Notes under the pieces: model-generated
What the model was told of the DNA's origin: nothing
Database searches by the model: none
The model's input: only the letters and a program-made list of their open reading frames with translations
Translations under genes and position numbers: made by a program
Source of the DNA: Pirellula sp.
GTDB lineage: Bacteria > Planctomycetota > Planctomycetia > Pirellulales > Pirellulaceae
DNA: 64,000 nt
NCBI GenBank assembly: GCA_021299695.1
Contig: JAJTEK010000008.1
Span: 1-64,000 of the forward strand
Reading direction: 5' to 3'
Part shown: piece by piece, positions 1 through 64,000 of the stretch
Layout: every line of letters starts with the position of its first letter
Numbering within the stretch: position 1 is the first letter of the stretch

Positions 1-90
1 CGGTTTTTGACTTCAAATTGTGGATTGGTTGTTTGTGCAACGCTTGAATCAAGTGACCAGGGGACCGCTGCACGAACCCTACGAACGACA
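1..90. repeat. Dispersed repeat module A, copy 1
   Basis: This stretch is nearly identical to 3370-3455 and 3545-3631. All three share the run from TTTTTTGACTT to GAACCCTACGAACGA with only a few substitutions. The copy begins at or before the window edge. It is followed directly by a palindromic module R (91-121), the same order seen at 3370-3486. It holds no credible gene. Confidence 0.85.
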
Positions 91-121
91 AGGAACTGGC
101 GACAGTCCCCGAGCTTTTTTC
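91..121. repeat. Palindromic module R (REP-like), copy 1
   Basis: The core GACAGTCCCC followed by GAGCTTTTTTC matches the palindrome GGGGACAGTCCCC flanked by A-run and T-run arms seen at 1828, 2217 and 3452. The left arm is decayed here (CTGGCGAC instead of CGGGGAC). Such short dispersed palindromes resemble REP sequences mobilised by RAYT transposases, but no RAYT gene is in the window. Confidence 0.7.
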
Positions 122-158
122 ACAGCAGCAATCGGCGCTCTCGCCACAGTTTATTGAG

Positions 159-728
159 CTAACCTTCGAGATCTAGTTTGTGAAACATCATAAGATGCTC
201 TTTGTCTTCGAAGCCATCGAGCAGTTCAAAACTGTAACGACTGTAGAGTTTTTGGGCCGCAACGTTGTGTCGATGCACCTTGAGAGTAAGCAGGTCGACA
301 TGTTTGCTCGGGGACTTATCGACTCGTATTTGCAGCGCAAACTTTTGCGCTTCCCCAATCAAGTGCTCCATGATTTGGTTCGAGTATCGCCAATCAGGAT
401 CAGGTGGAAATCCGCGGTAGCGATGATCCAAGCCGAGCTGGGGAATGTAAAGCAATCGAGAACGCTTACCATCCGGTGGTGGCCACTTTTGCCAGCCAGT
501 CGTTGCTAATGAAGAGAAGCCTACAATCGAGCCGTACTCTTCTGAGTTTCGATAAATCCAGACCTTTGTATTGAAGTTTTCGATTGAGTCCAAGACCTCA
601 GAACTGGAGATCCATTCGGTAGCTGCCATCGACCACGCTTCATCTCCGCATCGCAGACCCGCCAAGTAGGGCTGGTCTGCAGCAGAAAACTCATCTGCGT
701 AGAGCGGTTGATTCTCCGGTTCGGCCAA
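159..728 (-). CDS. GNAT-family N-acetyltransferase, third gene of a toxin-like triad
   Basis: The 189-residue protein has the layout of a GNAT acetyltransferase. There is an N-terminal acceptor-side segment with a CGDE motif (residues 27-30), a central strand around IVGFSSL, the core strand LLYIPQLGLDHRYRG (about 93-107) leading into the acetyl-CoA loop, and a C-terminal VHRHNVAAQKLYSRYSF element (about 151-167) typical of motif B. The start is TTG, three bases after the stop of the XRE gene, which suggests translational re-initiation; the next in-frame ATG is residue 34 and would cut the first helix. GNAT proteins of this shape include tRNA-acetylating toxins of TA modules (TacT/AtaT type), usually paired with RHH antitoxins. 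Here the partner would be XRE. The substrate is unknown; a housekeeping acetyltransferase is equally possible. Confidence 0.8.
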   Translation of the reverse strand: MAEPENQPLYADEFSAADQPYLAGLRCGDEAWSMAATEWISSSEVLDSIENFNTKVWIYRNSEEYGSIVGFSSLATTGWQKWPPPDGKRSRLLYIPQLGLDHRYRGFPPDPDWRYSNQIMEHLIGEAQKFALQIRVDKSPSKHVDLLTLKVHRHNVAAQKLYSRYSFELLDGFEDKEHLMMFHKLDLEG

Positions 729-731
729 CGG

Positions 732-1421
732 TTAGGCCCTCTTCCTTGACGGGAGTTCTCTTGTCTTGACTCGTGCTGGCGAACGTAGGCTGGCAGCCTC
801 CAAGGATTTTGCTTGTTCTGGAGTCAGTTCTGCATCAGCAAATGCATCTGCAACCGAATCTAGGATCTCAGCAACTTCCAATTGAGGCCAGAGTTCAGTA
901 GGTTCTACCTTAAGTGCTTCTGACAGTTTGAAAATTGTCGTTCGCCGTGGCCGAGCATTTCGCGTCAACATCTTTGAAATAGCCGACTGTGTACAACCAA
1001 TACGATCGGCCAACTCCTCTTGGGTAATGCTTCTTTCAATCAACAATTTGCTCAACCGGCCTGCAAACGATGACTCCTGAGCATCTAGTTGATCCAGCCG
1101 GTTCGAAACGATTGGCCTACGCGATTCAACAGGATGTCCCTTCGCGGTATCCCATTCAATTCGCGTTAGGTCCATGCCGTAGCTACCGTGTCCAACCTCA
1201 GGATTTAGAAAGAGCGCATCGGCAATGGTTGACAGTGCTCGCTGTTTATCCTCGACCGTTGAGTGTTCATATTCAAGGACGGCAAACATGGATCGCACAA
1301 CCGACTGGACCTCATCGCTACACTCCATGAATCGCTTAATCAACTCACGCTGTTTCGGACCGATCGCTAGAAGTGCGCGGAACGCATCGCTTGGAAACTC
1401 ATTCAATTCAGTCGTTGACAT
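732..1421 (-). CDS. XRE-family HTH regulator, probable antitoxin
   Basis: The 229-residue protein carries a Cro/C1-type helix-turn-helix at about 120-178, with the hallmark stretch TQEELADRIGCTQSAISKM and a following scaffold helix. The N-terminal 110 residues are an extra domain I do not recognise, and the tail is basic (PSRKRA). The start at 1421 has a good Shine-Dalgarno (GAGGTGA, about 5 bases upstream). It lies nine bases after the HigB-like gene and three bases before the GNAT gene, so the three probably form one transcript. HigBA modules have this toxin-first order with an XRE antitoxin, and the antitoxin usually represses its own promoter. At 229 residues it is about twice the length of a usual HigA. 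Confidence 0.85.
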   Translation of the reverse strand: MSTTELNEFPSDAFRALLAIGPKQRELIKRFMECSDEVQSVVRSMFAVLEYEHSTVEDKQRALSTIADALFLNPEVGHGSYGMDLTRIEWDTAKGHPVESRRPIVSNRLDQLDAQESSFAGRLSKLLIERSITQEELADRIGCTQSAISKMLTRNARPRRTTIFKLSEALKVEPTELWPQLEVAEILDSVADAFADAELTPEQAKSLEAASLRSPARVKTRELPSRKRA

Positions 1422-1430
1422 TTCATCACC

Positions 1431-1742
1431 TCAATCCGCTCGCTCTTGAACGATCAAGCTCCGAGCGGAATTGATCGTTCGTTGTAAATCGCTAAATTCT
1501 TCGTCTACCCTTAGCCCACCGAGCACCCAAAGTATCGGTTCTTTCGGGTTCGGCGAATGGTCACAGAAGAGGACACGCATGCCGGGATACAGCTCGCCTT
1601 CTTCCTCAACCAACATTTCCACCAGATTTGAATCACGAACAAAACTCCATCGCAAATCGACCAATAACGGATCTTCGAGATCCCACCATCGAAGTTTTAG
1701 CAAGTGTCGAACCCGTTGGGAGTATCGGTCTTGCCATGACAA
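1431..1742 (-). CDS. Small RelE/HigB-like protein, putative toxin
   Basis: This 103-residue protein has the profile of a RelE/HigB-superfamily toxin: an N-terminal helix (RYSQRVRHLLKL), a central strand pair ending in MRVLFCD (about 56-62), then ILWVLGGLRVDEEF, aligning by eye with the 'i.lLhgF.KK' strand of HigB, and a last helix holding INSARSLI. The usual Lys-Lys pair after the strand is replaced by VDEE, so ribonuclease activity is uncertain. The start is TTG at 1742; the nearby ATG at 1737 is in another frame. It is the first gene of a three-gene unit with the XRE and GNAT genes. The assignment rests on order and a weak pattern match. Confidence 0.55.
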   Translation of the reverse strand: MSWQDRYSQRVRHLLKLRWWDLEDPLLVDLRWSFVRDSNLVEMLVEEEGELYPGMRVLFCDHSPNPKEPILWVLGGLRVDEEFSDLQRTINSARSLIVQERAD

Positions 1743-1827
1743 TAATATGACCTAAAAATGACTTGTCAAGTTCGAATTCATTGGATAACCCAACGGATTG
1801 GTCGCAAGCACCTGCACGCAAGAGACT

Positions 1828-1862
1828 GGAAAAAACACGGAGACAGTCCCCGTGTTTTTTCC
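1828..1862. repeat. Palindromic module R, copy 2 (longest stem)
   Basis: This is an almost perfect hairpin: GGAAAAAACACGG pairs with CCGTGTTTTTTCC around a short AGACAGTCC-type centre. With T-runs on both strands it could act as a bidirectional terminator upstream of the HigB-like gene. The shared core with copies at 91, 2217 and 3452 marks it as part of a dispersed repeat family. Confidence 0.8.
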
Positions 1863-1884
1863 TCGAGTTTTTTCCACGGGATCG

Positions 1885-2130
1885 TTCGCCCCAACGGGGC
1901 ATAATGAGATAGCCCAGGGTAGAGCGCAGCGCCACCCTGGGTACACCGGCGACTTGGGCGCGCCGCCGCGCCCCAATTCGCCCAAGCCCTGAAAGGGCGA
2001 AACATAACACATGGGTTTACGCGCCGCCGGTTCCGCCCTTTCAGGGCTTGGGTTGTTTCGGGCACACCAATCCCAGGGCGGCGCTTCGCTCTGCCCTGGG
2101 CTTTCACCTTGCGCCCCGTTGGAGCGGCCG
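1885..2130. repeat. Large imperfect inverted repeat
   Basis: The left arm runs outward to inward through CGCCCCAACGGGGC, GCCCAGGGTAGAGCGCAGCG, and GCCCAAGCCCTGAAAGGGCG. The right arm carries the matching complements in mirrored order: CGCCCTTTCAGGGCTTGGG, CGGCGCTTCGCTCTGCCCTGG and GCGCCCCGTTGGAGCG. The two arms could form a long cruciform or stem. The sub-palindromes around AGCCCTGAAAGGGC and CCCCAACGGGG are of a type common between genes in planctomycetes. Confidence 0.75.
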
Positions 2131-2253
2131 AATCGATGGTGGATCGCGCGATAACCAAAGCCGAACAGCCCAAGCGCTCGGTGGTACGTTCCGCGGTCCA
2201 TGGGTTGCCTGTTGTTTCGAAAAAACCCGGGGACAGTCCCCGAGTTTTTTCAA
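2072..2253. repeat. Mosaic repeat copy: modules C, B and R (module A missing)
   Basis: Module C (2072-2172, from CCCAGGGCGGCGCTTCGCTC to ACCAAAGCCGAACAGCCC) recurs at 3230-3330. Module B (2161-2210, from CCGAACAGCCC to CATGGGTTGCC) recurs at 3319-3368 and 3495-3543. Module R (2217-2253) has the core CCCGGGGACAGTCCCCGAG with A- and T-run arms. At 3230-3486 the same order includes module A between B and R, so this copy looks internally deleted. Confidence 0.8.
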
Positions 2254-2297
2254 ATCGCCCAACCGCTTGCGCTGATCGGCTGACAACAACGAGCATC

Positions 2298-2945
2298 TCA
2301 ACGATCGTTCGGCATATCAAGTCGGCTAAAGAGTTCGTTCAGATCGACTCTCCACCCCGGAAGCACTTGCCCACCATCGAGGACTGCTTCATCCTTGTAC
2401 ACTGTAGCGTCTTGGGCTGTACGAAAGACCGTCACGGTGCGTGTTCGATGCTCAACCATCCACAGCAACTCAACCCCTGCATAAAAATACTCCCGACGCT
2501 TACGGGACATCTCTGCGTAAGTATTGCTGCTGCTTAGCACCTCAATAACAAAATTGGGAACTAGATCGGGGATCGGGGCCGCCGGGATTCGCCCATCTGG
2601 CAATCGGTTCCAAGCAACAAACGCGACATCCGGACCGCGAACGGTATCCCCAAAAAGACGTGTCATTCCATCGGCACCTGTCGCGACACCGATTCTGTTC
2701 GAGTCGAGATAGTTGTTTAACCACTGCAACAATATGCCCGCTAACAATGATTCTTGCCAACCCATGCTTTTCTCCACCAAAGTACCATCGATAAGCTCGT
2801 AGAGTCGTCGTTCGGTATCCCTTAAATACGTTACATCCTCGATGGTGGCCGTCCCCGGTGCAGGATTGGTTCGAATACGAGACGCGGGGATGTTGCCAAG
2901 ATCCTGAAGCCTTTCTTCCAAGGTTGTTGCTACTGCAATGCTCAT
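2298..2945 (-). CDS. Uma2-family (DUF820) restriction-endonuclease-like protein
   Basis: The 215-residue protein matches the Uma2/DUF820 family, which has a PD-(D/E)XK nuclease fold. Visible marks are YELIDGTLVEKS (the conserved E-x-x-x-G-x-L region), VRGPDVAFV (the P-D active-site Asp), the strand PNFVIEVLSSSN (conserved E) and KRREYFYAGVELLWMVE (conserved K and E/W-V region). The substrate of this family is not established; copies are very numerous in planctomycetes and cyanobacteria. I start it at 2945 because an AAAGGAG lies six bases upstream; a longer frame to 2999 lacks this. It sits alone between two repeat clusters. Confidence 0.88.
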   Translation of the reverse strand: MSIAVATTLEERLQDLGNIPASRIRTNPAPGTATIEDVTYLRDTERRLYELIDGTLVEKSMGWQESLLAGILLQWLNNYLDSNRIGVATGADGMTRLFGDTVRGPDVAFVAWNRLPDGRIPAAPIPDLVPNFVIEVLSSSNTYAEMSRKRREYFYAGVELLWMVEHRTRTVTVFRTAQDATVYKDEAVLDGGQVLPGWRVDLNELFSRLDMPNDR

Positions 2946-3007
2946 CTTGGTCTCCTTTGAAACTCCGTGCCTGATCAACCCGATCCTTTGATACCGCACT
3001 CTCTATT

Positions 3008-3226
3008 TTAGTCATGTTCTCGCCCAAGTGAACATGAGAGGGCTTCGATTAGGCTTTGTACTTTAGGCGTTAGGAAAACCCACAAGTCCCCGTGCACAAT
3101 GCCCTCACATTGGGTTAACCTTGAGGTGACGGATTCCACGTGCCGGTGATCCAAGACAAACCACTGCCTCAGCCAAAACAGGAAATCCGGCCTAATCCCC
3201 AACCGCAATCGATACCAATGCGCAAT
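3008..3226 (-). pseudogene. Possible 5'-truncated gene remnant
   Basis: An open minus-strand frame of about 70 codons ends in TAA at 3008. It reads like protein (for example FLFWLRQWFVLDHRHVES and VHGDLWVFLTP), unlike the repeat sequence that precedes it. No start codon fits: upstream the frame passes straight into repeat module C. It may be the 3' part of a gene cut by the repeat, or chance. I do not recognise the family. Confidence 0.3.
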
Positions 3227-3229
3227 GTA

Positions 3230-3486
3230 CCCAGGGCGGCGCTTCGCTCTGCCCTGGGCTATCACCTTGCGCCCCGTTGGGGCGGCCGGATCGATGGATG
3301 ATCGCGCGATAACCAAAGCCGAACAGCCCACGCGCTCGGTGGTACGTTCCGCGGTCCATGGGTTGCCCGTTTTTTGACTTAACATCGTGGCTTGGTTGTT
3401 TGTGCAACGCTTGAATCAAGTGACCAGGGGACCGCTGCACGAACCCTACGAACGAAAAAACCTGGGGACAGTCCCCGGATTCTTCG
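3230..3486. repeat. Mosaic repeat copy with all modules C-B-A-R
   Basis: This is the most complete copy: C (3230-3330), B (3319-3368), A (3370-3455) and R (3452-3486, core CTGGGGACAGTCCCCGG). It defines the order from which the other copies have lost pieces. Length is close to 257 bases and no coding potential is visible. Confidence 0.8.
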
Positions 3487-3494
3487 TTGAACAG

Positions 3495-3631
3495 CCGAAC
3501 AGCCCAAGCGCTCGGTGGTACGTTCCGCGGTCCATGGGTTGCCGGTTTTTTGACTTCAAATTGTGGATTGGTTGTTTGTGCAATGCTTGAATCAAGTGAC
3601 CAGGGGACCGCTGCACGAACCCTACGGACGA
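3495..3631. repeat. Mosaic repeat copy: modules B and A only
   Basis: Module B (3495-3543) and module A (3545-3631) follow the complete copy head to tail. The C module is missing on the left and R on the right. Module A here has CAATGCTTGAATC where the other two copies read CAACGCTTGAATC. Confidence 0.8.
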
Positions 3632-3638
3632 CAGGGAC

Positions 3639-4460
3639 CTAGAAGTCCGATTGCTCGGTTTGGCTCGCAAAGCACTCTACGTTGGGCATGCGCTCTTGCA
3701 GCATCGTTGCGAGTTTGTGCATCGCGAAGCGCTCGCTTGCGAAATGGCCCATGAGCAACATCGACACGCCCTGGGCTTGCGCCTCGAGCGACTGATGGTA
3801 CGTCGCCTCCCCTGTGACGAACGCCTCGCATTGATGCTTGAGCGCAAGCGGCAGAAGACTGGCACCCGAACCACAGACAATGCCCACTCGAACGACATGG
3901 GAATCTTGCGGATCGGTGCACTTAGGACGAATCTCCGGGATGGCACTTTCTAGTCGAGCCCACAAATCGGAGAGTTTCGTCGGCGTGGCAAAATCCCCGA
4001 CGATACCCGATCCAAGTTCGTACTTAGCGAATTCTGGTTTCGAGGAGACTTGCAATGGACGCAAGTTACCGAGTTGAAGGATCTGGGCCAATTGGCGATT
4101 GATCCCTTGGGGAGCATTGTCCCAAGCCGTATGGGGCGAGTAGATCGCTATCCCATGGCCGATGGCATCCCAGAGGATTTTTCCAGTCGTCGTCTGCGTG
4201 GTGATGCGATCGATGGGTTTGAATGGTATCGGATGATGGACAACGATCAACTTTACGCCGCGCCGGATCGCTTCTTCGAGAACCGCGCTCGTCAAACTCA
4301 GGCAAGTCATCAGGGTCTTGATTCGCACGGTCGGATCGCCTACCAAGAGTCCGACGTTGTCCCAGCTTTCGGCCAGCTCCAGAGGGGCAATTTCATTCAG
4401 GTGCGGGAGAATCTCTCGGACCGATGGATTGCCATTTGATTTCGCGTCGGGGTCGGCCAT
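3639..4460 (-). CDS. Nif3-like dinuclear metal-centre protein (DUF34/YbgI family)
   Basis: The 273-residue protein has the full set of family marks: SWDNVGLLVGD (32-42), the metal-binding HHP (75-77), YSPHTAWD (107-114) and, near the C-terminus, MGHFASERF with His239 and Glu243. These correspond to the two-metal site of E. coli YbgI and relatives, which form toroidal hexamers. GTP cyclohydrolase 1 type 2 is a common database name, but the cellular role is unsettled. It is 10 bases downstream of the pseudoprotease gene on the same strand, so it may be the last gene of that unit. Its 3' end abuts repeat module A. Confidence 0.93.
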   Translation of the reverse strand: MADPDAKSNGNPSVREILPHLNEIAPLELAESWDNVGLLVGDPTVRIKTLMTCLSLTSAVLEEAIRRGVKLIVVHHPIPFKPIDRITTQTTTGKILWDAIGHGIAIYSPHTAWDNAPQGINRQLAQILQLGNLRPLQVSSKPEFAKYELGSGIVGDFATPTKLSDLWARLESAIPEIRPKCTDPQDSHVVRVGIVCGSGASLLPLALKHQCEAFVTGEATYHQSLEAQAQGVSMLLMGHFASERFAMHKLATMLQERMPNVECFASQTEQSDF

Positions 4461-4470
4461 AAAGACATCT

Positions 4471-5901
4471 CTAAGGAACCGGCGATATCGATGTCGGCGG
4501 TTTGAGGGCTTCGATCTTCAGACCACTGCCGACCTCGGAGGACTCAAGGCCTGTGGTTCCATCGCTTGCCGAGGGTGCCTGCTGCTGGCCGACGGTTTGC
4601 TCTTGCAGAGTCGAAGCGGTTTGGAGCATTTCCTCGACCGCTTTCGAAACCGTTTTGGCCATCAGTGCATAGCAACTGACTCGTCCGGCCCGGGCGATGT
4701 TCAATCCGATCGCGTTACCATCGACATCGACGATCGGTCCGCCACAGTGCTGGGGTTCGAGGACGCTGTCGTGTTCGATGACTTCGCGAAAACCTGTCGA
4801 TCGTGCAGAGACGCTCCCGTTGACTTGGAGTTCCGTCGGATCGAGCATGATGTTGGTCAAGTCCATCATCTGGGCTTCGAATGAGATCGCCTTGCTGTCG
4901 CGATTGACATCGATGGTAAGTCGTTTTCCGGCCGTCAGGGTCATCAGGTAATTGAGGACTTCCTGGCGGGTCTCAACGGGCTTGCCCTCGATCTTGATGA
5001 TGATGTCCCCTTGGAGGATCCCGGCTCGGTAAGCACCGCTGCCTACCACGACGTTTTCGACCAGTGGGCCTTGGTGGGCCGAGGACAACTGGATGCCCAG
5101 GAGGGCTCGTTGCTGTTGGATGGTCCTTTTCTCGACGCTGACGACTCCCAGAGCCAGGGGCAAGGACCTTGAGTCGGCGCTGGCGATCCACCCCCCTAGG
5201 GCTACCTTGGTGTCGGTATTCCATTGGATCGCTGGCAAATCTTGCCGCTCGACCTTGATCAATACCAAGTCGAGTTCAGGCCTGCGGACTTTGACCGTAC
5301 CGGGGATTTTGGTTCCGTCGTGCAATCGGATTTCGATCGCAGAGTCAGGGATTTCCGAGGATTTCGAGACGATCCAGCCCTCGGGACGGGCGATCGCGCC
5401 GAGTGCGATCTGTTGGTTTTGGCCGAAGATCTGTACGGTGGATTTCCAATGCTCGCCCATCGCTTCTCGGAAGGCGCGAAGCGTCGCGTACTGGCTTCTT
5501 TGGCGGGCTCGGCTACTTGCGAATCGGCCGTCTCGAGCTCGATTGGCTCCCCCCGGAAGCCTCATTTCCTGTTGGATCAGACGATGGGGAAAGAAATCCT
5601 CATGGCCTTGGGTGTTCAACGCGCCGAGCGGATCGCTGGTTTGGAAATCGGAATCGTCCGGGTTGGGTCGCTTCGACTCGGATTGGTTCGATTCGGATTG
5701 GTTTGCCTCTTGAAGGGCTTCGGAACTTCGGCTCCGAGGGTCGGTGTCGATGCTTGCCGGGAGTTGCAATTTGGGGGCAGAGGGTTTGCAAGACCCATCG
5801 AAGCAGCGAGGGTCGCCGGTGCGCAGGGAGCTCTCGGCGAGCATCCCGCCCCAGAGTCCCAAGCAACCCAAAAGCATTACTTTGTCGATCCCAAACTTCA
5901 T
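4471..5901 (-). CDS. HtrA-like secreted pseudoprotease with a PDZ domain nested in the protease fold
   Basis: The 476-residue protein starts with a hydrophobic export segment (8-24), then a low-complexity linker and a trypsin-like domain. The first barrel is at about 155-258: GWIVSKSSEI at 175-184 aligns with the DegP segment holding the catalytic His, which is Ser182 here, while Asp211 of ELDLVLIKV fits the catalytic Asp. A PDZ domain follows (about 262-348, with GPLVENVVVGSGAYRAG and GDIIIKIEGKPV). Only after it comes the nucleophile loop, EPQHCGGP, with Cys386 where GNSGGP has Ser, then VDVDGNAIGLNIA. The PDZ therefore splits the protease fold. It lies 20 bases downstream of an intact HtrA-type protease. 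It probably binds rather than cuts, perhaps as that enzyme's partner; a Cys nucleophile is possible but lacks the His. Confidence 0.8.
   Translation of the reverse strand: MKFGIDKVMLLGCLGLWGGMLAESSLRTGDPRCFDGSCKPSAPKLQLPASIDTDPRSRSSEALQEANQSESNQSESKRPNPDDSDFQTSDPLGALNTQGHEDFFPHRLIQQEMRLPGGANRARDGRFASSRARQRSQYATLRAFREAMGEHWKSTVQIFGQNQQIALGAIARPEGWIVSKSSEIPDSAIEIRLHDGTKIPGTVKVRRPELDLVLIKVERQDLPAIQWNTDTKVALGGWIASADSRSLPLALGVVSVEKRTIQQQRALLGIQLSSAHQGPLVENVVVGSGAYRAGILQGDIIIKIEGKPVETRQEVLNYLMTLTAGKRLTIDVNRDSKAISFEAQMMDLTNIMLDPTELQVNGSVSARSTGFREVIEHDSVLEPQHCGGPIVDVDGNAIGLNIARAGRVSCYALMAKTVSKAVEEMLQTASTLQEQTVGQQQAPSASDGTTGLESSEVGSGLKIEALKPPTSISPVP
5672..5701. repeat. In-frame 15-bp tandem duplication
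   Basis: Two 15-bp units, TTCGACTCGGATTGG and TTCGATTCGGATTGG, lie head to tail inside the pseudoprotease linker. They encode a duplicated pentapeptide (S-E-S-N-Q type). Confidence 0.8.
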
Positions 5902-5921
5902 GATGCGGTCTCTCGGTGGCC

Positions 5922-7061
5922 TTAGGGCTCGTCAGAAACTCCGATAATCAACTTCAAATTCACCTTCTTGCCGTCGCGCAAGACTTCGACATTGACCCGT
6001 TCGCCCGGCACCATTGCATCGACCTCTTCTTTGAGTCGATCGAAGTTGGTGATTTCGGCGTTGTGGAAGCGAATGATCCGATCCCCTGGGACGATTCCGG
6101 CTTTAGCCGCAGGGCCTCTGGGTGCGACGGTTCCGATGATGCATTCGCTTTTGGTGTCCGATTGACGATCGGCCGTCACGCCGATGATGGGCCTAAAGCC
6201 AGGTAGGACGCCCCAAGCTTCGCTGTTGGCCAAGCGATCCCAGGATTCCATGTAGACATTCATGGGAACATGCATGTTGTCGTCGACGTCGATTCCGATG
6301 CGGCTGTGGATGCCGATGAGTTTGCCTTGGAGGTCGAAAAGAGGTCCTCCGCTGTCTCCGCCGATGAGCGAACAGTCCGAGACGACCGTCGAGTCGGTCA
6401 CGGCGAGGATACGTCCGATGCGAATCACTGCAGGGCGGTCTGAGATCCAACCTCCCGGATGTCCCCCTGCGATGCACCATTGCCCGGTCTTGACGCGCTC
6501 GCCGACGGCCGGGAGTGCAGCATGAGGCCAGGGTTGATTGTTTTCGTCGCGCGTTTTGAGAATGCGAACCAATCCCGCATCGGTGTCTCGGTTGACACCC
6601 ATGCTGACACCTTCGACGCGCCGGCCATCGTGAAGCACGACCCACATCTTTTGCTTGGGCTTACCGGCGACGTGGGCAGCCGTCAGGATGTAGCCGTCTT
6701 CGTTGATGAGCACACCGCTTCCTTGCGTGCTGCCATGCTGAAGATTGACGGTGACTTGATGGATTTTCGCTGCGACCTTGGACTGTTGTGTCTGGAGAGC
6801 CTTCAGGTCCGTCAGGGACTTGGGGTCCTCGCCTGAAAAGAGTCGGTTCAAACTCGGGTCTAACGAAACGTAGGTCGCACCTTTGGTTTCGCCGTCGACG
6901 GTTCGGTCCACCGGAGCGGACATCCGAGGCTTTGCGGGAGCTTCTGGCAACACGTCTTGGGCGTGGACTTGCACGCTTGCGCCCAGGGGGCCTAAGCCGA
7001 CAAGGCCCAAGCCGACAAGGCCCGTGCAAAACAAAACGAACGGTTTGGCAAGCCGAAGCAT
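5922..7061 (-). CDS. Secreted HtrA/DegP-type serine protease with one C-terminal PDZ domain
   Basis: The 379-residue protein has a signal peptide (1-35, ending VHAQ) and an intact S1C-type triad: His130 in YILTAAH, Asp161 in RDTDAGLVRI, and Ser237 in GGDSGGP. A single PDZ domain follows at about 290-375 (APRGPAAKAGIVPGDRIIRF). DegP/DegS relatives degrade or sense misfolded proteins outside the cytoplasm, and one PDZ resembles DegS more than DegP. It is the promoter-proximal gene of a unit with the nested-PDZ pseudoprotease and the Nif3 gene. Confidence 0.92.
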   Translation of the reverse strand: MLRLAKPFVLFCTGLVGLGLVGLGPLGASVQVHAQDVLPEAPAKPRMSAPVDRTVDGETKGATYVSLDPSLNRLFSGEDPKSLTDLKALQTQQSKVAAKIHQVTVNLQHGSTQGSGVLINEDGYILTAAHVAGKPKQKMWVVLHDGRRVEGVSMGVNRDTDAGLVRILKTRDENNQPWPHAALPAVGERVKTGQWCIAGGHPGGWISDRPAVIRIGRILAVTDSTVVSDCSLIGGDSGGPLFDLQGKLIGIHSRIGIDVDDNMHVPMNVYMESWDRLANSEAWGVLPGFRPIIGVTADRQSDTKSECIIGTVAPRGPAAKAGIVPGDRIIRFHNAEITNFDRLKEEVDAMVPGERVNVEVLRDGKKVNLKLIIGVSDEP

Positions 7062-7243
7062 TCCAATTCCCCTAAACGCAGTTGACCCCAGGGCGATATG
7101 CCTCAGGGCACGGTATGATAAGACCGATTATTCGGTATCAGAGCTCAAAATAAAACCCTTTACCCCAAAGAACTTAAGAAAGTTCACTCCGGAATGTCAA
7201 GAAACTTCCCCTCAGGTCCGTTCGTAACGGTTCGGAAGGATAA

Positions 7244-8230
7244 ATGATCCCTTCGATCCCTAACCCGCCGGATTCGCTTTCGGATCGCCAATCTCGCCCA
7301 ACTCGCCTGATTGTCGGCTGTGGATACGTGGGCTTGCGCGTGGCTCGCCTTTGGCTCTCGGCAGGCGACCGCGTCTTGGCCATCACCCGTTCGGGTCAAA
7401 AAGCGGTTGAATTGGAAAAGCTTGGGATCGAACCGATCGTCTGGGATTGGCTCGATGATTCCTGGCTTTTGCAGGCCCAGCATTCCTGCCCATCGGAACT
7501 GGCCTCGGTGCTGGTGGCCGTCTCGCATGCTCCGATGGCCGACGTACCCCCGGCTCAAGCGCATAGGCTTGGACTGGCCCACCTGGATCGTTGGTTATCC
7601 GAAGCTCCTGGTTCTCGACCGACGCGATGGGTCTACCTTTCGACGACCGGAGTGTTTGCAGACCCGCTTGGGAGCCAAGACCTTTGGGTCGATGAACAGT
7701 CCCCAGTCGGACCGAGTCGGCCAGGTTCCATCACAGCCCTCGAGGCCGAGCGCTGGCTCGAAAGTTCGGCCATCGAGCATGTGGTCCTGCGTCCTGCCGG
7801 CATTTATGGACCGGAGAGAATCCCTAACGTCCAACCGTTGCGAGAGGGGCAAGCCATGGCCGTCGATCCGGAAAGTTACTTGAACCTGATCCATGTCGAC
7901 GATCTTGCGAGGGTCATCGCGGCCGTCAGTCAAGGTCCCTGCATGGGGCGACTGTATTGCGTCAGCGATGGGCACAGCGTCCAGCGGCGCGATTACTATG
8001 CGTTTATCGCCCAGAGTATGGGCTGGCCTGCGCCGAGTTATGTCCCGGGGCAAGAGCTTCAAGGGGCACAGGTACAGGGTGCACAGGTACAGGGAGCGGT
8101 TCCTCGACGACGCAGTCAAGGGAACAAACGGGTAAGCAATCGTCGACTTCTCGAAGACCACGCGATTCGCTTTGCGTTCCCGGACTATCGCAGTGGACTA
8201 TCCTCACTTCTTGCGGAAATGGCTCGCTGA
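7244..8230 (+). CDS. NAD(P)-binding extended SDR protein (YeeZ-like)
   Basis: The 328-residue protein has the Rossmann start LIVGCGYVGLRVA (about 22-34), a serine-rich strand end WVYLSTTGVFAD, and PAGIYGPERIP, as in atypical extended SDRs of the YeeZ group. The usual Tyr-x-x-x-Lys is absent: the equivalent helix reads ALEAERWLE, as in other YeeZ-like members. The substrate is not known. Near residue 275 two 15-bp units repeat and encode Q-G-A-Q-V-Q-G-A-Q-V. The stop overlaps the next ATG (TGATG), so translation of the amidohydrolase is probably coupled. Confidence 0.85.
   Translation: MIPSIPNPPDSLSDRQSRPTRLIVGCGYVGLRVARLWLSAGDRVLAITRSGQKAVELEKLGIEPIVWDWLDDSWLLQAQHSCPSELASVLVAVSHAPMADVPPAQAHRLGLAHLDRWLSEAPGSRPTRWVYLSTTGVFADPLGSQDLWVDEQSPVGPSRPGSITALEAERWLESSAIEHVVLRPAGIYGPERIPNVQPLREGQAMAVDPESYLNLIHVDDLARVIAAVSQGPCMGRLYCVSDGHSVQRRDYYAFIAQSMGWPAPSYVPGQELQGAQVQGAQVQGAVPRRRSQGNKRVSNRRLLEDHAIRFAFPDYRSGLSSLLAEMAR
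8064..8093. repeat. In-frame 15-bp tandem repeat, GGTACAGG-type unit
   Basis: Units GGGCACAGGTACAGG and GTGCACAGGTACAGG lie in tandem inside the SDR gene. A related three-unit array lies at 16897-16941 in an unrelated gene, and one unit-like stretch at 53195-53213. Confidence 0.75.
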
Positions 8231-9408
8231 TGTTCCGATCGGTTTGCTCAATGGATTCGATCGCACGGCCGGCCCTCGCGGTGTTGCTAAGCTTGGTGCT
8301 GCCTGGTGACTGCTTGTCGCAGAGCAGCTCGGCCGAGCGGACCCCAAGCCTAATCGTTCCGGAGTCGCGGATCGAACAAGCCTCGTTTCCGGTGATCGAT
8401 GTCCACACCCATTTTTTCGTCAAGGGGAAGCACGATCCGGAATTGCTCGATCGCTATGTCGAGATGATGGATCGCAACCGGATCGCCGTGAGTGTGTCTC
8501 TCGATGGAACGCTTGGACCCCAGCTCGAGGCCCATACGGCCTATCTGTGGTCCAAATATCCCGATCGCTTTGCGATTTTTGCGAACATCGATTTCCGTGG
8601 TAAGGGCAAGCTTGAGGACCCGTCGAGTTGGGCTTGCAACCAAACCAGCTTTGTCTTCGATACCGTCGAGGCGCTGCGTGCGGAGGTCAAGCGGGGGCGG
8701 GTTTGCGGACTGAAATTCTTTAAGGACTTTGGGCTGCGTTGGAAGAATGCAGACGGTAGCTTGATCCAGATCGACGATCCTCGCTGGGATCCGATTTGGG
8801 ATTCCTGTGCTGAGCTTGGGATTCCGGTCTTGATGCATACCGCCGATCCGAGCGCATTCTTTCGACCTTTGGATGATACGAACGAGCGAATCGGAGAGCT
8901 TCAAGCCCGTCCTGAATGGGCTTTTACGGGTCCTGAGTTCCCGAGCCGCGAGAGTTTGCACCAGGCGCGCAATCGGGTCATTGCAAAGCATCCCAAGACC
9001 CGATTCATCGCAGCGCATTTTGGCAATGATGCCGAGGATCTCGTCGCATTGTCCGGATGGCTCGATGCGTATCCGAATCTCTATGTCGAGTTCTCCTCAC
9101 GCATCAACGAACTCGGGCGCCAGCCGTATTCGGCTCGCCGGTTCTTTGAGAGGTTTCAGGACCGAATTTTGCTCGGAACCGATGGCCCGTTTCCCGAGCA
9201 GCGGCTGCGGATCTATTGGCGATTCCTCGAGACCCAAGACGAGTACTTCCATTACTCAGAAAAGTCCCCACCACCCCAAGGAGACTGGCGAATCTACGGC
9301 ATAGGTCTGCCTTTGGAAGTGCTTGAAAAGGTCTACCACCGAAATGCTTGCCGGATCATCCCCGGACTTTCCAAGAAACTCCAATCCTTTGTCGAGCCGA
9401 GGCCTTGA
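8230..9408 (+). CDS. Secreted amidohydrolase (Amidohydro_2 family)
   Basis: The 392-residue protein starts at the ATG that overlaps the previous stop codon; a second candidate is the ATG at 8251. A hydrophobic export segment (about 13-30) is followed by a TIM-barrel metal hydrolase. Metal-site motifs are DVHTHFF with His59 and His61, MHTAD, AAHFGND and GTDGPF near the C-terminus. The family includes decarboxylases and lactonases acting on ring or sugar-derived acids (ACMSD-like). The coupling to an SDR gene suggests a joint pathway, but the substrate cannot be read from the sequence. Confidence 0.88.
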   Translation: MFRSVCSMDSIARPALAVLLSLVLPGDCLSQSSSAERTPSLIVPESRIEQASFPVIDVHTHFFVKGKHDPELLDRYVEMMDRNRIAVSVSLDGTLGPQLEAHTAYLWSKYPDRFAIFANIDFRGKGKLEDPSSWACNQTSFVFDTVEALRAEVKRGRVCGLKFFKDFGLRWKNADGSLIQIDDPRWDPIWDSCAELGIPVLMHTADPSAFFRPLDDTNERIGELQARPEWAFTGPEFPSRESLHQARNRVIAKHPKTRFIAAHFGNDAEDLVALSGWLDAYPNLYVEFSSRINELGRQPYSARRFFERFQDRILLGTDGPFPEQRLRIYWRFLETQDEYFHYSEKSPPPQGDWRIYGIGLPLEVLEKVYHRNACRIIPGLSKKLQSFVEPRP

Positions 9409-9512
9409 TGGGTGTTGAGGTTCGTAGATTGGAGTAAGCTATAGAGCCCGCCTAACTGAATCCTCTTGTCGGTCCCCTCCTGAAACTCCGAGTCGCTCGG
9501 ATTTGCACCCAA

Positions 9513-9553
9513 CCTGCACTACTCTGCACTACTCTACTACTCTGCACTAATCT
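9513..9553. repeat. Short tandem repeat upstream of the DUF485 gene
   Basis: About four units of a 10-bp pattern, TGCACTACTC with one shortened and one altered copy (TACTACTC, TGCACTAATC), end six bases before the start codon at 9559. They occupy the expected 5' UTR and displace any Shine-Dalgarno. Confidence 0.75.
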
Positions 9554-9558
9554 GTACC

Positions 9559-9816
9559 ATGCACCATCCGGCCAACACCACCGAACATGAAGAAATCCAT
9601 GTCATCGCCAAGCGTCAGCGAATCGGCGTGATATTGCTTTTGTTTTTTACGCTCGCCTATGCGAGCTTCATCGGGCTCTGCACGTTCGCTTACGAGTGGA
9701 TCACCCAAACCAAGATTGCAGGAATCCCTTTGACGGTCGCTTATGGGGTCGGTTTGATCCTCCTATCGTTGGTCATCGCAATGCTCTACGGTCTCCTTAG
9801 CCGAACAAGGTCATGA
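9559..9816 (+). CDS. DUF485 small inner-membrane protein
   Basis: The 85-residue protein has a short polar N-terminus and two membrane helices (about 22-43 and 56-78). Spacing and length fit DUF485, typified by E. coli YjcH, which is encoded next to the acetate permease ActP in many bacteria. Its stop overlaps the symporter start by four bases (ATGA), so the two are likely translated together. The role of DUF485 proteins is not firmly established. Confidence 0.85.
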   Translation: MHHPANTTEHEEIHVIAKRQRIGVILLLFFTLAYASFIGLCTFAYEWITQTKIAGIPLTVAYGVGLILLSLVIAMLYGLLSRTRS

Positions 9817-11558
9817 TCTACACCTCAAGCACTCTTGCTATCATCGTCTTTTTGGTGATGGTCCTTGGGACCGTCGCTTTGAGTTTCTATTTGGGTTCCA
9901 AAGCCAAATCGAGCGCGGGGTACTTTGCCGCCGGGGGCGAAATACCTTGGTTTGTCAACGGGATCGCGTTTGCTGGAGACTACCTCTCGGCGGCGTCTTT
10001 CTTGGGCATCTGCGGCATGATCGCCTTCTATGGATTCGATGGGTTTCTCTATTCGATCGGATACCTAGCCGGTTGGTTGGTGGCCCTGTTGGTGATCGCC
10101 GAACCTCTCAAGCGGCTTGGCAAGTACACGTTTGCCGATGCCTTGGCCAGCAAATTTCAGTCGTCGGGGATTCGCTCGGCGGCTGGTTTGAGCACCTTGG
10201 TCGTCAGTTTGGTTTACCTGATCCCGCAGATGGTCGGGGCTGGAGCCTTGGTCAAGCCCCTGTTGGGTTTGCAGTATTGGCAGGGAGTCGTGCTTGTCGG
10301 CTCGATTGTCGTGGTGATCGTCGTGACGGCCGGCATGGTCAGCACCACGTACGTCCAGTTCCTCAAAGGGGGGTTGCTGGTCCTATTCTCTTTGGTCTTG
10401 AGCATCATGGTATTGAATCGGGGGCTTACCCGATCCGAGGGTCAAGCTCGTACGGTCCCACAGCGGATCACCGTCGACGAGCAAAACAACAAGTACATCG
10501 ACGGCGTTCGTTTGGGACTCAAGCAGGACCAGAGCAATGTGCAGCCGGTTGGCAGAGTCCTCGAATTGAATGGCGGAAAAACATCGACTGGCCCGTTAGG
10601 CCCGATCTCGTTCTTGACAGAGCTCTCGGGAGCCAAGATCGAGCTTTCGCAAACGGTCAAAAGCACCCAGGACGGCAAGCCGGTTATCGAGTATGCACCC
10701 AGGGTGGTCCAAGGCGCGGCGATGATGGCCCCTGGCAACCACCCGACGTTCCAGGGAATCCGCCAACAGCAGTGGTATCCCAAGCTCGATTTTATATCGT
10801 TGATGTTGGCACTCTTTGGAGGTACTGCGTCGCTTCCCCACATCTTGATCCGATACTACACGGTCAAAGACCAAGCCTCTGCTCGCAAGAGCACCATTGT
10901 CGGGATCGCGACGATCGGATTTTTTTATCTGTTGACTCTGTACATTGGTTTCGGAGCGATGGTCAGTGGATCGATGGACCCGAGCGACAGCAACATGGCC
11001 GCCCCGTTGCTTGCCAAGAGCTTTTCTGAGTTGCTCTTTGCTGCCGTCTCGGCGATTGCTTTTACAACGGTTTTAGGAACGGTCAGCGGATTGATTGTTG
11101 CGGCCGGAGGATGCGTCGCGCACGACTTTGTCGCTGGGATGCTTGGGATGCAATTGAGCGATCAGCAACTGATTCGGGTGGCGAAAATCGCATCGATCGC
11201 CATCGGTGCAATCGCCATCTTGGCCGGCTTGGCCTTCGAAGGCATGAACGTGACGTATTTGGTGGGATGGGCCTTTGCAATCGCTGCGTCGGCGAATTTG
11301 CCCGCGCTGCTGATGCTGTTGTTTTACAAAGGGACGACCAAACAAGGGATCATTACTGGGGTGCTCCTCGGGACAGTCAGCTCGGTCCTTTGGATCGCGT
11401 TGTGTCCCGAGATGTATAAAAGCATGTACGGTTTGGATCCCAAGAGTGCTTGGGTCCCCTTTAGTCAACCTGGAATCGTGACGATCCCCCTGAGTTTTTT
11501 GGCGATATTGGTCGTCTCGAAAATGACCGCTGCTTCCGGCGATGAGACCCGCATTTGA
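9813..11558 (+). CDS. actP: Sodium/solute symporter, acetate permease (ActP) type
   Basis: The 581-residue protein has about 13 membrane helices and the SSS-family opening GYFAAGGEIPWFVNGIAFAG followed by GDYLSAASFLG. These helix-1 and helix-2 motifs are typical of ActP-like transporters. A soluble insert of about 110 residues (about 207-320) separates two membrane segments, which is longer than in E. coli ActP. With the upstream DUF485 gene the pair looks like yjcH-actP. The likely substrate is acetate or another short carboxylate with Na+; the exact substrate is inference. Confidence 0.85.
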   Translation: MIYTSSTLAIIVFLVMVLGTVALSFYLGSKAKSSAGYFAAGGEIPWFVNGIAFAGDYLSAASFLGICGMIAFYGFDGFLYSIGYLAGWLVALLVIAEPLKRLGKYTFADALASKFQSSGIRSAAGLSTLVVSLVYLIPQMVGAGALVKPLLGLQYWQGVVLVGSIVVVIVVTAGMVSTTYVQFLKGGLLVLFSLVLSIMVLNRGLTRSEGQARTVPQRITVDEQNNKYIDGVRLGLKQDQSNVQPVGRVLELNGGKTSTGPLGPISFLTELSGAKIELSQTVKSTQDGKPVIEYAPRVVQGAAMMAPGNHPTFQGIRQQQWYPKLDFISLMLALFGGTASLPHILIRYYTVKDQASARKSTIVGIATIGFFYLLTLYIGFGAMVSGSMDPSDSNMAAPLLAKSFSELLFAAVSAIAFTTVLGTVSGLIVAAGGCVAHDFVAGMLGMQLSDQQLIRVAKIASIAIGAIAILAGLAFEGMNVTYLVGWAFAIAASANLPALLMLLFYKGTTKQGIITGVLLGTVSSVLWIALCPEMYKSMYGLDPKSAWVPFSQPGIVTIPLSFLAILVVSKMTAASGDETRI

Positions 11559-11666
11559 AAAACATTCTGTTCAAATAATTTGGATTGCTTGATCATTAAC
11601 AAAACGATGAGCGACACGATGACATGTTGGAACTTGCAAGTTCTTTGCGATGCAATTCGATTGGGA

Positions 11667-14600
11667 ATGGCAAGGCTCACTCGATACCCGAGTCTCATTT
11701 ATGGGATGATCCTAGCCGGTTGGGTTTGCATTTCGGCATCCCGGCTAGAGGCACAACTTGCAGCCGAGTTCCTTGAAGCAAAGTCGGCTGCGCAGTGGGC
11801 TCAGCTCGCTCAAGAGAAAGGGGATGCATCGCGCGGAGTGAATGTGTTCTACCAAGCGAGTTTGGCGTGTGTCCGATGCCATGTCTCTAAAGATCCTCAA
11901 GCGACTGCATGGGGACCAAACCTGGGTCATGCTGGCGAGATTGCCCAGGCAGAGCGACTCAATGACCAGCAGATTGTCGAGTCGATCCTCGAGCCCTCGA
12001 AGTCGATTCGCAAAGGATACGAATCGATCACTCTGCGTCTGGACGATGGAGAGGTGGCAACTGGCCTGTTGATCGACAAAGACCCCAAGCGATGGCGACT
12101 GAGAAACGCCAACGGCGAAGCGATCGAGATCCAAGCCGACCGGGTCGAAGCTTCGGCCATGAGCACCCAATCCCTGATGCCCGCGGGTCTTGCCCAGCAG
12201 TTGGGGACCGAGCAAGCCTTCCTGGACCTTGTGAAGTACTTGATCGAAATCCGCGATGGGGGCCCTAAGCGGGCCGCGACCCTCGAGCCGGACATGTCCC
12301 TTTTGGCCGTCAAGATACCGGAGTATGAATCGAGTCTGGACCATGCCGGCATGATCCGCGATTCGAATCAGGAGGCTTATAAGCGTGGGGGGCAGATCTA
12401 TCAGCGGGTTTGCGCCAATTGCCATGGAACCAAAGAGCTTATCGGGTCGCTCCCGACGGCCCTGAGGTTCGGAGAGGGAAAATTCAAGAATGGGGCAGAC
12501 CCGTATTCGATGTACCGGACCCTGACACACGGATACGGATACATGGCCGCTCAGACCTGGATGGTCCCATCGCAGAAGTACGATGTCATTCACTACATTC
12601 GCAAAGAGTTCCTCGAGTCGAATCCGAATGTGAGTTCCGTTGCGATCGATCCAGAGTACTTAGACAAGTTGCCGCGTGGGGATTCTCGGGGTCCCGAGCC
12701 AAGCAAAATCGAAGCATGGAGCGCGATGGACTATGGGAACATGCTCACGCACTGCTATGAGGTTCCCGGCGATGTGTTGAATATCGCTTACAAAGGCATT
12801 GCGGTTCGCATCGACCCGGGGCCTGGAGGGATCACCCGAGGAAGCCAGTGGATGGTATTTGATACCGACACCTTGAGATGGGCGGCAGGATGGCAGATCT
12901 CCGAAGAGCATCCCAACGAAGTATTCATCGATTGGCGCGACATCCAATTCAATGGTGAGCACGGAATTCATCCGAGAGTCGTCGGAGATATTGTATTGAG
13001 GAATGCCAGCGGACCGGGTTGGGCGAACCCCAATGCGCCCGGATCCTCCTTTGAGGATAACGCTCGGGTCGAGGGTCGCGATTCGCGGCGTTATGGGCCT
13101 TTGCCCAAGGAATGGGGTAAGTTCCATGGTCAGTTCGTGAGCGGGTCGCAGACCATCGTTTCGTATCGTATCGCGGATGCTCAGATCCTCGAATCTCCCA
13201 GACAGCTCCCGATGACCAAGGGCCAAGCAGCGTTTGCTAGGGTGCTAAACATTGCGCCTCATGCTCAGGGGATCGAGTTGAGGGTGGCCGATTTGGGTGA
13301 GTCGGAAGTCGCTCGGGCGTCGGTCAGCAATCCGACTGGAGAGTCCCGATGGAGCTCGAGCGAGCGTTCCTTTGGAATGCTCGGTCAAGCAGAGACTTTG
13401 GCTTGGAACGTCAGGGATGGCAAGCTGACCGTGTCGATTCCCCCGAGCGAGCAACCGCAGCGTTTTGCCGTTTGGTGCAGCGAGCTATTGTCTGAGGAAC
13501 CAGAAAATTTGGAGGTTGATTTGGATCTGCTTGGAAAGCTGCGAATTCAGCCTGAGCGTTGGGAGCAAGTGCTCGAGACACGAGCGATCGAGACCTTTGC
13601 CAAGGGAGCGTTTGCTGTCGACACGATTGTTTCTCCGGAATCCAATCCATGGTTTGCGCAGATGCGGTTGACGGGTTTGGATTTCTTCTCCGATGGCTCG
13701 ATGGCTGTGTCGACTTGGGATGGGGATGTTTGGCATGTGCGAGAAACGCTCGACTCGAAGGGTTGGACATGGAAGCGGATGGTTACAGGTTTGTACCAAC
13801 CGTTGGGAGTCAAAGTGGTTGAAGATCAGGTGTATTTGACTTGTCGCGACCAGCTTGCTGCGTTGCATGATTTCAATGCGGACGACCACATCGACTACAT
13901 CGAGTGCTTCAACAACGACCATCAGGTCACGGAGCATTTCCATGAATTCGCGATGGGATTGCAGATGGATCCGGAGGGGAATTTTTATTACGCCAAGTCT
14001 GGGCGGCATGCGCTCAAGGCCGTGGTGCCACAGCATGGCACGTTGCTCAGGGTCTCTCCCGACGGTTCCAAGACCGACATTTTGGCGACGGGTTTCCGAG
14101 CGGCCAATGGGGTTTGTTTGAATCCTGACGGGTCCTTCATCGTCACCGACCAAGAAGGGTTTTGGAATCCCAAGAATCGGATCAACTGGGTTACGGTCCA
14201 AGAGGGTGCAGCGCCAAAATTTTATGGCAATATGTTTGGGTACCATGACGTGACCGATACGTCCGATGAGGCGATGGAGTCGCCGTTGTGTTGGATCACC
14301 AATGCTTTCGATCGATCGCCGGCGGAGTTGCTTTGGGTCGAGAGTCCGACATGGGGTGAGTTGCAAGGGAGTTTGCTGAATCTCTCGTATGGTTATGGCA
14401 AGGTGTATTTGGTGTTGCATGAACAGGTGCAAGGAGAATCGCCAGGGGAGCGTCAAGGAGGGATGATCGAGTTGCCCATCCCGGCCTTTGCCACAGGGGT
14501 CATGCGAGGGCGATACTCGCCCGGGGATCACCATTTGTACTTGTGTGGTATGTTTTCGTGGGCTGGCAATGCGACGGCCCCGGGAGGGCTGTATCGAATC

Positions 14601-14966
14601 CGCAAGCTTTCCCAGGACAGCTATTTGCCTTTGCAAATGCGGGCTCTTGAAGGCCGTATCGAATTGGATTTCGCCAGCCCTATCGATCCGAAATCGATCG
14701 ATCCAGCGAAAGTACGTATGGAGCAGTGGGGGCTCAAACGAAGTGCTCGATACGGCTCGGACCATATCGATCCGCACACGATCGATGTCCAGAGGGTGAG
14801 TCTATCCGAGGATGGCAAGACCGTGCGAATCGAGAGTCTAGGGCTGAAACCCAGTTGGGGGATGGAGATCCAGTACACGTTCCGCAGTACCGATGGTCAG
14901 TTGGTCCAAGGAACGATCCACAATACGATCCACCATTTGGGTGTGCAGGCAGCCGTTCAGGAGTAA
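11667..14966 (+). CDS. Large exported di-haem cytochrome c protein with C-terminal propeller-like region
   Basis: I start this at the ATG at 11667, which gives a clean signal peptide (MARLTRYPSL...SRLEAQ); the frame stays open to a TTG at 11580. The roughly 1,099-residue protein has two class I haem sites, CVRCH (68-72) in a planctomycete-type haem-binding domain with the usual NLGHAGE and SILEPSKSI segments, and CANCH (249-253). The middle (about 350-600) fits DUF6797. The rest (about 640-1000) has blade-like repeats with DPEGNFYYAKSG and LNPDGSFIVTDQEG, as in glucose/sorbosone dehydrogenase-type propellers. It probably acts as an extracytoplasmic electron-transfer dehydrogenase of sugars. 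It stands alone. Confidence 0.8.
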   Translation: MARLTRYPSLIYGMILAGWVCISASRLEAQLAAEFLEAKSAAQWAQLAQEKGDASRGVNVFYQASLACVRCHVSKDPQATAWGPNLGHAGEIAQAERLNDQQIVESILEPSKSIRKGYESITLRLDDGEVATGLLIDKDPKRWRLRNANGEAIEIQADRVEASAMSTQSLMPAGLAQQLGTEQAFLDLVKYLIEIRDGGPKRAATLEPDMSLLAVKIPEYESSLDHAGMIRDSNQEAYKRGGQIYQRVCANCHGTKELIGSLPTALRFGEGKFKNGADPYSMYRTLTHGYGYMAAQTWMVPSQKYDVIHYIRKEFLESNPNVSSVAIDPEYLDKLPRGDSRGPEPSKIEAWSAMDYGNMLTHCYEVPGDVLNIAYKGIAVRIDPGPGGITRGSQWMVFDTDTLRWAAGWQISEEHPNEVFIDWRDIQFNGEHGIHPRVVGDIVLRNASGPGWANPNAPGSSFEDNARVEGRDSRRYGPLPKEWGKFHGQFVSGSQTIVSYRIADAQILESPRQLPMTKGQAAFARVLNIAPHAQGIELRVADLGESEVARASVSNPTGESRWSSSERSFGMLGQAETLAWNVRDGKLTVSIPPSEQPQRFAVWCSELLSEEPENLEVDLDLLGKLRIQPERWEQVLETRAIETFAKGAFAVDTIVSPESNPWFAQMRLTGLDFFSDGSMAVSTWDGDVWHVRETLDSKGWTWKRMVTGLYQPLGVKVVEDQVYLTCRDQLAALHDFNADDHIDYIECFNNDHQVTEHFHEFAMGLQMDPEGNFYYAKSGRHALKAVVPQHGTLLRVSPDGSKTDILATGFRAANGVCLNPDGSFIVTDQEGFWNPKNRINWVTVQEGAAPKFYGNMFGYHDVTDTSDEAMESPLCWITNAFDRSPAELLWVESPTWGELQGSLLNLSYGYGKVYLVLHEQVQGESPGERQGGMIELPIPAFATGVMRGRYSPGDHHLYLCGMFSWAGNATAPGGLYRIRKLSQDSYLPLQMRALEGRIELDFASPIDPKSIDPAKVRMEQWGLKRSARYGSDHIDPHTIDVQRVSLSEDGKTVRIESLGLKPSWGMEIQYTFRSTDGQLVQGTIHNTIHHLGVQAAVQE

Positions 14967-15051
14967 GCCAAGATCGATTCGGTGTGCGACGTTTGGGGGA
15001 GATATTCAAACCGGATTTGGATCCGAGATGGGACTCTACACTGCGAGCATT

Positions 15052-16803
15052 TCAGGTCGTTGCTGTTTTGGTTGGGTCGGGTAAGCCATTGAAGTCCGAG
15101 AGTTCACGTCGCAGGATGCTCAGCGTGGTTTGCAGAAGGGTTACCGCTAGGGGTCCGATGAGGATTCCGATTGGACCGAGGGCTTGAAGCCCCCCCAGAA
15201 CACTCAGGAGTGCCAGGAGGGGATGGAGTTGGCTCTGGCCGTGGAGGATGAGCATTTTGATCAGGTTGTCGATCGTTCCTACGATCAGCAAGGCGTAGAC
15301 TGCGAGAATGATTGCGTTGGGCATTTTGTCTTGGTAGAGGGCCATGTAGGTGGCTACCGGTACCCAGACAATAGCCGTACCGACAAACGGGATCAGAGCG
15401 CAGACGATCGTCAGAGCCGTGAGCAAAAACACCGAAGGGGCACCGAGGAAATAGTAAGCGATGCCGGCCGTTAGTCCTTGGGCGACGGCTGAAAGGACCG
15501 TCGCAAGGACGATGGCTCGCGATGTGCGATCGAATTCCGCTAGGAGTTCCTCTTCGTAGCGATTGTCCAGGGGGCTCAGGTCCATGAGGGTACGGACCAT
15601 CGAGGGCCCATCGCACAGAAAGAAGTAGAGCGATACGAGTAGGATCGTAAGCCCGACGAGGAGTTTGATCACGAATGCGACCGAGCCGCCTCCGAAGCTG
15701 ATCAGATGGGGTTGAAGGTAAGCCAGCAGGTTATCGAGGTTTTGTCGGACTTGTTCAGGCGACGGATTGGCAACTTCCTTGAGGATTCCCACGAAGCGTC
15801 CTCCGGATAGTTCCTCTCGGGATGCTTGCCAAGAGGAATCGATACTCCAGACGGATTCTTGGAGGCTCGTAAGATTCCCGATGTCCGAGGGGGCAAGAGC
15901 CTTTAGTGAATGGTTCAGTTTTGCAGAGGCGATCGAGGCCTCAAGGGTCTGATCGATCAGAAAGGCTCGGTTCCGTGACAATGGATCGATCCAGCTAGGA
16001 TCCAGGCCGTCGATGGCCATGATTTGCGATTTGATCGTACCGGCTTGTTCCCTAAGTTCAACGAGACGATTTTCCAGGTCCTCGGGAGCAGGATTCGAAT
16101 CGAGAAAGTCCGGGAGTGTCGCAGTCAGTAGGCGGATTTGCTCGAAGGTAGATTGCAGGTAGGCTTCGATTTTCTGTCGGACCTGGACCTCGAGTGGAGC
16201 GTTGCCGTTATTCTTGTTGCCATTATTCTTGTTGGCTTTATTGACCGAGTTGAGTTTCGAGACGTTGACGGCTTTGTCTTTGGAGTGTTCGAGAATCGCG
16301 TCTGGGATTTCCTTCAGTCGGCTTCGGACGTCGGCGATATCACCGGCCATGCGGCCTTGGGGGTCGGTGACTTCGGCGTAGCTGGTCGATTCGGCGACGA
16401 CCTTTTTGATTTCGGCGAGCTTTGCATCGATCGAACGGAATTGAACAGCGGCGGGAGATTCCAGATTGATGAATTTGTTGGATCGCAGTCGGCTCAATCC
16501 GAGCCGCACGTTCGATTCGTTGAACTCCCCGAGGAGTTTGAATCCTTGGACACCAGCGAGTCCTACGATAAGACCGGCTGGCAGCAGGACGCTACCGACG
16601 ATCAGGAGGGTCGTGAGCGAAGCGGCCAGATGAGTGCGTCCTTTGGTTTTCTTGAGCACCCATCGATGCAGCGGTTGAAAAACGACGACCAGTACCACGG
16701 CGATGAAGACGGGTACAAAGAACCCGATCATCACTTTGTAGAACAGGATCCCGATCAAGGTCAGGATCGCTAGGAGAACAGCAAAAGAGATGTAGCGAGC
16801 CAT
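15052..16803 (-). CDS. AI-2E-family transporter with a long extracytoplasmic insert
   Basis: From the ATG at 16803 (MARYISFAVL...) the protein is 583 residues, while most AI-2E/PerM proteins are about 350-380. The N-terminal helices and the C-terminal block (VSLYFFLCDGPSM, AIAYYFLG-type helix, ALIPFVGTAIVWVP, GPIGILIGPL) are standard. The extra length is one region at about 95-325, rich in charged helical sequence and holding an Asn/Lys tract (NKNNGNKNNG) coded by a tandem 15-bp repeat. The frame stays open to 16884, but that would overlap the divergent neighbour. Family members are exporters or Na+/H+ antiporter-like; the substrate is unknown. Confidence 0.85.
   Translation of the reverse strand: MARYISFAVLLAILTLIGILFYKVMIGFFVPVFIAVVLVVVFQPLHRWVLKKTKGRTHLAASLTTLLIVGSVLLPAGLIVGLAGVQGFKLLGEFNESNVRLGLSRLRSNKFINLESPAAVQFRSIDAKLAEIKKVVAESTSYAEVTDPQGRMAGDIADVRSRLKEIPDAILEHSKDKAVNVSKLNSVNKANKNNGNKNNGNAPLEVQVRQKIEAYLQSTFEQIRLLTATLPDFLDSNPAPEDLENRLVELREQAGTIKSQIMAIDGLDPSWIDPLSRNRAFLIDQTLEASIASAKLNHSLKALAPSDIGNLTSLQESVWSIDSSWQASREELSGGRFVGILKEVANPSPEQVRQNLDNLLAYLQPHLISFGGGSVAFVIKLLVGLTILLVSLYFFLCDGPSMVRTLMDLSPLDNRYEEELLAEFDRTSRAIVLATVLSAVAQGLTAGIAYYFLGAPSVFLLTALTIVCALIPFVGTAIVWVPVATYMALYQDKMPNAIILAVYALLIVGTIDNLIKMLILHGQSQLHPLLALLSVLGGLQALGPIGILIGPLAVTLLQTTLSILRRELSDFNGLPDPTKTATT
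16201..16230. repeat. In-frame 15-bp tandem duplication
   Basis: Units GTTGCCGTTATTCTT and GTTGCCATTATTCTT lie in tandem and encode N-K-N-N-G repeats within the insert of the AI-2E-family protein. Confidence 0.75.
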
Positions 16804-16875
16804 GGAGAGCGAATCTAAGATAATGTTTCCGTTACGGGGCTTTACCGTTTCAAGTCTAACACAGGCCGGGCTATT

Positions 16876-17922
16876 TTGCATCAACCTATAGAGCCAAAGG
16901 TACCGGGGGCAAAAGTTCCCGGGGCACAGGTACCGGTGCTTGTCGATAGGGTTCGCTCAAGGCGTGTTTGGGCATCTTTGGCTCTACGATTGGTTATTTT
17001 AACGCTCGCTTTATTTTTCTTTGGCTTAGCGATCCGTCGGGCGGGTTTGGAGTTGTCCAAGAGCGAAGTTCCGCTCGATTGGAAATCGGTCCGTTGGAGC
17101 TATTGGGTATTGAGCGTTGTTTTTGGGGCCCTGGCGCTGATACCTCCGTGCCTTGCATGGCAATCGATCCTCAGGGACTTTGGCCAGAGCGTGCACTGGG
17201 CGAACTCTATGTATGCTTATTTCCTGGGGCATTTTGGCAAGTATGTTCCTGGCAAGGCGATGGCGGTAATCCTCAGGGTAGGGGAGCTTCATCGCCACGG
17301 TGTGATGGTACGACCTGCGATTGTCAGTGTCTTCATCGAGACGCTCACGTGTATCGCTACAGGTGCAATCCTCGGGGCGGTGCTCATTCAGTCGATGGCA
17401 GTCCCGCGATGGATGCAGCTTTCGGCTCTGGCCGGGATCCCCATGGCGTTCCTGGTGCTCTGGCCGCGTCCGTTTCGCTGGATCGTCGGTCGGATCGCAA
17501 GGAGTCGGATTGGAAGCATGAGCGCATCGGTGGTCCAAGCGATCGATGGTCCGTTGATGGGTCGCACGGTTGCCTGGAGCCTGCTTGGCTGGCTCTTTCA
17601 GGGAACATCGCTTTGGTTCGTGCTTCAATCGCTTGGGGGATTGCACGCTGAGTCCGTGATAGGGCTCACGGTCTGGCACAGTTGGCTCGTATGCATTGCG
17701 AGCATGAGTCTCGGGGCGCTTGCTGGCTTTTTGTCGATGTTGCCCGGAGGTGCCTTGGCCAGGGAGTTGGCTTCGATTTGGATTCTTTTGTCGATCGTGC
17801 CCGAGCCCATCGCATTGATAGCGACCGTCGTGGTACGAATTACCTCGATCATCGCGGAGGTATCGATGATCGCCCTGAGCAAGTGGATCCAGTATCGGCA
17901 CGGAGTCTGGAAATCCGCCTAG
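16876..17922 (+). CDS. Flippase-like / lysylphosphatidylglycerol-synthase-type membrane protein
   Basis: The 348-residue protein has about eight membrane helices and the marker YFLGHFGKYVPGK (about 115-127), typical of the LPG synthase TM region (UPF0104). Such proteins lacking the synthase domain are often near lipid- or glycan-building genes. The start is uncertain: TTG at 16876 places three 15-bp repeat units (V-P-G-A-Q type) at the N-terminus, and no later ATG precedes the first helix. Its stop overlaps the convergent small gene through one shared CTAG. Confidence 0.78.
   Translation: MHQPIEPKVPGAKVPGAQVPVLVDRVRSRRVWASLALRLVILTLALFFFGLAIRRAGLELSKSEVPLDWKSVRWSYWVLSVVFGALALIPPCLAWQSILRDFGQSVHWANSMYAYFLGHFGKYVPGKAMAVILRVGELHRHGVMVRPAIVSVFIETLTCIATGAILGAVLIQSMAVPRWMQLSALAGIPMAFLVLWPRPFRWIVGRIARSRIGSMSASVVQAIDGPLMGRTVAWSLLGWLFQGTSLWFVLQSLGGLHAESVIGLTVWHSWLVCIASMSLGALAGFLSMLPGGALARELASIWILLSIVPEPIALIATVVVRITSIIAEVSMIALSKWIQYRHGVWKSA
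16897..16941. repeat. In-frame 15-bp repeat array, GGTACCGG-type unit
   Basis: Three units, AAGGTACCGGGGGCA, AAAGTTCCCGGGGCA and CAGGTACCGGTGCTT, form the N-terminus of the flippase-like protein. They are related to the units at 8064-8093. Confidence 0.75.
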
Positions 17923-18206
17923 ATGGCCTTTGGACCTCGAACAGCTTGAGAGTAGATCGCCACGATGCTTCCGACGGCGAGCAAGGACCACGGAAACCAG
18001 TCCTTGGGTTGGAAGATTTTTCCTTGAGGCACCATCGGCTGGGAGTTCATCCAGGTATTTTGCTGGGGGGCGAACTTCGCATCTTCGAAGATACCTGGTG
18101 CGAACATCGCACTTTCGATCATCAAGCATTCCAGGCCGACGATGATCATCACGAGCCCGACGGCGCAGAAGAAGGCACGGTACAAGCTAGCCGGTCGGAG
18201 GAACAT
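17919..18206 (-). CDS. Small membrane protein, family not recognised
   Basis: From the ATG at 18206 this is 95 residues; a GTG at 18221 would add five. It has two hydrophobic segments (about 10-28 and 71-88) around a soluble stretch with PQQNTWMNSQPMVPQGKIF. I do not recognise the family. It converges on the flippase-like gene, and both stop codons are read from the same CTAG at 17919-17922. Confidence 0.6.
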   Translation of the reverse strand: MFLRPASLYRAFFCAVGLVMIIVGLECLMIESAMFAPGIFEDAKFAPQQNTWMNSQPMVPQGKIFQPKDWFPWSLLAVGSIVAIYSQAVRGPKAI

Positions 18207-18324
18207 GTTCACGTCGGGCACCTTCGGTTAAAAAAGTTGGGATGCGATCTTTCTTGGTAATTCTTCACAGGTTTCATCGGCCCGGCTGGGGCCTGGAATT
18301 AGGCATCCGGCGGAGGATTTCTCT

Positions 18325-18350
18325 GGAAAAAACTGGGGAAGTCCCTCGGA
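18325..18350. repeat. Degenerate palindromic module R
   Basis: GGAAAAAACTGGGGAAGTCCCTCGGA keeps the A-run arm and most of the GGGGACAGTCCCC core of module R, but the T-run arm is lost. It lies in the spacer upstream of the oxidoreductase gene and shows that the family is not confined to the left-end island. Confidence 0.55.
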
Positions 18351-18514
18351 ACCAAAAAATCGTCACGACGGTTCCAAGCCATTCAACTGGCACTCTTGAG
18401 GGCACGGTTTGAAATCCGCTGTGGCTTCGGTTACCTTTTAGATTCAGTCGGTAGGTCGGACTCCTGTCCGCCAAGCCTTTTACCACCTCTCTTTTTGTTT
18501 TCTGCAGAGTAGCC

Positions 18515-19849
18515 ATGAGCCATAAAAATCGTCGCCGCTTCCTCCAATCCACAACGGCCGTCACGGCTGGATATTGGGTAGCTGGAGGAATTGCCCCTAA
18601 GGAAAGTCGTTCCGCAATCGAAGAGATTCGCTTCGCATGCATCGGAGTCGGGGGCAAGGGCTCCAGCGATTCGAAGGATGCTGCCAACAACGGAAAGATC
18701 GTCGCGATCTGCGATGTCGACGACAACACCCTCAACGGTCGAAAGAAGGACGAAGACTTTGAAGATGCACAGACCTTCAATGACTTCCGCAAGATGTTTG
18801 ATAAGGTCGGCAAGGACATCGACGCGGTGACCGTCAGCACACCGGACCATACCCACGCAGTAGCCACAGGAATGGCGTTGAAGATGGGTAAGGCTTGTTA
18901 CACCCAAAAGCCATTGACCAGGACGATTTGGGAAGCTCGCAAAATCGCCGAACTCGCAGCCAGCTCCAAGGCAGCTACGCAGATGGGGAACCAAGGCTCC
19001 GAGAGCCCAGGGCTCCGAAGCGCTGCGGCCAAACTCAAGGCAGGGATTCTAGGCAATGTCAAAGAAATCCACATTTGGACCAACCGTCCCGTGTGGCCCC
19101 AAGGCATCCCACGTCCCGAAGAGCAACCGGTACCCAAGGAAATCCATTGGGACGAATTCATCGGACCCGTCGAGATGCGTCCTTACAACGCCGCATACCA
19201 CCCATTCAAGTGGCGTGGATTCTGGGCCTTCGGAACCGGTGCACTGGGCGATATGGCTTGCCATACCCTCAACGTCGCCTTCGCAGGCTGCGACTTGGTC
19301 AATCCCGTCAGCGTTCAAGCGACCACGACGGGCCACAACGGGGAGACGTTCCCAGGATCTTCGAAAATCAATTTCGAATTTGCTCCTACCAAGAACCGAC
19401 CTGCCATCAACATGATTTGGTACGACGGTGGAAACAAGGTCGATCCAGAGATGCTCGAGGGCCGCAAGCGAAGCGATAGTGGTTTGCTGATCATCGGTGA
19501 CAAGGGCAAGATGTACTCGCCGAACGACTACGGCGCCGAGTGCCTCTTTACCGGTGTTGAAGACAAAGAAGTCGACTTCGAACGCAGCCCTGGACACTTC
19601 AAGGAATTTGCGATCGCCATCAAGACCGGCAAACCGACTTGGTCGAACTTCGCCAACTACGCCGGCAAGATGACCGAAGTCATCCTCCTTGGCAACCTTG
19701 CCGTTTGGGCCGCAGGCCGAGCCAAGCAAGAGGGGCAGCAGGTCACCAGCGCCAAGCTTGAGTGGGACGCTGAGAACCTCAAGGTCAAGGGGACCAGCGA
19801 GTTCGACTCCATGATCAAGCCCCCGTACCGAGCAGGTTACGAACTGTAA
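18515..19849 (+). CDS. Tat-exported Gfo/Idh/MocA-family oxidoreductase
   Basis: The 444-residue protein opens with a twin-arginine signal (NRRRFLQSTTAVTAGYWVAGG), then a Rossmann domain with CIGVGGKGSSDSK (about 41-53) and the family motif TQKPLTR (about 129-135), where the catalytic Lys is kept but the usual preceding Glu is Gln. The C-terminal domain has the WRGFWAFGTGALGDMACHTLN stretch common to the planctomycete secreted members. They are NAD(P)-dependent sugar dehydrogenases with pre-bound cofactor exported through Tat. They are often numerous in these genomes. The gene stands alone with a possible terminator behind it. Confidence 0.92.
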   Translation: MSHKNRRRFLQSTTAVTAGYWVAGGIAPKESRSAIEEIRFACIGVGGKGSSDSKDAANNGKIVAICDVDDNTLNGRKKDEDFEDAQTFNDFRKMFDKVGKDIDAVTVSTPDHTHAVATGMALKMGKACYTQKPLTRTIWEARKIAELAASSKAATQMGNQGSESPGLRSAAAKLKAGILGNVKEIHIWTNRPVWPQGIPRPEEQPVPKEIHWDEFIGPVEMRPYNAAYHPFKWRGFWAFGTGALGDMACHTLNVAFAGCDLVNPVSVQATTTGHNGETFPGSSKINFEFAPTKNRPAINMIWYDGGNKVDPEMLEGRKRSDSGLLIIGDKGKMYSPNDYGAECLFTGVEDKEVDFERSPGHFKEFAIAIKTGKPTWSNFANYAGKMTEVILLGNLAVWAAGRAKQEGQQVTSAKLEWDAENLKVKGTSEFDSMIKPPYRAGYEL

Positions 19850-19930
19850 ATCTTTGGTTCTTAACCGATCTAAACCTAGCGATCGTAACGATTTTGACGG
19901 TTCGACGCTACGATGTGACATCAAAAACTC

Positions 19931-19961
19931 AAGACGCACGGGGCTCTGCTTCGTGCGTCTT
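19931..19961 (+). terminator. Possible intrinsic terminator
   Basis: AAGACGCACG (19931-19940) pairs perfectly with CGTGCGTCTT (19952-19961) across an 11-base loop, 80 bases after the oxidoreductase stop. The plus-strand tail GGCATTATTTC is a weak U-tract; the minus-strand side (GAGTTTTTG) is better, so it may be bidirectional. Confidence 0.55.
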
Positions 19962-20060
19962 GGCATTATTTCACTGAGAAAATTAAGACCTGTAAAAAAC
20001 GTAGCTTCTTACTACTATGGTGAGTCTATCGATGGACGACTCACCTAGACGCACTTCTCC

Positions 20061-21614
20061 ATGACCGAATCAAAAACCGTCTCGAAAAAAAACACCTTCT
20101 CCAAACTGTTTCTGGGCTGGTTAATCCCGATCGCGATCGCATCGGCGGGAGTTGCGGTCTACCTCGGGTTAGGCCAGCAGGCACCCAAGCAGGTTGCAAA
20201 CGACCTTTCGGATCCCCGAGTTGTTTTGACCCGAATGCCGATGGTCAACGTCGATAAGTTAGAGCGATTCGAGGGAATTGAAACCCTCGATGTCGAGCTT
20301 TCTGGAACGGTAGTACCATTCCGACAGGTCACCATCGGAGCCGAAGTTCCAGGACGGGTGGTTTTCAAAAGCGACAAGTGCCGAATCGGCCGCTACGTCA
20401 ACCGAGGTGAGCCTCTGCTTAAGCTCAATCCCAAGGATTACGAGCTTGAGATCGAACGCATCACGGCTTTGAAGGAAACCGAGTACGCTCAGCAGCGAGA
20501 ACTCGATCAGGAGATCGCCAATATCAAGCGTTCTTTGGTATTGGCCGAGGAGGAACTTGCTCTACAGGAAAAGGAGCTCTCAAGGCTGGCGTCTTTACCT
20601 GAAGGCTTCGCTAGCGAAACCGAGCGAGACCAAGCTAGAAGGCAGAGAATTCTCAGCGCCAACCAAGTCGTCACGTTTCAGAATCAGTGGCAGTTGCTTC
20701 AGACCCGAAGAGCCCGAATCGAACTTGCCGAACGATTGGCCGATACCCAATTGGCCCAAGCCAATGTCAATTTCGAACGCTCCGAGATCAAATCGCCGAT
20801 CTCGGGTGTGATTGTCAGCGAATCTGTCCAAGAAGATTCGTATGTGCAGCGGGGGGACAAGCTTTGCGTCATCGAAGACACCGAGCAGGTCGAAGTCAGT
20901 TGCAACCTCCGCACCGATCAACTTCTCTTGATCCTAGATCAACTCTCCGAGGGAGGCCTCAAGGATCCGTCGTCTAAGGTACTTCGATCCTCAAGTTATG
21001 AATTGCCTCCGACCCCTGTGCAGATCTCTTATCAGGTCGCTGGACGAAGCGATGTGGTTTATCAATGGAACGGGAAACTCAGTCGCTACGAGGGGATTGG
21101 GCTCGATACGCAGAGCCGCACTGTTCCGGTTCGCATAACCGTCGACAACCCACGAGACGTTCGGCGCAACGGAGTCCCGATCACCGAGGAAGGCAACGGA
21201 GGTTTGCCCGCGTTGGTCCGGGGCATGTTCGTCGATGTGAAGATCCAGACCAAGCCCAAGCAATCGTTGATTCTGATTCCCAAACTTGGGCTCAAACCCG
21301 GTGGACAACTCTGGGCCTTTGAGCCACAGGCGCAAAGCGATGCCCAATCCCAGGGTGCCGAGAAAACGGTCCTTCCTGACTTAAACCTCTCGAACCCCGA
21401 CGACTGGGTAATAGGGAAAGTCAAAGTCCTCCAAGGGATCAAAACGATTCGGATTTTGAGGGTACCCCATTTGGCAGATGGAGAGTATTGGATTGCCGAA
21501 GCCGGAGAGGGGCTTCAACCCGGAACGATGATTGTGACCTCTCCGCTTGCCAATCTCATCGGCGATGGATCGGACAAAGTGCGGACCGCCAAGCAGACGA
21601 TTACCCAAGAGTAA
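20061..21614 (+). CDS. RND efflux periplasmic adaptor (membrane fusion protein)
   Basis: The 517-residue protein has one N-terminal membrane anchor (about 16-36), a lipoyl half (TIGAEVPGRVVFKSDKCRIG, about 94-113), a long alpha-helical hairpin (about 135-235, with the TERDQARRQR turn), the second lipoyl half around ERSEIKSPISGVIV, and beta-barrel and proximal domains. This is the order of HlyD/AcrA adaptors. It ends 15 bases before the RND pump gene. No TolC-type gene is adjacent, so an outer-membrane partner must be elsewhere. Confidence 0.92.
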   Translation: MTESKTVSKKNTFSKLFLGWLIPIAIASAGVAVYLGLGQQAPKQVANDLSDPRVVLTRMPMVNVDKLERFEGIETLDVELSGTVVPFRQVTIGAEVPGRVVFKSDKCRIGRYVNRGEPLLKLNPKDYELEIERITALKETEYAQQRELDQEIANIKRSLVLAEEELALQEKELSRLASLPEGFASETERDQARRQRILSANQVVTFQNQWQLLQTRRARIELAERLADTQLAQANVNFERSEIKSPISGVIVSESVQEDSYVQRGDKLCVIEDTEQVEVSCNLRTDQLLLILDQLSEGGLKDPSSKVLRSSSYELPPTPVQISYQVAGRSDVVYQWNGKLSRYEGIGLDTQSRTVPVRITVDNPRDVRRNGVPITEEGNGGLPALVRGMFVDVKIQTKPKQSLILIPKLGLKPGGQLWAFEPQAQSDAQSQGAEKTVLPDLNLSNPDDWVIGKVKVLQGIKTIRILRVPHLADGEYWIAEAGEGLQPGTMIVTSPLANLIGDGSDKVRTAKQTITQE

Positions 21615-21629
21615 AAAAGGAGTTCTTTT

Positions 21630-24600
21630 ATGAACGGAATTGTTCGCTGGGCTGTAAAGCATATGGCCGGGATCAACTTCTTGATCGTCGCGATCATGAT
21701 CGGCGGATTGGCGAGTTTCTTTGGGATGCGTCGTGAGACGTTTCCCGAGTTCCAGCTCGAGGTCGTCCTGGTCACTGTCCCTTATCCGGGCGCCACTCCC
21801 GACGAAGTCGAAAGTGGAATCTGCCAAAAAATCGAGGAGTCGGTACAGTCCCTCGCAGGGATCAAGAAACTCACGAGTATTTGTCGCGAGGGGAGCGGCT
21901 TTACCCTGATCCAACTCGAGCCAAGTGTCAAAGATGTGCAGCGAGTGCTCTCGGAGGTCCGTTCAGCGGTCGATCGGATTTCGGTGTTCTTTCCTGAACG
22001 CAGCGAGAAAGCCACGGTCGAGCAGATCACGTTTCGAACCCCTGCGATTCGCGTTGCAGTGCTCGGTCCGAATCATCGCGACGAGCAAAGTGAGCTGAAG
22101 CTTCGGAACTTTGCCGAGGACGTCCGCGATCGATTGATCGAATTGCCGAACGTTTCCCAAGCCCAGGTCGTCAACGTTAAGCCTTATCAGATCGATGTGG
22201 AGATCAGCGAGGATAACCTCAGGAAATACGGACTGACCTTAGGTCAAGTCGCCAGCATCATCCGCAAAGAGAACATGGAGTTGCCCAGCGGTCAGATCCG
22301 CAGCGAAGGCCAAGAGATCCTTTTGCGAGGCAAGAACAAGCGCGATCTGGGCGAGGACATCGCCAAGTTGCCTTTGGTCACCCAACCCAACGGGGTGATC
22401 CTGACGGTCGGCGATATTTCCAAGGTCCGCGACGAATTCGACGATGTCGCTGCGCTCAATGAGATCAATGGACGGCCTGCTCTGACGATCAGCATCGAGC
22501 GTACCAGCACCGAGGATTTGCTCAGCATTTCCGATGAGGTCCAAGAGGCCGTCGCAAAGATACCTGTGCCTGAGGGGTATTCCTTGATTGCCTGGGGGGA
22601 CGAGAGCATCGATGTGCGAGACCGCATCCGAATGCTGCGAGAGAACGGAATCCAGGGTGGCGTTGTCGTCTTTTTATTGCTGGCGATGTTTCTGAATCTG
22701 AGGTTGGCGTTTTGGGTGGCCATGGGGATCCCCATCAGCGTGCTCGGTGCTGCGATCGGACTGTATGCATTTGGCGAAACGCTCAACATGCTGACCATGT
22801 TCGCCTTTCTGATGGCTGTCGGAATTGTGGTCGACGACGGGATTGTTATCGGCGAGAACATCTATGCACACCGTGGGATGGGCAAATCGAATATTCAGGC
22901 TGCCATCGACGGAGCTTCCGAGGTTTTACCGAGCGTCTTTTCGAGCATCGCGACGACGATCATCGCATTTGTTCCATTGTTTTATGTCTCGGGGGTGATG
23001 GGCAAGTTCATCGCGGTCATGCCCGTAGCGATCGTATTGATGCTGCTGATCTCGCTTGTGGAGGCCTCGGTCGCCCTGCCAGGACACCTGTCTCACGAAT
23101 CGCATGCCCCCAAGAGCATGCTCGAGAAGCTGCAATACTATCTGATGCTTCCGATCCTGCCCATCGAGCGATTCTTCGATCGAATCTCGAAATTCAACAA
23201 TTCGATCCTCGATTGGTTTGGCGAACAATTCTACGGGCGGGTACTGAGGACTTTTTTACAAAATCCGCTTCTGCCGTTGGCTTTAGGATTTTCCCTCGTT
23301 GCCCTTGCCGTCGGCATGGTCCGGTCGGGCAAAGTTCCCTTCGAGTTCTTCCCGGATCTCGACGGCAAGACGATCATCGGCCAGGTCATCTATCCGGATG
23401 GAACGCCGGCGAACATCACCATGGCTGCTGCAAAGCGGATGGAACTGGCACTTCGTGAAATGAGTCAAGAGATCGACGACCAAGAGCGTAAGGATGGGAC
23501 GACCAAGACCCCTCCTCCGAGCGATCCGTCCTCTCCACGCGGTCCGGTGAAGCTGACGTTTTTGCGAGTCGGCTCGGCCGAGCAAGGGAATCAGGGGGCA
23601 GGTGACCGAAAGTCTGGTTCGCACGTCGCACAAGTCACTGCAGAGATCCACGATGCGACCGTGCGCAACGTCACGAGTGAGCAAATCATACGATGGTGGA
23701 GAGAGAAGGCGGGGCAATTTCCAGGAGCCGAACGTGTGACGTTCCAGGCCGCCAACATTGGGCCAGGAGGAAAGCCTTTGGAATTTAAAATATTAGCTCC
23801 TCGCGACGGAGTTGCTCAACTCGAGGCGGCTGTCGAGGAGGCCAAGGCCAAGCTAGCGACCTACGATGGTGTTTACGACATTCGTGACGATTCGAATCCG
23901 GGAAAGACCGAGTTTCAATTCACGATCAAGGATCGGGCCAAGGCGATCGGTATACGCCAAGACGATTTGAGTGAATCGATCCGAAGCGCCTACTACGGCG
24001 CGGAGGTGATGAGGCTCCAACGCGACCGGCACGAGGTGAAGTTGATGGTTCGCCACCCTAGTGAGGAGCGCCGTTCTCTGGCGGACTTCCAAGATTTACG
24101 AGTGCGGGGACCAGATGGGATCGAAAGGCCCATTTCCGAACTTGCTGAGATCAAGGTCACGCAGGGCTACTCCGAGATCAATCGTCTGGACCAAATGCGA
24201 TCGATCACCATCTCCTCGGAGCTCGATACGACCAAGGCCAATGCGACGACGATTGCAGGGGACCTGAGGAAGACGCTTGAGCAAGAATTCAAAACGAAGT
24301 ACCCAGATTTACGGTTCCGATGGGAAGGCCAGCAGGAAGAGACACGCGAATCCTTCAATTCATTGGCGATTGGTTTCACCGTAGCGATGGCGGCGATGTA
24401 CCTGCTTTTGGTCTTTGAGTTTCGATCCTACCTGCAGCCTTGGATCGTTCTATCGATCGTCCCATTTGGAATGGTAGGAGCGATCTTTGGGCATGCTTTG
24501 ATGGGCTTGCCATTGACCCTGTTTAGCATGTTCGGGATGGTGACACTCGCTGGGGTGGTCGTCAACGATTCGATCGTCTTGGTCGACTTTATCAACCAAT

Positions 24601-24965
24601 GCATCGAGAAAGGGATGAGGCCAGTCGATGCGATCATCAACGCTGGATCGCGTCGCTTGCGGGCTGTGTTTTTGACGAGCGTCACAACGGTCGCAGGACT
24701 TCTGCCGATGCTTTTAGAAAAGTCGTTTCAGGCTCAAGCCTTGATTCCGATGGCGACGAGTTTGGCATTCGGACTCATCGGGTCGACATTACTGGTCCTG
24801 ATCATGGTCCCCCTGTTGTACAGACTCTACGTTGCAGTCAGTTTCACCGATGAGCAGATGCTGGGGTTTGATCCCGAGACTCGTGTTCCGCTACCAAAGC
24901 CGAGTGCTTATAGCGAACCTGCACTTGGCCAAGAGCTCGGGCCGGTCGCAAAAGCCTATGGATGA
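21630..24965 (+). CDS. RND-family efflux pump (AcrB/MexB type)
   Basis: The 1,111-residue protein has 12 membrane helices and two large periplasmic loops. The proton-relay helix 4 carries the two adjacent Asp of VGIVVDDGIVIGENIY, and the repeated family motif GIPISVLGAAIGLY is present. A GGAG lies 10 bases before the start. It forms an operon with the adaptor 15 bases upstream. The sequence cannot separate drug from organic-anion or metal efflux. It is slightly longer than AcrB owing to a polar insert with KDGTTKTPPPSDPSSPRG-like sequence (about 620-640). Confidence 0.93.
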   Translation: MNGIVRWAVKHMAGINFLIVAIMIGGLASFFGMRRETFPEFQLEVVLVTVPYPGATPDEVESGICQKIEESVQSLAGIKKLTSICREGSGFTLIQLEPSVKDVQRVLSEVRSAVDRISVFFPERSEKATVEQITFRTPAIRVAVLGPNHRDEQSELKLRNFAEDVRDRLIELPNVSQAQVVNVKPYQIDVEISEDNLRKYGLTLGQVASIIRKENMELPSGQIRSEGQEILLRGKNKRDLGEDIAKLPLVTQPNGVILTVGDISKVRDEFDDVAALNEINGRPALTISIERTSTEDLLSISDEVQEAVAKIPVPEGYSLIAWGDESIDVRDRIRMLRENGIQGGVVVFLLLAMFLNLRLAFWVAMGIPISVLGAAIGLYAFGETLNMLTMFAFLMAVGIVVDDGIVIGENIYAHRGMGKSNIQAAIDGASEVLPSVFSSIATTIIAFVPLFYVSGVMGKFIAVMPVAIVLMLLISLVEASVALPGHLSHESHAPKSMLEKLQYYLMLPILPIERFFDRISKFNNSILDWFGEQFYGRVLRTFLQNPLLPLALGFSLVALAVGMVRSGKVPFEFFPDLDGKTIIGQVIYPDGTPANITMAAAKRMELALREMSQEIDDQERKDGTTKTPPPSDPSSPRGPVKLTFLRVGSAEQGNQGAGDRKSGSHVAQVTAEIHDATVRNVTSEQIIRWWREKAGQFPGAERVTFQAANIGPGGKPLEFKILAPRDGVAQLEAAVEEAKAKLATYDGVYDIRDDSNPGKTEFQFTIKDRAKAIGIRQDDLSESIRSAYYGAEVMRLQRDRHEVKLMVRHPSEERRSLADFQDLRVRGPDGIERPISELAEIKVTQGYSEINRLDQMRSITISSELDTTKANATTIAGDLRKTLEQEFKTKYPDLRFRWEGQQEETRESFNSLAIGFTVAMAAMYLLLVFEFRSYLQPWIVLSIVPFGMVGAIFGHALMGLPLTLFSMFGMVTLAGVVVNDSIVLVDFINQCIEKGMRPVDAIINAGSRRLRAVFLTSVTTVAGLLPMLLEKSFQAQALIPMATSLAFGLIGSTLLVLIMVPLLYRLYVAVSFTDEQMLGFDPETRVPLPKPSAYSEPALGQELGPVAKAYG

Positions 24966-25017
24966 ACGAACCAATGGCATTGACCGGTAGCTGCGAGTTA
25001 CGCCTCCGCCGGGCAAG

Positions 25018-25049
25018 CCCGACGGTAGGCTTACATAGTTGCCGTCGGG
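25018..25049. other. Hairpin between convergent genes
   Basis: CCCGACGG (25018-25025) pairs with CCGTCGGG (25042-25049). It lies in the 127-base gap between the ends of the pump gene and the kinase gene. There is no U-tract, so Rho-independent termination is not proven. Confidence 0.45.
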
Positions 25050-25092
25050 GCCAGGATTTGCAGCCATCGAGCTGACCGGGGCTCGGTAATGC

Positions 25093-27594
25093 TTAGCGAT
25101 TTGGAAACTCAGGTAGTCTTCCCAAGGGAGCTCCGATGTCAAATCCCAGGGTGCCTAGGGGGATAGCGATCGGAGTCGATTGATGCATGTTCAATGGGTC
25201 CCAAGCCGGCTTCTGTTGCCAGACTCCCAAGACCTCCATCCCCAGTTCGTTTCGAAGAAGGTTTGAGTCGGTATCGATCTGCAATTCTTCGCTGGACATC
25301 GACATCTGAACGCGGATCAATTCCTCGATTGAGCCGCCGTCGTAGGCATTGTCGAGCCCGCGAAAGTCGACCCAGCGGCCTAAATCATCTAACTTCTTGA
25401 CTTGGCTGGCAAACACCCAGTCGGTGCAGTCGGTCGCATCCCACTCGACGAGCGATTTGGCACCCGCAAAGATGCATTGGTTGGCAACTCGCACCACGGC
25501 TACTGGATAGGGATTGGTGTTGGACATTTGAATCCTCAGCCATGGCTTGAGGCTGATGCAAGTCGAATCGGCGATTTCGACACGGATTCGGGGGGAACGT
25601 TGGATGGTCCGAAGAGCTTGGCTCACGACCATCGAGCCGGAGATTGCAAACCATGAATCCCGAATGCGGATTTCCAGGCGATCTGTCGGGTCGGCTTGGA
25701 CAAGATCGCAGTCGCCTCGCACAGAGCATTGTTCGATGCGCAGGTCGGAGAATCGCGGGGCATTCAGGTTGCTAGCCCCGGCAGGCGCATCGCGGTTCTG
25801 AGCATCGATAGCCAAGAGACTCGGCAGATTGCTGGCCGATGGTCCGCTGATGGTAAGGGTTGCGTTTTCCATCGCAAAACGGCTTCCCGGTCGAGCCGCG
25901 ACGAGGGCTTTAGGGGTAGAGCTTGAAGCGGGAAGATTCCAGAGGATATCGACATCGGAAAAACTCAATTGACCACCGTCGAGTTCAAAGCAACAGGAGT
26001 ATTCTCCGGTTCGTCCCGATACTGCCGAATCATCGATTCGAATCGAATAGCGTTTGTCTCGAATGGATCTAATGGCGATCGATCTTGTCGGTTCTACCCC
26101 TGGGCGTTCGACCCCTGTGGGGCGCCAGCGTTTCTGCAGGTTGCAATCCTGGGCGATCCAGATTCTACAATCCGTCGAGAGATTTGCGGCCTGTGCCAAC
26201 GCATCATCGAGGGACTTGAAGATCCTGGGCTTTTCGTCTGTCAACAGGCTCTGAGGAATCTCTAAATCATCGAGGTTGTCCCCTACGAGAAGCTCGGTGA
26301 AATTCGCATTGGCTTGAAGAGATGGAACGGCTTGGGGCTGCTTTTCAGGGGGCGATTCGGGCTGTGGTTTTTGTGGCGCGATAGGAGGATCGATTTTTGG
26401 ATTGTTGTCCGAGGGCTTTGTCAGAGTGTTTGGATCGCCCGCATCGATCGAAACGCTGGCGATTTCCACTTTTGGGATTGGAAACACTGCGTCGACTTGG
26501 TTTGCATTCCAGAGCCAGAGTGTGACGGCGCCGATGAGGGTCAAGCACAGGAGCGATGGCAGGAGGGCTTCGAGCCATGAGCGTCTCGAGGGTCGATGAG
26601 CCATTGCGAATTCGGCCAGATCCGAACTCCAGGCTAGGTTATCGAGTTTGGCGAGCATGCGTAGATCACTGGCCAGATCCTCAGGGGATTGATAGCGATC
26701 GCGTGGCTTTTTGGCCATCATTTTTTTAAGGATCGCGATGAGCGGATCGCTCAGATCGTCGCGAAACAATCTTGGGTCCTCAGGCATCTTGGTGCCGTGC
26801 ATGAGGAGTTTCTGCAGCGCGGTGCCATCGGGAAACGGCGGTTGGCCGGTGAGTAAAAAGTAAAGGGTGCAGCCCAGTGAGTAGATATCGCTTCGGACAT
26901 CGGCCTCCCGTGGATCGTGGGCTTGCTCGGGTGAGATGTAGTCAAAGGTACCGAGGGTGGTACCACTTGCGGTTTGATCCCCTTGGGAACGGTCTAGTGC
27001 GGTGGTGCGAGCCAACCCCATATCGACGATTTTGGCTTTGCCATCGGTCGCGAGCAAAATATTCGAGGGCTTGATATCCCGGTGAACGACACCGCGTTCG
27101 CTCGCATGCTGCAGCGCTTCGGCGACTTGGCAGGTGAAGTAAGTCGCATCATCGACACTCAAGGGGCCTTGTTCCAAGATGAGTTGTCGTAGGTTGATCC
27201 CTTCGATGAACTCGAAGACGATGTAATTCCACAGTTGGGTTTCGCCGACGTTGTAGACTCGGGCGATATTGGGGTGGTCGAGTTTTGCCGCGCTTTGGGC
27301 TTCGATGCGAAAGCGACGCATCGCGTCGGCTTTGCGATGAAGAATGGGTACGACTTTGACAGCCACTAGGCGGTCGAGTCGTTGGTCCGTCGCGCGGAAT
27401 ACAGCCCCCATACCTCCTTGGCCTACGAGCGACTCGATTTGGTAATGGTCCAACGACGATCCGACCAACGCTTGGAGGTCGGTTCCTTGTGGGACTTGGG
27501 GTACCGTTGGGACTTCGTCTGGCGACTCGGGGTTCATCGCCCCGCGGTCGTTACGAATCTCGGTCTTGTCTGGATCTTCCTCAGGGGAAGCCAT
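25093..27594 (-). CDS. PknB-type Ser/Thr kinase with extracytoplasmic beta-helix-like region
   Basis: The 833-residue protein has an intact kinase domain at about 51-316: glycine loop GQGGMGAV (58-65), Lys80, HRDIKPSN with Asp173, DMG (191-193, in place of DFG), and SPEQA. A basic stretch and one membrane helix (about 342-362) follow. The remaining 470 residues outside the cytoplasm start with a Pro-rich linker, then carry short beta-strand repeats of the pectate-lyase-like kind (for example SIAIRSIRDKRYSIRIDD and LSFSDVDILW). It probably senses an envelope signal and phosphorylates Ser/Thr targets inside. It starts eight bases after the Gly-rich protein gene. Confidence 0.88.
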   Translation of the reverse strand: MASPEEDPDKTEIRNDRGAMNPESPDEVPTVPQVPQGTDLQALVGSSLDHYQIESLVGQGGMGAVFRATDQRLDRLVAVKVVPILHRKADAMRRFRIEAQSAAKLDHPNIARVYNVGETQLWNYIVFEFIEGINLRQLILEQGPLSVDDATYFTCQVAEALQHASERGVVHRDIKPSNILLATDGKAKIVDMGLARTTALDRSQGDQTASGTTLGTFDYISPEQAHDPREADVRSDIYSLGCTLYFLLTGQPPFPDGTALQKLLMHGTKMPEDPRLFRDDLSDPLIAILKKMMAKKPRDRYQSPEDLASDLRMLAKLDNLAWSSDLAEFAMAHRPSRRSWLEALLPSLLCLTLIGAVTLWLWNANQVDAVFPIPKVEIASVSIDAGDPNTLTKPSDNNPKIDPPIAPQKPQPESPPEKQPQAVPSLQANANFTELLVGDNLDDLEIPQSLLTDEKPRIFKSLDDALAQAANLSTDCRIWIAQDCNLQKRWRPTGVERPGVEPTRSIAIRSIRDKRYSIRIDDSAVSGRTGEYSCCFELDGGQLSFSDVDILWNLPASSSTPKALVAARPGSRFAMENATLTISGPSASNLPSLLAIDAQNRDAPAGASNLNAPRFSDLRIEQCSVRGDCDLVQADPTDRLEIRIRDSWFAISGSMVVSQALRTIQRSPRIRVEIADSTCISLKPWLRIQMSNTNPYPVAVVRVANQCIFAGAKSLVEWDATDCTDWVFASQVKKLDDLGRWVDFRGLDNAYDGGSIEELIRVQMSMSSEELQIDTDSNLLRNELGMEVLGVWQQKPAWDPLNMHQSTPIAIPLGTLGFDIGAPLGRLPEFPNR

Positions 27595-27602
27595 GGGTTG
27601 GC

Positions 27603-29243
27603 TCAGTTTCCACCTGAGCCGCCGAAGCCATCATCCAAGGGGTCTTTTCCGGATCCCTCAATTGGAGAATCTGTCTTGGCATTGTCCTCACCGATGATCG
27701 CAGCGATGGCTTGCTTGAGGTCAAAAATGGGGCGTCTGGTGCTGGATCGGATCCCATCGATGCTCGTAAGGGTCTCTTTGTTGAGTTCGTCTTGAAGGGC
27801 TTCGATGCGTTTGACGACATCGGAGAGCTTTTCTTTGCTGGGTTCGTCGACTAGGGCGATGAGTCCTTTAGGGTCTACTGGCGGGTTACCTGGGGGAGGC
27901 TTTCGGCCTGTTCCGGTCAAGCCGTAGTGGGAGCGTTCGAGTCTTTGCTGAAGCAATCTTCGGGCGTTTCGGACTTCTTTGGGTTGATCATCGAAGGGAT
28001 TCCTGGGTCTGGTAGCTCCTCCGAATCCTGGTCCTCCGGCCGGACCCCCAGCAGGACCGCCTCCGGGTCCGCTCTCCCCTTCGCTTCCAGGTCCACCGAG
28101 TCCACCAGCACCGCCGGGTCCACCGGGGCCGCCGAGTCCGCCTGGTCCACCAGGGCCACCGAGTCCGCCTGGTCCCCCCCCGGCCATACCTCCGAATCCT
28201 CCAGGCGAGGCTGCTTGGGTCTGATCGCAACGTTTTGACCAAGCCTCGATGCTTGATTTGACGAATTCCAGGGACCCTTTTTGGAGAGCTTGGACATCCT
28301 CTGGCTTGAGATCTGCGAATTTGACTTGGCCGAAACTCCACATCGCCTTCTCGACGAGCCACTCGGAGTATTTCTTTGGCTCTCTGAGAATGGGCAAGAT
28401 GATCCCAGCGAGCATTGAATTGGCTTGCTTGGCCGCTTCTGCTTTTCCGCCCGCGATGAGCGTAAGGTTTTCGATCATGAGTTCTTTGAGGTACTCGTCT
28501 TCTTTTTTGCCTCTTGCACCTGGTTTTTGGCTCGTTAGAAAGGCTTGCAGGTTGGTCAAGAATTGGTTCTGGGCTCGTTCCAAGCCGGTCGCATCGAGGC
28601 CTGGGTAGATCCAGTGCCTGGGCAGGTAGGACAGGGATGTGGCGATCATGCCATCATTCTCAGCTTCTTTGGGATCGAGCAGATCGATCATCAGTTTCGT
28701 AGCTGTAGGGTCCCCTTGGCCACCAGAGGTGTTGGAGGCCGGTTGTCGGTTGACACGTCCGGCGATGACGGCCGCGACGACGCGGGCAGACGGGTGATAG
28801 GATTTGCCTTCGTTGTCCTTTGAAAGGATCTCTTTGATTTGCCGCATGAGCATGCGGTTGTACTCGGCGAGCATCTCAGGAGATTGCTTAGCTCGGCGTT
28901 CGATCAAGTCGATGTCAGCGAGTATATCAATTCGGGCTCGGTTCATCGACTCGGCACTGGGCTGTGCAAGACGCGCGAAAAGGCAGTTTTGGTAGTAGGC
29001 TTCGATCCCGGCGATGTCGAACGACTCTGGCTTGAGTTTCTCGTTCTTCTCTTTGAGCTTCGCGTCGTTGCAAAGTGCCGCATCGAGAGTCTTCGTACGG
29101 TAGGTCGCTGCTGGGGCTTCTTGGCAATAGGCTCTCTGGCCGACCCAAGGGGTGATCAAGGCTGGGGTAGCTAGGCAGGTCCAAGCTAGTGTATGGGTCA
29201 CTAACCAACCAGATCGCGCGTTTTTTGGACGGAGTATTCGCAT
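27603..29243 (-). CDS. Secreted protein with Gly-Gly-Pro-rich linker, function unknown
   Basis: I start it at the ATG at 29243, which gives a signal peptide ending AYCQEAP; an open frame extends to 29384 without one. The 546-residue protein has an alpha-helical N-terminal region of about 300 residues, a linker of about 65 residues rich in GGPGGLGGPG-type repeats, and a helical C-terminal region of about 150. I do not recognise either domain. It sits eight bases upstream of the kinase gene, so it may be co-expressed with it. Confidence 0.75.
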   Translation of the reverse strand: MRILRPKNARSGWLVTHTLAWTCLATPALITPWVGQRAYCQEAPAATYRTKTLDAALCNDAKLKEKNEKLKPESFDIAGIEAYYQNCLFARLAQPSAESMNRARIDILADIDLIERRAKQSPEMLAEYNRMLMRQIKEILSKDNEGKSYHPSARVVAAVIAGRVNRQPASNTSGGQGDPTATKLMIDLLDPKEAENDGMIATSLSYLPRHWIYPGLDATGLERAQNQFLTNLQAFLTSQKPGARGKKEDEYLKELMIENLTLIAGGKAEAAKQANSMLAGIILPILREPKKYSEWLVEKAMWSFGQVKFADLKPEDVQALQKGSLEFVKSSIEAWSKRCDQTQAASPGGFGGMAGGGPGGLGGPGGPGGLGGPGGPGGAGGLGGPGSEGESGPGGGPAGGPAGGPGFGGATRPRNPFDDQPKEVRNARRLLQQRLERSHYGLTGTGRKPPPGNPPVDPKGLIALVDEPSKEKLSDVVKRIEALQDELNKETLTSIDGIRSSTRRPIFDLKQAIAAIIGEDNAKTDSPIEGSGKDPLDDGFGGSGGN

Positions 29244-29432
29244 GACGAGGGTGCCTTCTGGATTGTCGAAGAGTGCCGCTGGGTTCGAACAACGGGAGAA
29301 TGAAATCAGTCCCGTCGGATCCGCGTTTCTATTGTATCCAAAATAGCACCGATAAAAGCAGAACTCGGAACTTTCTGGGCTCAAAACGGAACTCCGAGGT
29401 CAAGCCTGACGGCATTTTCCGCCGAAACGGCC

Positions 29433-31652
29433 CTAGGGGACTCGCCGACCTGGCCGATAGCCTACACCGGGTGCTTTTCCCTTGCCGGTCTCAGAACGCG
29501 GGCCCGGCCCGGGTCGCTGCTGTTTTTTGGATCCTTTTCGTTGCGGATTGGCTGCTCGTTGGGCCTCGGGGGTCGCACCCTGCTGCGGCCGTTGTTGGGT
29601 CGGATCGGGAGACTTGGAGTTCGAGGGATTGGGGATCGTATGGACGTACTCGCCTCGGAATCGAGCGTTGGCGTCTGAGCGTCTTTTTTCGATCGCTTCC
29701 TTGGGAGCTTTCGATGGGATCAGGCAATCGCAACCATCACCGATCAGGTCGCTGCGTCCGACTTCGCGGAGAGCATCCCGGACCTCGAAGTAGTTTTCGG
29801 GTTTGAAGAATTGCATCAAGGCCCGTTGGGATTTGCGGTCCTTCAAGGCCCTGGCGATGTAGACCTCTTTGAGGCTGAACGGATCCAATCCGGTGTAGTA
29901 CATGCTCGTTGCGACATCCAACGGGGCTGGGATGAAGTCCTGTACTTGATCGGGCTTGTATCCGTTGCGTTTGAGGAACAAGGCCAATTCGATCATCGAT
30001 TCGATGGAGCTGCCTGGGTGCGAGGCGATGAAATAAGGGATCAGGAATTGCTTTTTGCCGGCTTGTGCCGATGCCTCTTTGAACCGCTCGGTGAAGAATT
30101 CAAAGTCATCGTTGGAGGGTTTGCGCATCTTGTAAAGAACGTCGGGATCGACATGCTCTGGGGCTACCTTGAGATGCCCACCGACGTGATGTTCGGTCAA
30201 TTCGCGGATGTACTCAGGGGAACTTCGTGCCAAATCCATTCGGATCCCGCTGGCGACGAGTACCTTCTTGATACCGGGCAATTCACGAGCCTCCCGCATC
30301 AGCTCGATGACCGGTTGATGATCGACCCCGAGGAGCTTACAGATTTTGGGATGGACGCAGGACTGTCGTCGGCAGACCGATTCGACCTCCGGTCGGGTGC
30401 AGCGCATGTGGTACATGTTGGCCGTGGGGCCTCCGATGTCGCTGACGATACCTTTGAAATCCTTGTCTTGGGACATTTGGCGGATTTCGTTGAGCACCGA
30501 TTCTTTAGAGCGCGACTGGATGATCCGACCTTGGTGGGCGGTGATCGAGCAAAAAGTGCAGCCACCAAAGCACCCTCGCATGATCGTCACCGAATTCTTG
30601 ATCATGTTGAATGCAGGAATCGGCTCGGTGTAGCTCGGGTGGGCCCGTCGTGTGTAGGGCAATCCGAAGATTCGATCCATCGCTTCTTGGCTGATGGGCA
30701 ATCCAGGAATGTTGCAGACGATCGCTTGGGTTCCATGGCGCTGGACCAAGCGTTTTGCGTTGAGCGGGTTGGTCTCGTTGTGGATCATCCTTGTGGCGAT
30801 CGAAAAAGCGACTTTGTCGCTCGAGACGGCTTCGTAGGATGGCAGTTCCAGAGCATCCTGGGGGATCGTCTCGGAGGCGCCTAGGGCATAGGCGACGCCT
30901 CGCATGTCCCGCAGATCCTTGACACTTTGGCCTTCTTCGAGTCTTCGAGCCATCTCGACGATGGAATTTTCCCCCATCCCGAATGCGACCAAGTCGGCTT
31001 TGGCATCTAACAAGATGCTGCGCCGAACCTTATCGCTCCAATAGTCGTAGTGTGCAAGTCGTCGCAGGGAGGCTTCGACCCCCCCGGCGATGATCGGCAC
31101 GCCTTTGTAGGCTTGCCTAGCCCGCTGGCAGTAGGCCAACGTTGCGCGGTCGGGCCGAAGCCCGATTCGACCGCCCGGGGAGTAAGCGTCGTCGTTGCGA
31201 ACTTTGCGATTGGCCGTGTAATGGTTGATCATGCTGTCCATGTTCCCGGCGCTGATCGCAAAGAACAGGCGGGGCCTTCCAAACCGTTGCCAATCGTTGC
31301 ACGATTGCCAATCGGGTTGGCTGACGATCCCGACGCGATATCCGGCGGCCTCGAGGACCCGGCCGAGGATCGACATCGCAAAGCTAGGGTGGTCGATGTA
31401 AGCATCGCCGGTGATAAAGACCACATCGAGTTGGTCCCAACCTCGGTCTCGGGCCTCTTGCATCGACATCGGCAGTGGGAGTTTGGCAAGCGGACCGTGG
31501 GGTTGTCGCTGGCCAAGATCATCCAAGTATCGCGATACGGTGTTTCCGTTGGCGTTTTGCCCTACGGTTGCGGGACTCGAGGCCGATGCACTCGATGCGG
31601 AACAACTCGATGCGGCGACTTCTGGTTCAACGATCGGCAATGGATTATTCAT
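29433..31652 (-). CDS. ygiQ: YgiQ-family radical SAM protein
   Basis: The 739-residue protein begins with an Ala/Ser-rich tail and then the conserved block DVVFITGDAYIDHPSFAMSILGR (about 75-97), a YgiQ hallmark. The radical SAM cluster motif RGCFGGCTFCSI is at about 354-365, preceded by ITMRG. C-terminal conserved segments (VAPEHVDPDVL, QVQDFIPAPLD) match the family. Members have 600-750 residues. The reaction is unknown for the family. The basic Pro/Gln/Gly-rich C-tail is typical. Its neighbour panB ends six bases from its start. Confidence 0.93.
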   Translation of the reverse strand: MNNPLPIVEPEVAASSCSASSASASSPATVGQNANGNTVSRYLDDLGQRQPHGPLAKLPLPMSMQEARDRGWDQLDVVFITGDAYIDHPSFAMSILGRVLEAAGYRVGIVSQPDWQSCNDWQRFGRPRLFFAISAGNMDSMINHYTANRKVRNDDAYSPGGRIGLRPDRATLAYCQRARQAYKGVPIIAGGVEASLRRLAHYDYWSDKVRRSILLDAKADLVAFGMGENSIVEMARRLEEGQSVKDLRDMRGVAYALGASETIPQDALELPSYEAVSSDKVAFSIATRMIHNETNPLNAKRLVQRHGTQAIVCNIPGLPISQEAMDRIFGLPYTRRAHPSYTEPIPAFNMIKNSVTIMRGCFGGCTFCSITAHQGRIIQSRSKESVLNEIRQMSQDKDFKGIVSDIGGPTANMYHMRCTRPEVESVCRRQSCVHPKICKLLGVDHQPVIELMREARELPGIKKVLVASGIRMDLARSSPEYIRELTEHHVGGHLKVAPEHVDPDVLYKMRKPSNDDFEFFTERFKEASAQAGKKQFLIPYFIASHPGSSIESMIELALFLKRNGYKPDQVQDFIPAPLDVATSMYYTGLDPFSLKEVYIARALKDRKSQRALMQFFKPENYFEVRDALREVGRSDLIGDGCDCLIPSKAPKEAIEKRRSDANARFRGEYVHTIPNPSNSKSPDPTQQRPQQGATPEAQRAANPQRKGSKKQQRPGPGPRSETGKGKAPGVGYRPGRRVP

Positions 31653-31658
31653 AAATTC

Positions 31659-32453
31659 CTAAAACGACTCTGCGGGGCCAGGAAACGAACCGGCTTGGAC
31701 CTCGTTGCAGTATTCTCTGACTGCGTCGAGTGCCTGGGTCCGAAGATCCCGAAAAGGCCGAACAAATTTGGGGACATGCCCAGTATTCCATCCGAGCATG
31801 TCGTGGGTCACTAGAACCTGCCCATCGCAATGGGGGCCGGCTCCGATCCCGATGGTCGGAACGAGCAGTTTCGAGGTGACTTCTTTTGCCAGTTCGGCCG
31901 GAACGCATTCCATCAAAACGCAAAAAGCGCCGGCTTGTTCGGCTGCCGTGGCGTCCTTCATCAGTCGTTCGGAGTCCTTTTGGACTCGGTATCCGCCCAA
32001 AGCATGGACACTCTGTGGTCGCAGGCCAATGTGCGCGATGGTTGGAATCCCGGCGTCGACCAATGCAGCGATCGAGTCGGCTTGCTGATGTCCACCCTCC
32101 ATCTTGACCGCTTGGCATTGGGTTTCTTTCATGATCCTCGCTGCCGATTCGACCGTATGGGTGACGCTGATTTGACCTACGGGGAATGGTAGGTCGACGA
32201 CCACCATGGCGTGACGTGCACCGCGTACGACCATCGATCCGTGGTAGATCATCTGCTCGAGCGTCACCGGGATCGTCGTCGCATGGCCTTGGACGACCAT
32301 TCCAAGGGAATCTCCGACGAGCAAACAATGCACTCCAGCTTGGTCGAGCATCATCGCCGTGGGATGGTCATACGCCGTGAGCATGGTGATCTTCTCACCA
32401 CGTTTTTTCATCCCTTGAAGGGTTCGAACGTTGATAGGTGTCGGTGAATTCAT
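31659..32453 (-). CDS. panB: 3-methyl-2-oxobutanoate hydroxymethyltransferase
   Basis: The 264-residue protein is PanB, which makes ketopantoate from 2-oxoisovalerate and methylene-THF in pantothenate and CoA synthesis. Metal- and substrate-site residues are present: Asp48 in LLVGDSLGMV, Asp87 in VVVDLPF, Glu119 in KMEGG and the catalytic Glu182 in MECVP. Length is standard. Its start overlaps the stop of the upstream secreted-protein gene by four bases (ATGA), and YgiQ follows six bases on. Neither neighbour belongs to the pantothenate pathway. Confidence 0.97.
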   Translation of the reverse strand: MNSPTPINVRTLQGMKKRGEKITMLTAYDHPTAMMLDQAGVHCLLVGDSLGMVVQGHATTIPVTLEQMIYHGSMVVRGARHAMVVVDLPFPVGQISVTHTVESAARIMKETQCQAVKMEGGHQQADSIAALVDAGIPTIAHIGLRPQSVHALGGYRVQKDSERLMKDATAAEQAGAFCVLMECVPAELAKEVTSKLLVPTIGIGAGPHCDGQVLVTHDMLGWNTGHVPKFVRPFRDLRTQALDAVREYCNEVQAGSFPGPAESF

Positions 32454-33175
32454 CGTGCGGTTGCAGAGTTCTTGCTGGACGCTCGCCCGCTGGGAGCTTG
32501 ATCTTTATACAGAACCCTCTCCTTGGACGCTTCAGCCCTGGATTTTTCGAGGGCCCGCAGCGCGCTGTCTCGCCGCGACTGAGGAAGGCTCTTCCAAGCC
32601 AGAAGGTAGTAGGTCTCGACCGAAGCCCAGTGTCCTCGTTGCCGAGCCAAATTCGCAAGATTCAGATAGTAACTCGTCGCCTCGTTGCCCGTTTCGTGGA
32701 GGGTGCTACCATGGCCACTGACGTGGGGTTGGTCGGGCGAGTCGCCGCTGAGGGCCGCGAGGTAATCGTACTCGGCAGGAGCAGGGCGACCGCGACCCTT
32801 GGCCGGAAGCCTTGAATACCCCTTCGGATCGAATTGCTTGAGGTTGGGCTCTGCAGAAACCTTGGAAGTCTGAGAGCGGATCATCCGATCGAGTTCGTCC
32901 AAATCGATAACCGTCGTCGAGGCCGATGCCGAGGCGGTACTGCGATCGCGACCGACGGTTCCTCGGGCAGAGTTCCCCGCCGCGGTCCGATTGCCTCCGA
33001 GGAACGCAGAGCCTTGGTCCGGAACGGAAGCCGAACTGGAAATGTTGAAGGTTCCCATGCTGGGAATCTGAACGATTTGGGCCTGGGTGCTGGTCCCGAG
33101 TGTCCATATCCAGGCGAAAGCACTGGCCAAAACGCCGCGGTAGCACCAGGTGATTCTCGATATTTCAACGCTCAT
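32450..33175 (-). CDS. Secreted protein of unknown function
   Basis: From the ATG at 33175 the protein is 241 residues and begins with a signal-peptide-like segment (MSVEISRITWCYRGVLASAF, cleavage near STQAQ). The rest is low in hydrophobicity and Ser/Ala-rich, then about 70 helical residues with TSYYLNLANLARQRGHWASVETYYLLAW, reminiscent of a single TPR pair. It ends in a basic tail. I do not recognise a named family. It overlaps panB by four bases. Confidence 0.65.
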   Translation of the reverse strand: MSVEISRITWCYRGVLASAFAWIWTLGTSTQAQIVQIPSMGTFNISSSASVPDQGSAFLGGNRTAAGNSARGTVGRDRSTASASASTTVIDLDELDRMIRSQTSKVSAEPNLKQFDPKGYSRLPAKGRGRPAPAEYDYLAALSGDSPDQPHVSGHGSTLHETGNEATSYYLNLANLARQRGHWASVETYYLLAWKSLPQSRRDSALRALEKSRAEASKERVLYKDQAPSGRASSKNSATAR

Positions 33176-33481
33176 GGCAGTCCGGACCGGAAATGGATTG
33201 GGTGATTTCGCTGCAAATTGCAATCTCGAGGACGTCTTGGAGTTCAGCCATCGATCCTGCGGGTCTTTTGATTCTGCCCCCTATTGTAGCGAGACAGGTT
33301 TTTTTAACTCCAAAGGATTCTGTGATTTTAAGGTTTTGTGGCTTGGGTACCGATTTTTCCGGCACTGGCATCACGCCTTGCAAACGGATATTCTTAGATC
33401 GGTTACCGTAACGCAGATTTTGTTTTCCGACCAATCTAGAGTTCCTCAGTTGATCCTTTCCCCAACGGAGTCTTAGAGACC
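33176..33481. promoter_or_regulatory. Divergent intergenic region
   Basis: These 306 bases separate the minus-strand panB group from the plus-strand aldehyde dehydrogenase gene, so both promoters should lie here. A T-run at 33298-33305 is the only marked feature. I cannot place promoter elements with confidence and see no hairpin worth naming. Confidence 0.4.
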
Positions 33482-34963
33482 ATGGCGATCGCACACGCAG
33501 AAAAGACCATTGCCACCCCCAAAATTCGACACACCGAGTGCTTTATCGACGGCAAATGGCGTCCGAGCGTCTCCGGCAAAACCTTTGCCACACTCAATCC
33601 GGCGACCGAAGAGGTGATTTGCCAAGTCGCCGAGGGGGACAAAGAGGACATCGATCTGGCCGTACAAGCTGCCCGCAGGGCTTTCGATCAAGGCCCCTGG
33701 TCCCGTATGGACGCTCGGGACCGAGGGAAGCTGATGTACCGACTGGCCGACCTGATCGAAGAACACATCGACGAATTGGCCGCTTTGGAAAGTCTCGATA
33801 ATGGCAAGCCGTTCAATGAAGCTCGCTACGGGGACTTGGTCCTGGTCCTCGATTGCCTTCGATACTACGCCGGCTATGCGGACAAAATCCATGGCTCGAC
33901 GATCCCCATCCGAGGCAACTACCTGACCTACACACGCCGAGAAGCCGTCGGTGTGGCTGGCCAAATCATCCCTTGGAATTTTCCGATGCTCATGGTGGCC
34001 TGGAAGTGGGGCCCTGCCCTCGCAGCAGGCTGCACAATCGTGATGAAACCGGCCGAACAAACACCGCTGTCCTGCTTGCGATTGGCACAACTGGCCAAAG
34101 AAGCAGGTATACCCGACGGAGTCATCAATGTCGTTCCCGGATTTGGACCTACTGCGGGTGCCTCTTTGGTCCGTCACCCTGGCGTCGACAAAATCGCCTT
34201 CACCGGCGAGCATCGCACCGCACAGATCATCATGCGCGATGCGTCCGAGACCCTCAAACGATTGACATTCGAACTCGGCGGTAAAAGCCCCAATGTGGTC
34301 ATGGCCGACGCGGACCTGGATCGAGCCGCCCAGGGTGCCTACGTCGGGCTGTTCCTCAATCAGGGCCAATGCTGCTGTGCCGGCAGCCGCGTGTTTGTCG
34401 ACAAACGCGTCCACGGGGAATTCGTCGCTAAAGTGCAAGCCCTAGCCAAAGCGCGACGGCTTGGAAATCCTCTCGCGACTTCAACCGAACAAGGCCCACA
34501 GGTCGACCAAGCCCAATTCGACAAGATCATGAGCTACATCGAAAAGGGAAATGCCGAGGGTGCCAATTGCATCGCCGGTGGATCTCGATTCGGAGACAAA
34601 GGCTACTTCGTTCAACCCACGGTCTTCGACGGTGTGACCGACTCGATGTCGATTGCCAAGGAGGAAATCTTTGGACCCGTCATGTCGATCTTGACCTTCG
34701 ACGATTGGGAGGAGCTGATCCAACGCTCCAACAACACCTTCTACGGACTAGCGGCCGCTATATGGACCAAGAATGTCGGTCGCGCCCACGAATTCGCCAA
34801 ACGGGTGCGCGCCGGGACCGTCTGGGTCAATTGCTATGATGTCTTCGATGCTGCTGCACCCTTCGGCGGTTTCAAAATGAGTGGTCAAGGTCGCGAATTG
34901 GGCGAAGAAGGTCTCAAGGCATACACCGAATCCAAGACGGTAACCGTCAGCCTTGAACCCTAA
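33482..34963 (+). CDS. NAD(P)-dependent aldehyde dehydrogenase
   Basis: The 493-residue protein has the complete ALDH framework: [10 protein letters not shown] (about 162-171), the catalytic Glu264 in FELGGK, Cys298 as the middle of the CCC in [11 protein letters not shown], and EIFGPV near 395. The coenzyme-loop motif usually written F-T-G-S-T-x-x-G reads FTGEHRTAQ (240-248) here, which could alter cofactor preference. Otherwise it resembles ALDH1/2-type enzymes oxidising aliphatic or aromatic aldehydes. An efficient intrinsic terminator lies 55 bases after the stop. Confidence 0.93.
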
Positions 34964-34993
34964 AACACCCTCTGGCTCCACCCAAGTCGGCTT

Positions 34994-36868
34994 GTGAACC
35001 CATCCATCCAAAAAACCGAAAACCAGACCGCTTCCAAGTCGGCCTGGTTTTCTTTTTGGTCTGCTGCCCTCGGACTAGTCCTAGTTCTGACTGCTCCATC
35101 AAATCAAAACCATGCGCAGGATTGGATGGCCTCTTTGGAGCGAACCCACCGTGCTCTGACAGGTCTCGATCTGGAACCAACCCGTGCGCGCGATCTTGCA
35201 AATACCCCTAAAGATCTACGAACCGACGTGTTCGATAAGTTCCTAGGAGAGCTTTTGGCTTCCGATGCCTTTGCCCAAGCCCAATCGGATGCTTGGATGC
35301 TCGATCACTTCGCCTACGTTTCGGATCGGCTCGATGCGCCCCGATGGGATACACCGGGCTTTCGCCGCTGGCTGGTCGATCGGTACCAAGACAATACCCC
35401 CTACGACCGGTTTGTTCAGAGTCAACTCGACGGCACCAACGAGCCGACCTCTGTGCTAGCAACCCATGCGTGGTACCTAGCCGGTCAATGGTCGAACTAC
35501 AAAATCGCCGAGTCCCCAACACCGATCGAATCGAATTTGGTAAGGCAGTTTCGAACGGCACTCGAGTCGATCGAACGCTCGGAGCAGAAGGACTGGCAGA
35601 GGCTCGTCGAACAGACGCAACAGATCCAAAGTCAAAAAGGAGCCAATCCAGTACGAGACTATTGGCAATCCCTTCGCACTTGGCCAGTCGTGGCGGATGA
35701 AGATCTCCTATGGATTTGGCCAGATCCGACTGCAGTTGATTTCGGCCCTCATGAATTTCGGGTCGTCTCGAATCCCCCCATGATTCGCTGGTTTCGTCCC
35801 TGGACGCTGGCGCTCGTTGCACGTTTCCCAACGGAACTCCTGGCTCAATCCGAATCGGTGTGCATTTTCGAGCAATCGCAAACGGCGGAATCGCAATGGA
35901 TGGATCCGGCGCGGGCCCAGCGAGTCTTTCGCTTGGAACTTTCTCAAGGTCGACTTGTCGTGAGTCTGATTCACGATACGAGGATATCGTGCCATGTGGT
36001 TCAGACCAAAGAGGCTCTACCGGCCGACGCGATCCTTCATTTGGCGATCACCAACGACGGTCTGGGTCGATCCGATTCGATTCGTGTTGTGATCGATGGC
36101 CAGTGCATCAGCACCGAGCTTGTCGGTGCATCGTCGAGAAATTTTAAAGAGATCGTTACGAAGGAACCGCATTCTTGGCGAATTGGAACCAGTGGACCTC
36201 TCGGATGGAGACTCGAGCAAGCGATGCTCTATCGAGAGTGCTTGAGCTTACCGGAGATCCAAGGGCTTGCAGATGCGCTTTGGATCGACGATTGGAACGA
36301 GATGGAACCCAAGGTACAAACCCAGTGGATCGAGCACTACGCCAAGCGATTCGATTCCCAATGGAAATACCAGCGAGAGAGTCGTGACCATTACGCATCG
36401 AACATCGCAGCAGTCCTAGAAAGCCAATCGATGCTTCCGGTATTGAACTCTCCCGAGGAGCCAATTTTCTTGGTCCAAAGCGAACGCTTCCCGAACTCTT
36501 TGGTTGCGTTGGCTGACCCCAGCAATGCCCCACGCCCTAGCTTGGAGCCGAAAAGTCCTGGTGCTCTAATGACGACCCCGGCGAAACGATGGCGAATCGA
36601 ATCGGGCGGAAAGCTTGAGCCCGAATCTCTGGCTCGCAGCGAGATCCAGAGGACCTGGAGATCGATGCTGCGGTACGCTGGCAAGTCGCAACGCAATCTC
36701 GATGCGAGCAAAGTCTCTGATGCGAGCAAAGTCTCTGATTCAATCGATGCGGATTTAGTCGACACCCTGGCAATCGAATTTACGCAGGACTGGAACCGCA
36801 GAGCGATGGTGAGAAAACTCGTCGCAAAGTTGGTTCAAACCGATGCAAACGGTCGGAAGGATCGCTGA
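34994..36868 (+). CDS. Exported protein with a degenerate DUF1549-like N-terminal part
   Basis: The 624-residue frame begins with GTG and an export segment (about 17-43, ending NHAQ). The next 100 residues (FLGELLASDAFAQAQSDAWM, then W-L-V-D-R-Y-Q-D-N-T-P-Y-D-R-F) match the part of DUF1549 (PSCyt2) that precedes a LamG-like domain in planctomycete surface proteins. A LamG-like stretch is at about 270-420, ending near SLPEIQGLADALW. The usual DUF1553 domain and any haem motif are missing. An 18-bp tandem repeat codes V-S-D-A-S-K near 570. A transcription terminator overlaps codons 9-22. It could be a decayed member of the family. Confidence 0.6.
   Translation: MNPSIQKTENQTASKSAWFSFWSAALGLVLVLTAPSNQNHAQDWMASLERTHRALTGLDLEPTRARDLANTPKDLRTDVFDKFLGELLASDAFAQAQSDAWMLDHFAYVSDRLDAPRWDTPGFRRWLVDRYQDNTPYDRFVQSQLDGTNEPTSVLATHAWYLAGQWSNYKIAESPTPIESNLVRQFRTALESIERSEQKDWQRLVEQTQQIQSQKGANPVRDYWQSLRTWPVVADEDLLWIWPDPTAVDFGPHEFRVVSNPPMIRWFRPWTLALVARFPTELLAQSESVCIFEQSQTAESQWMDPARAQRVFRLELSQGRLVVSLIHDTRISCHVVQTKEALPADAILHLAITNDGLGRSDSIRVVIDGQCISTELVGASSRNFKEIVTKEPHSWRIGTSGPLGWRLEQAMLYRECLSLPEIQGLADALWIDDWNEMEPKVQTQWIEHYAKRFDSQWKYQRESRDHYASNIAAVLESQSMLPVLNSPEEPIFLVQSERFPNSLVALADPSNAPRPSLEPKSPGALMTTPAKRWRIESGGKLEPESLARSEIQRTWRSMLRYAGKSQRNLDASKVSDASKVSDSIDADLVDTLAIEFTQDWNRRAMVRKLVAKLVQTDANGRKDR
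35018..35057. terminator. Strong intrinsic terminator, inside a coding start
   Basis: GAAAACCAG (35018-35026) pairs with CTGGTTTTC (35044-35052), with an inner CCG/CGG, and TTTTT follows at 35053-35057. Upstream A-run and CC pair with the T-run and GG, so it can work on both strands. It would end the aldehyde dehydrogenase transcript, yet lies in the first codons of the 34994 frame. Confidence 0.8.
36701..36736. repeat. In-frame 18-bp tandem duplication
   Basis: Two perfect copies of GATGCGAGCAAAGTCTCT lie in tandem near the end of the 34994 gene and duplicate six residues. Confidence 0.85.
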
Positions 36869-36876
36869 TCGATTTC

Positions 36877-37047
36877 TCAGCGGTGTTCCTCGACCTCGGT
36901 GTAATACATCGCTCCTGCATTGATGTTGCGTCGTTCAAGCAATTCCAGGTGGTCGCGCACCGACGGGTACTGAGCAATCCGAGGTAGGACCCAGAGCCAA
37001 ACAAAGCTCAAGACCGCGCATCCTCCTAAGAACTTGAACCACCGCAT
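36877..37047 (-). CDS. 56-residue membrane-anchored small protein
   Basis: A frame too short for ordinary ORF calling runs from ATG at 37047 to TGA at 36877. It encodes a basic start (MRWFKFLGG), one hydrophobic helix (about 9-24), and a charged tail with DHLELLERRNINAGAMYYTEVEEH. It begins 15 bases after the YeiH-like transporter gene. The amphipathic sequence and operon position argue that it is real. The family is not recognised, and the tail could bind a partner such as the transporter. Confidence 0.6.
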   Translation of the reverse strand: MRWFKFLGGCAVLSFVWLWVLPRIAQYPSVRDHLELLERRNINAGAMYYTEVEEHR

Positions 37048-37062
37048 CGAGTCAGGCTCGCT

Positions 37063-38469
37063 TTACTTGGCCAAAATCTCTTTGACTCTATCGGCGTACA
37101 GCACACCGAACATCCAGTACGCCATCGCCAACGACAGGATCATGCTCCAGGTTTGGCCGATCAGATACAGCAGCAGGGGCTTGCCCTCCTTGAGGTACTT
37201 TCCCAGTTCTCTGAAGTTCGTTTCGAGTCCAAATGCGACAAACGCAAGGCAAAAAAGCCAACTGCGAAGCGGTGTGGTGGTGTCTTTGGTGATCGAATCG
37301 ATCGCGGCCGAAGAAACCCCCAGGGAGGGCAAGAGGAAAGAAAATGCCAACGAGGCGGCCAAGAATCCCAAGACGAACTTCGGGAACCGCTTCCAGATCT
37401 CTCCGAGACCGATCTTCTGCTGGTCGTCGTTTTCGCCGTAAGCCATCGTCCAATAGGCTGCCACCGCAAATGCGATGACGCCAATAAGTACATTCTGGAT
37501 CATCTTGACCGTTGAAGCGATCGTCTCGGCATCCTTCCCCAGAACCGCTCCGGCGGCGGCCACCGCTCCGGTCGAATCGATCGTTCCTCCCATCCAAGCT
37601 GCCCCGACGTTTTTGTCCATGCCACTCCATAAGACGAACTGGGGTTGCACGACCATCATCAGCGAAGTGAATAACAGCGAGATGCCTATCGCATAGGAAA
37701 TCTCCTCGCGTTTGGCTCTGCAGGCGGCCCCTGTTGCGATGGCTGCCGAGACTCCACAGACGGACATGTCGGCTGAAATCACCATGTTCAAACTCGGTGA
37801 ATCCATTTTCAGGACCCGTTGTCCAAACCAAAAGGTGCTGATGAGCACCACCGGTGTGACAATCCAGGAGGTGAAGATCCCGGGCGGCCCGAGCGCCACG
37901 AGCTTGTTGAATAAAACCTCTGCCCCCAGGAGAACCAACCCCAACTTGATGAGCGTATCACCGATGAGCATCGGGCGGATTGCACGAGGAACTCCCACGG
38001 TGTTGCTGATCAGCAAACCCAGAAGCAACGCCCATAGTACGTATTCATAGTTGTACTGCTTGATGACCTCCTGACTTGCCATCACAAAAGCCAAAGTCCC
38101 GAGGAAAGAGAGCACCAGGAATCCGGTCCAATATTCGAGTGGTCGAATCCCTTTCCAAAGTCCTACCGGGACGAGCAAGGCTCCCAGGACTGCCCAGGTC
38201 ACGGCGAGCGAAGGGAGGTGCTGGTAAGGCTTTTTTGCTTGATCTTCCGAGACAAAAGCTCGCACCGGATTGCTGGCCCATTTCTCGAGCTTGGCAATCG
38301 TTCCTTTGGCATAGTTGACCACCTGGGGCTTTTCGCCGGGTGTCGGACCGGGCTTTGACTCGACCAGTAGGGTACACAAGCCCAGGACCATGGCCCCTAG
38401 GAGGATCACCAGCCAGTCCTCGTGGGGAAACATTTTTCTTAGCCACGGTTTTCTTAGACACGGTGCCAT
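37063..38469 (-). CDS. YeiH/UPF0324-family membrane transporter
   Basis: The 468-residue protein has about 11 membrane helices and the UPF0324 marks LIKLGLVLLGAEVLF (about 174-188) and SADMSVCGVSAAIATGAA (about 231-248), with AAWMGGTIDSTGAVAAAG after. The family is annotated as sulphate exporters on limited evidence. It is about 120 residues longer than YeiH because of an N-terminal anchor and a loop with AKKPYQHLP. Its ATG overlaps the ABC ATPase stop by one base (TGATG). Confidence 0.88.
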   Translation of the reverse strand: MAPCLRKPWLRKMFPHEDWLVILLGAMVLGLCTLLVESKPGPTPGEKPQVVNYAKGTIAKLEKWASNPVRAFVSEDQAKKPYQHLPSLAVTWAVLGALLVPVGLWKGIRPLEYWTGFLVLSFLGTLAFVMASQEVIKQYNYEYVLWALLLGLLISNTVGVPRAIRPMLIGDTLIKLGLVLLGAEVLFNKLVALGPPGIFTSWIVTPVVLISTFWFGQRVLKMDSPSLNMVISADMSVCGVSAAIATGAACRAKREEISYAIGISLLFTSLMMVVQPQFVLWSGMDKNVGAAWMGGTIDSTGAVAAAGAVLGKDAETIASTVKMIQNVLIGVIAFAVAAYWTMAYGENDDQQKIGLGEIWKRFPKFVLGFLAASLAFSFLLPSLGVSSAAIDSITKDTTTPLRSWLFCLAFVAFGLETNFRELGKYLKEGKPLLLYLIGQTWSMILSLAMAYWMFGVLYADRVKEILAK

Positions 38470-39407
38470 CAGATCTTTGACCCTGCTCCCTTGGTAAATG
38501 CCATAAAGGCTGATTCCAGGTTGATTTCTTCGGCTGCAAATTTCGTGAACGGGATCCCTTGGGTGGCCAGAAGCATGCTCAGCGAGGAATAGTCTTCGAC
38601 GCCAGGTTTGAGCGTCACCTTGAGTTTAGCGCCATCGACGGCTACATGGTCGACCATGGGCACCGCCGAGATCGTATCGATGGCCTTGGCCGAATCCTGA
38701 GGTTTGACCAAATCGATCAGCAGGGTGGTATTTGGACTGACTCGCTTGATGATCGAGGCTACGTCGTCGCATGCAATCATCTTGCCCGAATCGATAATCC
38801 CTACCTTGTTGCACACATCGGCAAGTTCGGGCAAGATGTGGCTCGAGACGATGATCGTCTTGCCCATCGCACCGAGCCTGCGCATCAAGGCCCTCATCTC
38901 GATACGGGCTCGAGGATCCAAGCCGCTCAAGGGCTCATCCAAAAGCAAAACCGCCGGATCGTGTAGAAGCGTTCGCGCCAGTCCGAGCCGTTGGGTTTGG
39001 CCTCGCGAGAGGGTGTTGGCATAGGCATCGCGTTTGAAATCCAAGTCGACGATATCGAGCATTTCGTTGCAGCGTTTGCGTCTTGCCTGAGGACCGATAC
39101 GATAAGCAGCAGCGAAAAACTCCAAGTACTCGATGACCGTCATGTCGTCGTAGACGCCGAAAAAGTCGGGCATGAATCCGACCAATCGTCGAATCTCTTT
39201 AGGATGCGTGTAAATCGAATAGTCGCATACATACGCTTCACCTTCGGTCGGCTCGAGCAATGTTGCGACAATTCGCATCGTCGTAGTTTTTCCAGCGCCG
39301 TTGGGACCTATAAATCCAAACAGATCCCCTTGGCCTAAATCCAAGTCGATATCTCGGATTGCGTACATGTCGTCGTACTTTTTGGTCAATTTAATCGTCT
39401 TGATCAC
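38469..39407 (-). CDS. ABC transporter ATP-binding protein
   Basis: The 312-residue protein has Walker A GPNGAGKT (34-41), signature LSRGQTQRLGLART in the middle, Walker B AVLLLDEPLSGLDP, and the switch His in ILPEL-type sequence SSHILPELADVC. It fits the CcmA/NatA-like exporters. About 80 C-terminal residues follow. No ABC permease gene lies beside it: the next genes are a YeiH-type transporter and the 39432 membrane protein, so its permease is elsewhere or the larger neighbour plays that part. Confidence 0.93.
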   Translation of the reverse strand: MIKTIKLTKKYDDMYAIRDIDLDLGQGDLFGFIGPNGAGKTTTMRIVATLLEPTEGEAYVCDYSIYTHPKEIRRLVGFMPDFFGVYDDMTVIEYLEFFAAAYRIGPQARRKRCNEMLDIVDLDFKRDAYANTLSRGQTQRLGLARTLLHDPAVLLLDEPLSGLDPRARIEMRALMRRLGAMGKTIIVSSHILPELADVCNKVGIIDSGKMIACDDVASIIKRVSPNTTLLIDLVKPQDSAKAIDTISAVPMVDHVAVDGAKLKVTLKPGVEDYSSLSMLLATQGIPFTKFAAEEINLESAFMAFTKGAGSKI

Positions 39408-39431
39408 AAACTTGCTCCGGGGCGAGTCGCT

Positions 39432-41768
39432 CTATGGCTGAGGCTCATTGGATGAGGGGTCTTTGAGTAGTGCAAAGGATCGATTGGAGTTTTGGACTGT
39501 TAAGACCAATCGGATCATCGTAGTCCCCTTTTCCTGAGGATCATTTTGCTGAGCTCCATCGCGCTGCAAATTCCATTTGCTCGCTGATTTAGGCAACCGC
39601 GCGAACAATACGGCACGATCGAGCTTGAGCAAGTCCGAGCAATCCAAGGAGGCCAAGTAACGATGTTGCAATCCAACATAGGAGGTGCCACCGGCAGACC
39701 GGAAAAATGACATCAACTCGGCAAGTCGCTCGACATTGTCGGTGTCGGCTGGATTCCACTCGACGCCCTGCTCCTGGCCTGCCACAAAAGCGCGGCGTTG
39801 CAAACGTCGCGTGATGTCCTTGGGGATAGTCGTCGAAATCGGAACTCGCTCGTTGGGGCGAATCCGCCCAGGGATCGTGTAGACTCGACCCGAAAAGTAA
39901 AGTACACCATCGAGCAAATCGATATTCAACGGATTGGAAAACGAGCCTTGCAACAGATCGTCTTTTCCAGAAACCGTCGACAACCCATTGGATTGCTCGG
40001 GAATCGTAAGCTTCTCGGTCCAGGAGTACTCGATCGCTTTGGTTCCCGCTGTAGGAATTCCCAAGCCACCGATAAAACTGCCAGTCCCAACGGTGCGTAT
40101 GCTGTAGTCGGGCAAGCCGAGCTGACTCGTGACGCTCGATTCAAAGCCACCGAAGCTCTTGCCGGGCTGACCGAACCAGTCGACCTGATTCGCTTCGCGA
40201 AACGTCAGTCCATCGGAATCCGAGCTCAACGAACGGTGGAAGGAATTGAAATCGAAAAAGCCACTTTTTCCTCCGTAGCAATGCGCAAAACCCCTCGCTT
40301 GCAACTGCTGGGTTTGATCGTCCACGTCGATCAACTCGATCGTGTTGATCGACGCTTCGCGAGGCTTCCAACGCCGAAACAAAACCGAAGTTGTCAGAAT
40401 CGTAGCCAATGAGCAGGCAAGCAGGGTCCACCATGTCCAACGCGGTTTCCGTAGGTACTTGACCGTCAGGAAATAGTCGAGCGGCCCGATCAGAATCGCC
40501 AAGAGTCCAGCGATAAGTACCAGATGGCCGAGGTTCCCAAGCTGGAGGCTCGGGAAGCGGTCTAGGGTCGCATTCAACTGACCCGATAAATCGTCGTACG
40601 AAAGAAAGATGTTGCGACTCGCTTTCGATTCGGCCTTCTCCCAAAAATCCTTCATCAAGTATTTTAGCAGCGACGGTCGCGTCTCCCATCGAGCAAGCAC
40701 CGGAGAATCGATCTCGGCTGCCAGCCACGTCACGCTCCCGGTACCGTAAGCCCATCGGGCGATCAAAGGTAGCCGCACCCGAGTCGCTGTGACACCAAGA
40801 ACCTCCATCTTTCCCGAGGTCATTTTGAGGATCGAACTCTCCAACAAGCCAAGTCGGTCCTGGGATCCAAGCAAGGACTCGATCGGTCCAGGTTCGCAAT
40901 CGACGGCCGCACCGATCAGGTCTCCAGGCAACCACTGGGCGAACTCCGGATGCTTGGCCAATTCCGGTCCACCCTTGCCCCAAGTCAAAAGCATCTGACC
41001 GCCAAAGCCAAGCCAATCGGCAAGCCCTCGACGCTGTTGGACCGATAATCCTTGATTGATCAGCGAATTCGATGAGGAAAAAACAATCGCATCGACTCCC
41101 GAGTAACCGAGCCTGCTGTTGGGTATGTCCTCGAGTCGGGTCAGTTCCGAGACTCGCAATTCCTCGGCGCGACCTCCGGCAGACTTCATCAAGCCCTGAT
41201 CCAAATCCAAACGATCTGTGCCGATTCCAAGGACCCAAGGCTCGGTCGCCGAGAGCGGCATTCCTCGCTCCTGCTCGTTTAGCAAATGAACCACCGAATA
41301 CTCGACTTGGTCATTCCCCTCAATCTTCGCCACGACCCGAATCGGCCGATCAGACCGGCCATGCTTGGCGTACACATCGATGACCGCAGACGTTCCAGAA
41401 CCGGTCTGAAAAGACCATTTAGGGTCCGAATAACGTACCGAGTCGCCATCGCCGTCGACAGTTTGGATCTCCAGGACTCCGTTCAAGGTGCGAGTCGATT
41501 CGACCTGCACGCGATGCCAAGTCATAAAGCCGACTTTCCATCGCCCTTCGAGCCCCGATCGAACACTCAATCGAACTTCGCTCGGGTCGGCCACCGCAGG
41601 TGCAAGCACCGATTGCCGCGCAGGTTCCTGTGCGAGAGACCGGGAAAAATCGATCCCCAGACCCCAAGCGATCAAGAAGCAAATCAGCTTGGGAATACCT
41701 GTCGAAAAGAACCACTGCGGACGGCCATCCGGCCGGAGCATCGGCTTGGAATAGGAAAACAAGAGCAT
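39432..41768 (-). CDS. Large membrane-anchored protein with amidotransferase-like fold, ABC partner
   Basis: The ATG at 41768 gives 778 residues; the frame continues to a TTG at 41789. After an export helix (about 23-40) comes a beta-rich region and a segment reminiscent of GATase1/ThuA folds (VDAIVFSSSNSLI, then GGQMLLTWGKGG). Two membrane helices lie near 430-475 (LVLIAGLLAILIGPLDYFL and WWTLLACSLATILTTSV). The C-terminal half is soluble and beta-rich. Spacing to the ABC ATPase gene is 24 bases. Proteins of this architecture are often beside ABC ATPases in planctomycetes; the role is unknown. Confidence 0.72.
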   Translation of the reverse strand: MLLFSYSKPMLRPDGRPQWFFSTGIPKLICFLIAWGLGIDFSRSLAQEPARQSVLAPAVADPSEVRLSVRSGLEGRWKVGFMTWHRVQVESTRTLNGVLEIQTVDGDGDSVRYSDPKWSFQTGSGTSAVIDVYAKHGRSDRPIRVVAKIEGNDQVEYSVVHLLNEQERGMPLSATEPWVLGIGTDRLDLDQGLMKSAGGRAEELRVSELTRLEDIPNSRLGYSGVDAIVFSSSNSLINQGLSVQQRRGLADWLGFGGQMLLTWGKGGPELAKHPEFAQWLPGDLIGAAVDCEPGPIESLLGSQDRLGLLESSILKMTSGKMEVLGVTATRVRLPLIARWAYGTGSVTWLAAEIDSPVLARWETRPSLLKYLMKDFWEKAESKASRNIFLSYDDLSGQLNATLDRFPSLQLGNLGHLVLIAGLLAILIGPLDYFLTVKYLRKPRWTWWTLLACSLATILTTSVLFRRWKPREASINTIELIDVDDQTQQLQARGFAHCYGGKSGFFDFNSFHRSLSSDSDGLTFREANQVDWFGQPGKSFGGFESSVTSQLGLPDYSIRTVGTGSFIGGLGIPTAGTKAIEYSWTEKLTIPEQSNGLSTVSGKDDLLQGSFSNPLNIDLLDGVLYFSGRVYTIPGRIRPNERVPISTTIPKDITRRLQRRAFVAGQEQGVEWNPADTDNVERLAELMSFFRSAGGTSYVGLQHRYLASLDCSDLLKLDRAVLFARLPKSASKWNLQRDGAQQNDPQEKGTTMIRLVLTVQNSNRSFALLKDPSSNEPQP

Positions 41769-41814
41769 TGGATTCTCGGTCCGATTCAATGAATCATCTT
41801 TATTGGTTCATCGA

Positions 41815-42477
41815 TCAATCGAGACGCTTGACTCGCAAGTTGCGAAAGTAAACCTTGCTCCCCGGATCGTGGGCTTGAAGGGCAAAGGTCCCTTCGTCGA
41901 TCTTGCGGGTAAAGTCCGAACCGGCTTTTTGGTCCTCAGGTTCGTTGTATTCGACCATCGTCTTGCCATTGACCTTCAAGGTCACCTTCTTACCCTGGAC
42001 GATGATCTCTTGGGTGTACCACTCGTTGTCCTTAGCCGCTGCTTCCAAAACATCTTTGACGGCATAGAGACTGCTGGTCTTGCGTGGATCGGAATTGTAG
42101 GACAAGTTGACTTGGCACTCAAAACCATACTTCGGCCAACCCGATTCCTGGTACTTGGTGTGGAAGTAGATCCCGGCGTTGCTGTTCGGCTCGGTCTTGA
42201 CCTCAGCCTTGAAATGGAAATTCTTGTAAGGCTTTTCTTCGCCCACAAAGAACAAGTGCGATCGCTCGCCTTTGCAAACCAAGTTCCCGTCTACGACCTT
42301 CCAGCTCTCTGGATTCTCGTTGACCTTCCAACCCTTCATCGACTTGCCATCAAATAGGCTAACGAATCCAGCCTCGGTCTCTTGCTTGGTCGCATCCTGC
42401 GCAAAAACGGGAGTAGAACCAAGCCCTGCCAAACCAAGACCCAGCATGCTGACACATTGAAATAGACTACGAAACAT
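41815..42477 (-). CDS. Secreted DUF1080 (3-keto-disaccharide hydrolase-like) protein
   Basis: From the ATG at 42477 the 220-residue protein has a signal peptide (cleavage after STPVFAQ) and a DUF1080 domain: FVSLFDGKSMKGWK (about 38-51), the NAGIYFHTKY strand and NEWYTQEIIVQGKKVTLKVNGK. The domain is a concanavalin-like sandwich seen on many planctomycete surface proteins. Some members hydrolyse 3-keto-glycosides made by Gfo/Idh-type dehydrogenases. It is 46 bases upstream of the large membrane protein gene. Confidence 0.93.
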   Translation of the reverse strand: MFRSLFQCVSMLGLGLAGLGSTPVFAQDATKQETEAGFVSLFDGKSMKGWKVNENPESWKVVDGNLVCKGERSHLFFVGEEKPYKNFHFKAEVKTEPNSNAGIYFHTKYQESGWPKYGFECQVNLSYNSDPRKTSSLYAVKDVLEAAAKDNEWYTQEIIVQGKKVTLKVNGKTMVEYNEPEDQKAGSDFTRKIDEGTFALQAHDPGSKVYFRNLRVKRLD

Positions 42478-42636
42478 CGTGGCCAACGCCTTTCTAAAGT
42501 ACAAATTCACAAGATGGATCGCCGATGCCGCACCGCGTGACACCGGAGAACTTCGGGTCATTATAACCTAAATCTATGGTGTCCTGGTTCGTCTGCGACC
42601 GACGATCGCACAGCAGCAGAAATAACGAAGAAAAAA

Positions 42637-42663
42637 GGCGTCCTGCGGGTTTCTCAGGACGCC
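42637..42663 (-). terminator. Intrinsic terminator of the small cytochrome c gene
   Basis: On the minus strand GGCGTCCTG pairs with CAGGACGCC (nine perfect pairs, nine-base loop) and is followed by TTTTTTC. It sits about 110 bases after the stop at 42777, as expected for a Rho-independent terminator. Confidence 0.85.
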
Positions 42664-42776
42664 TTGGAGTTTCTAATCGATCGCCGGTGTTCACAAGAAC
42701 CGCAGAAGACCACGATTCGAAAAGCGACCAACGGCAAGTCGTATGTGGTCGAAAAGCAGCTAAGGGATCGGCGTCC

Positions 42777-43184
42777 TTACTTACCCTTCACGTCGCCCCC
42801 TGGCAACAAACCATCTTTCATCCGCTGTCCGAACGTCTTGTCGGATCCCTCTGCCTTCTTATCCTCGACCTTCTTGAGGATTTCTTCGACCTTCTTGCGG
42901 GTCCCTTCAAGATCTTCCTTGAACTTCGCCGGTGGGAAATTCTTTTTGGTCAAACCATCATGCTCTAGCACATCGCCGTACGGATTGTGCTTTTTCTTGT
43001 TTTCACCATCGATGTGACAAACGTTGCACTTGGCTTCCATCGCAAGTTTCTTGAAGCCGTCGTTCGTGGACTTCTCAGCATAAATTGCTGCCCAAGCCTC
43101 ACTGAACTCCTTGATGGCAAACGCATTGGGCGAAACCATCGAAGCGGTCATCGCAACGGCCAAATAAACGATCCATTTCTTCAT
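42777..43184 (-). CDS. Small secreted cytochrome c-like protein
   Basis: The 135-residue protein has a signal peptide (1-23, cleavage after NAFA) and one haem site CNVCH (53-57). A Lys/Glu-rich helical tail follows, with GQRMKDG near the end. No distal Met can be placed with confidence: Met107 or later are candidates. A GGAG about 11 bases before the start is a plausible ribosome site. It has its own terminator. Its partner is not known; the gene stands alone. Confidence 0.82.
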   Translation of the reverse strand: MKKWIVYLAVAMTASMVSPNAFAIKEFSEAWAAIYAEKSTNDGFKKLAMEAKCNVCHIDGENKKKHNPYGDVLEHDGLTKKNFPPAKFKEDLEGTRKKVEEILKKVEDKKAEGSDKTFGQRMKDGLLPGGDVKGK

Positions 43185-43379
43185 CGAATTGTCTCTCCAG
43201 AAGTGGGGGGGGGCGGGGGGTGGGATACCGTAGATCCTTGATTTAACTTCGATCCTATCAATCTGTCAAACCATTCGAACCGCTTCGAACTCAAGTAGGT
43301 CGCAGATGGCCGAAAATGAGCCCTTTTAAACCTACTTCAGCAGCTTCATCCGAAAAAGTAATGCTGTTTGCTTGGGTTC
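43185..43379. promoter_or_regulatory. Upstream region with a poly-G tract
   Basis: A tract of nine G, one C, six G, T and three G runs from 43205 to 43224 (C-tract on the coding strand), 21-40 bases before the cytochrome start and so in the likely leader or promoter. Such tracts slip during replication or form quadruplexes. No other feature is visible. Confidence 0.6.
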
Positions 43380-44915
43380 TCAGTAACTGCCGGTTCCAAA
43401 AGGCAGAGAGTTTCTACCCAGGAAGTTCGGAGCATTCGACGAAACACCCAAAGGACCACTTGCAACCCGAGGAGCCCCATAGGCAGGCGACCCATAGCTA
43501 TAGCCCGAAGTAGGAGGTGGAACGGCACCGGGGGGATATCCCTTGTAAGGATACCCACCACTTGCCATCGATGCTTGCCCACCATTGGTCGCAAACAAGG
43601 TCGTGGGGAACAAAGCCCCTTGCTGGGCATACCAAGCAGCATAGCCATTAGGAGGATACCCGGGGTATCCAGGATATCCAGGGTACCCAGCCTGTGGGTA
43701 ACCAGCCATCGGATACCCAGCCTGCGGATACCCAGCCTGCGGATACCCGGCCTGCGGATACCCAGCCATCGGATACCCAGCCTGCGGATACCCAGCCTGT
43801 GGATACCCAGCTTGTGGATACCCAGCTTGTGGATACCCAGCTTGTGGATACCCAGCTTGTGGATACCCAGCTTGTGGATACCCAGCCTGCGGATTTGGAG
43901 TAGCGGCGTAAAGCGGAGGCCCTGTCGGGGCACCCGTCGGATATCCAGGGTAAGCAGGAGTCGGATACCCACCTGGAGCCGCTGGGGATCCATAAATCGA
44001 TGGCATCGACGGTGGACCACTCGGAGGTGGAATCGGTGTTCCGGTTCCCGCATACATCGGAGGATAAGCCGGTGCGGCCGTCTGCGATGCGATTGGAATG
44101 ATCGGAGCTGTCGCCGTTTGACGTGCCGTGTACTGCGGGACGGTCATCGGAGGGGGAGGAGCCAGTGTCACCGGAGCGTTCCAGGTTGTGTTCGACGATG
44201 TATATCCATACACGGGCGAACCGTACTTGGGCTGCGCAGGATAATCGATCGCACGCGTTGGGTATCGGGCCGTCGTCCGGTTGGCTTGCGCGAGCATCGC
44301 CGAATCCTGAACCAGATTGCTCGTTGCAACTCCTGGAGTGGCACTGGCTGATAAAGGTCGGTCGACAAACCTCTGCCTCTGTTCGCTGGCATTGACCAGC
44401 ACAGGGACCATTCGGCTGACTTCGCGTTCCTCGTATTTTTGGTAAGCCGTCATCTGAGTCGTCTGCGCGTTCCTGGGCTGGTACTGAACGATCGGAACGT
44501 ATTCGAGAATCTGCTGCGGTGCAGCAAAAGGATTAGCGCTGGGTACCGACCGGGGGCGAAGCTGGTACGAGACGACTTGGTCGTACTGGGTGGTCGTCGT
44601 TTGCCTAGGTTCTTGAACCCATACCGGAACCCATACCTTGTCCTTGACCTCGCGGTACTCGTACTTTGGCACCGTCACTGTTTCGGAAACGACATAGCGG
44701 CCCCAGGGTTGCCCGCTATACATATCCAAAAATGTCATGACCGGGACGTTGTTTTGGAACTGATCGACCGAGGGTGTTTGGGACTGGGGTGTTTGGGACT
44801 GGGTCGTAGGGTACTGGGCAATGGCAAACGGGAGGGAATCCACTACAATCGCGGCCATGAAGAACCACGCGACCGCCAACGACCACGAATTCCCAGAATG
44901 GATCTTGGGAGTCAT
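43380..44915 (-). CDS. Secreted Gln/Pro/Tyr-rich protein with 14-fold pentapeptide repeat
   Basis: The 511-residue protein starts with an export signal (about 1-33, [20 protein letters not shown]). The N-terminal part has [20 protein letters not shown] and several Y-x-x-V-V motifs. The centre is Pro/Gln-rich. From about 340 to 415 a run of G-Y-P-Q-A pentapeptides is coded by fourteen 15-bp units. Such sequences are typical of planctomycete cell-surface or spore-coat-like proteins; the function is unknown. Its start overlaps the divergent Trm112-like gene by 59 bases. Confidence 0.75.
43681..43890. repeat. 15-bp tandem repeat array, 14 units
   Basis: Fourteen consecutive 15-bp units with consensus GGATACCCAGCCTGC (variants CTTGT and CCATC) fill 210 bases. 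They encode A-G-Y-P-Q/M on the minus strand. There are no spacers, so this is a coding minisatellite and not a CRISPR array. Confidence 0.95.
44772..44801. repeat. In-frame 15-bp tandem duplication
   Basis: Two copies of GGGTGTTTGGGACTG lie in tandem near the start of the pentapeptide-repeat gene and encode S-Q-T-P-Q repeats. Confidence 0.8.
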
Positions 44916-45168
44916 ACGCTGCCCTAACTCAGGTACATGTTTGTCTCTGGCCTCGGCTCAACTTTTGAGCCTAATAGAGGATCGCCACGGACGCTCCCCG
45001 ATGACCAATAAGATCGGTCGTACTATTTCCGCAATTCCAACGCAAGCTCTAGTTTCACAAGATCAACGCTGGCTCTACCCGATAATTGACGGAATCCCTT
45101 GCCTTTTGCCAGACGAGGCGATCCCGTTGAATTTCCCATTCGAACTTGCCAACTCTCAAGATCCTTGA
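44857..45168 (+). CDS. Trm112-like zinc-ribbon protein (UPF0434 type)
   Basis: From the ATG at 44857 this is 103 residues. The conserved start of the domain is [18 protein letters not shown] (about 12-29), and the C-terminal half has [17 protein letters not shown], the usual closing motif of the Trm112p/YcaR family. Only one Cys-Pro pair is seen in the first knuckle and no second pair, so zinc binding may be lost. YcaR-like proteins are small accessory factors of methyltransferases or of lipid A genes. It overlaps head to head with the minus-strand repeat-protein gene. Confidence 0.7.
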
Positions 45169-45191
45169 AATAGCTCGAATGCAAGCAATTC

Positions 45192-45968
45192 TTACTCCAT
45201 GCGCAACGCGCCGTCGAGTCTGAGCACCGAGCCGTTGAGCATCGCGTTTTCCAAGACACTCTGGACCATCGCCGCGAATTCTTCGGAGTCACCGAACCGC
45301 TTTGGAAAAACGGTCGTCTCGAGCAGTGGCCCGCGGACCTTTTGCGAAGCGGATTGCATCATCGGTGTCTCGAATATGCCCGGTGCGATGCTTACGACTC
45401 GTATCCCGAATTTCGCCAATTCCCGCGCCATCGGTAGGGTCATCGCCGCCACGGCACCCTTGGAGGCTGCGTAGGCACACTGGCCAATCTGACCATCGAA
45501 GGCGGCAATCGACGAGGTCATCACCACAACGCCCCGCTCTCCATCGGGAGTTTGTGGCTCTCCCCTGGCGATCGACTCGGCTGCGCAGCGAGCGACATGA
45601 AAAGTCCCGATCAAGTTCACATCGATCACCTTGCGAAAGGCATCGAGCGATGCGATTCCATCGCGACGCAGTACCCGCTCGCCATGCAAGATACCCGCAC
45701 AGCAGACTACACCTGAAAATTCGCCGTATCGCTCGATCCCTTGCGCAACGACTCGTTGCACCGAAGCCTCATCGGTCACATCGGCTTGTCCATGCCAATA
45801 GCGATCCGAGGAAACCTGAGCCGTTTCGTTGGACGATAGCCATGCTCCCGGCGGCGATCGGTCGAGACCCACGACATTAGCCCCGAGTTTCAAGAGTCTC
45901 CGTGCGCAGGCAGCCCCGAGGCCGGAGCTGGCTCCCGAGACCAATACCGTTCGGTTGGCGATTTGCAT
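45192..45968 (-). CDS. Short-chain dehydrogenase/reductase
   Basis: The 258-residue SDR starts at the ATG at 45968, two bases after the preceding stop; an earlier frame to 45986 would overlap. It has the cofactor motif GASSGLG (12-18), the CCAG element, the catalytic Ser in VVVMTSSIAAF, and the catalytic YAASK. The layout resembles 3-hydroxyacyl-CoA/steroid dehydrogenases (HSD17B10 type). Co-transcription with a Gfo/Idh/MocA oxidoreductase suggests a redox pathway for a sugar or alcohol. Confidence 0.9.
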   Translation of the reverse strand: MQIANRTVLVSGASSGLGAACARRLLKLGANVVGLDRSPPGAWLSSNETAQVSSDRYWHGQADVTDEASVQRVVAQGIERYGEFSGVVCCAGILHGERVLRRDGIASLDAFRKVIDVNLIGTFHVARCAAESIARGEPQTPDGERGVVVMTSSIAAFDGQIGQCAYAASKGAVAAMTLPMARELAKFGIRVVSIAPGIFETPMMQSASQKVRGPLLETTVFPKRFGDSEEFAAMVQSVLENAMLNGSVLRLDGALRME

Positions 45969-45970
45969 GC

Positions 45971-47350
45971 TTAGGCCAACGACCATCCATTCCGAGGTTC
46001 GCGTTCGATAAACTCCGTGGCCTCAGGACAGTTCGTAGCGCGCAGCGCTTTCGGGTCCCACTGGAGCTTTTTGCCGGCGCGGTAGGCGACGTTCCCCAAA
46101 TGGTTTGCGATGGTCAATAGGCCGGCATAATCGAAGGGGCTTCCTGTCGGTGTTCCATTGCGGATCGCTTCGAGCCACTCGCGTTGCTGGCCCGGAGACT
46201 CTCGCAGAAAGGGCTTAGGTCCCTCGAACCCCTGGAACTTGTTCTCTGGCAATAGCACGTGCCTACCGTAATCGCTCAGGAGCATTCCGTCGCGGCCAAC
46301 AAATAGGATGCCGCTTTCCCATTTCGGGATCGCATTGTCTTTCCACAATTGGGGTTTGTCGGCACCTTGGTACCAAGCGACTTTGCAGGCGGGCAGCTCT
46401 CCGCGCGGTCCGTATTCGTAGAGGGCCGTCATCGAGGCAGGAGCGATCTCTTTGTGGGCAGGTGGGCCAAACGACTCGATGGTTTGAGGATGATCGAGCT
46501 TCAGCGCCCAGAAAGGCAGATCATTGAAGTGGCTTCCTAAGTCGGACATCGTTCCGTTGGCAAAGTCCCACCATCGGTACCACTTGGGACCTGGCAAATA
46601 GACCTCGTGAAATGGCCGGGTAGGAGCCGGTCCGATCCAAAGATCCCAATCGATTTCTTTGGGGACCGGTTGCGTTTGGCTCGGGCGATCCGTCACATAA
46701 ACGATATCCCCGTTCTTCTTGGAATCCTCTTGGCTCTGGAGTCCCCAAGCTCGGGAGGTCCAGACGTGGGCTTCGCTGACCGGACCGATCGCGCCCGATT
46801 GGATCAACTCGACCACTCGACGGTAGTTGGCACCGGCGTGAATTTGGGTTCCCATCTGCGTCGGTACGTTGGCCCTGGCCGACTCGATCATGATCCGTTG
46901 GGCTTCTTGGACATTGTAAGTCAGCGGTTTTTCGCAATAGACCGGCTTTTTCTGCTGCAGGGCTGGAAGTGTCGCAAAGGCATGCGTGTGCTCGGTCGAT
47001 GAGACCACCACCGCATCGATTCCATTTAGGTCATCGAGCAAGCGTCGAAAGTCCCCGTATCTCTTGGCTTCGCTGTGCTGCTGTCCGACCCCGTCGAGCG
47101 TATTGCGATTGACATCGCAGATCGCCCCTACGCGTACGCCCCCGGCTGAGACCATCTCCTGAAGGTTCCCTCCTCCGCGACCACCGACGCCGACAAACGC
47201 CAAGTTCAATACGTCGTTGGGACTGTAAGCCTTAGATATCTTCGAGCAAAGGGCGACGCCGCCAAGCGCGGTGGCTTGCTGCAGGACGCCTCGGCGAGTG
47301 AACTTCGTTTCAGAAAGCATCATTTTCGATCGCTCGAGGCGATTCTCCAT
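45971..47350 (-). CDS. Tat-exported Gfo/Idh/MocA-family oxidoreductase
   Basis: The 459-residue protein has a Tat signal ([17 protein letters not shown], about 19-35), a Rossmann motif [11 protein letters not shown] and the catalytic EKPLTYN. The C-terminal domain has [28 protein letters not shown], as in planctomycete members of about 440-460 residues. The start could be 47350, 47323 or 47320; none has a Shine-Dalgarno. It is two bases upstream of the SDR gene and probably forms an operon with it. Confidence 0.92.
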
Positions 47351-47468
47351 GGATGAGGATTGTTGGGGTTTGCAAGCACGAAACCAACAAGCAAAGAAAT
47401 AGGTCGCAAGCCGACCATCCTACCCGATGCGAACCGGTAAATAAACCAGATACCAAACTCGAGGGTGC

Positions 47469-49289
47469 CTATTTCCGATAGACCTCGATCGAGCCTCTTT
47501 TCGGGAAACTATCGAGCCGATCGACGATCCGATAGCCATGCTCTTGAAGCGATCGATGCGCCTCGGGACTGGCCTGATGGATCACCACCGAGCTCGGGGG
47601 CTCCTGGGCCGAAAGTGACTTCTCCAAGGAAGCATCGTCGGGGCAGAAATCCAATACATGTGCCGAATAAAAAACCATGCTCGGGCGAAACATTCCAGCG
47701 ACCACCGAAACCCCCTGCGATAAACCTCGCTTGGACGTCGACCCATCCGATGCACTCGACCCCGAGGGCCCAAGGTGCTCGATGGCGATTTGCTGGGGGG
47801 TCTGGAATCGATCGATTTGAGGGAGAATCCGCTGCCAGATCAACACCACCCAGACCAAACAAACTCCGGCCAAAATCCCCAGCGACCCAACCGGCTTGTT
47901 CGTTGACACCAAGAACAGACCGAGGATCCCACCGATGAGCAATAACAACCCAAGCCATGCGAACGTAGCAATCGCCGGGAGCAGCTTTGGATCGACGGCC
48001 AAACGTTCGAGCCATGGTTCGGCCAACCGTGAGGCTAAGATCCATGGAACTCCACTGAGGACCACGCCACTTAGGACCATAAACGTCCAACCGGCCTTGG
48101 GCCAAAATCTTCCCCGGACCCCTGAGTTCCAAGCCGAATGATCCAACCAACCTGAAAAGTAACTACCTATCCAAAGTGCAATCCCAGGGTAGGCCGGAAT
48201 GATGTAGTTGGGGAGTTTGGTGCTGGCGACCGAAAAAACCACCAAGTAGAAAAACAGCCAGATGCCTATCACCATGGATGCGAATCGGGTTCGGTCGGAA
48301 TTTCGTGCCCTAAAGGCATGCAAGCCGATGGGGATCGCAAAGGATGTCCAAGGGAAAAAGCCCAATAAAATCGAGACGATGTAGTAGTAGATCGGGCCGC
48401 TGTGGTTGTCCATCGGCTTGGAGAACCGCTCCAAATGCTGCACCCCAAAAAACTCGCCGAAAAACGCTCCATCGGTTCGCCGATGGACGATCCAAAACCA
48501 AGGGGCTGCGATCGCAATCAACGCCATGGCACCGACCCAAGGCTGCATCGATCGTGTCGCTTCGAAAAAACGCTTGGGCGTGACCAGACCCCAGAATGCT
48601 CTACGCTGACCCTGCACCCACGGCCAGAGCAGGGTCAAAGTCCCTAGGATCGCGATCGGAAAGGCAAAGCCTATCGGTCCTTTGGAAAGGACTGCAAAGG
48701 CGATCGCAACATAAATCGCCAACCAGGTCCCCCCATGCGTCACCGGGTAGTCCTGCGTTCGATCGCAGCCCTCATCGATTCGATCTAGCGACAATTTCGC
48801 AGAGCGTACCCAGAGAGTCAGGGCGACCAAAACGAAGAAACCTAAGTGCACGTCGGCAGTCGCCGAACGAGATGCCACCGTGAACATCAAGCTGCTCGAC
48901 AACACCAAAGCAGATATCAGAGCCGTTTGGCGATCGGCAAGCAATCGACCCAGCCAGTAGGTCATCAAGACCATGGCGGTCCCGAAGATCGCCGATGCCC
49001 AACGCGCGGAAAACTCCGACACACCAAAAAAATGAAAGCCGCAGATCATCCCCCAGTACATCAAGGGCGGCTTGTGCGCAAAGAGCTCTTGATTGAACGT
49101 CGGAACTACCCAATCCCCACGCTCATGCATCTCCCTTGCGACGCTGGCGTAATACCCTTCGTCCTGGTCCCAAAGTCGGGTTGCCCCAAGTCCGGTCCAA
49201 AGTACTAAAAAACAAACGGCCAGGAGCAGGAGGATGTCCCAACGCCAGTTGCTCTTGCGCTCAAGATCGATCGGTGCTTGGGATTCCAT
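47469..49289 (-). CDS. GT39/ArnT-like membrane glycosyltransferase
   Basis: The 606-residue protein has about 12 membrane helices and the ArnT/PMT marks DQDEGYYASVAREM (41-54, with the catalytic-type Asp41, Asp43 and Glu44) and HKPPLMYW (about 72-79). The C-terminal 150 residues form a soluble domain. The family moves a sugar from a polyprenyl phosphate donor. The upstream GT2 gene (9 bases away) encodes a donor-type enzyme, so the two could form an ArnC/ArnT-like pair that modifies lipid A or glycan. Confidence 0.88.
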   Translation of the reverse strand: MESQAPIDLERKSNWRWDILLLLAVCFLVLWTGLGATRLWDQDEGYYASVAREMHERGDWVVPTFNQELFAHKPPLMYWGMICGFHFFGVSEFSARWASAIFGTAMVLMTYWLGRLLADRQTALISALVLSSSLMFTVASRSATADVHLGFFVLVALTLWVRSAKLSLDRIDEGCDRTQDYPVTHGGTWLAIYVAIAFAVLSKGPIGFAFPIAILGTLTLLWPWVQGQRRAFWGLVTPKRFFEATRSMQPWVGAMALIAIAAPWFWIVHRRTDGAFFGEFFGVQHLERFSKPMDNHSGPIYYYIVSILLGFFPWTSFAIPIGLHAFRARNSDRTRFASMVIGIWLFFYLVVFSVASTKLPNYIIPAYPGIALWIGSYFSGWLDHSAWNSGVRGRFWPKAGWTFMVLSGVVLSGVPWILASRLAEPWLERLAVDPKLLPAIATFAWLGLLLLIGGILGLFLVSTNKPVGSLGILAGVCLVWVVLIWQRILPQIDRFQTPQQIAIEHLGPSGSSASDGSTSKRGLSQGVSVVAGMFRPSMVFYSAHVLDFCPDDASLEKSLSAQEPPSSVVIHQASPEAHRSLQEHGYRIVDRLDSFPKRGSIEVYRK

Positions 49290-49298
49290 TCCGATCGA

Positions 49299-50342
49299 TC
49301 AGCCCGCTTTGCGAGGTGTACTCGGTAAGACGATCGGTCCATAGACGCGAGGCTCGATCCGGACGGCCGATTGAGCTTCATGGGTGTCGAGCCACAAGGC
49401 TCTTGGTTGCTCAGGGGAACGCTCGATGTTGCACACCTGACTGACCACATACAAAGGGCGACTTTTGGATTCCTCGAAAACCCTTCCGACATAGTCCCCC
49501 AAAAGGCCGATCGCGGTCATTTGAAGCCCGCTTAGTCCGAGCAAAAAAGATACCCAAGCCAAATTCGAGGTGGCGTTCCAATCGGCAAAAAATCCAATGA
49601 GAAACAGACACGCCGCGCATGCAGAAATCCATAGCATTGCCGCTCCTAGATACGAACTGGCCTTGAGCGGTAGTGGCGAGGAAGACGAGATCGCGGTCCA
49701 TGCCAACTTGACCAATTTCGATAGTGGGTACTTCGTCTGGCCGGCTGCACGAGCCGGACGATGGAAGGGCAAAATCGCTTCTTTGAGACCCAACCAAGCG
49801 ACCAAGCCTCGCATGAATCGGTGCTGCTCTCGGAACGCTCGTAGTCCATCGGCAGCTCGCCGCGTGTACATCCGGAAATCCCCAACCTCAGGAGGTATCC
49901 GATGGTCGATCCCCGATCTCATGACTTGATAAAATGCCGTCGAACTCCATCGCTTGAACAGCGACTCTCCATCGCGACCTATCCGTCGGCACGAGACCAC
50001 GTCGTATCCCTGATGGATCTTATCGAGCATCGGTCCGAGCATCTCAGGGGGGTCCTGCATGTCGCAATCCATCACCACCACAATGTCCCCGGTGACGCAA
50101 TCCAATCCCGCAGTGATCGCAGCTTGCTGCCCAAAATTTCTACTGAACTGGACCAACTTGATCCTGCTGTCGGACTCGGCACGCTCGCGGATGACCCGGT
50201 CGGACCCATCGGTACTGCCATCATCGACCAGAATGATCTCGTAGTGATCGGTGAGTTTGACCAAGGCTTTAGGCAACGCATCCAACAAATACGGAAGGAC
50301 CTCGTATTCGTTATACACAGGTGAAACAACGGATATCTTCAC
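49299..50342 (-). CDS. Family 2 glycosyltransferase, ArnC/DPM1-like with two C-terminal membrane helices
   Basis: I start it at the GTG at 50342, which has GGAG 8-9 bases upstream and opens with ISVVSPVYNE; a GTG at 50399 would add 19 unlikely residues. The 347-residue protein has DDGSTDGS (about 43-50), DCDMQDPPE as the DxD-type metal site, and two membrane helices at about 240-300. This is the layout of polyprenyl-phosphate glycosyltransferases (ArnC/GtrB), which charge undecaprenyl phosphate with a sugar for a GT39/GT83 partner. The partner is the next gene. Confidence 0.9.
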   Translation of the reverse strand: MKISVVSPVYNEYEVLPYLLDALPKALVKLTDHYEIILVDDGSTDGSDRVIRERAESDSRIKLVQFSRNFGQQAAITAGLDCVTGDIVVVMDCDMQDPPEMLGPMLDKIHQGYDVVSCRRIGRDGESLFKRWSSTAFYQVMRSGIDHRIPPEVGDFRMYTRRAADGLRAFREQHRFMRGLVAWLGLKEAILPFHRPARAAGQTKYPLSKLVKLAWTAISSSSPLPLKASSYLGAAMLWISACAACLFLIGFFADWNATSNLAWVSFLLGLSGLQMTAIGLLGDYVGRVFEESKSRPLYVVSQVCNIERSPEQPRALWLDTHEAQSAVRIEPRVYGPIVLPSTPRKAG

Positions 50343-50520
50343 GTTCGACACTCCAGATCGGCTCTGCAATGCTAGGGCCGACACCGATCGACAGCCCACC
50401 GCAGGCGCAAAAAATAGTGAAAATAGAGAGTCTGCGTCAAGTCCGACTCGTGCGAGTCAGCCGTATCTGAAGCACGACCGATTGAAATGACGGATCACCG
50501 ACATGACGAAACCGACATGA

Positions 50521-53241
50521 CTAAACGTCGGGATCGAAAAGCAAAGGTTGATAGGGCTTGTTTCCAACACTTAAGTCGCAGGCAAGTCCGTTTCGCTCGA
50601 CCCAGTGCCGGTATAGCCCACCTGCCATGGCCGCTCCGGATTCCAAGGCCCGCTCGATTCCCTGGGGGCGAATCGCCTGGATGCGGTCCCCCTCCTGAGT
50701 TCTCCCAGGGGCCGTGACCCAATCGCCACAGGCGCCTAACTGCAAATCCGGGTCCCACAAGTAAGGGCGTGAATCTTCTGGCCGACCGCCCTCCGATACG
50801 GATTGGCCATATCGCCACCGGTGGGCTTGAACCTGCAGAATCTCGGGCATCGCAACGACTCCGAGCTTTGAAATCGCCCCGATCAGCTCGGATTTGACCC
50901 ACTCGGGGTCCTCCTCAAGATGCTCGCCGGTCCACCGGCTCGTCGCCTGGATGCACCAAGCCTCCGGACCTGCAAGTCCTCGAGAGTTGACTTGCAAATC
51001 CGCCGAGGAGCCCGCCGAGTAGCTCGACGGTTTGCTCGACTCGCGGCTCATCCACAAGAGACTCTTGTGAGCCTCCAAGTGGATCGCATCGAAAGGGATC
51101 TCCCAACGGCTCGCAAACTCGAGCATCACGGTCCAGGTCGGTTCCATCGTCCGCGAGCTTGCAACCTCTCTCCATCGGCAATCAGGGTCAACCAAGGCCG
51201 GGATCTGCGGGGAGGGAATCGCAAGGACCACGCAGTCAAACGGCCCTGCTTGAAAACTCTCAACACTCGATTCGCTTTGGACATTCCCCCGAAGGGTCCA
51301 CCCCTGACCCCTGCGCTCGATCCCTTCGATCGTCTTGCGATAACCGATCGCAAGCCCCTGGGATAGATGCTTGCCGATCCGATTCATTCCCCCCTTGCCG
51401 ACCCACCACTTGCCGACCCGACCCGGGGCCCGTTCCAAAGCACAAGCTTCCAGGGAACCTTCCGCGACATAATCTTTAGAGACAGAATCTTTAGAGACAG
51501 AATCTGCAGCTACCATAGAACCTGCGGCCAGCCCAGAATTTACAGCCGTCATACCCGCCTGAGATCTGCCTGTCCAAATCCCAAGCTTCGGCTCCCAGCG
51601 GGCGATCACGGAGTCTTGCTCCCAGGAGGCCAAAAGATTCTCCCACCGTCGCGAGGAGATCTGAAAAAAAGGTGCTCCGTGGTCGATCGTGCCGGCAGAG
51701 TCCAATCGACGTGTGGCTCCCCTACCTCCGGGGCCGCGCGACTTCTCGAAAAGCTCGACTTCAAATCCGACGTCGGCAAGCGATCGTGCGCATAGCAGAC
51801 CGGCGATTCCCGCTCCGACAACCGCCACCCTGCATGGGCTTTTGGCTATCGGCCGGCGTACGATCCGTTCGTAGCGGTCAAAGTCCAACCGATTCGAGTG
51901 ACCGGAGGTAGGTCGAGCCCGGACTGTCCCGAGTACCGGTTGCTCAGGATAAAAAGGTCTGTCGAATTGTCCTAGGCACCAGAGGATTCCCCCGTAAGAA
52001 GCAGGATCGCGACCATCGAGCGCATAGCGATGGTTCAAATCGATGATCCACCCGAGGGCCTCTTCGGGCGATTGGGTCCAGGACAAGATCGCTTTGCCCC
52101 AGGTCATCCGCAGATTGTTATGGAGTTCACCGTGGCGAATCAAACTCTCTTGGCAAGCGTTCCAGAGCCTATCGTCGGTCTTTCCGCGAGCCAGAGTCTC
52201 CCAAGAATACAATTTCTCTCTTCGGTCCTTCTGATGCTTGCGCAACGTTTCGATCGCCCAGGATGGAATCGTCTCGATCGAATGGTAGTCGCTTCGATAA
52301 AAACAATATCCATAAGCGAGTTCTCGCCAGATCAGGAGTTCATCGAGGTACTTCTCCGCCTTGCGCTCGTTGGCTTCGCGGGCCAATCGCATCGGTGATA
52401 CCATGCCGTAATGCAAATACGCCGACATGCGACTCGAGTACTCGGCGCAGGGGTCATTCCTTTTCGCCGCGTACTTGGAAATCCGATCCTTCAAAAAATC
52501 GTTCCAACGCTTGTACCCGGCCCGACTCCCACCGCAAGTGTCGGCAACCGGAGGGACCGTGGGGTCGATGTCGCACTGTGCTACGATCTGATAAGGCTCG
52601 ATCGTCGAGCAATCCAAGGCCTCAAAGGGCAACTGGCCATCGAACCGCTGCGGAACATTCTCGAGAATCGGCCAACGCCTCGACCGATCATGCGCACGAC
52701 CGACGAGTTGCATCGGCACAACGCAAGCCGTATCGACGGCCAGGATCGTCAAACCCTGCAGATATGCCAATCGCTTGAGCCATCGATCGGTGGGCTCACC
52801 CGGGAAATCGTCGGTAATCAACAAATCGGTTTGCTGGGCCAATCGCAAAAGACCGAGTGAATTCTCTGTTTGCCTCTGGAGTTCGAACGCGTAGCGGATG
52901 CCTCGCTGAGTGTACTCCTCCTGAAGATCCTTGGCACCCTGGATCTGGAACACATGATGCCGATCCGAGGCATAACGGTACTGCGAGGACAGGCCGTGAT
53001 AGACCACCAAAGGTCGTCGGAGGGTAAGAGCAAGCGTGCATGCGACATCGAGGGCTGGATTCTCCTCGACGCGTTGGGCGTGGTGCGTCCAGTAGACAAC
53101 CGGCCTGCGATCCGATGCTTGCAATGGAGATAACTGCAATTCAGCTAACCTAGAGCGGCCGGACGCAGGTCTTGGGATTTCCCGAGTGCGTTCCTGCAGG
53201 TGCACAGGTAGCGACGAAATCAATACTTCAGTGGGAGTCAT
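50521..53241 (-). CDS. Fusion of class II photolyase with renalase-like FAD oxidoreductase
   Basis: The 906-residue protein has two flavoprotein halves. Residues 1-460 match class II CPD photolyases: VVYWTHHAQRVEENPAL, the FAD segment LLIWRELAYGYCFYRSDY (about 302-319), NNLRMTWGKAILSWT (375-389) and YALDGRDPASYGGILWCLGQFDRPF (about 406-430). Residues 470-890 start with a Rossmann VGAGIAGLLCARSL (474-487) and FEKSRGPGGRGATRR, as in the renalase/NAD(P)-dependent amine-oxidase-like family. No stop or frameshift separates the halves. A linker repeat (S-V-S-K-D) lies near 580. Its start overlaps the zinc-ribbon gene by four bases. DNA repair is established for the first half; the second half's role is inference. 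Confidence 0.88.
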   Translation of the reverse strand: MTPTEVLISSLPVHLQERTREIPRPASGRSRLAELQLSPLQASDRRPVVYWTHHAQRVEENPALDVACTLALTLRRPLVVYHGLSSQYRYASDRHHVFQIQGAKDLQEEYTQRGIRYAFELQRQTENSLGLLRLAQQTDLLITDDFPGEPTDRWLKRLAYLQGLTILAVDTACVVPMQLVGRAHDRSRRWPILENVPQRFDGQLPFEALDCSTIEPYQIVAQCDIDPTVPPVADTCGGSRAGYKRWNDFLKDRISKYAAKRNDPCAEYSSRMSAYLHYGMVSPMRLAREANERKAEKYLDELLIWRELAYGYCFYRSDYHSIETIPSWAIETLRKHQKDRREKLYSWETLARGKTDDRLWNACQESLIRHGELHNNLRMTWGKAILSWTQSPEEALGWIIDLNHRYALDGRDPASYGGILWCLGQFDRPFYPEQPVLGTVRARPTSGHSNRLDFDRYERIVRRPIAKSPCRVAVVGAGIAGLLCARSLADVGFEVELFEKSRGPGGRGATRRLDSAGTIDHGAPFFQISSRRWENLLASWEQDSVIARWEPKLGIWTGRSQAGMTAVNSGLAAGSMVAADSVSKDSVSKDYVAEGSLEACALERAPGRVGKWWVGKGGMNRIGKHLSQGLAIGYRKTIEGIERRGQGWTLRGNVQSESSVESFQAGPFDCVVLAIPSPQIPALVDPDCRWREVASSRTMEPTWTVMLEFASRWEIPFDAIHLEAHKSLLWMSRESSKPSSYSAGSSADLQVNSRGLAGPEAWCIQATSRWTGEHLEEDPEWVKSELIGAISKLGVVAMPEILQVQAHRWRYGQSVSEGGRPEDSRPYLWDPDLQLGACGDWVTAPGRTQEGDRIQAIRPQGIERALESGAAMAGGLYRHWVERNGLACDLSVGNKPYQPLLFDPDV
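51471..51500. repeat. In-frame 15-bp tandem duplication
   Basis: Two perfect copies of AATCTTTAGAGACAG lie in tandem and encode D-S-V-S-K repeats in the second half of the photolyase fusion. Confidence 0.85.
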
Positions 53242-53939
53242 TCCGGTCTATAAAGCCATCGACCGCAGCTCGAGCAGGGGATCGGGTGGCCCTGACGCAG
53301 TTGGTCGACGACACGTGGGGGAAGGCTGGTGTTGCAACCGCCGCAGGAACGATCCTCGAGCGGTGCGAAAGCGTCCTCAGCGCTGGTTTTGACAAGTGGA
53401 TGGTAGATGGCTGCAAAGTCGTCGGGCAACTGGCCTTCGGCTTGCTTGAGCTCATCCTCGACCCGAAGGAGCTCCCCACGGAGCACGACGATTCGATCCT
53501 GAATCCTGGCTTGCGCTTTGGCCGTGTCCTCTTCGACCGTTTTGAGTTCGCCTTCCAAACCCGTCAGTTGGCTCTGCAAATTGTCAAGGTTTTCGAGGAT
53601 TTCAAAGATTTCATCCGACAGGACGCTGTTGGCTTGGGTGTCGGCTGCTAGCTGGTCCTTGACCGCTTGATATTCCCTATTGTTCGAGGTCCCGTTGAGC
53701 TTTCCTTGCCACTCGTAAAGCTTGGCCTCGTATTGACGCTGCTGGAGTTGCTTGCGGTCTGCATCCATTCGGTTTTTCTTAATCGTCTCCTTGCAAGCCG
53801 CCACCGCATCGCGGGCTTGCTGAGCTCGATTTTGAGCCGCCTTGATCTGCTTGGGGCCCCTTTCGATCTGCCCCCGGATATCTGCTACCTGGAGCAAGAC
53901 CTCGTGAAGTCGACGTACAATCGCATCGGTTACTGGCAT
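53238..53939 (-). CDS. Coiled-coil zinc-ribbon protein (DUF164/zf-RING_7 type)
   Basis: From the ATG at 53939 the 233-residue protein is a long antiparallel coiled coil (about 1-175) with GTSNNREYQAVKDQL at its centre, followed by a C4 zinc ribbon with CGGC (about 197-200) and CSSC (about 221-224). This is the bacterial C4-type zinc-ribbon family (CT398/HP0958-like), which binds nucleic acid or protein partners. The TTG at 53948 is an alternative start. It precedes the photolyase fusion with an ATGA overlap, so the two are translationally coupled; a functional link is inference. Confidence 0.88.
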   Translation of the reverse strand: MPVTDAIVRRLHEVLLQVADIRGQIERGPKQIKAAQNRAQQARDAVAACKETIKKNRMDADRKQLQQRQYEAKLYEWQGKLNGTSNNREYQAVKDQLAADTQANSVLSDEIFEILENLDNLQSQLTGLEGELKTVEEDTAKAQARIQDRIVVLRGELLRVEDELKQAEGQLPDDFAAIYHPLVKTSAEDAFAPLEDRSCGGCNTSLPPRVVDQLRQGHPIPCSSCGRWLYRPE

Positions 53940-54131
53940 AGCGGTCAAACTCTAGGAGGTACAGGCCATGGAAGGGCTTTTGAATCGTTCTTAAGGGCAA
54001 TGTACCTACAAGCCACCCGAAAAACCAGGGATATTGCCGATGCTCCCGACAGGTTTTTTGCTATGATATTTTCAACGTTTCATGATTCGAATGCGAAGTT
54101 TCGAGTCCGGTCAACGAAGGGAGTCTAGGGA
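53940..54131. promoter_or_regulatory. Divergent promoter region
   Basis: These 192 bases separate the minus-strand zinc-ribbon/photolyase unit from the plus-strand TPR gene. A TATGAT hexamer at 54062-54067 could be a minus-10 box for the TPR gene, but no well-spaced minus-35 box is seen. Confidence 0.3.
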
Positions 54132-55445
54132 ATGTTGGTTTGCGATTTGTTGGAGCAAGAAAGGTTCGTTCGGTGGACCGATCCGAGTCGGATTGACCGT
54201 AGAGTTCTATGGTGCCTGGTATTGGTTTGCCTGTCCGGTGCGATCTGCTCTCCGGTGGCCATCGCGCAGAGGGCCATCCCCCGTACCAGTTGGGACGAGA
54301 AAACCAGCCAAGACCCTCGGCCCGATCTGCCCGGGCTGCTTGATGCTCCCGAGCAATCCAACCCTGCGACCCCCAGCGATCCGACCGTCGATGCCGAATT
54401 GGCCAAACGGACCCAGAACGCCAAGGAAGTCCCCGGCGGAGTCCCCGCGGACCTCCAAGCCCTCTTCGATGCGGCCCAGCAAGCCCGTGCCGTCATCGAA
54501 CTCAACAGCATCATCGAACGCTGCAAAAATATCGCTGGCGACTCGACCCGAATCGTCTCGGAACGCAACTACACCAAAAAACTCCTCAGTTGGGCTGCCA
54601 ACCGTCGCGGTGAACTCCGCTCCGATATGGCCGGTGAAATGGTCGCTAATCGGCAATTGGCCGAAGCCGAAAACCTCGATCGCGCCGCCCTTGATGATTT
54701 CCGCTTGGCGATCCAAAACGATCCAGGCCGCTGGCGCGCCCATCATAACCTCGGTGTCCTAATGGCGATCGCAGGAGATTTCTCCAAGGCCATCGAAGCG
54801 TTCAGCAAAACCATCGAACTGAACCCCAAGTTTGTCGAAGCCTTCCACAACCGGGGCGAAATCCACTTCCGAAAAGGGAATCACAACGCGGCCATCGACG
54901 ACTACAACCAAGCCATCGCGCTGGACAAACAAGTCGCCGATCTGTACAGCGGACGAGGAAACGCTCGCTTTGCACTCGGGCAAATCGAAGCCGCATTGGC
55001 CGACTACCAATCGGCCATGAGCCTCGCTCCGGACTCCCCAAAAATCGCAACCGAATTTGCCGATACTTGCCAATCCCTCGGTCGCTGGAAAGAAGCCGCC
55101 GAAGCTTATCAAAAAGCGATCAAAGCCGACCCGAACTACGTGCGTGCCCTCCAAAATGCCGCTTGGATGATGGCCACGTGCCCCGAGGACTTTTACCGAG
55201 ATCCCGATGCGGCCGCAAAGACCGCCCAAAAGGCAATCGATGCGAGCAACGGAAACCTAACAGGCCATCTGCTCGATGTGCTTGCAATGTCCCAAGCGGC
55301 CCAAGGCGAATTCGCAAAAGCGATCAACACCATCAACCAAGCGATCCAAATCACCGAAGAAGGGCCACTGCGAAGCGAATTTGCCGAACACCGTGCCCTG
55401 TTCCAAAAGAAGAAATCCTATCGCCAACCTCCACCCGCCAACTGA
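54132..55445 (+). CDS. Secreted TPR-repeat protein
   Basis: The 437-residue protein has an export segment (about 24-46, ending PVAIAQ), a Pro/Asp-rich stretch and then at least five tetratricopeptide units between about 185 and 400. Signature TPR residues can be read in WRAHHNLGVLMAIAGDFSKA, FHNRGEIHFRKGNHNAAI, YSGRGNARFALGQIEAALA and SLGRWKEAAEAYQKAI. TPR arrays bind protein partners; no enzymatic domain is present. It precedes a small secreted protein by 26 bases. Confidence 0.88.
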   Translation: MLVCDLLEQERFVRWTDPSRIDRRVLWCLVLVCLSGAICSPVAIAQRAIPRTSWDEKTSQDPRPDLPGLLDAPEQSNPATPSDPTVDAELAKRTQNAKEVPGGVPADLQALFDAAQQARAVIELNSIIERCKNIAGDSTRIVSERNYTKKLLSWAANRRGELRSDMAGEMVANRQLAEAENLDRAALDDFRLAIQNDPGRWRAHHNLGVLMAIAGDFSKAIEAFSKTIELNPKFVEAFHNRGEIHFRKGNHNAAIDDYNQAIALDKQVADLYSGRGNARFALGQIEAALADYQSAMSLAPDSPKIATEFADTCQSLGRWKEAAEAYQKAIKADPNYVRALQNAAWMMATCPEDFYRDPDAAAKTAQKAIDASNGNLTGHLLDVLAMSQAAQGEFAKAINTINQAIQITEEGPLRSEFAEHRALFQKKKSYRQPPPAN

Positions 55446-55471
55446 TTCCAACCCACAACCAACAACCCATC

Positions 55472-55906
55472 ATGAAATCATCAACGCGCCGTACCTCGCG
55501 ATCACTTACGCTCAAAATAGGCTTGGCACTGTCGGTCGCTCTGGTGGCTTGCTCTCCGAGTGCTACGGCCCAAGAAGGCAACCCCCAAGGCCGATGGTCC
55601 GGCCGATGGCAAAGCGAATCGACCGGCCATAGCGGGCCGATGAACGTCTCGATACGACCGACCTCGAACGGGAATTATCAAGCACGCTTCACGGGGCGCT
55701 TCGCTCTGGTGATCCCCTTTGCCTACCGCGCCGAACTGGTCCCGCAAACGACCTCCCAAGGCCAAACGGTTCTGACCTCGTCGAAGAAATTAGGACCCAT
55801 CCTCGGTAGCTATCAAATGAACACTCAAATCATCGGCGACTCCCTTTCAGGTGGCTTTCAAGCCGCCGGCGATCGCGGAACGATCACCATGCGCCGTGTT
55901 CGCTAG
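55472..55906 (+). CDS. Small secreted protein, function unknown
   Basis: From the ATG at 55472 this is a 144-residue protein with a basic start, a hydrophobic segment (about 15-30) and cleavage near TATAQEG. The rest is beta-strand-rich (NYQARFTGRFALVIPF, TQIIGDSLSGGFQ) and looks like a small barrel. I do not recognise a family. The 20-bp stretch containing its stop codon is duplicated in tandem (55893-55932). Confidence 0.7.
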   Translation: MKSSTRRTSRSLTLKIGLALSVALVACSPSATAQEGNPQGRWSGRWQSESTGHSGPMNVSIRPTSNGNYQARFTGRFALVIPFAYRAELVPQTTSQGQTVLTSSKKLGPILGSYQMNTQIIGDSLSGGFQAAGDRGTITMRRVR

Positions 55907-55932
55907 GCCTTTGCCGTGTTCGCTAAGTCTTT
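55893..55932. repeat. 20-bp tandem duplication spanning a stop codon
   Basis: GCCGTGTTCGCTAGGCCTTT and GCCGTGTTCGCTAAGTCTTT lie in tandem. The first copy carries the TAG stop of the upstream gene and the second a TAA in the same position of the unit. Confidence 0.8.
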
Positions 55933-55964
55933 ATAGTACGGTTTTGTGAATATTGACGTTGAGC

Positions 55965-56801
55965 ATGAGCCAAGCGATGCGCAAAAGCCACCGAGTTGAG
56001 TTTCCTGGCCGACGCGGGAATTTGGCCGGAATCCTGGAAGTTCCCAATGGTGAATTTCCAAACAACGAACCTCACGGTTGGATTCTCTTTTCGCACTGCT
56101 TTACGTGCAACAAGGACCTCAAGGCGATCGTGCGCATCGCGCGGGGGCTCGCCGATTGCGGATGGGCTGTGCTGCGATACGACTTCAGCGGACTGGGAGC
56201 AAGCCAAGGAACCTTTTCCGAAACCAACTTCACCACCAACTGCCAAGATCTCCAATCGGCAGCAGAGTTCTTGGCCAAAGAGTACCAGGCACCTCGATTC
56301 CTCCTCGGGCATAGCTTCGGCGGCGCAGCGAGCTTGGCCATGGCCGGAAAAATTCCCAGCGTCGCTGGGGTCATCGCTTTGGCCGCACCGAGCGACACGT
56401 ACCATCTTGCGGATCTGTTGGTACGTATGGATCCGGATATCGCAAGCTTCGGACAAGGGACCGTCAGCATCGGCGGCCAGAAACTTCAAATCCGGCGTCA
56501 GATGGTCGAGGATTTCCGAAGCCATGACCTTGCTGCCACCGTCGCGAGCCTGCGGAAACCCCTCCTGGTTTTTCATTCCCCAGCGGATGAAACCGTCGGT
56601 TTTTACCATGCGGTTCGAAATGCCGGGTATGATCACGACCCTCGGACAGATACCGACAAAGGCACTCAAGGGGATTCCGGACGAACGCTCGTGGCCTTGC
56701 CCGGCAGCAATCACCTTTTGACCAACAACGAGAAAGACATCCCGATGATCGTCTCGATCGCACATGCCTGGTGCACCCGGCTCAACGGCGGAAACCCATG
56801 A
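55965..56801 (+). CDS. Alpha/beta hydrolase
   Basis: From the ATG at 55965 the protein is 278 residues. It has the oxyanion/strand region WILFSHCFTCNKD, the nucleophile elbow GHSFGGAAS, an acidic residue in FHSPADETVG and the catalytic His in GSNHLLTN. This matches the hydrolase half of bifunctional alpha/beta hydrolase-OsmC proteins, with the OsmC domain missing. Its stop overlaps the molybdopterin oxidoreductase start (ATGA). An aldehyde- or thioester-linked substrate is a guess. Confidence 0.88.
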   Translation: MSQAMRKSHRVEFPGRRGNLAGILEVPNGEFPNNEPHGWILFSHCFTCNKDLKAIVRIARGLADCGWAVLRYDFSGLGASQGTFSETNFTTNCQDLQSAAEFLAKEYQAPRFLLGHSFGGAASLAMAGKIPSVAGVIALAAPSDTYHLADLLVRMDPDIASFGQGTVSIGGQKLQIRRQMVEDFRSHDLAATVASLRKPLLVFHSPADETVGFYHAVRNAGYDHDPRTDTDKGTQGDSGRTLVALPGSNHLLTNNEKDIPMIVSIAHAWCTRLNGGNP

Positions 56802-58699
56802 ATTCTCCATCCACCATTCGCGTCCTTCCCTCCGTGTGCGCTTTGGATTGCCCCGATGCCTGCGCCCTGCACATCCAAGTCGATGCGGGCAAGGTCGTCG
56901 GGCTGACCGGAGATCCTAAGCATCCGATCACCCGGGGCTTTGCTTGCGTCAAAACGGCCCGGTATCCGGAGCGACAAGAGCAATCCGATCGGCTTTTGCA
57001 TCCCATGCGCAGAACGGGTCGCAAAGGGGAAGGCAAATTCGAGCAGGTCACCTGGGAAACTGCCCTGGATGAAATCTCCGAGCGGCTCGGAACGATCCTC
57101 AAGACCCACGGTGGGCAATCGGTATTGCCCTACCATTACGCGGGAACGATGGGGGTCATCCAAGGGGACACTCCGAGCGCCTTTTTCCGCGCTCTTGGGG
57201 CCCTGGAACTCGACCAGACGATCTGCGCGACGACCGGTGGAAGCGCTTGGGAGACAAACTATGGGCCCAACAAGATCGGGACCGACCCAGAGGACCTTGT
57301 TCATAGCCGATACATCGTCCTCTGGGGGATCAATGTCTTGCGCAGCAATTCGCATCTAGCGCCGATCCTCAAAGAGGCACGCAAGCGCGGTGCAAAAATC
57401 CTCCATATCGATCCTTATCGAAACGAAACCTCCAGGTTCGCCGACGAGCACTGGCAAATCCGAGTCGGGACCGACGCCGCATTGGCCTTGGCCATCGGTC
57501 GCGAGATCTTGGCCCAAGGCTGGGAGGACCGCAGTTACCTGGATTCATTCGCCGCAGGGCTCGAAGAGTACCGACAAGCATGCGAGCCCTGGACGCTCGA
57601 ACGAGCCGCAGGATTTTGTGATGTACCGCTCGAGTCGCTTCGAACCATGGTCGCTCAGTATGCGACGAGTCGAGCGAGCTTTATCAAAGTCGGCTATGGG
57701 ATGACGCGAAACGAAGGGGGAGGGAACGCATGCCGAGCCGTGACCCTCCTGCCTGCGTTGATCGGTGCCTGGAAGCATCTCGGGGGCGGTTCGGTCATCT
57801 CGACTAGTGGGGCCTTTCAACTCACCGTAGCACCGGATTCTGCGAGAGTGCGCCGAGGTTTATCCCGCGACTCGCTTTTGACGGTGGTGTTGGAGCATTT
57901 CCAGACCGATACGGCCGATTATGCAGACTACCTGCTCCCGGCAACGACGTTTCTGGAACATCCGGATATCTACACTTCGTACGGCCACTACTATCTTCAG
58001 TACGCCGATGCAGTGGTCGGTGCCAGGGGGCAAGCCAAGCCCAATCGCTGGGTTTTCCAAGAACTTGCGCGACGGCTTGGCATCGATGTCCCCGAATTGC
58101 ATTGGGGGACCGACGAGTTGATCGACCGGATGCTCGATTCGCCGAACCCATGGCTTAAGGGGATCGACCGAGAGAAACTCCAAAGGGAGCGTTCCGTGAA
58201 GTTGACATTGCCCGAGCCCTTTCATCCCTATGCACAGGGAAGCCATCATCCCGACAAGAAAATTCACTTTGGGCCGGCTCCTGAGCAGATTGAATTTCAA
58301 GAGGAGTTGAACCCGGAATATCCTTTGCGACTGATCTCTCCGCCTGGTGCGGTGGTGGTCAATACAACTATGGGAAACGTTCCGAGCATCATCAAGCTCG
58401 CTGGCTCAGAGCCGACGCTGTTGATCCACCCCGAGGACGCGGCGGATTGCCAAATAGCCGATGGGCAGCCTATCCAAGTTACCAGCCGATACGGATCGAT
58501 CCAGCGAAAAGCGGTCGTCACCCAGGACGCCAAACGTGGGGTGGTCATTTCGGTGGGGCAATGGTGGCCAAAGCTTTCGCCGGACAAAAAGAGCCTGAAC
58601 GACCTTACCAGCGAGCGTCTGACCGACCTTGGAGGCGGCAGCACCTTTGGGAACGTCGCTGTGCGAGTTGCAGCGGCCATCGCCGTTGCCCCAGTCTAG
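56798..58699 (+). CDS. Molybdopterin oxidoreductase, FdhF/Nar-like, with an apparent internal deletion
   Basis: From the overlapping ATG at 56798 the protein is 633 residues, shorter than the roughly 700 expected. It binds one [4Fe-4S] cluster (Cys14, Cys18, Cys22 and Cys50) and bis-MGD cofactor (VLWGINVLRSNSH, ILHIDPYRNET, YGMTRNEGG, then C-terminal TTMGNVPS and ATTFLEHPDI). At about residue 342 the sequence jumps from GGGSVISTSGAFQL to TVAPDSARVRRGL; other members have 50-60 residues more between these elements, normally including a strand that reaches VYNSNPA. It may act on a small molecule passed from the coupled hydrolase. Confidence 0.87.
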   Translation: MNSPSTIRVLPSVCALDCPDACALHIQVDAGKVVGLTGDPKHPITRGFACVKTARYPERQEQSDRLLHPMRRTGRKGEGKFEQVTWETALDEISERLGTILKTHGGQSVLPYHYAGTMGVIQGDTPSAFFRALGALELDQTICATTGGSAWETNYGPNKIGTDPEDLVHSRYIVLWGINVLRSNSHLAPILKEARKRGAKILHIDPYRNETSRFADEHWQIRVGTDAALALAIGREILAQGWEDRSYLDSFAAGLEEYRQACEPWTLERAAGFCDVPLESLRTMVAQYATSRASFIKVGYGMTRNEGGGNACRAVTLLPALIGAWKHLGGGSVISTSGAFQLTVAPDSARVRRGLSRDSLLTVVLEHFQTDTADYADYLLPATTFLEHPDIYTSYGHYYLQYADAVVGARGQAKPNRWVFQELARRLGIDVPELHWGTDELIDRMLDSPNPWLKGIDREKLQRERSVKLTLPEPFHPYAQGSHHPDKKIHFGPAPEQIEFQEELNPEYPLRLISPPGAVVVNTTMGNVPSIIKLAGSEPTLLIHPEDAADCQIADGQPIQVTSRYGSIQRKAVVTQDAKRGVVISVGQWWPKLSPDKKSLNDLTSERLTDLGGGSTFGNVAVRVAAAIAVAPV

Positions 58700-58713
58700 A
58701 GCCCCAGTGTAGA
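58688..58713. repeat. 13-bp tandem duplication spanning a stop codon
   Basis: GCCCCAGTCTAGA and GCCCCAGTGTAGA lie in tandem; the first holds the TAG stop of the oxidoreductase gene. A short hairpin (CCATTG/CAATGG, 58715-58730) follows. Confidence 0.75.
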
Positions 58714-58767
58714 GCCATTGTCCCCAATGGCTCCCCCGCGTCGTCTACGACGGGTCTTCCATCTCTT

Positions 58768-59835
58768 TCAACGCCGAGCAACCATCCGAAATACAAACGC
58801 GTCATCGAACTCGACCTGCTGGAGCGAATGCCGCATTTGAAGTTGTCGGTTGAAGACCAAGCCGATTTCGGTCGCGGCGATGTTCCCCCCGGGGGTCAGT
58901 TGCTCATGTCCAAAAAGAAGCCTGTAATCGCGATAGGTCATCACATCGTCGATCTCTTGGGGCATTTCGATATCCCAAGTCCCACCGCCGAGCGAGCCGC
59001 TCATATAGACTCGGCTCGTTTCGCTCCAGGCGTATTGGATCCGAGGTCGGGGATAGACAAGGTCAAAGCGCCAGCGTTCTCCGAGCGGATGATGCCAAGA
59101 GAATCCCATGACCGGCAAGATCTTGAAATCATCCCGATTTACGTAGTCCACACCGAGTATCCAGTCGAGGGTCTCGCGACTGTGCAGCGATCCTACGGCG
59201 TGCCCAAGCGGGCGGACTCCTTCGCGAGCGCTGTCTTCGAAGTCGCTGTAGACACCGATGCTCGTGGCCAGATCGTAACTGAGTTTTTCGCCAAAGGTGT
59301 TTCTCGATTGGTAGCCGAGTACAAAGTCCCACAGCCTAGGTGGAAGCGGTACGGAATTGGGTCCCGAGAGCAGATGCAGTCCCATCGCCGTGGTAAATCC
59401 CGAGGATTGCGTCGAGGCGATGTAAGGCATGCTCGTAAAATCCAGCCACCCGAATTGCTCACCGTCGCCCGGCATGTATCCGATGGTCGACTCGCTCGAG
59501 CGGTACACTCGGTACTTGGCGTCCGGCTTAGGAAAGTGCATCGGATAGGACTCGACCGGAGCGCCATCGATGCGACGAAGTTTGCTTGTGGGAATCGAAT
59601 CGGGAATTTCAAAGTTCAAATCCCCCAGGTCCCCCGCCAAACCGTTTGGGAGTGGTTCGGCCGGTGAGTCCATGCCAAGGGCGGGTGAATCGACTGTAAG
59701 GTACGGGGAGAAATCCTGGGCGAGCGACCAGCGGGCGTCAGCCGAGAACCCTGCGATGCAAGCGATCGCAAGGGTCAGCGCCTGAGCTGCAATTCGCAGC
59801 AGCGATCTACCTTCGGAACTTTGGATCGTGTGCAT
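58768..59835 (-). CDS. Outer-membrane beta-barrel-like protein (DUF6268-like)
   Basis: I start it at the ATG at 59835; the frame continues to a TTG at 59868. The 355-residue protein has an export segment (about 14-40) and then alternating aromatic/hydrophobic strands such as GFTTAMGLHLLSG, LSYDLATSIGVYSDF and WRFDLVYPRPRIQYAW, and ends with strand-like EFDDAFVFRMVARR. This fits the DUF6268-type barrels of planctomycetes. The function is unknown. It is transcribed away from its neighbours. Confidence 0.7.
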   Translation of the reverse strand: MHTIQSSEGRSLLRIAAQALTLAIACIAGFSADARWSLAQDFSPYLTVDSPALGMDSPAEPLPNGLAGDLGDLNFEIPDSIPTSKLRRIDGAPVESYPMHFPKPDAKYRVYRSSESTIGYMPGDGEQFGWLDFTSMPYIASTQSSGFTTAMGLHLLSGPNSVPLPPRLWDFVLGYQSRNTFGEKLSYDLATSIGVYSDFEDSAREGVRPLGHAVGSLHSRETLDWILGVDYVNRDDFKILPVMGFSWHHPLGERWRFDLVYPRPRIQYAWSETSRVYMSGSLGGGTWDIEMPQEIDDVMTYRDYRLLFGHEQLTPGGNIAATEIGLVFNRQLQMRHSLQQVEFDDAFVFRMVARR

Positions 59836-60036
59836 GAACCTCAAACTCAGTGGACCAAGAAGAATCAAGCCTCTGCCATAGATCGCGCCGCACGCTTTCG
59901 ATGAAAAGCACTTTCAGCTTGCAGATGACAGCTTGCAGGAAGGTAACCGGGCGCGAGTCATGGTATCATGCCTTCAAAATGCATTGTTGGTTCTGAATGT
60001 GGTTGCTCGGTTCATGAGCATAAGGATTCGAAAACG

Positions 60037-61485
60037 ATGAGTCTCAAGATCGAGGGCATCATTGAGGGTGCGGAGAAAATACGGGAGAAGATCGCCGTAG
60101 AGCTCCCCGGGCACACGGGGCTTGCAGGTGCTCTCGAGGAGATCCAGCGGGCGGCACGGGCGGCCCAAAAGATCTCGCAAAGCAGTCGGCGATTGCTCTC
60201 GCTCGGCCGTCTGCCGGCCGCGTTCCTCGGCCTTGCACTGCTGTTCTTTTTGGTTTGGGCCTATTGGAATTTTTTTTACACGCCCCGAGTGACCATCGCC
60301 TTTCCTCGCGGGGACTATACCGAGGAGAACCGGCAGCATTTTCGCAAAAGCGGAATCGTTTTTGATCCTGTCGAATCGTCGACCGATGCGATCGAGCAGG
60401 TCTCCAACGGCAAAGCCGATTTGGCATTGATTCAAGCGGGAATTCCGATCAACAGAACCCTAAATATCCTTCAGACTCCACTTTTGGAGGTCGTGCTATG
60501 GATGACCCGTAAGGGCCATGACCCAACCGAGCCGATTTCGGTGGTCTTGACCAATGCCCAGAACGAGGGGAGTCATTCGGTGGCCAAGGACTTTTTTCGG
60601 AAGTGGCATTTGGACCATCCGGTTGATTTTCGCTACGCTTGGGGCAAGTTAGGGACACTTGGCGAGGGATCCGAAGTCGCCGAGCCGATTCCATCGGAGG
60701 TCGACGCGGTCTTTGTGGTCGTCAACGTGACCGATGAAGCCAATGTCGCGAAGGTAAAGTTTGTACTTTCCCAGGGGTTCGAGTTTGCTTCGCCCTACAT
60801 CGGAGCGCATCGAACCCATCTGCGGTATCCAGAGGAGTTTCGGATGCCGGCCGGTTACATCGTCCAGGAACCTCGTATCCCGGACCGAGAGATCCTGACT
60901 TACTCGGTCCCGAATGTCCTTGTGGCAAGGCCTGGCATCAACAGTTCGACTCTGGCAAGTCTCGCGAAGCTTTTCGAAAGCGACACGCTCAAATTGCAAT
61001 CCAAGCAGTTTGAGTTCAATGCGACCGAAGCGAGCGAAGCGTTTCAGGGGGTCGATGCTTTTCTTGGGATCCTCATCAACATCTTCTTAGGATTTCTGGC
61101 CTTGTTGGGTTTGGAAATGTGGGTGTATCGCAAGCGCTTTCACGAATTGAACTCGTCGGTCAGTCTCTTGAGCATGCTCCAGAGCAATAAGGACATTCTG
61201 GGGGTAACCGACCCGAGGCTGCTTTCGGAGAACCTGCAGTATTTGTCCCACGTCAGTGACCTGCTGAGCATGATCAGCGCCATCAACGGCTATTACACCC
61301 AAGAGAACTCCTCGTTGCTCTTCAATAAGCAATCGGAGGTTATCCATGAGCGCTGTGACAATCTCAAGCTCAATATCCAGTTGAAGATCCTGCATGCGGG
61401 CATCCGGCTAGAGCCCCTCGGCAGCACCCCAGTAACCCCGCCGAGCGATGTCGGCGAAAACAAAGATCCTGCGAACCCAGGCTAA
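60037..61485 (+). CDS. Membrane-tethered TAXI/NMT1-like solute-binding protein
   Basis: From the ATG at 60037 (AAGGA about 11 bases upstream) this is 482 residues. A cytoplasmic helical N-terminus is followed by a membrane helix (62-80), a periplasmic binding-protein-like domain (about 84-335, with VTIAFPRGDYTEENRQHF, DLALIQAG and NVLVARPG), a second membrane helix (341-361) and a cytoplasmic helical tail of about 115 residues. The binding domain resembles TAXI-type TRAP receptors, but no TRAP membrane genes are near. Two-helix tethering suggests sensing and signalling rather than transport. It has no obvious operon partner. Confidence 0.75.
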   Translation: MSLKIEGIIEGAEKIREKIAVELPGHTGLAGALEEIQRAARAAQKISQSSRRLLSLGRLPAAFLGLALLFFLVWAYWNFFYTPRVTIAFPRGDYTEENRQHFRKSGIVFDPVESSTDAIEQVSNGKADLALIQAGIPINRTLNILQTPLLEVVLWMTRKGHDPTEPISVVLTNAQNEGSHSVAKDFFRKWHLDHPVDFRYAWGKLGTLGEGSEVAEPIPSEVDAVFVVVNVTDEANVAKVKFVLSQGFEFASPYIGAHRTHLRYPEEFRMPAGYIVQEPRIPDREILTYSVPNVLVARPGINSSTLASLAKLFESDTLKLQSKQFEFNATEASEAFQGVDAFLGILINIFLGFLALLGLEMWVYRKRFHELNSSVSLLSMLQSNKDILGVTDPRLLSENLQYLSHVSDLLSMISAINGYYTQENSSLLFNKQSEVIHERCDNLKLNIQLKILHAGIRLEPLGSTPVTPPSDVGENKDPANPG

Positions 61486-61541
61486 TGGGCCCGATGCGAC
61501 AACACCCGGACTCGGTCGAGTTATCTCAAAGACCGAGAAAA

Positions 61542-63188
61542 TCAGGTCGTACGAGCGCGGCGAATCGTAGCTGCCGTCGAAAAGAAGGGGAGCATGCTAA
61601 GCCCTATAAAAGATGAGACAAGAAGCATTCCTATGGACCCTAATTCGTTTCCATACAGGTAGCACCATGCCAATGCTACACAGGATCCAAGTCCCCAAAT
61701 TCCGATGGCAGTCCCCAGCCAAAGATCGCTATGGAGTTGACTCTCTATCGTCGACGATACCAGTGCGACCAATACCAGAATGCTAAATGCCGCCGCGGTA
61801 CAAAAACCAAAAGGCATGCGACACGCAAGTAGTATTGCCAAAAGGCTAAACGTCCAAATCCAATGGTCGATTTGCATGAGCGTCGGAAAAATCGAGAACT
61901 TAAGATTAGTGAATACGAACGTCAGAACCGTGGACAAGGCAGTGAGAATACCCAAATATTCCCAGGACTTTATGAATTTCAACTCGTTGGATGGAATCGA
62001 ATCGCCCGAAACCCATGCGACCATTGCGATCAACGCGTAGGAAATAAGAATAACTGCGGAACTGATCAAGGTAGCGGCCCCTGAAGATCTTAGGAATGCA
62101 GTTGCCTTGTCTTGAAAAGAGATCGGTAAGGTATCCGTAAATGAACACATCTCAAAGGGTGTCGAATTGGATGTTTTTGGTTTGCGATCAGGGGATTCGA
62201 ACCGAGCGAGGGACCCTCCGAATAGACCAAGGAATCCAAAGAGCAACGCACTGTAGACTTGTAGCCCTGTGGACAAGTAGGTTCCTCCAATAGCAATTCT
62301 CATGAATGTACCGTAATCCTGCTGCACGACACCCATCAGCACGGCGATCATCCAAGAGAGGATTACACCGAGAGTCACCAGTATGGGAATGGTCACAAAC
62401 CGATGAAGGAAGTCGTACCAACTGTATGCTTGGATCGGTGATTTGAAACTCCAAGACGCACTGAACCATCGCGAGTCAATGCGTTCCCAAACCCATTCGA
62501 TTCTCTCAAGCAATGAGGAATTGCGACGTCCACAGCGGTCGTAGGCAATCCGCAATGTAGTAAGCCAGTAAGCCAAGCTCAACGACGCAACGGTGATCAA
62601 CCAATCGGTGGGGGTAAGCTCGGTCCAATAGTGGATTTGGGTCGTTAGCATTCCACCTTTTTGAAGTGGAATGCCGTGACCAGCGAGCAACCAAATGAAG
62701 AGCGCCATGACAATCAACCCTGCCAATACGATCCACCAAAGAGATCGCGACTCTCCGCGAAGGACTGGCTGGAGGACACACCAGCAGACGACAGAGAATA
62801 CGACTGGACCTGCGATAGGCCAATCGATCGGTAAGAGGACTTTCCATAGCCAGAGTATCAAAGCGACGTGAGCACCCACGAGCACTGCTCCGCTCCAAAA
62901 ATAGCAGCTTGCGATTTGAAGCGTGGAGATCGGTAGTCTATAGAGTCGTTTTAAGCTACCTTGCGACTGAAGGACTCCGAAGCAAACCACCAAAACGATG
63001 CTTAGGATCAAAGTTGCTTGGATTCCAATCAAGAGCGGTGAGACCATGAAGGAACTGTCTGGACTGATGCATTGAAGCGGCACCAACATGCAAAGCGCGG
63101 GAATATTTGCAAGCAGAGGGAACCAAAGGAGCATCCAGCGATTACGAGCAAAGTACTCCCAAGATAAAGCGGCGATGATCGATTGCAT
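61542..63188 (-). CDS. ABC-2-like transporter permease
   Basis: The 548-residue protein has about 13 hydrophobic helices and a cytoplasmic loop near 210-245. The start IIAALSWEYFARNRWMLLWF is typical of ABC-2 permeases that begin inside the cytoplasm. The gene lies 12 bases after the ATPase gene at 63201, which gives the partner. The substrate is unknown. The length suggests two fused six-helix halves. Confidence 0.75.
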   Translation of the reverse strand: MQSIIAALSWEYFARNRWMLLWFPLLANIPALCMLVPLQCISPDSSFMVSPLLIGIQATLILSIVLVVCFGVLQSQGSLKRLYRLPISTLQIASCYFWSGAVLVGAHVALILWLWKVLLPIDWPIAGPVVFSVVCWCVLQPVLRGESRSLWWIVLAGLIVMALFIWLLAGHGIPLQKGGMLTTQIHYWTELTPTDWLITVASLSLAYWLTTLRIAYDRCGRRNSSLLERIEWVWERIDSRWFSASWSFKSPIQAYSWYDFLHRFVTIPILVTLGVILSWMIAVLMGVVQQDYGTFMRIAIGGTYLSTGLQVYSALLFGFLGLFGGSLARFESPDRKPKTSNSTPFEMCSFTDTLPISFQDKATAFLRSSGAATLISSAVILISYALIAMVAWVSGDSIPSNELKFIKSWEYLGILTALSTVLTFVFTNLKFSIFPTLMQIDHWIWTFSLLAILLACRMPFGFCTAAAFSILVLVALVSSTIESQLHSDLWLGTAIGIWGLGSCVALAWCYLYGNELGSIGMLLVSSFIGLSMLPFFSTAATIRRARTT

Positions 63189-63200
63189 TATGGCACCTCG

Positions 63201-64000
63201 CTAAGATCTTTGAACGTGGCAAACAAAGATATCGTCCAAACTCAATGGCCCTTGGGCTACAATCTGTGCACGAAGTCCTTTTGCAGCTTGGGTCAATTGC
63301 TCTTTTTCTCCGCAGTAAACATACGTCCAATCGCGGCCATTGCCTTGGGATTGGATTGCACCTTCGAGACCAGGGGCCTCCAGTTGAGCGTCCTCGAAAT
63401 GAAGAGTGACTCGATGGAATGACTCAAAGATGGTCTCAAGCGGTTGATCCAAAAGAATACGCCCTTCATGAAGAATCGCGACACGATCGGCCAGTCTTTC
63501 GACTTCATCGAGCAGATGCGAAGAAAAAAGGACCGTGCGTCCGTCATCCGATGTGGTCTTCACAATGGCAGTCAATATATCTCGACGTATTACTGGATCT
63601 AGACCCGAGGAAGGTTCATCGAGAACTAGAAGCTCGGGGCGATGGGAAAGTGCCAATAGCAAGCACACCCGCGCTGCCTGACCGCGAGACAAACATTGGA
63701 TCTTCTGCTTAGGATCCAATTCAAACAATTCCAGTAGTTCAGCCGCATAACCCGTGTCCCAGGCTGGGTAGAAGGAACGTGTAAAGCCAATGATCTCTTG
63801 GACTCGCATCCAAGCGGGTATGTCTCGATCCTCAGACATATATCCGATCCTGCCAAGAACGCCGACCGGATCGGTCACAGGATCGAGCCCAAAAACACTG
63901 ACCGATCCGCCTTGGGCATAGTGCGACCCGAGAATGTGCTTGATAAGCGTAGTTTTTCCAGCCCCGTTGCTGCCGATGAGCCCATAGACTCCCCCACGTG
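63201..64000 (-). CDS. ABC transporter ATP-binding protein, 5' end beyond the window
   Basis: The frame stays open to the right edge, so the start is missing; reading from the edge gives the Walker A GSNGAGKTT at about 63941-63967. Later come the signature CLSRGQAARVCLL, Walker B LLVLDEPSSGLDP and the switch SSHLLDEVERL. The visible part is about 266 residues. It fits CcmA-type ATPases. The permease gene follows in the same direction after 12 bases, so the pair is a complete transporter. Confidence 0.93.
   Translation of the reverse strand, partial: RGGVYGLIGSNGAGKTTLIKHILGSHYAQGGSVSVFGLDPVTDPVGVLGRIGYMSEDRDIPAWMRVQEIIGFTRSFYPAWDTGYAAELLELFELDPKQKIQCLSRGQAARVCLLLALSHRPELLVLDEPSSGLDPVIRRDILTAIVKTTSDDGRTVLFSSHLLDEVERLADRVAILHEGRILLDQPLETIFESFHRVTLHFEDAQLEAPGLEGAIQSQGNGRDWTYVYCGEKEQLTQAAKGLRAQIVAQGPLSLDDIFVCHVQRS

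Follow-up and report, generated by a model that had tools for sequence, protein, structure and literature searches.

The locus

The window analysed here, a stretch of 64,000 nucleotides from Pirellula sp., is part of a 75-kb contig in a 5.49-Mb genome; among named relatives, MAGs of planctomycetes come nearest to it, several of them titled Pirellula. Two adjacent genes on its minus strand, referred to below as PART and NEST, encode proteins of the HtrA type. PART lies upstream, and the gap between the two is 20 nt. Their features are listed here; counts out of 81 refer to alignment A3, described in the next section.

5922..7061, minus strand: PART, an HtrA protease of 379 aa with intact H130, D161 and S237 and a C-terminal PDZ domain
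6309..6722, minus strand: trypsin-like domain of PART (Trypsin_2, residues 114-251)
5949..6188, minus strand: C-terminal PDZ_2 domain of PART (residues 292-371)
4471..5901, minus strand: NEST, an HtrA-fold pseudoprotease of 476 aa with a nested PDZ domain (ORF, Pfam, AlphaFold2 model and structure alignment)
5116..5454, minus strand: N-terminal protease half of NEST (about residues 150-262; family profile aligns with DegP 116-213)
5353..5364, minus strand: former His loop of NEST, K180-S181-S182-E183 (Lys in 81/81; residue 182 is Ser in 79/81 and Thr in 2/81)
5269..5271, minus strand: D211 of NEST, the retained catalytic Asp (81/81)
4876..5103, minus strand: nested PDZ of NEST (PDZ_2, residues 267-342; profile aligns with DegP PDZ1 309-403)
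4606..4806, minus strand: C-terminal protease half of NEST (about residues 366-432; profile aligns with DegP 218-282)
4744..4773, minus strand: nucleophile-loop motif of NEST, HDxxLxPxxCGGP, from H377-D378 to C386 (His 80/81, Asp 80/81, Cys 81/81; Gly absent at 384)

The N-terminus of NEST resembles a secretion signal (by eye only). A DUF34/NIF3 gene starts 10 nt after NEST. A three-gene operon including it was considered and rejected: of the 80 named relatives, just the two closest have it beside NEST, so that the conserved unit is the PART-NEST pair.

Elsewhere in the window, direct repeats of about 140 bp (2072-2217, 3230-3375, 3317-3455 and 3493-3631) and an inverted pair with arms at 1887-1945 and 3226-3284 surround an ORF at 2298-2999. 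The genome also carries clusters of Trypsin_2 matches, three on contig C117 (28-32 kb) and five on contig C53 (6-24 kb).

A PDZ domain inside the protease domain

HtrA/Deg proteases, among them DegP, DegQ, DegS and AlgW, form peptidase family S1C. The domain order of NEST is a trypsin-like half, a PDZ domain and a second trypsin-like half; besides the PDZ_2 match listed above, Pfam finds Trypsin_2 in two stretches, the better of them at residues 180-241. Alignment A3 comprises NEST of the window and 80 named relatives (81 proteins), all of which match both families. These sequences were gathered via a single peptide pattern, G[NK][VA][VIA]G[IL]NIA. Part of the invariance of the pattern columns therefore stems from the selection itself; this does not apply to the Lys, His-Asp and Cys columns considered below, which lie outside the pattern.

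When the A3 profile is aligned with Escherichia coli DegP, the matching segments of DegP come out of order: 116-213, then 309-403 (the PDZ), then 218-282. Only four DegP residues (214-217, precursor numbering) separate the two NEST halves, placing the insertion point at residues 188-191 of mature DegP, which we take to be inside the sensor loop L3 (about 185-198). The same crossed order was seen against three solved DegP-like chains, the alignments of which were inspected. Between positions 258 and 370, members of the family have 108-127 residues (median 116), corresponding to the PDZ and its linkers, and the PDZ carboxylate loop is kept in A3, with G269 in 81/81 and L268 in 64/81 (I, M or V in the remainder).

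An AlphaFold2 model of NEST residues 107-446 reached a pLDDT of 89.4 and a pTM of 0.84. Its residues 33-324 align with AlgW (VIA-align) over 183 residues at 2.3 A (Z 23.0), and residues 19-322 align with a PDZ-less DegS (target 198) over 184 residues at 4.5 A (Z 22.6). These overlays show that the two flanks of the PDZ, as predicted by the model, form one single trypsin-like fold of the HtrA type. TM-scores for the whole model in Foldseek were low (0.28-0.32) despite strong E-values, which is put down to the moved PDZ, and the VIA-align overlays were relied on instead. Among the criteria for HtrA/Deg proteins, NEST thus meets that of a trypsin-like two-barrel domain and fails that of a PDZ C-terminal to the protease domain, its own lying between the halves.

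The former active site of NEST

The active site of NEST has been lost. The oxyanion Gly, two residues before the nucleophile, is present in 0/81 members of A3. A second set of 54 rows was taken from the first genome search; the two sets share genomes, so their counts are not additive. In this second set the position of the catalytic His is occupied by Ser (48), Thr (5) or Asp (1), the catalytic Asp is kept in 54/54, the nucleophile is Cys (50), Val (3) or Leu (1), and the oxyanion Gly is again found in 0/54. By eye, 8 of 21 divergent C-terminal halves have Cys at the nucleophile, and the others Met, Gln, Ile, Val or Thr; in nine Verrucomicrobiota-type NEST proteins it is Cys in 2 and otherwise Met, Leu or Ala (by eye). 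No Ser at the nucleophile and no His at the first position occurs in any of these four sets. The criterion of a His-Asp-Ser triad is accordingly unmet (Ser182, Asp211 and Cys386 in NEST), and with His, Ser and oxyanion Gly all gone, NEST is very probably catalytically dead, the absence of protease activity being inferred from sequence.

Other residues around the former active site are kept more widely. Lys180 is found not only throughout A3 but in 53/54 and in 21/21 of the divergent halves (the last by eye), Asp378 in 53/54 and 21/21, and His377 in 49/54, in 18/21 and in 6/9 Verrucomicrobiota-type proteins, so that His377 outlasts Cys386 in the two divergent sets, though not in the set of 54. 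Arg404 (79/81) and Arg407 (81/81) are also nearly constant in A3. Together, K180, H377, D378, R404 and R407 make up a conserved surface or cleft, the role of which is unexplained. The retention of Asp211 with an invariant Lys180 is suggestive of a salt bridge replacing the His; this is no more than a possibility, there being no distance data.

A preliminary description of the locus had placed the ORF at 4471-5901 and read it as an HtrA-like pseudoprotease with a PDZ nested within the protease domain, with Ser182 at the His position and Cys386 in the sequence QHCGGP. These points held: the ORF is present (on the minus strand), the nesting is borne out by the profile order, the AlphaFold2 model and the structure alignment, and the two residues are as given, with Asp211 also kept. 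Flanks failing to form one trypsin-like fold, which had been named as the refutation, did not occur (AlgW and DegS overlays). The status of pseudoprotease is supported by the lack of His and Ser at the catalytic places in the relatives examined, and of the oxyanion Gly in the two counted sets. Two checks on homologues had been proposed. The nested order is kept in the aligned relatives, with one PDZ-less exception described below, and Cys386 is conserved in 81/81 of the close set, 50/54 of the second, 8/21 of the divergent (by eye) and 2/9 of the Verrucomicrobiota-type proteins (by eye).

Pairing with PART

PART meets the HtrA/Deg criteria of a catalytic triad and a C-terminal PDZ, and its triad is kept across relatives (H 75/76, D 76/76, S 75/76, with gaps accounting for the misses). 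Its pairing or fusion with NEST is near-constant. At 75 of the 80 named loci, PART is either upstream on the same strand (72, some of them partial or cut, e.g. L138 and L191) or fused N-terminally to NEST (3: L161, L188 and L189). Two of the other five begin at a contig end (L182, L185), and three have PART elsewhere in the genome (L133, E 2.3e-91; L164, 4.1e-60; L170, 2.3e-54), with no NEST in the stretch examined around these distant copies. A script applied to 158 NEST ORFs from overlapping collections returned 119 adjacent, 26 fused and 13 unpaired cases; after merging of identical cores, 136 distinct proteins remain, 97 adjacent, 26 fused and 13 unpaired. The unpaired cases comprise contig ends (L014, L182, L185), a cut or partial PART (L138, L191), genes lying apart (L049, L133, L164, L170) and the divergent L060-L063, in which trypsin-like domains lie upstream in the same chain, just under the cut-off of the script. 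The L049 genome has its PART (374.5 bits) on a different contig, where it precedes the PDZ-less relative discussed below.

Occurrence of the two genes is also matched. In hand-picked genomes, the PART profile scored 285.5-408.1 bits in 12/12 with an ordinary NEST and at most 168.4 bits in 21/21 without NEST. One of the twelve (G083) has NEST and PART far apart. Where NEST is divergent (four genomes), the score, at 119-166 bits, did not exceed that of the NEST-free genomes.

No PDZ was detected in PART in 22 of 123 distinct pairs (22/145 with duplicates included), 19 of them fused and 3 adjacent, and in 8 of these 22 there are at most 30 residues of room for one. In those pairs, then, only the nested PDZ was detected. 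PART keeps its own PDZ in 123/145 pairs (duplicates included), so NEST is not merely a supplier of PDZ domains.

In one fusion (L189:1609-3474), no PDZ is seen in the protease half at about aa 250-300, where there is, by eye, an EF-hand-like stretch (DIDRDGKITRAE). A model of the natural fusion L188, built from 3 sequences, was too poor to judge (pLDDT 67.4, pTM 0.44). An alignment that combined fusions with separate PART and NEST sequences was dropped, as NEST halves fell on PART columns.

The preliminary description had also stated that the partner gene encodes an intact HtrA, which held (triad and C-terminal PDZ), and had suggested a hetero-oligomeric regulator. For this last point the support is indirect only: NEST neighbours, is fused to or co-occurs with an intact HtrA, and physical association is inferred.

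Distribution and variants of the insertion

The NEST family is spread widely among Planctomycetota and is also present in some genomes of Verrucomicrobiota type. A genome scan returned 193 relatives; the best 80 were inspected, and their titles all denote either planctomycetes or Verrucomicrobia and their kin, with Akkermansia named in some of the second group. Within 392 genomes of the window's phylum, at least 53 have one match covering at least 250 of the 297 profile positions, and at least 15 more (L096-L099 among them) have two overlapping half matches; the counts were read by eye. A larger tally of 385/392 genomes was dropped, since it includes half or PDZ-only matches. Among 115 Verrucomicrobiota-type genomes (the phylum of L158), 13 have a match at E <= 1e-30, and 11 of these 13 have two; the 13 include the genome of L158 itself, which was chosen for having NEST.

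Two single-contig genomes of the L158 phylum (2.65 and 3.06 Mb) each carry two PART-NEST pairs (L200, L201, L207 and L208). In a protein of 1203 aa (L061:844-4452), a divergent pseudoprotease end with a single PDZ match is joined to three Trypsin_2 stretches and a protein kinase domain.

The insertion itself varies. Directly after PART in genome G047 is a 310-aa NEST relative without a nested PDZ (L209:2415-3344), the only such case found by script among 2430 ORFs of 210 loci. It matches the family profile at positions 14-156 (E 1.4e-34) and 273-335 (E 2.9e-20), the two matches lying 5 residues apart, and keeps the HD and CGGP motifs, with Gly at the Asp position (by eye). Its directly joined halves support the reading of the PDZ as an insert in a single fold. 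The same genome holds a PDZ-bearing NEST elsewhere (L049). Either loss of the PDZ or an older state could account for this protein; its position beside PART indicates that the PDZ is dispensable at this locus, and the NEST fold is evidently tolerated in nature with and without the insert. At the other extreme, the insertion contains two PDZ domains in L096-L099 and in one further genome (L100, L101), with four in L100 (profile). Total PDZ counts by Pfam (4 in L096, 5 in L100, 3 in L101) agree with tandem insertion. In this family, then, a PDZ has proved movable into the HtrA fold, and has even been multiplied there.

Origin

A tree of protease domains was built from 62 rows: 27 of the 81 NEST sequences, 26 of the 76 PART sequences, and 9 rows of other HtrA proteins of the window genome, two of which are the same protein. 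NEST forms one group (100/99) and PART another (100/100), parted by a branch with support of 97/87; the row nearest NEST is a long-branched HtrA of the window genome (98/95). The pair therefore does not look like a recent tandem duplication, a tentative statement given the long branches. An origin of NEST by duplication of PART was considered and is unsupported, as the groups are not sisters, though this evidence too is weak.

Relation to known systems

NEST shares the trypsin-like fold of the HtrA/Deg proteases, and its PDZ matches theirs; it differs in having this PDZ inside the protease domain and in lacking the His, the Ser and the oxyanion Gly. The sensor loop L3 of known HtrAs is situated between the protease and PDZ domains and contacts loop LD of the next subunit (PMC5003398, PMC11252331).

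The closest functional precedent for NEST and PART is the MamO/MamE pair. MamO of magnetotactic bacteria is an HtrA-type pseudoprotease that promotes MamE proteolysis, has a dispensable triad and binds metal (PMC4794232). Activation of MamE needs the TauE domain of MamO, the protease-like domain being insufficient (PMC4794232). Like NEST, MamO is inactive, of HtrA type and without Gly at position 193; unlike NEST, it has a threonine nucleophile, keeps His and Asp, and carries a C-terminal TauE domain (PMC4794232). No nested PDZ is described in the sections of that paper that bear on MamO, and the NCBIfam MamO model matches NEST only at 363-447, with 23.5 bits against a cut-off of 800, which is not met.

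Nested PDZ domains are already known from the S41 C-terminal processing proteases Prc, CtpA and CtpB (PMC6686036). The S41 fold is unrelated to that of trypsin. These proteins, in contrast to NEST, are active enzymes, and they match it only around the PDZ: Pfam gives no S41 match in NEST at E up to 1, and NCBIfam S41 models reach the PDZ region only, with at most 23.0 bits against cut-offs of at least 218.6. SpoIVB (S55, clan PA) likewise combines a PDZ with a trypsin-like domain, and a PDZ insertion into its protease core has been described (PMC12502668). There, however, one PDZ strand enters the protease core while protease residues 188-214 swap into the PDZ (PMC12502668); the PDZ is not in the pre-nucleophile loop, and the protein is an active sporulation protease. 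The NCBIfam SpoIVB model matches only the PDZ of NEST (23.8 bits against 305.25, not met).

A survey of 7,852 microbial PDZ proteins reports an abundance of such proteins in planctomycetes (PMC6411480); the word “nested” is absent from it, and no nested-PDZ protein is described in its relevant sections. The open-licence literature searched yielded no paper describing an HtrA fold with a PDZ within it, which is weak evidence of absence given that scope. What seems new is the nesting in an HtrA fold, nested PDZ domains in S41 and a strand insertion in SpoIVB being known before.

Proposed function

The most likely explanation is that NEST is a non-catalytic, PDZ-bearing regulatory subunit of the PART protease. 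A dead fold with a PDZ kept in the signal loop, tied in the genome to an active HtrA, is most simply read in this way; the physical complex with PART, the binding of a ligand and the direction of regulation are inferred. The nested PDZ would bind a terminal peptide of a signal protein or substrate. The HtrA relay, from PDZ or substrate through L3 to loop LD of the neighbour, would be used in trans by NEST to place or switch PART. This route from L3 to LD is likewise an inference. The genomes in which NEST lies away from PART (L133, L164, L170, L049 and G083) count against such a subunit, as do the low PART scores in the four genomes with divergent NEST, the PDZ-less relative beside PART and the dependence of MamE activation on TauE in the MamO precedent. 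A simple mixed trimer is hard to reconcile with the one-to-one fusions; they would be compatible with a trimer of PART placed opposite one of NEST, which can be entertained as one possible arrangement.

Several rival explanations were weighed. That NEST is an active cysteine protease, using Cys386 with Lys180 or with His377-Asp378, has in its favour that C386, K180 and D211 (81/81) and H377 (80/81) are conserved in A3, and cysteine proteases of the trypsin fold do exist. Against it, the oxyanion Gly is absent from 81/81 and 54/54 sequences, relatives whose motif is otherwise largely intact have V, L, M, Q, I, T or A in place of the Cys, and H377, 9 residues before the nucleophile, is taken to be far from the active site; this rival is considered very improbable. 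A role outside any enzyme complex, as an adaptor or chaperone of the envelope holding substrates for PART or other proteins, would agree with the conservation of the PDZ and the pseudo-active cleft and with the genes being unlinked in some genomes, but the 97 adjacent and 26 fused cases among 136 distinct NEST proteins, together with the matched occurrence, point to a tight link with PART, making it unlikely.

A double role of the MamO kind, in which activation of PART by NEST is combined with metal binding or redox sensing through Cys and His of the old cleft, draws on the dual function of MamO (PMC4794232) and on the conservation of C386 and H377; the Cys is, however, often lost in divergent NEST proteins, and this version too is unlikely. 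Finally, the ORF might be a decaying paralogue, a misassembly or a misread of two genes, as the loss of catalytic residues could suggest. This is all but excluded: NEST is one open frame with a single confident AlphaFold2 model, and the nested order and the motif are kept among the relatives examined, across two phyla.

For HtrA regulation in general, the central question is how the signal of a PDZ ligand reaches the active site, and in the homotrimers sensing and cutting reside in the same chain. If the regulatory-subunit reading is correct, the PART/NEST pair, with the PDZ in the sensor loop of a subunit without active site and the active site in the other subunit (which in some pairs has no PDZ), would allow each half of the relay to be studied separately. 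A bolder reading, offered as a possibility only, is that in PVC bacteria cutting and sensing have been divided between two HtrA subunits, the sensing one being dead, carrying one to four PDZ domains in L3 and passing the ligand signal to LD of the cutter. Such a pair would amount to a two-component HtrA of natural origin, in which catalysis and the allosteric relay are kept apart. The regulatory-subunit reading provides a hypothesis of function for a two-gene unit present in many planctomycetes and in some Verrucomicrobiota.
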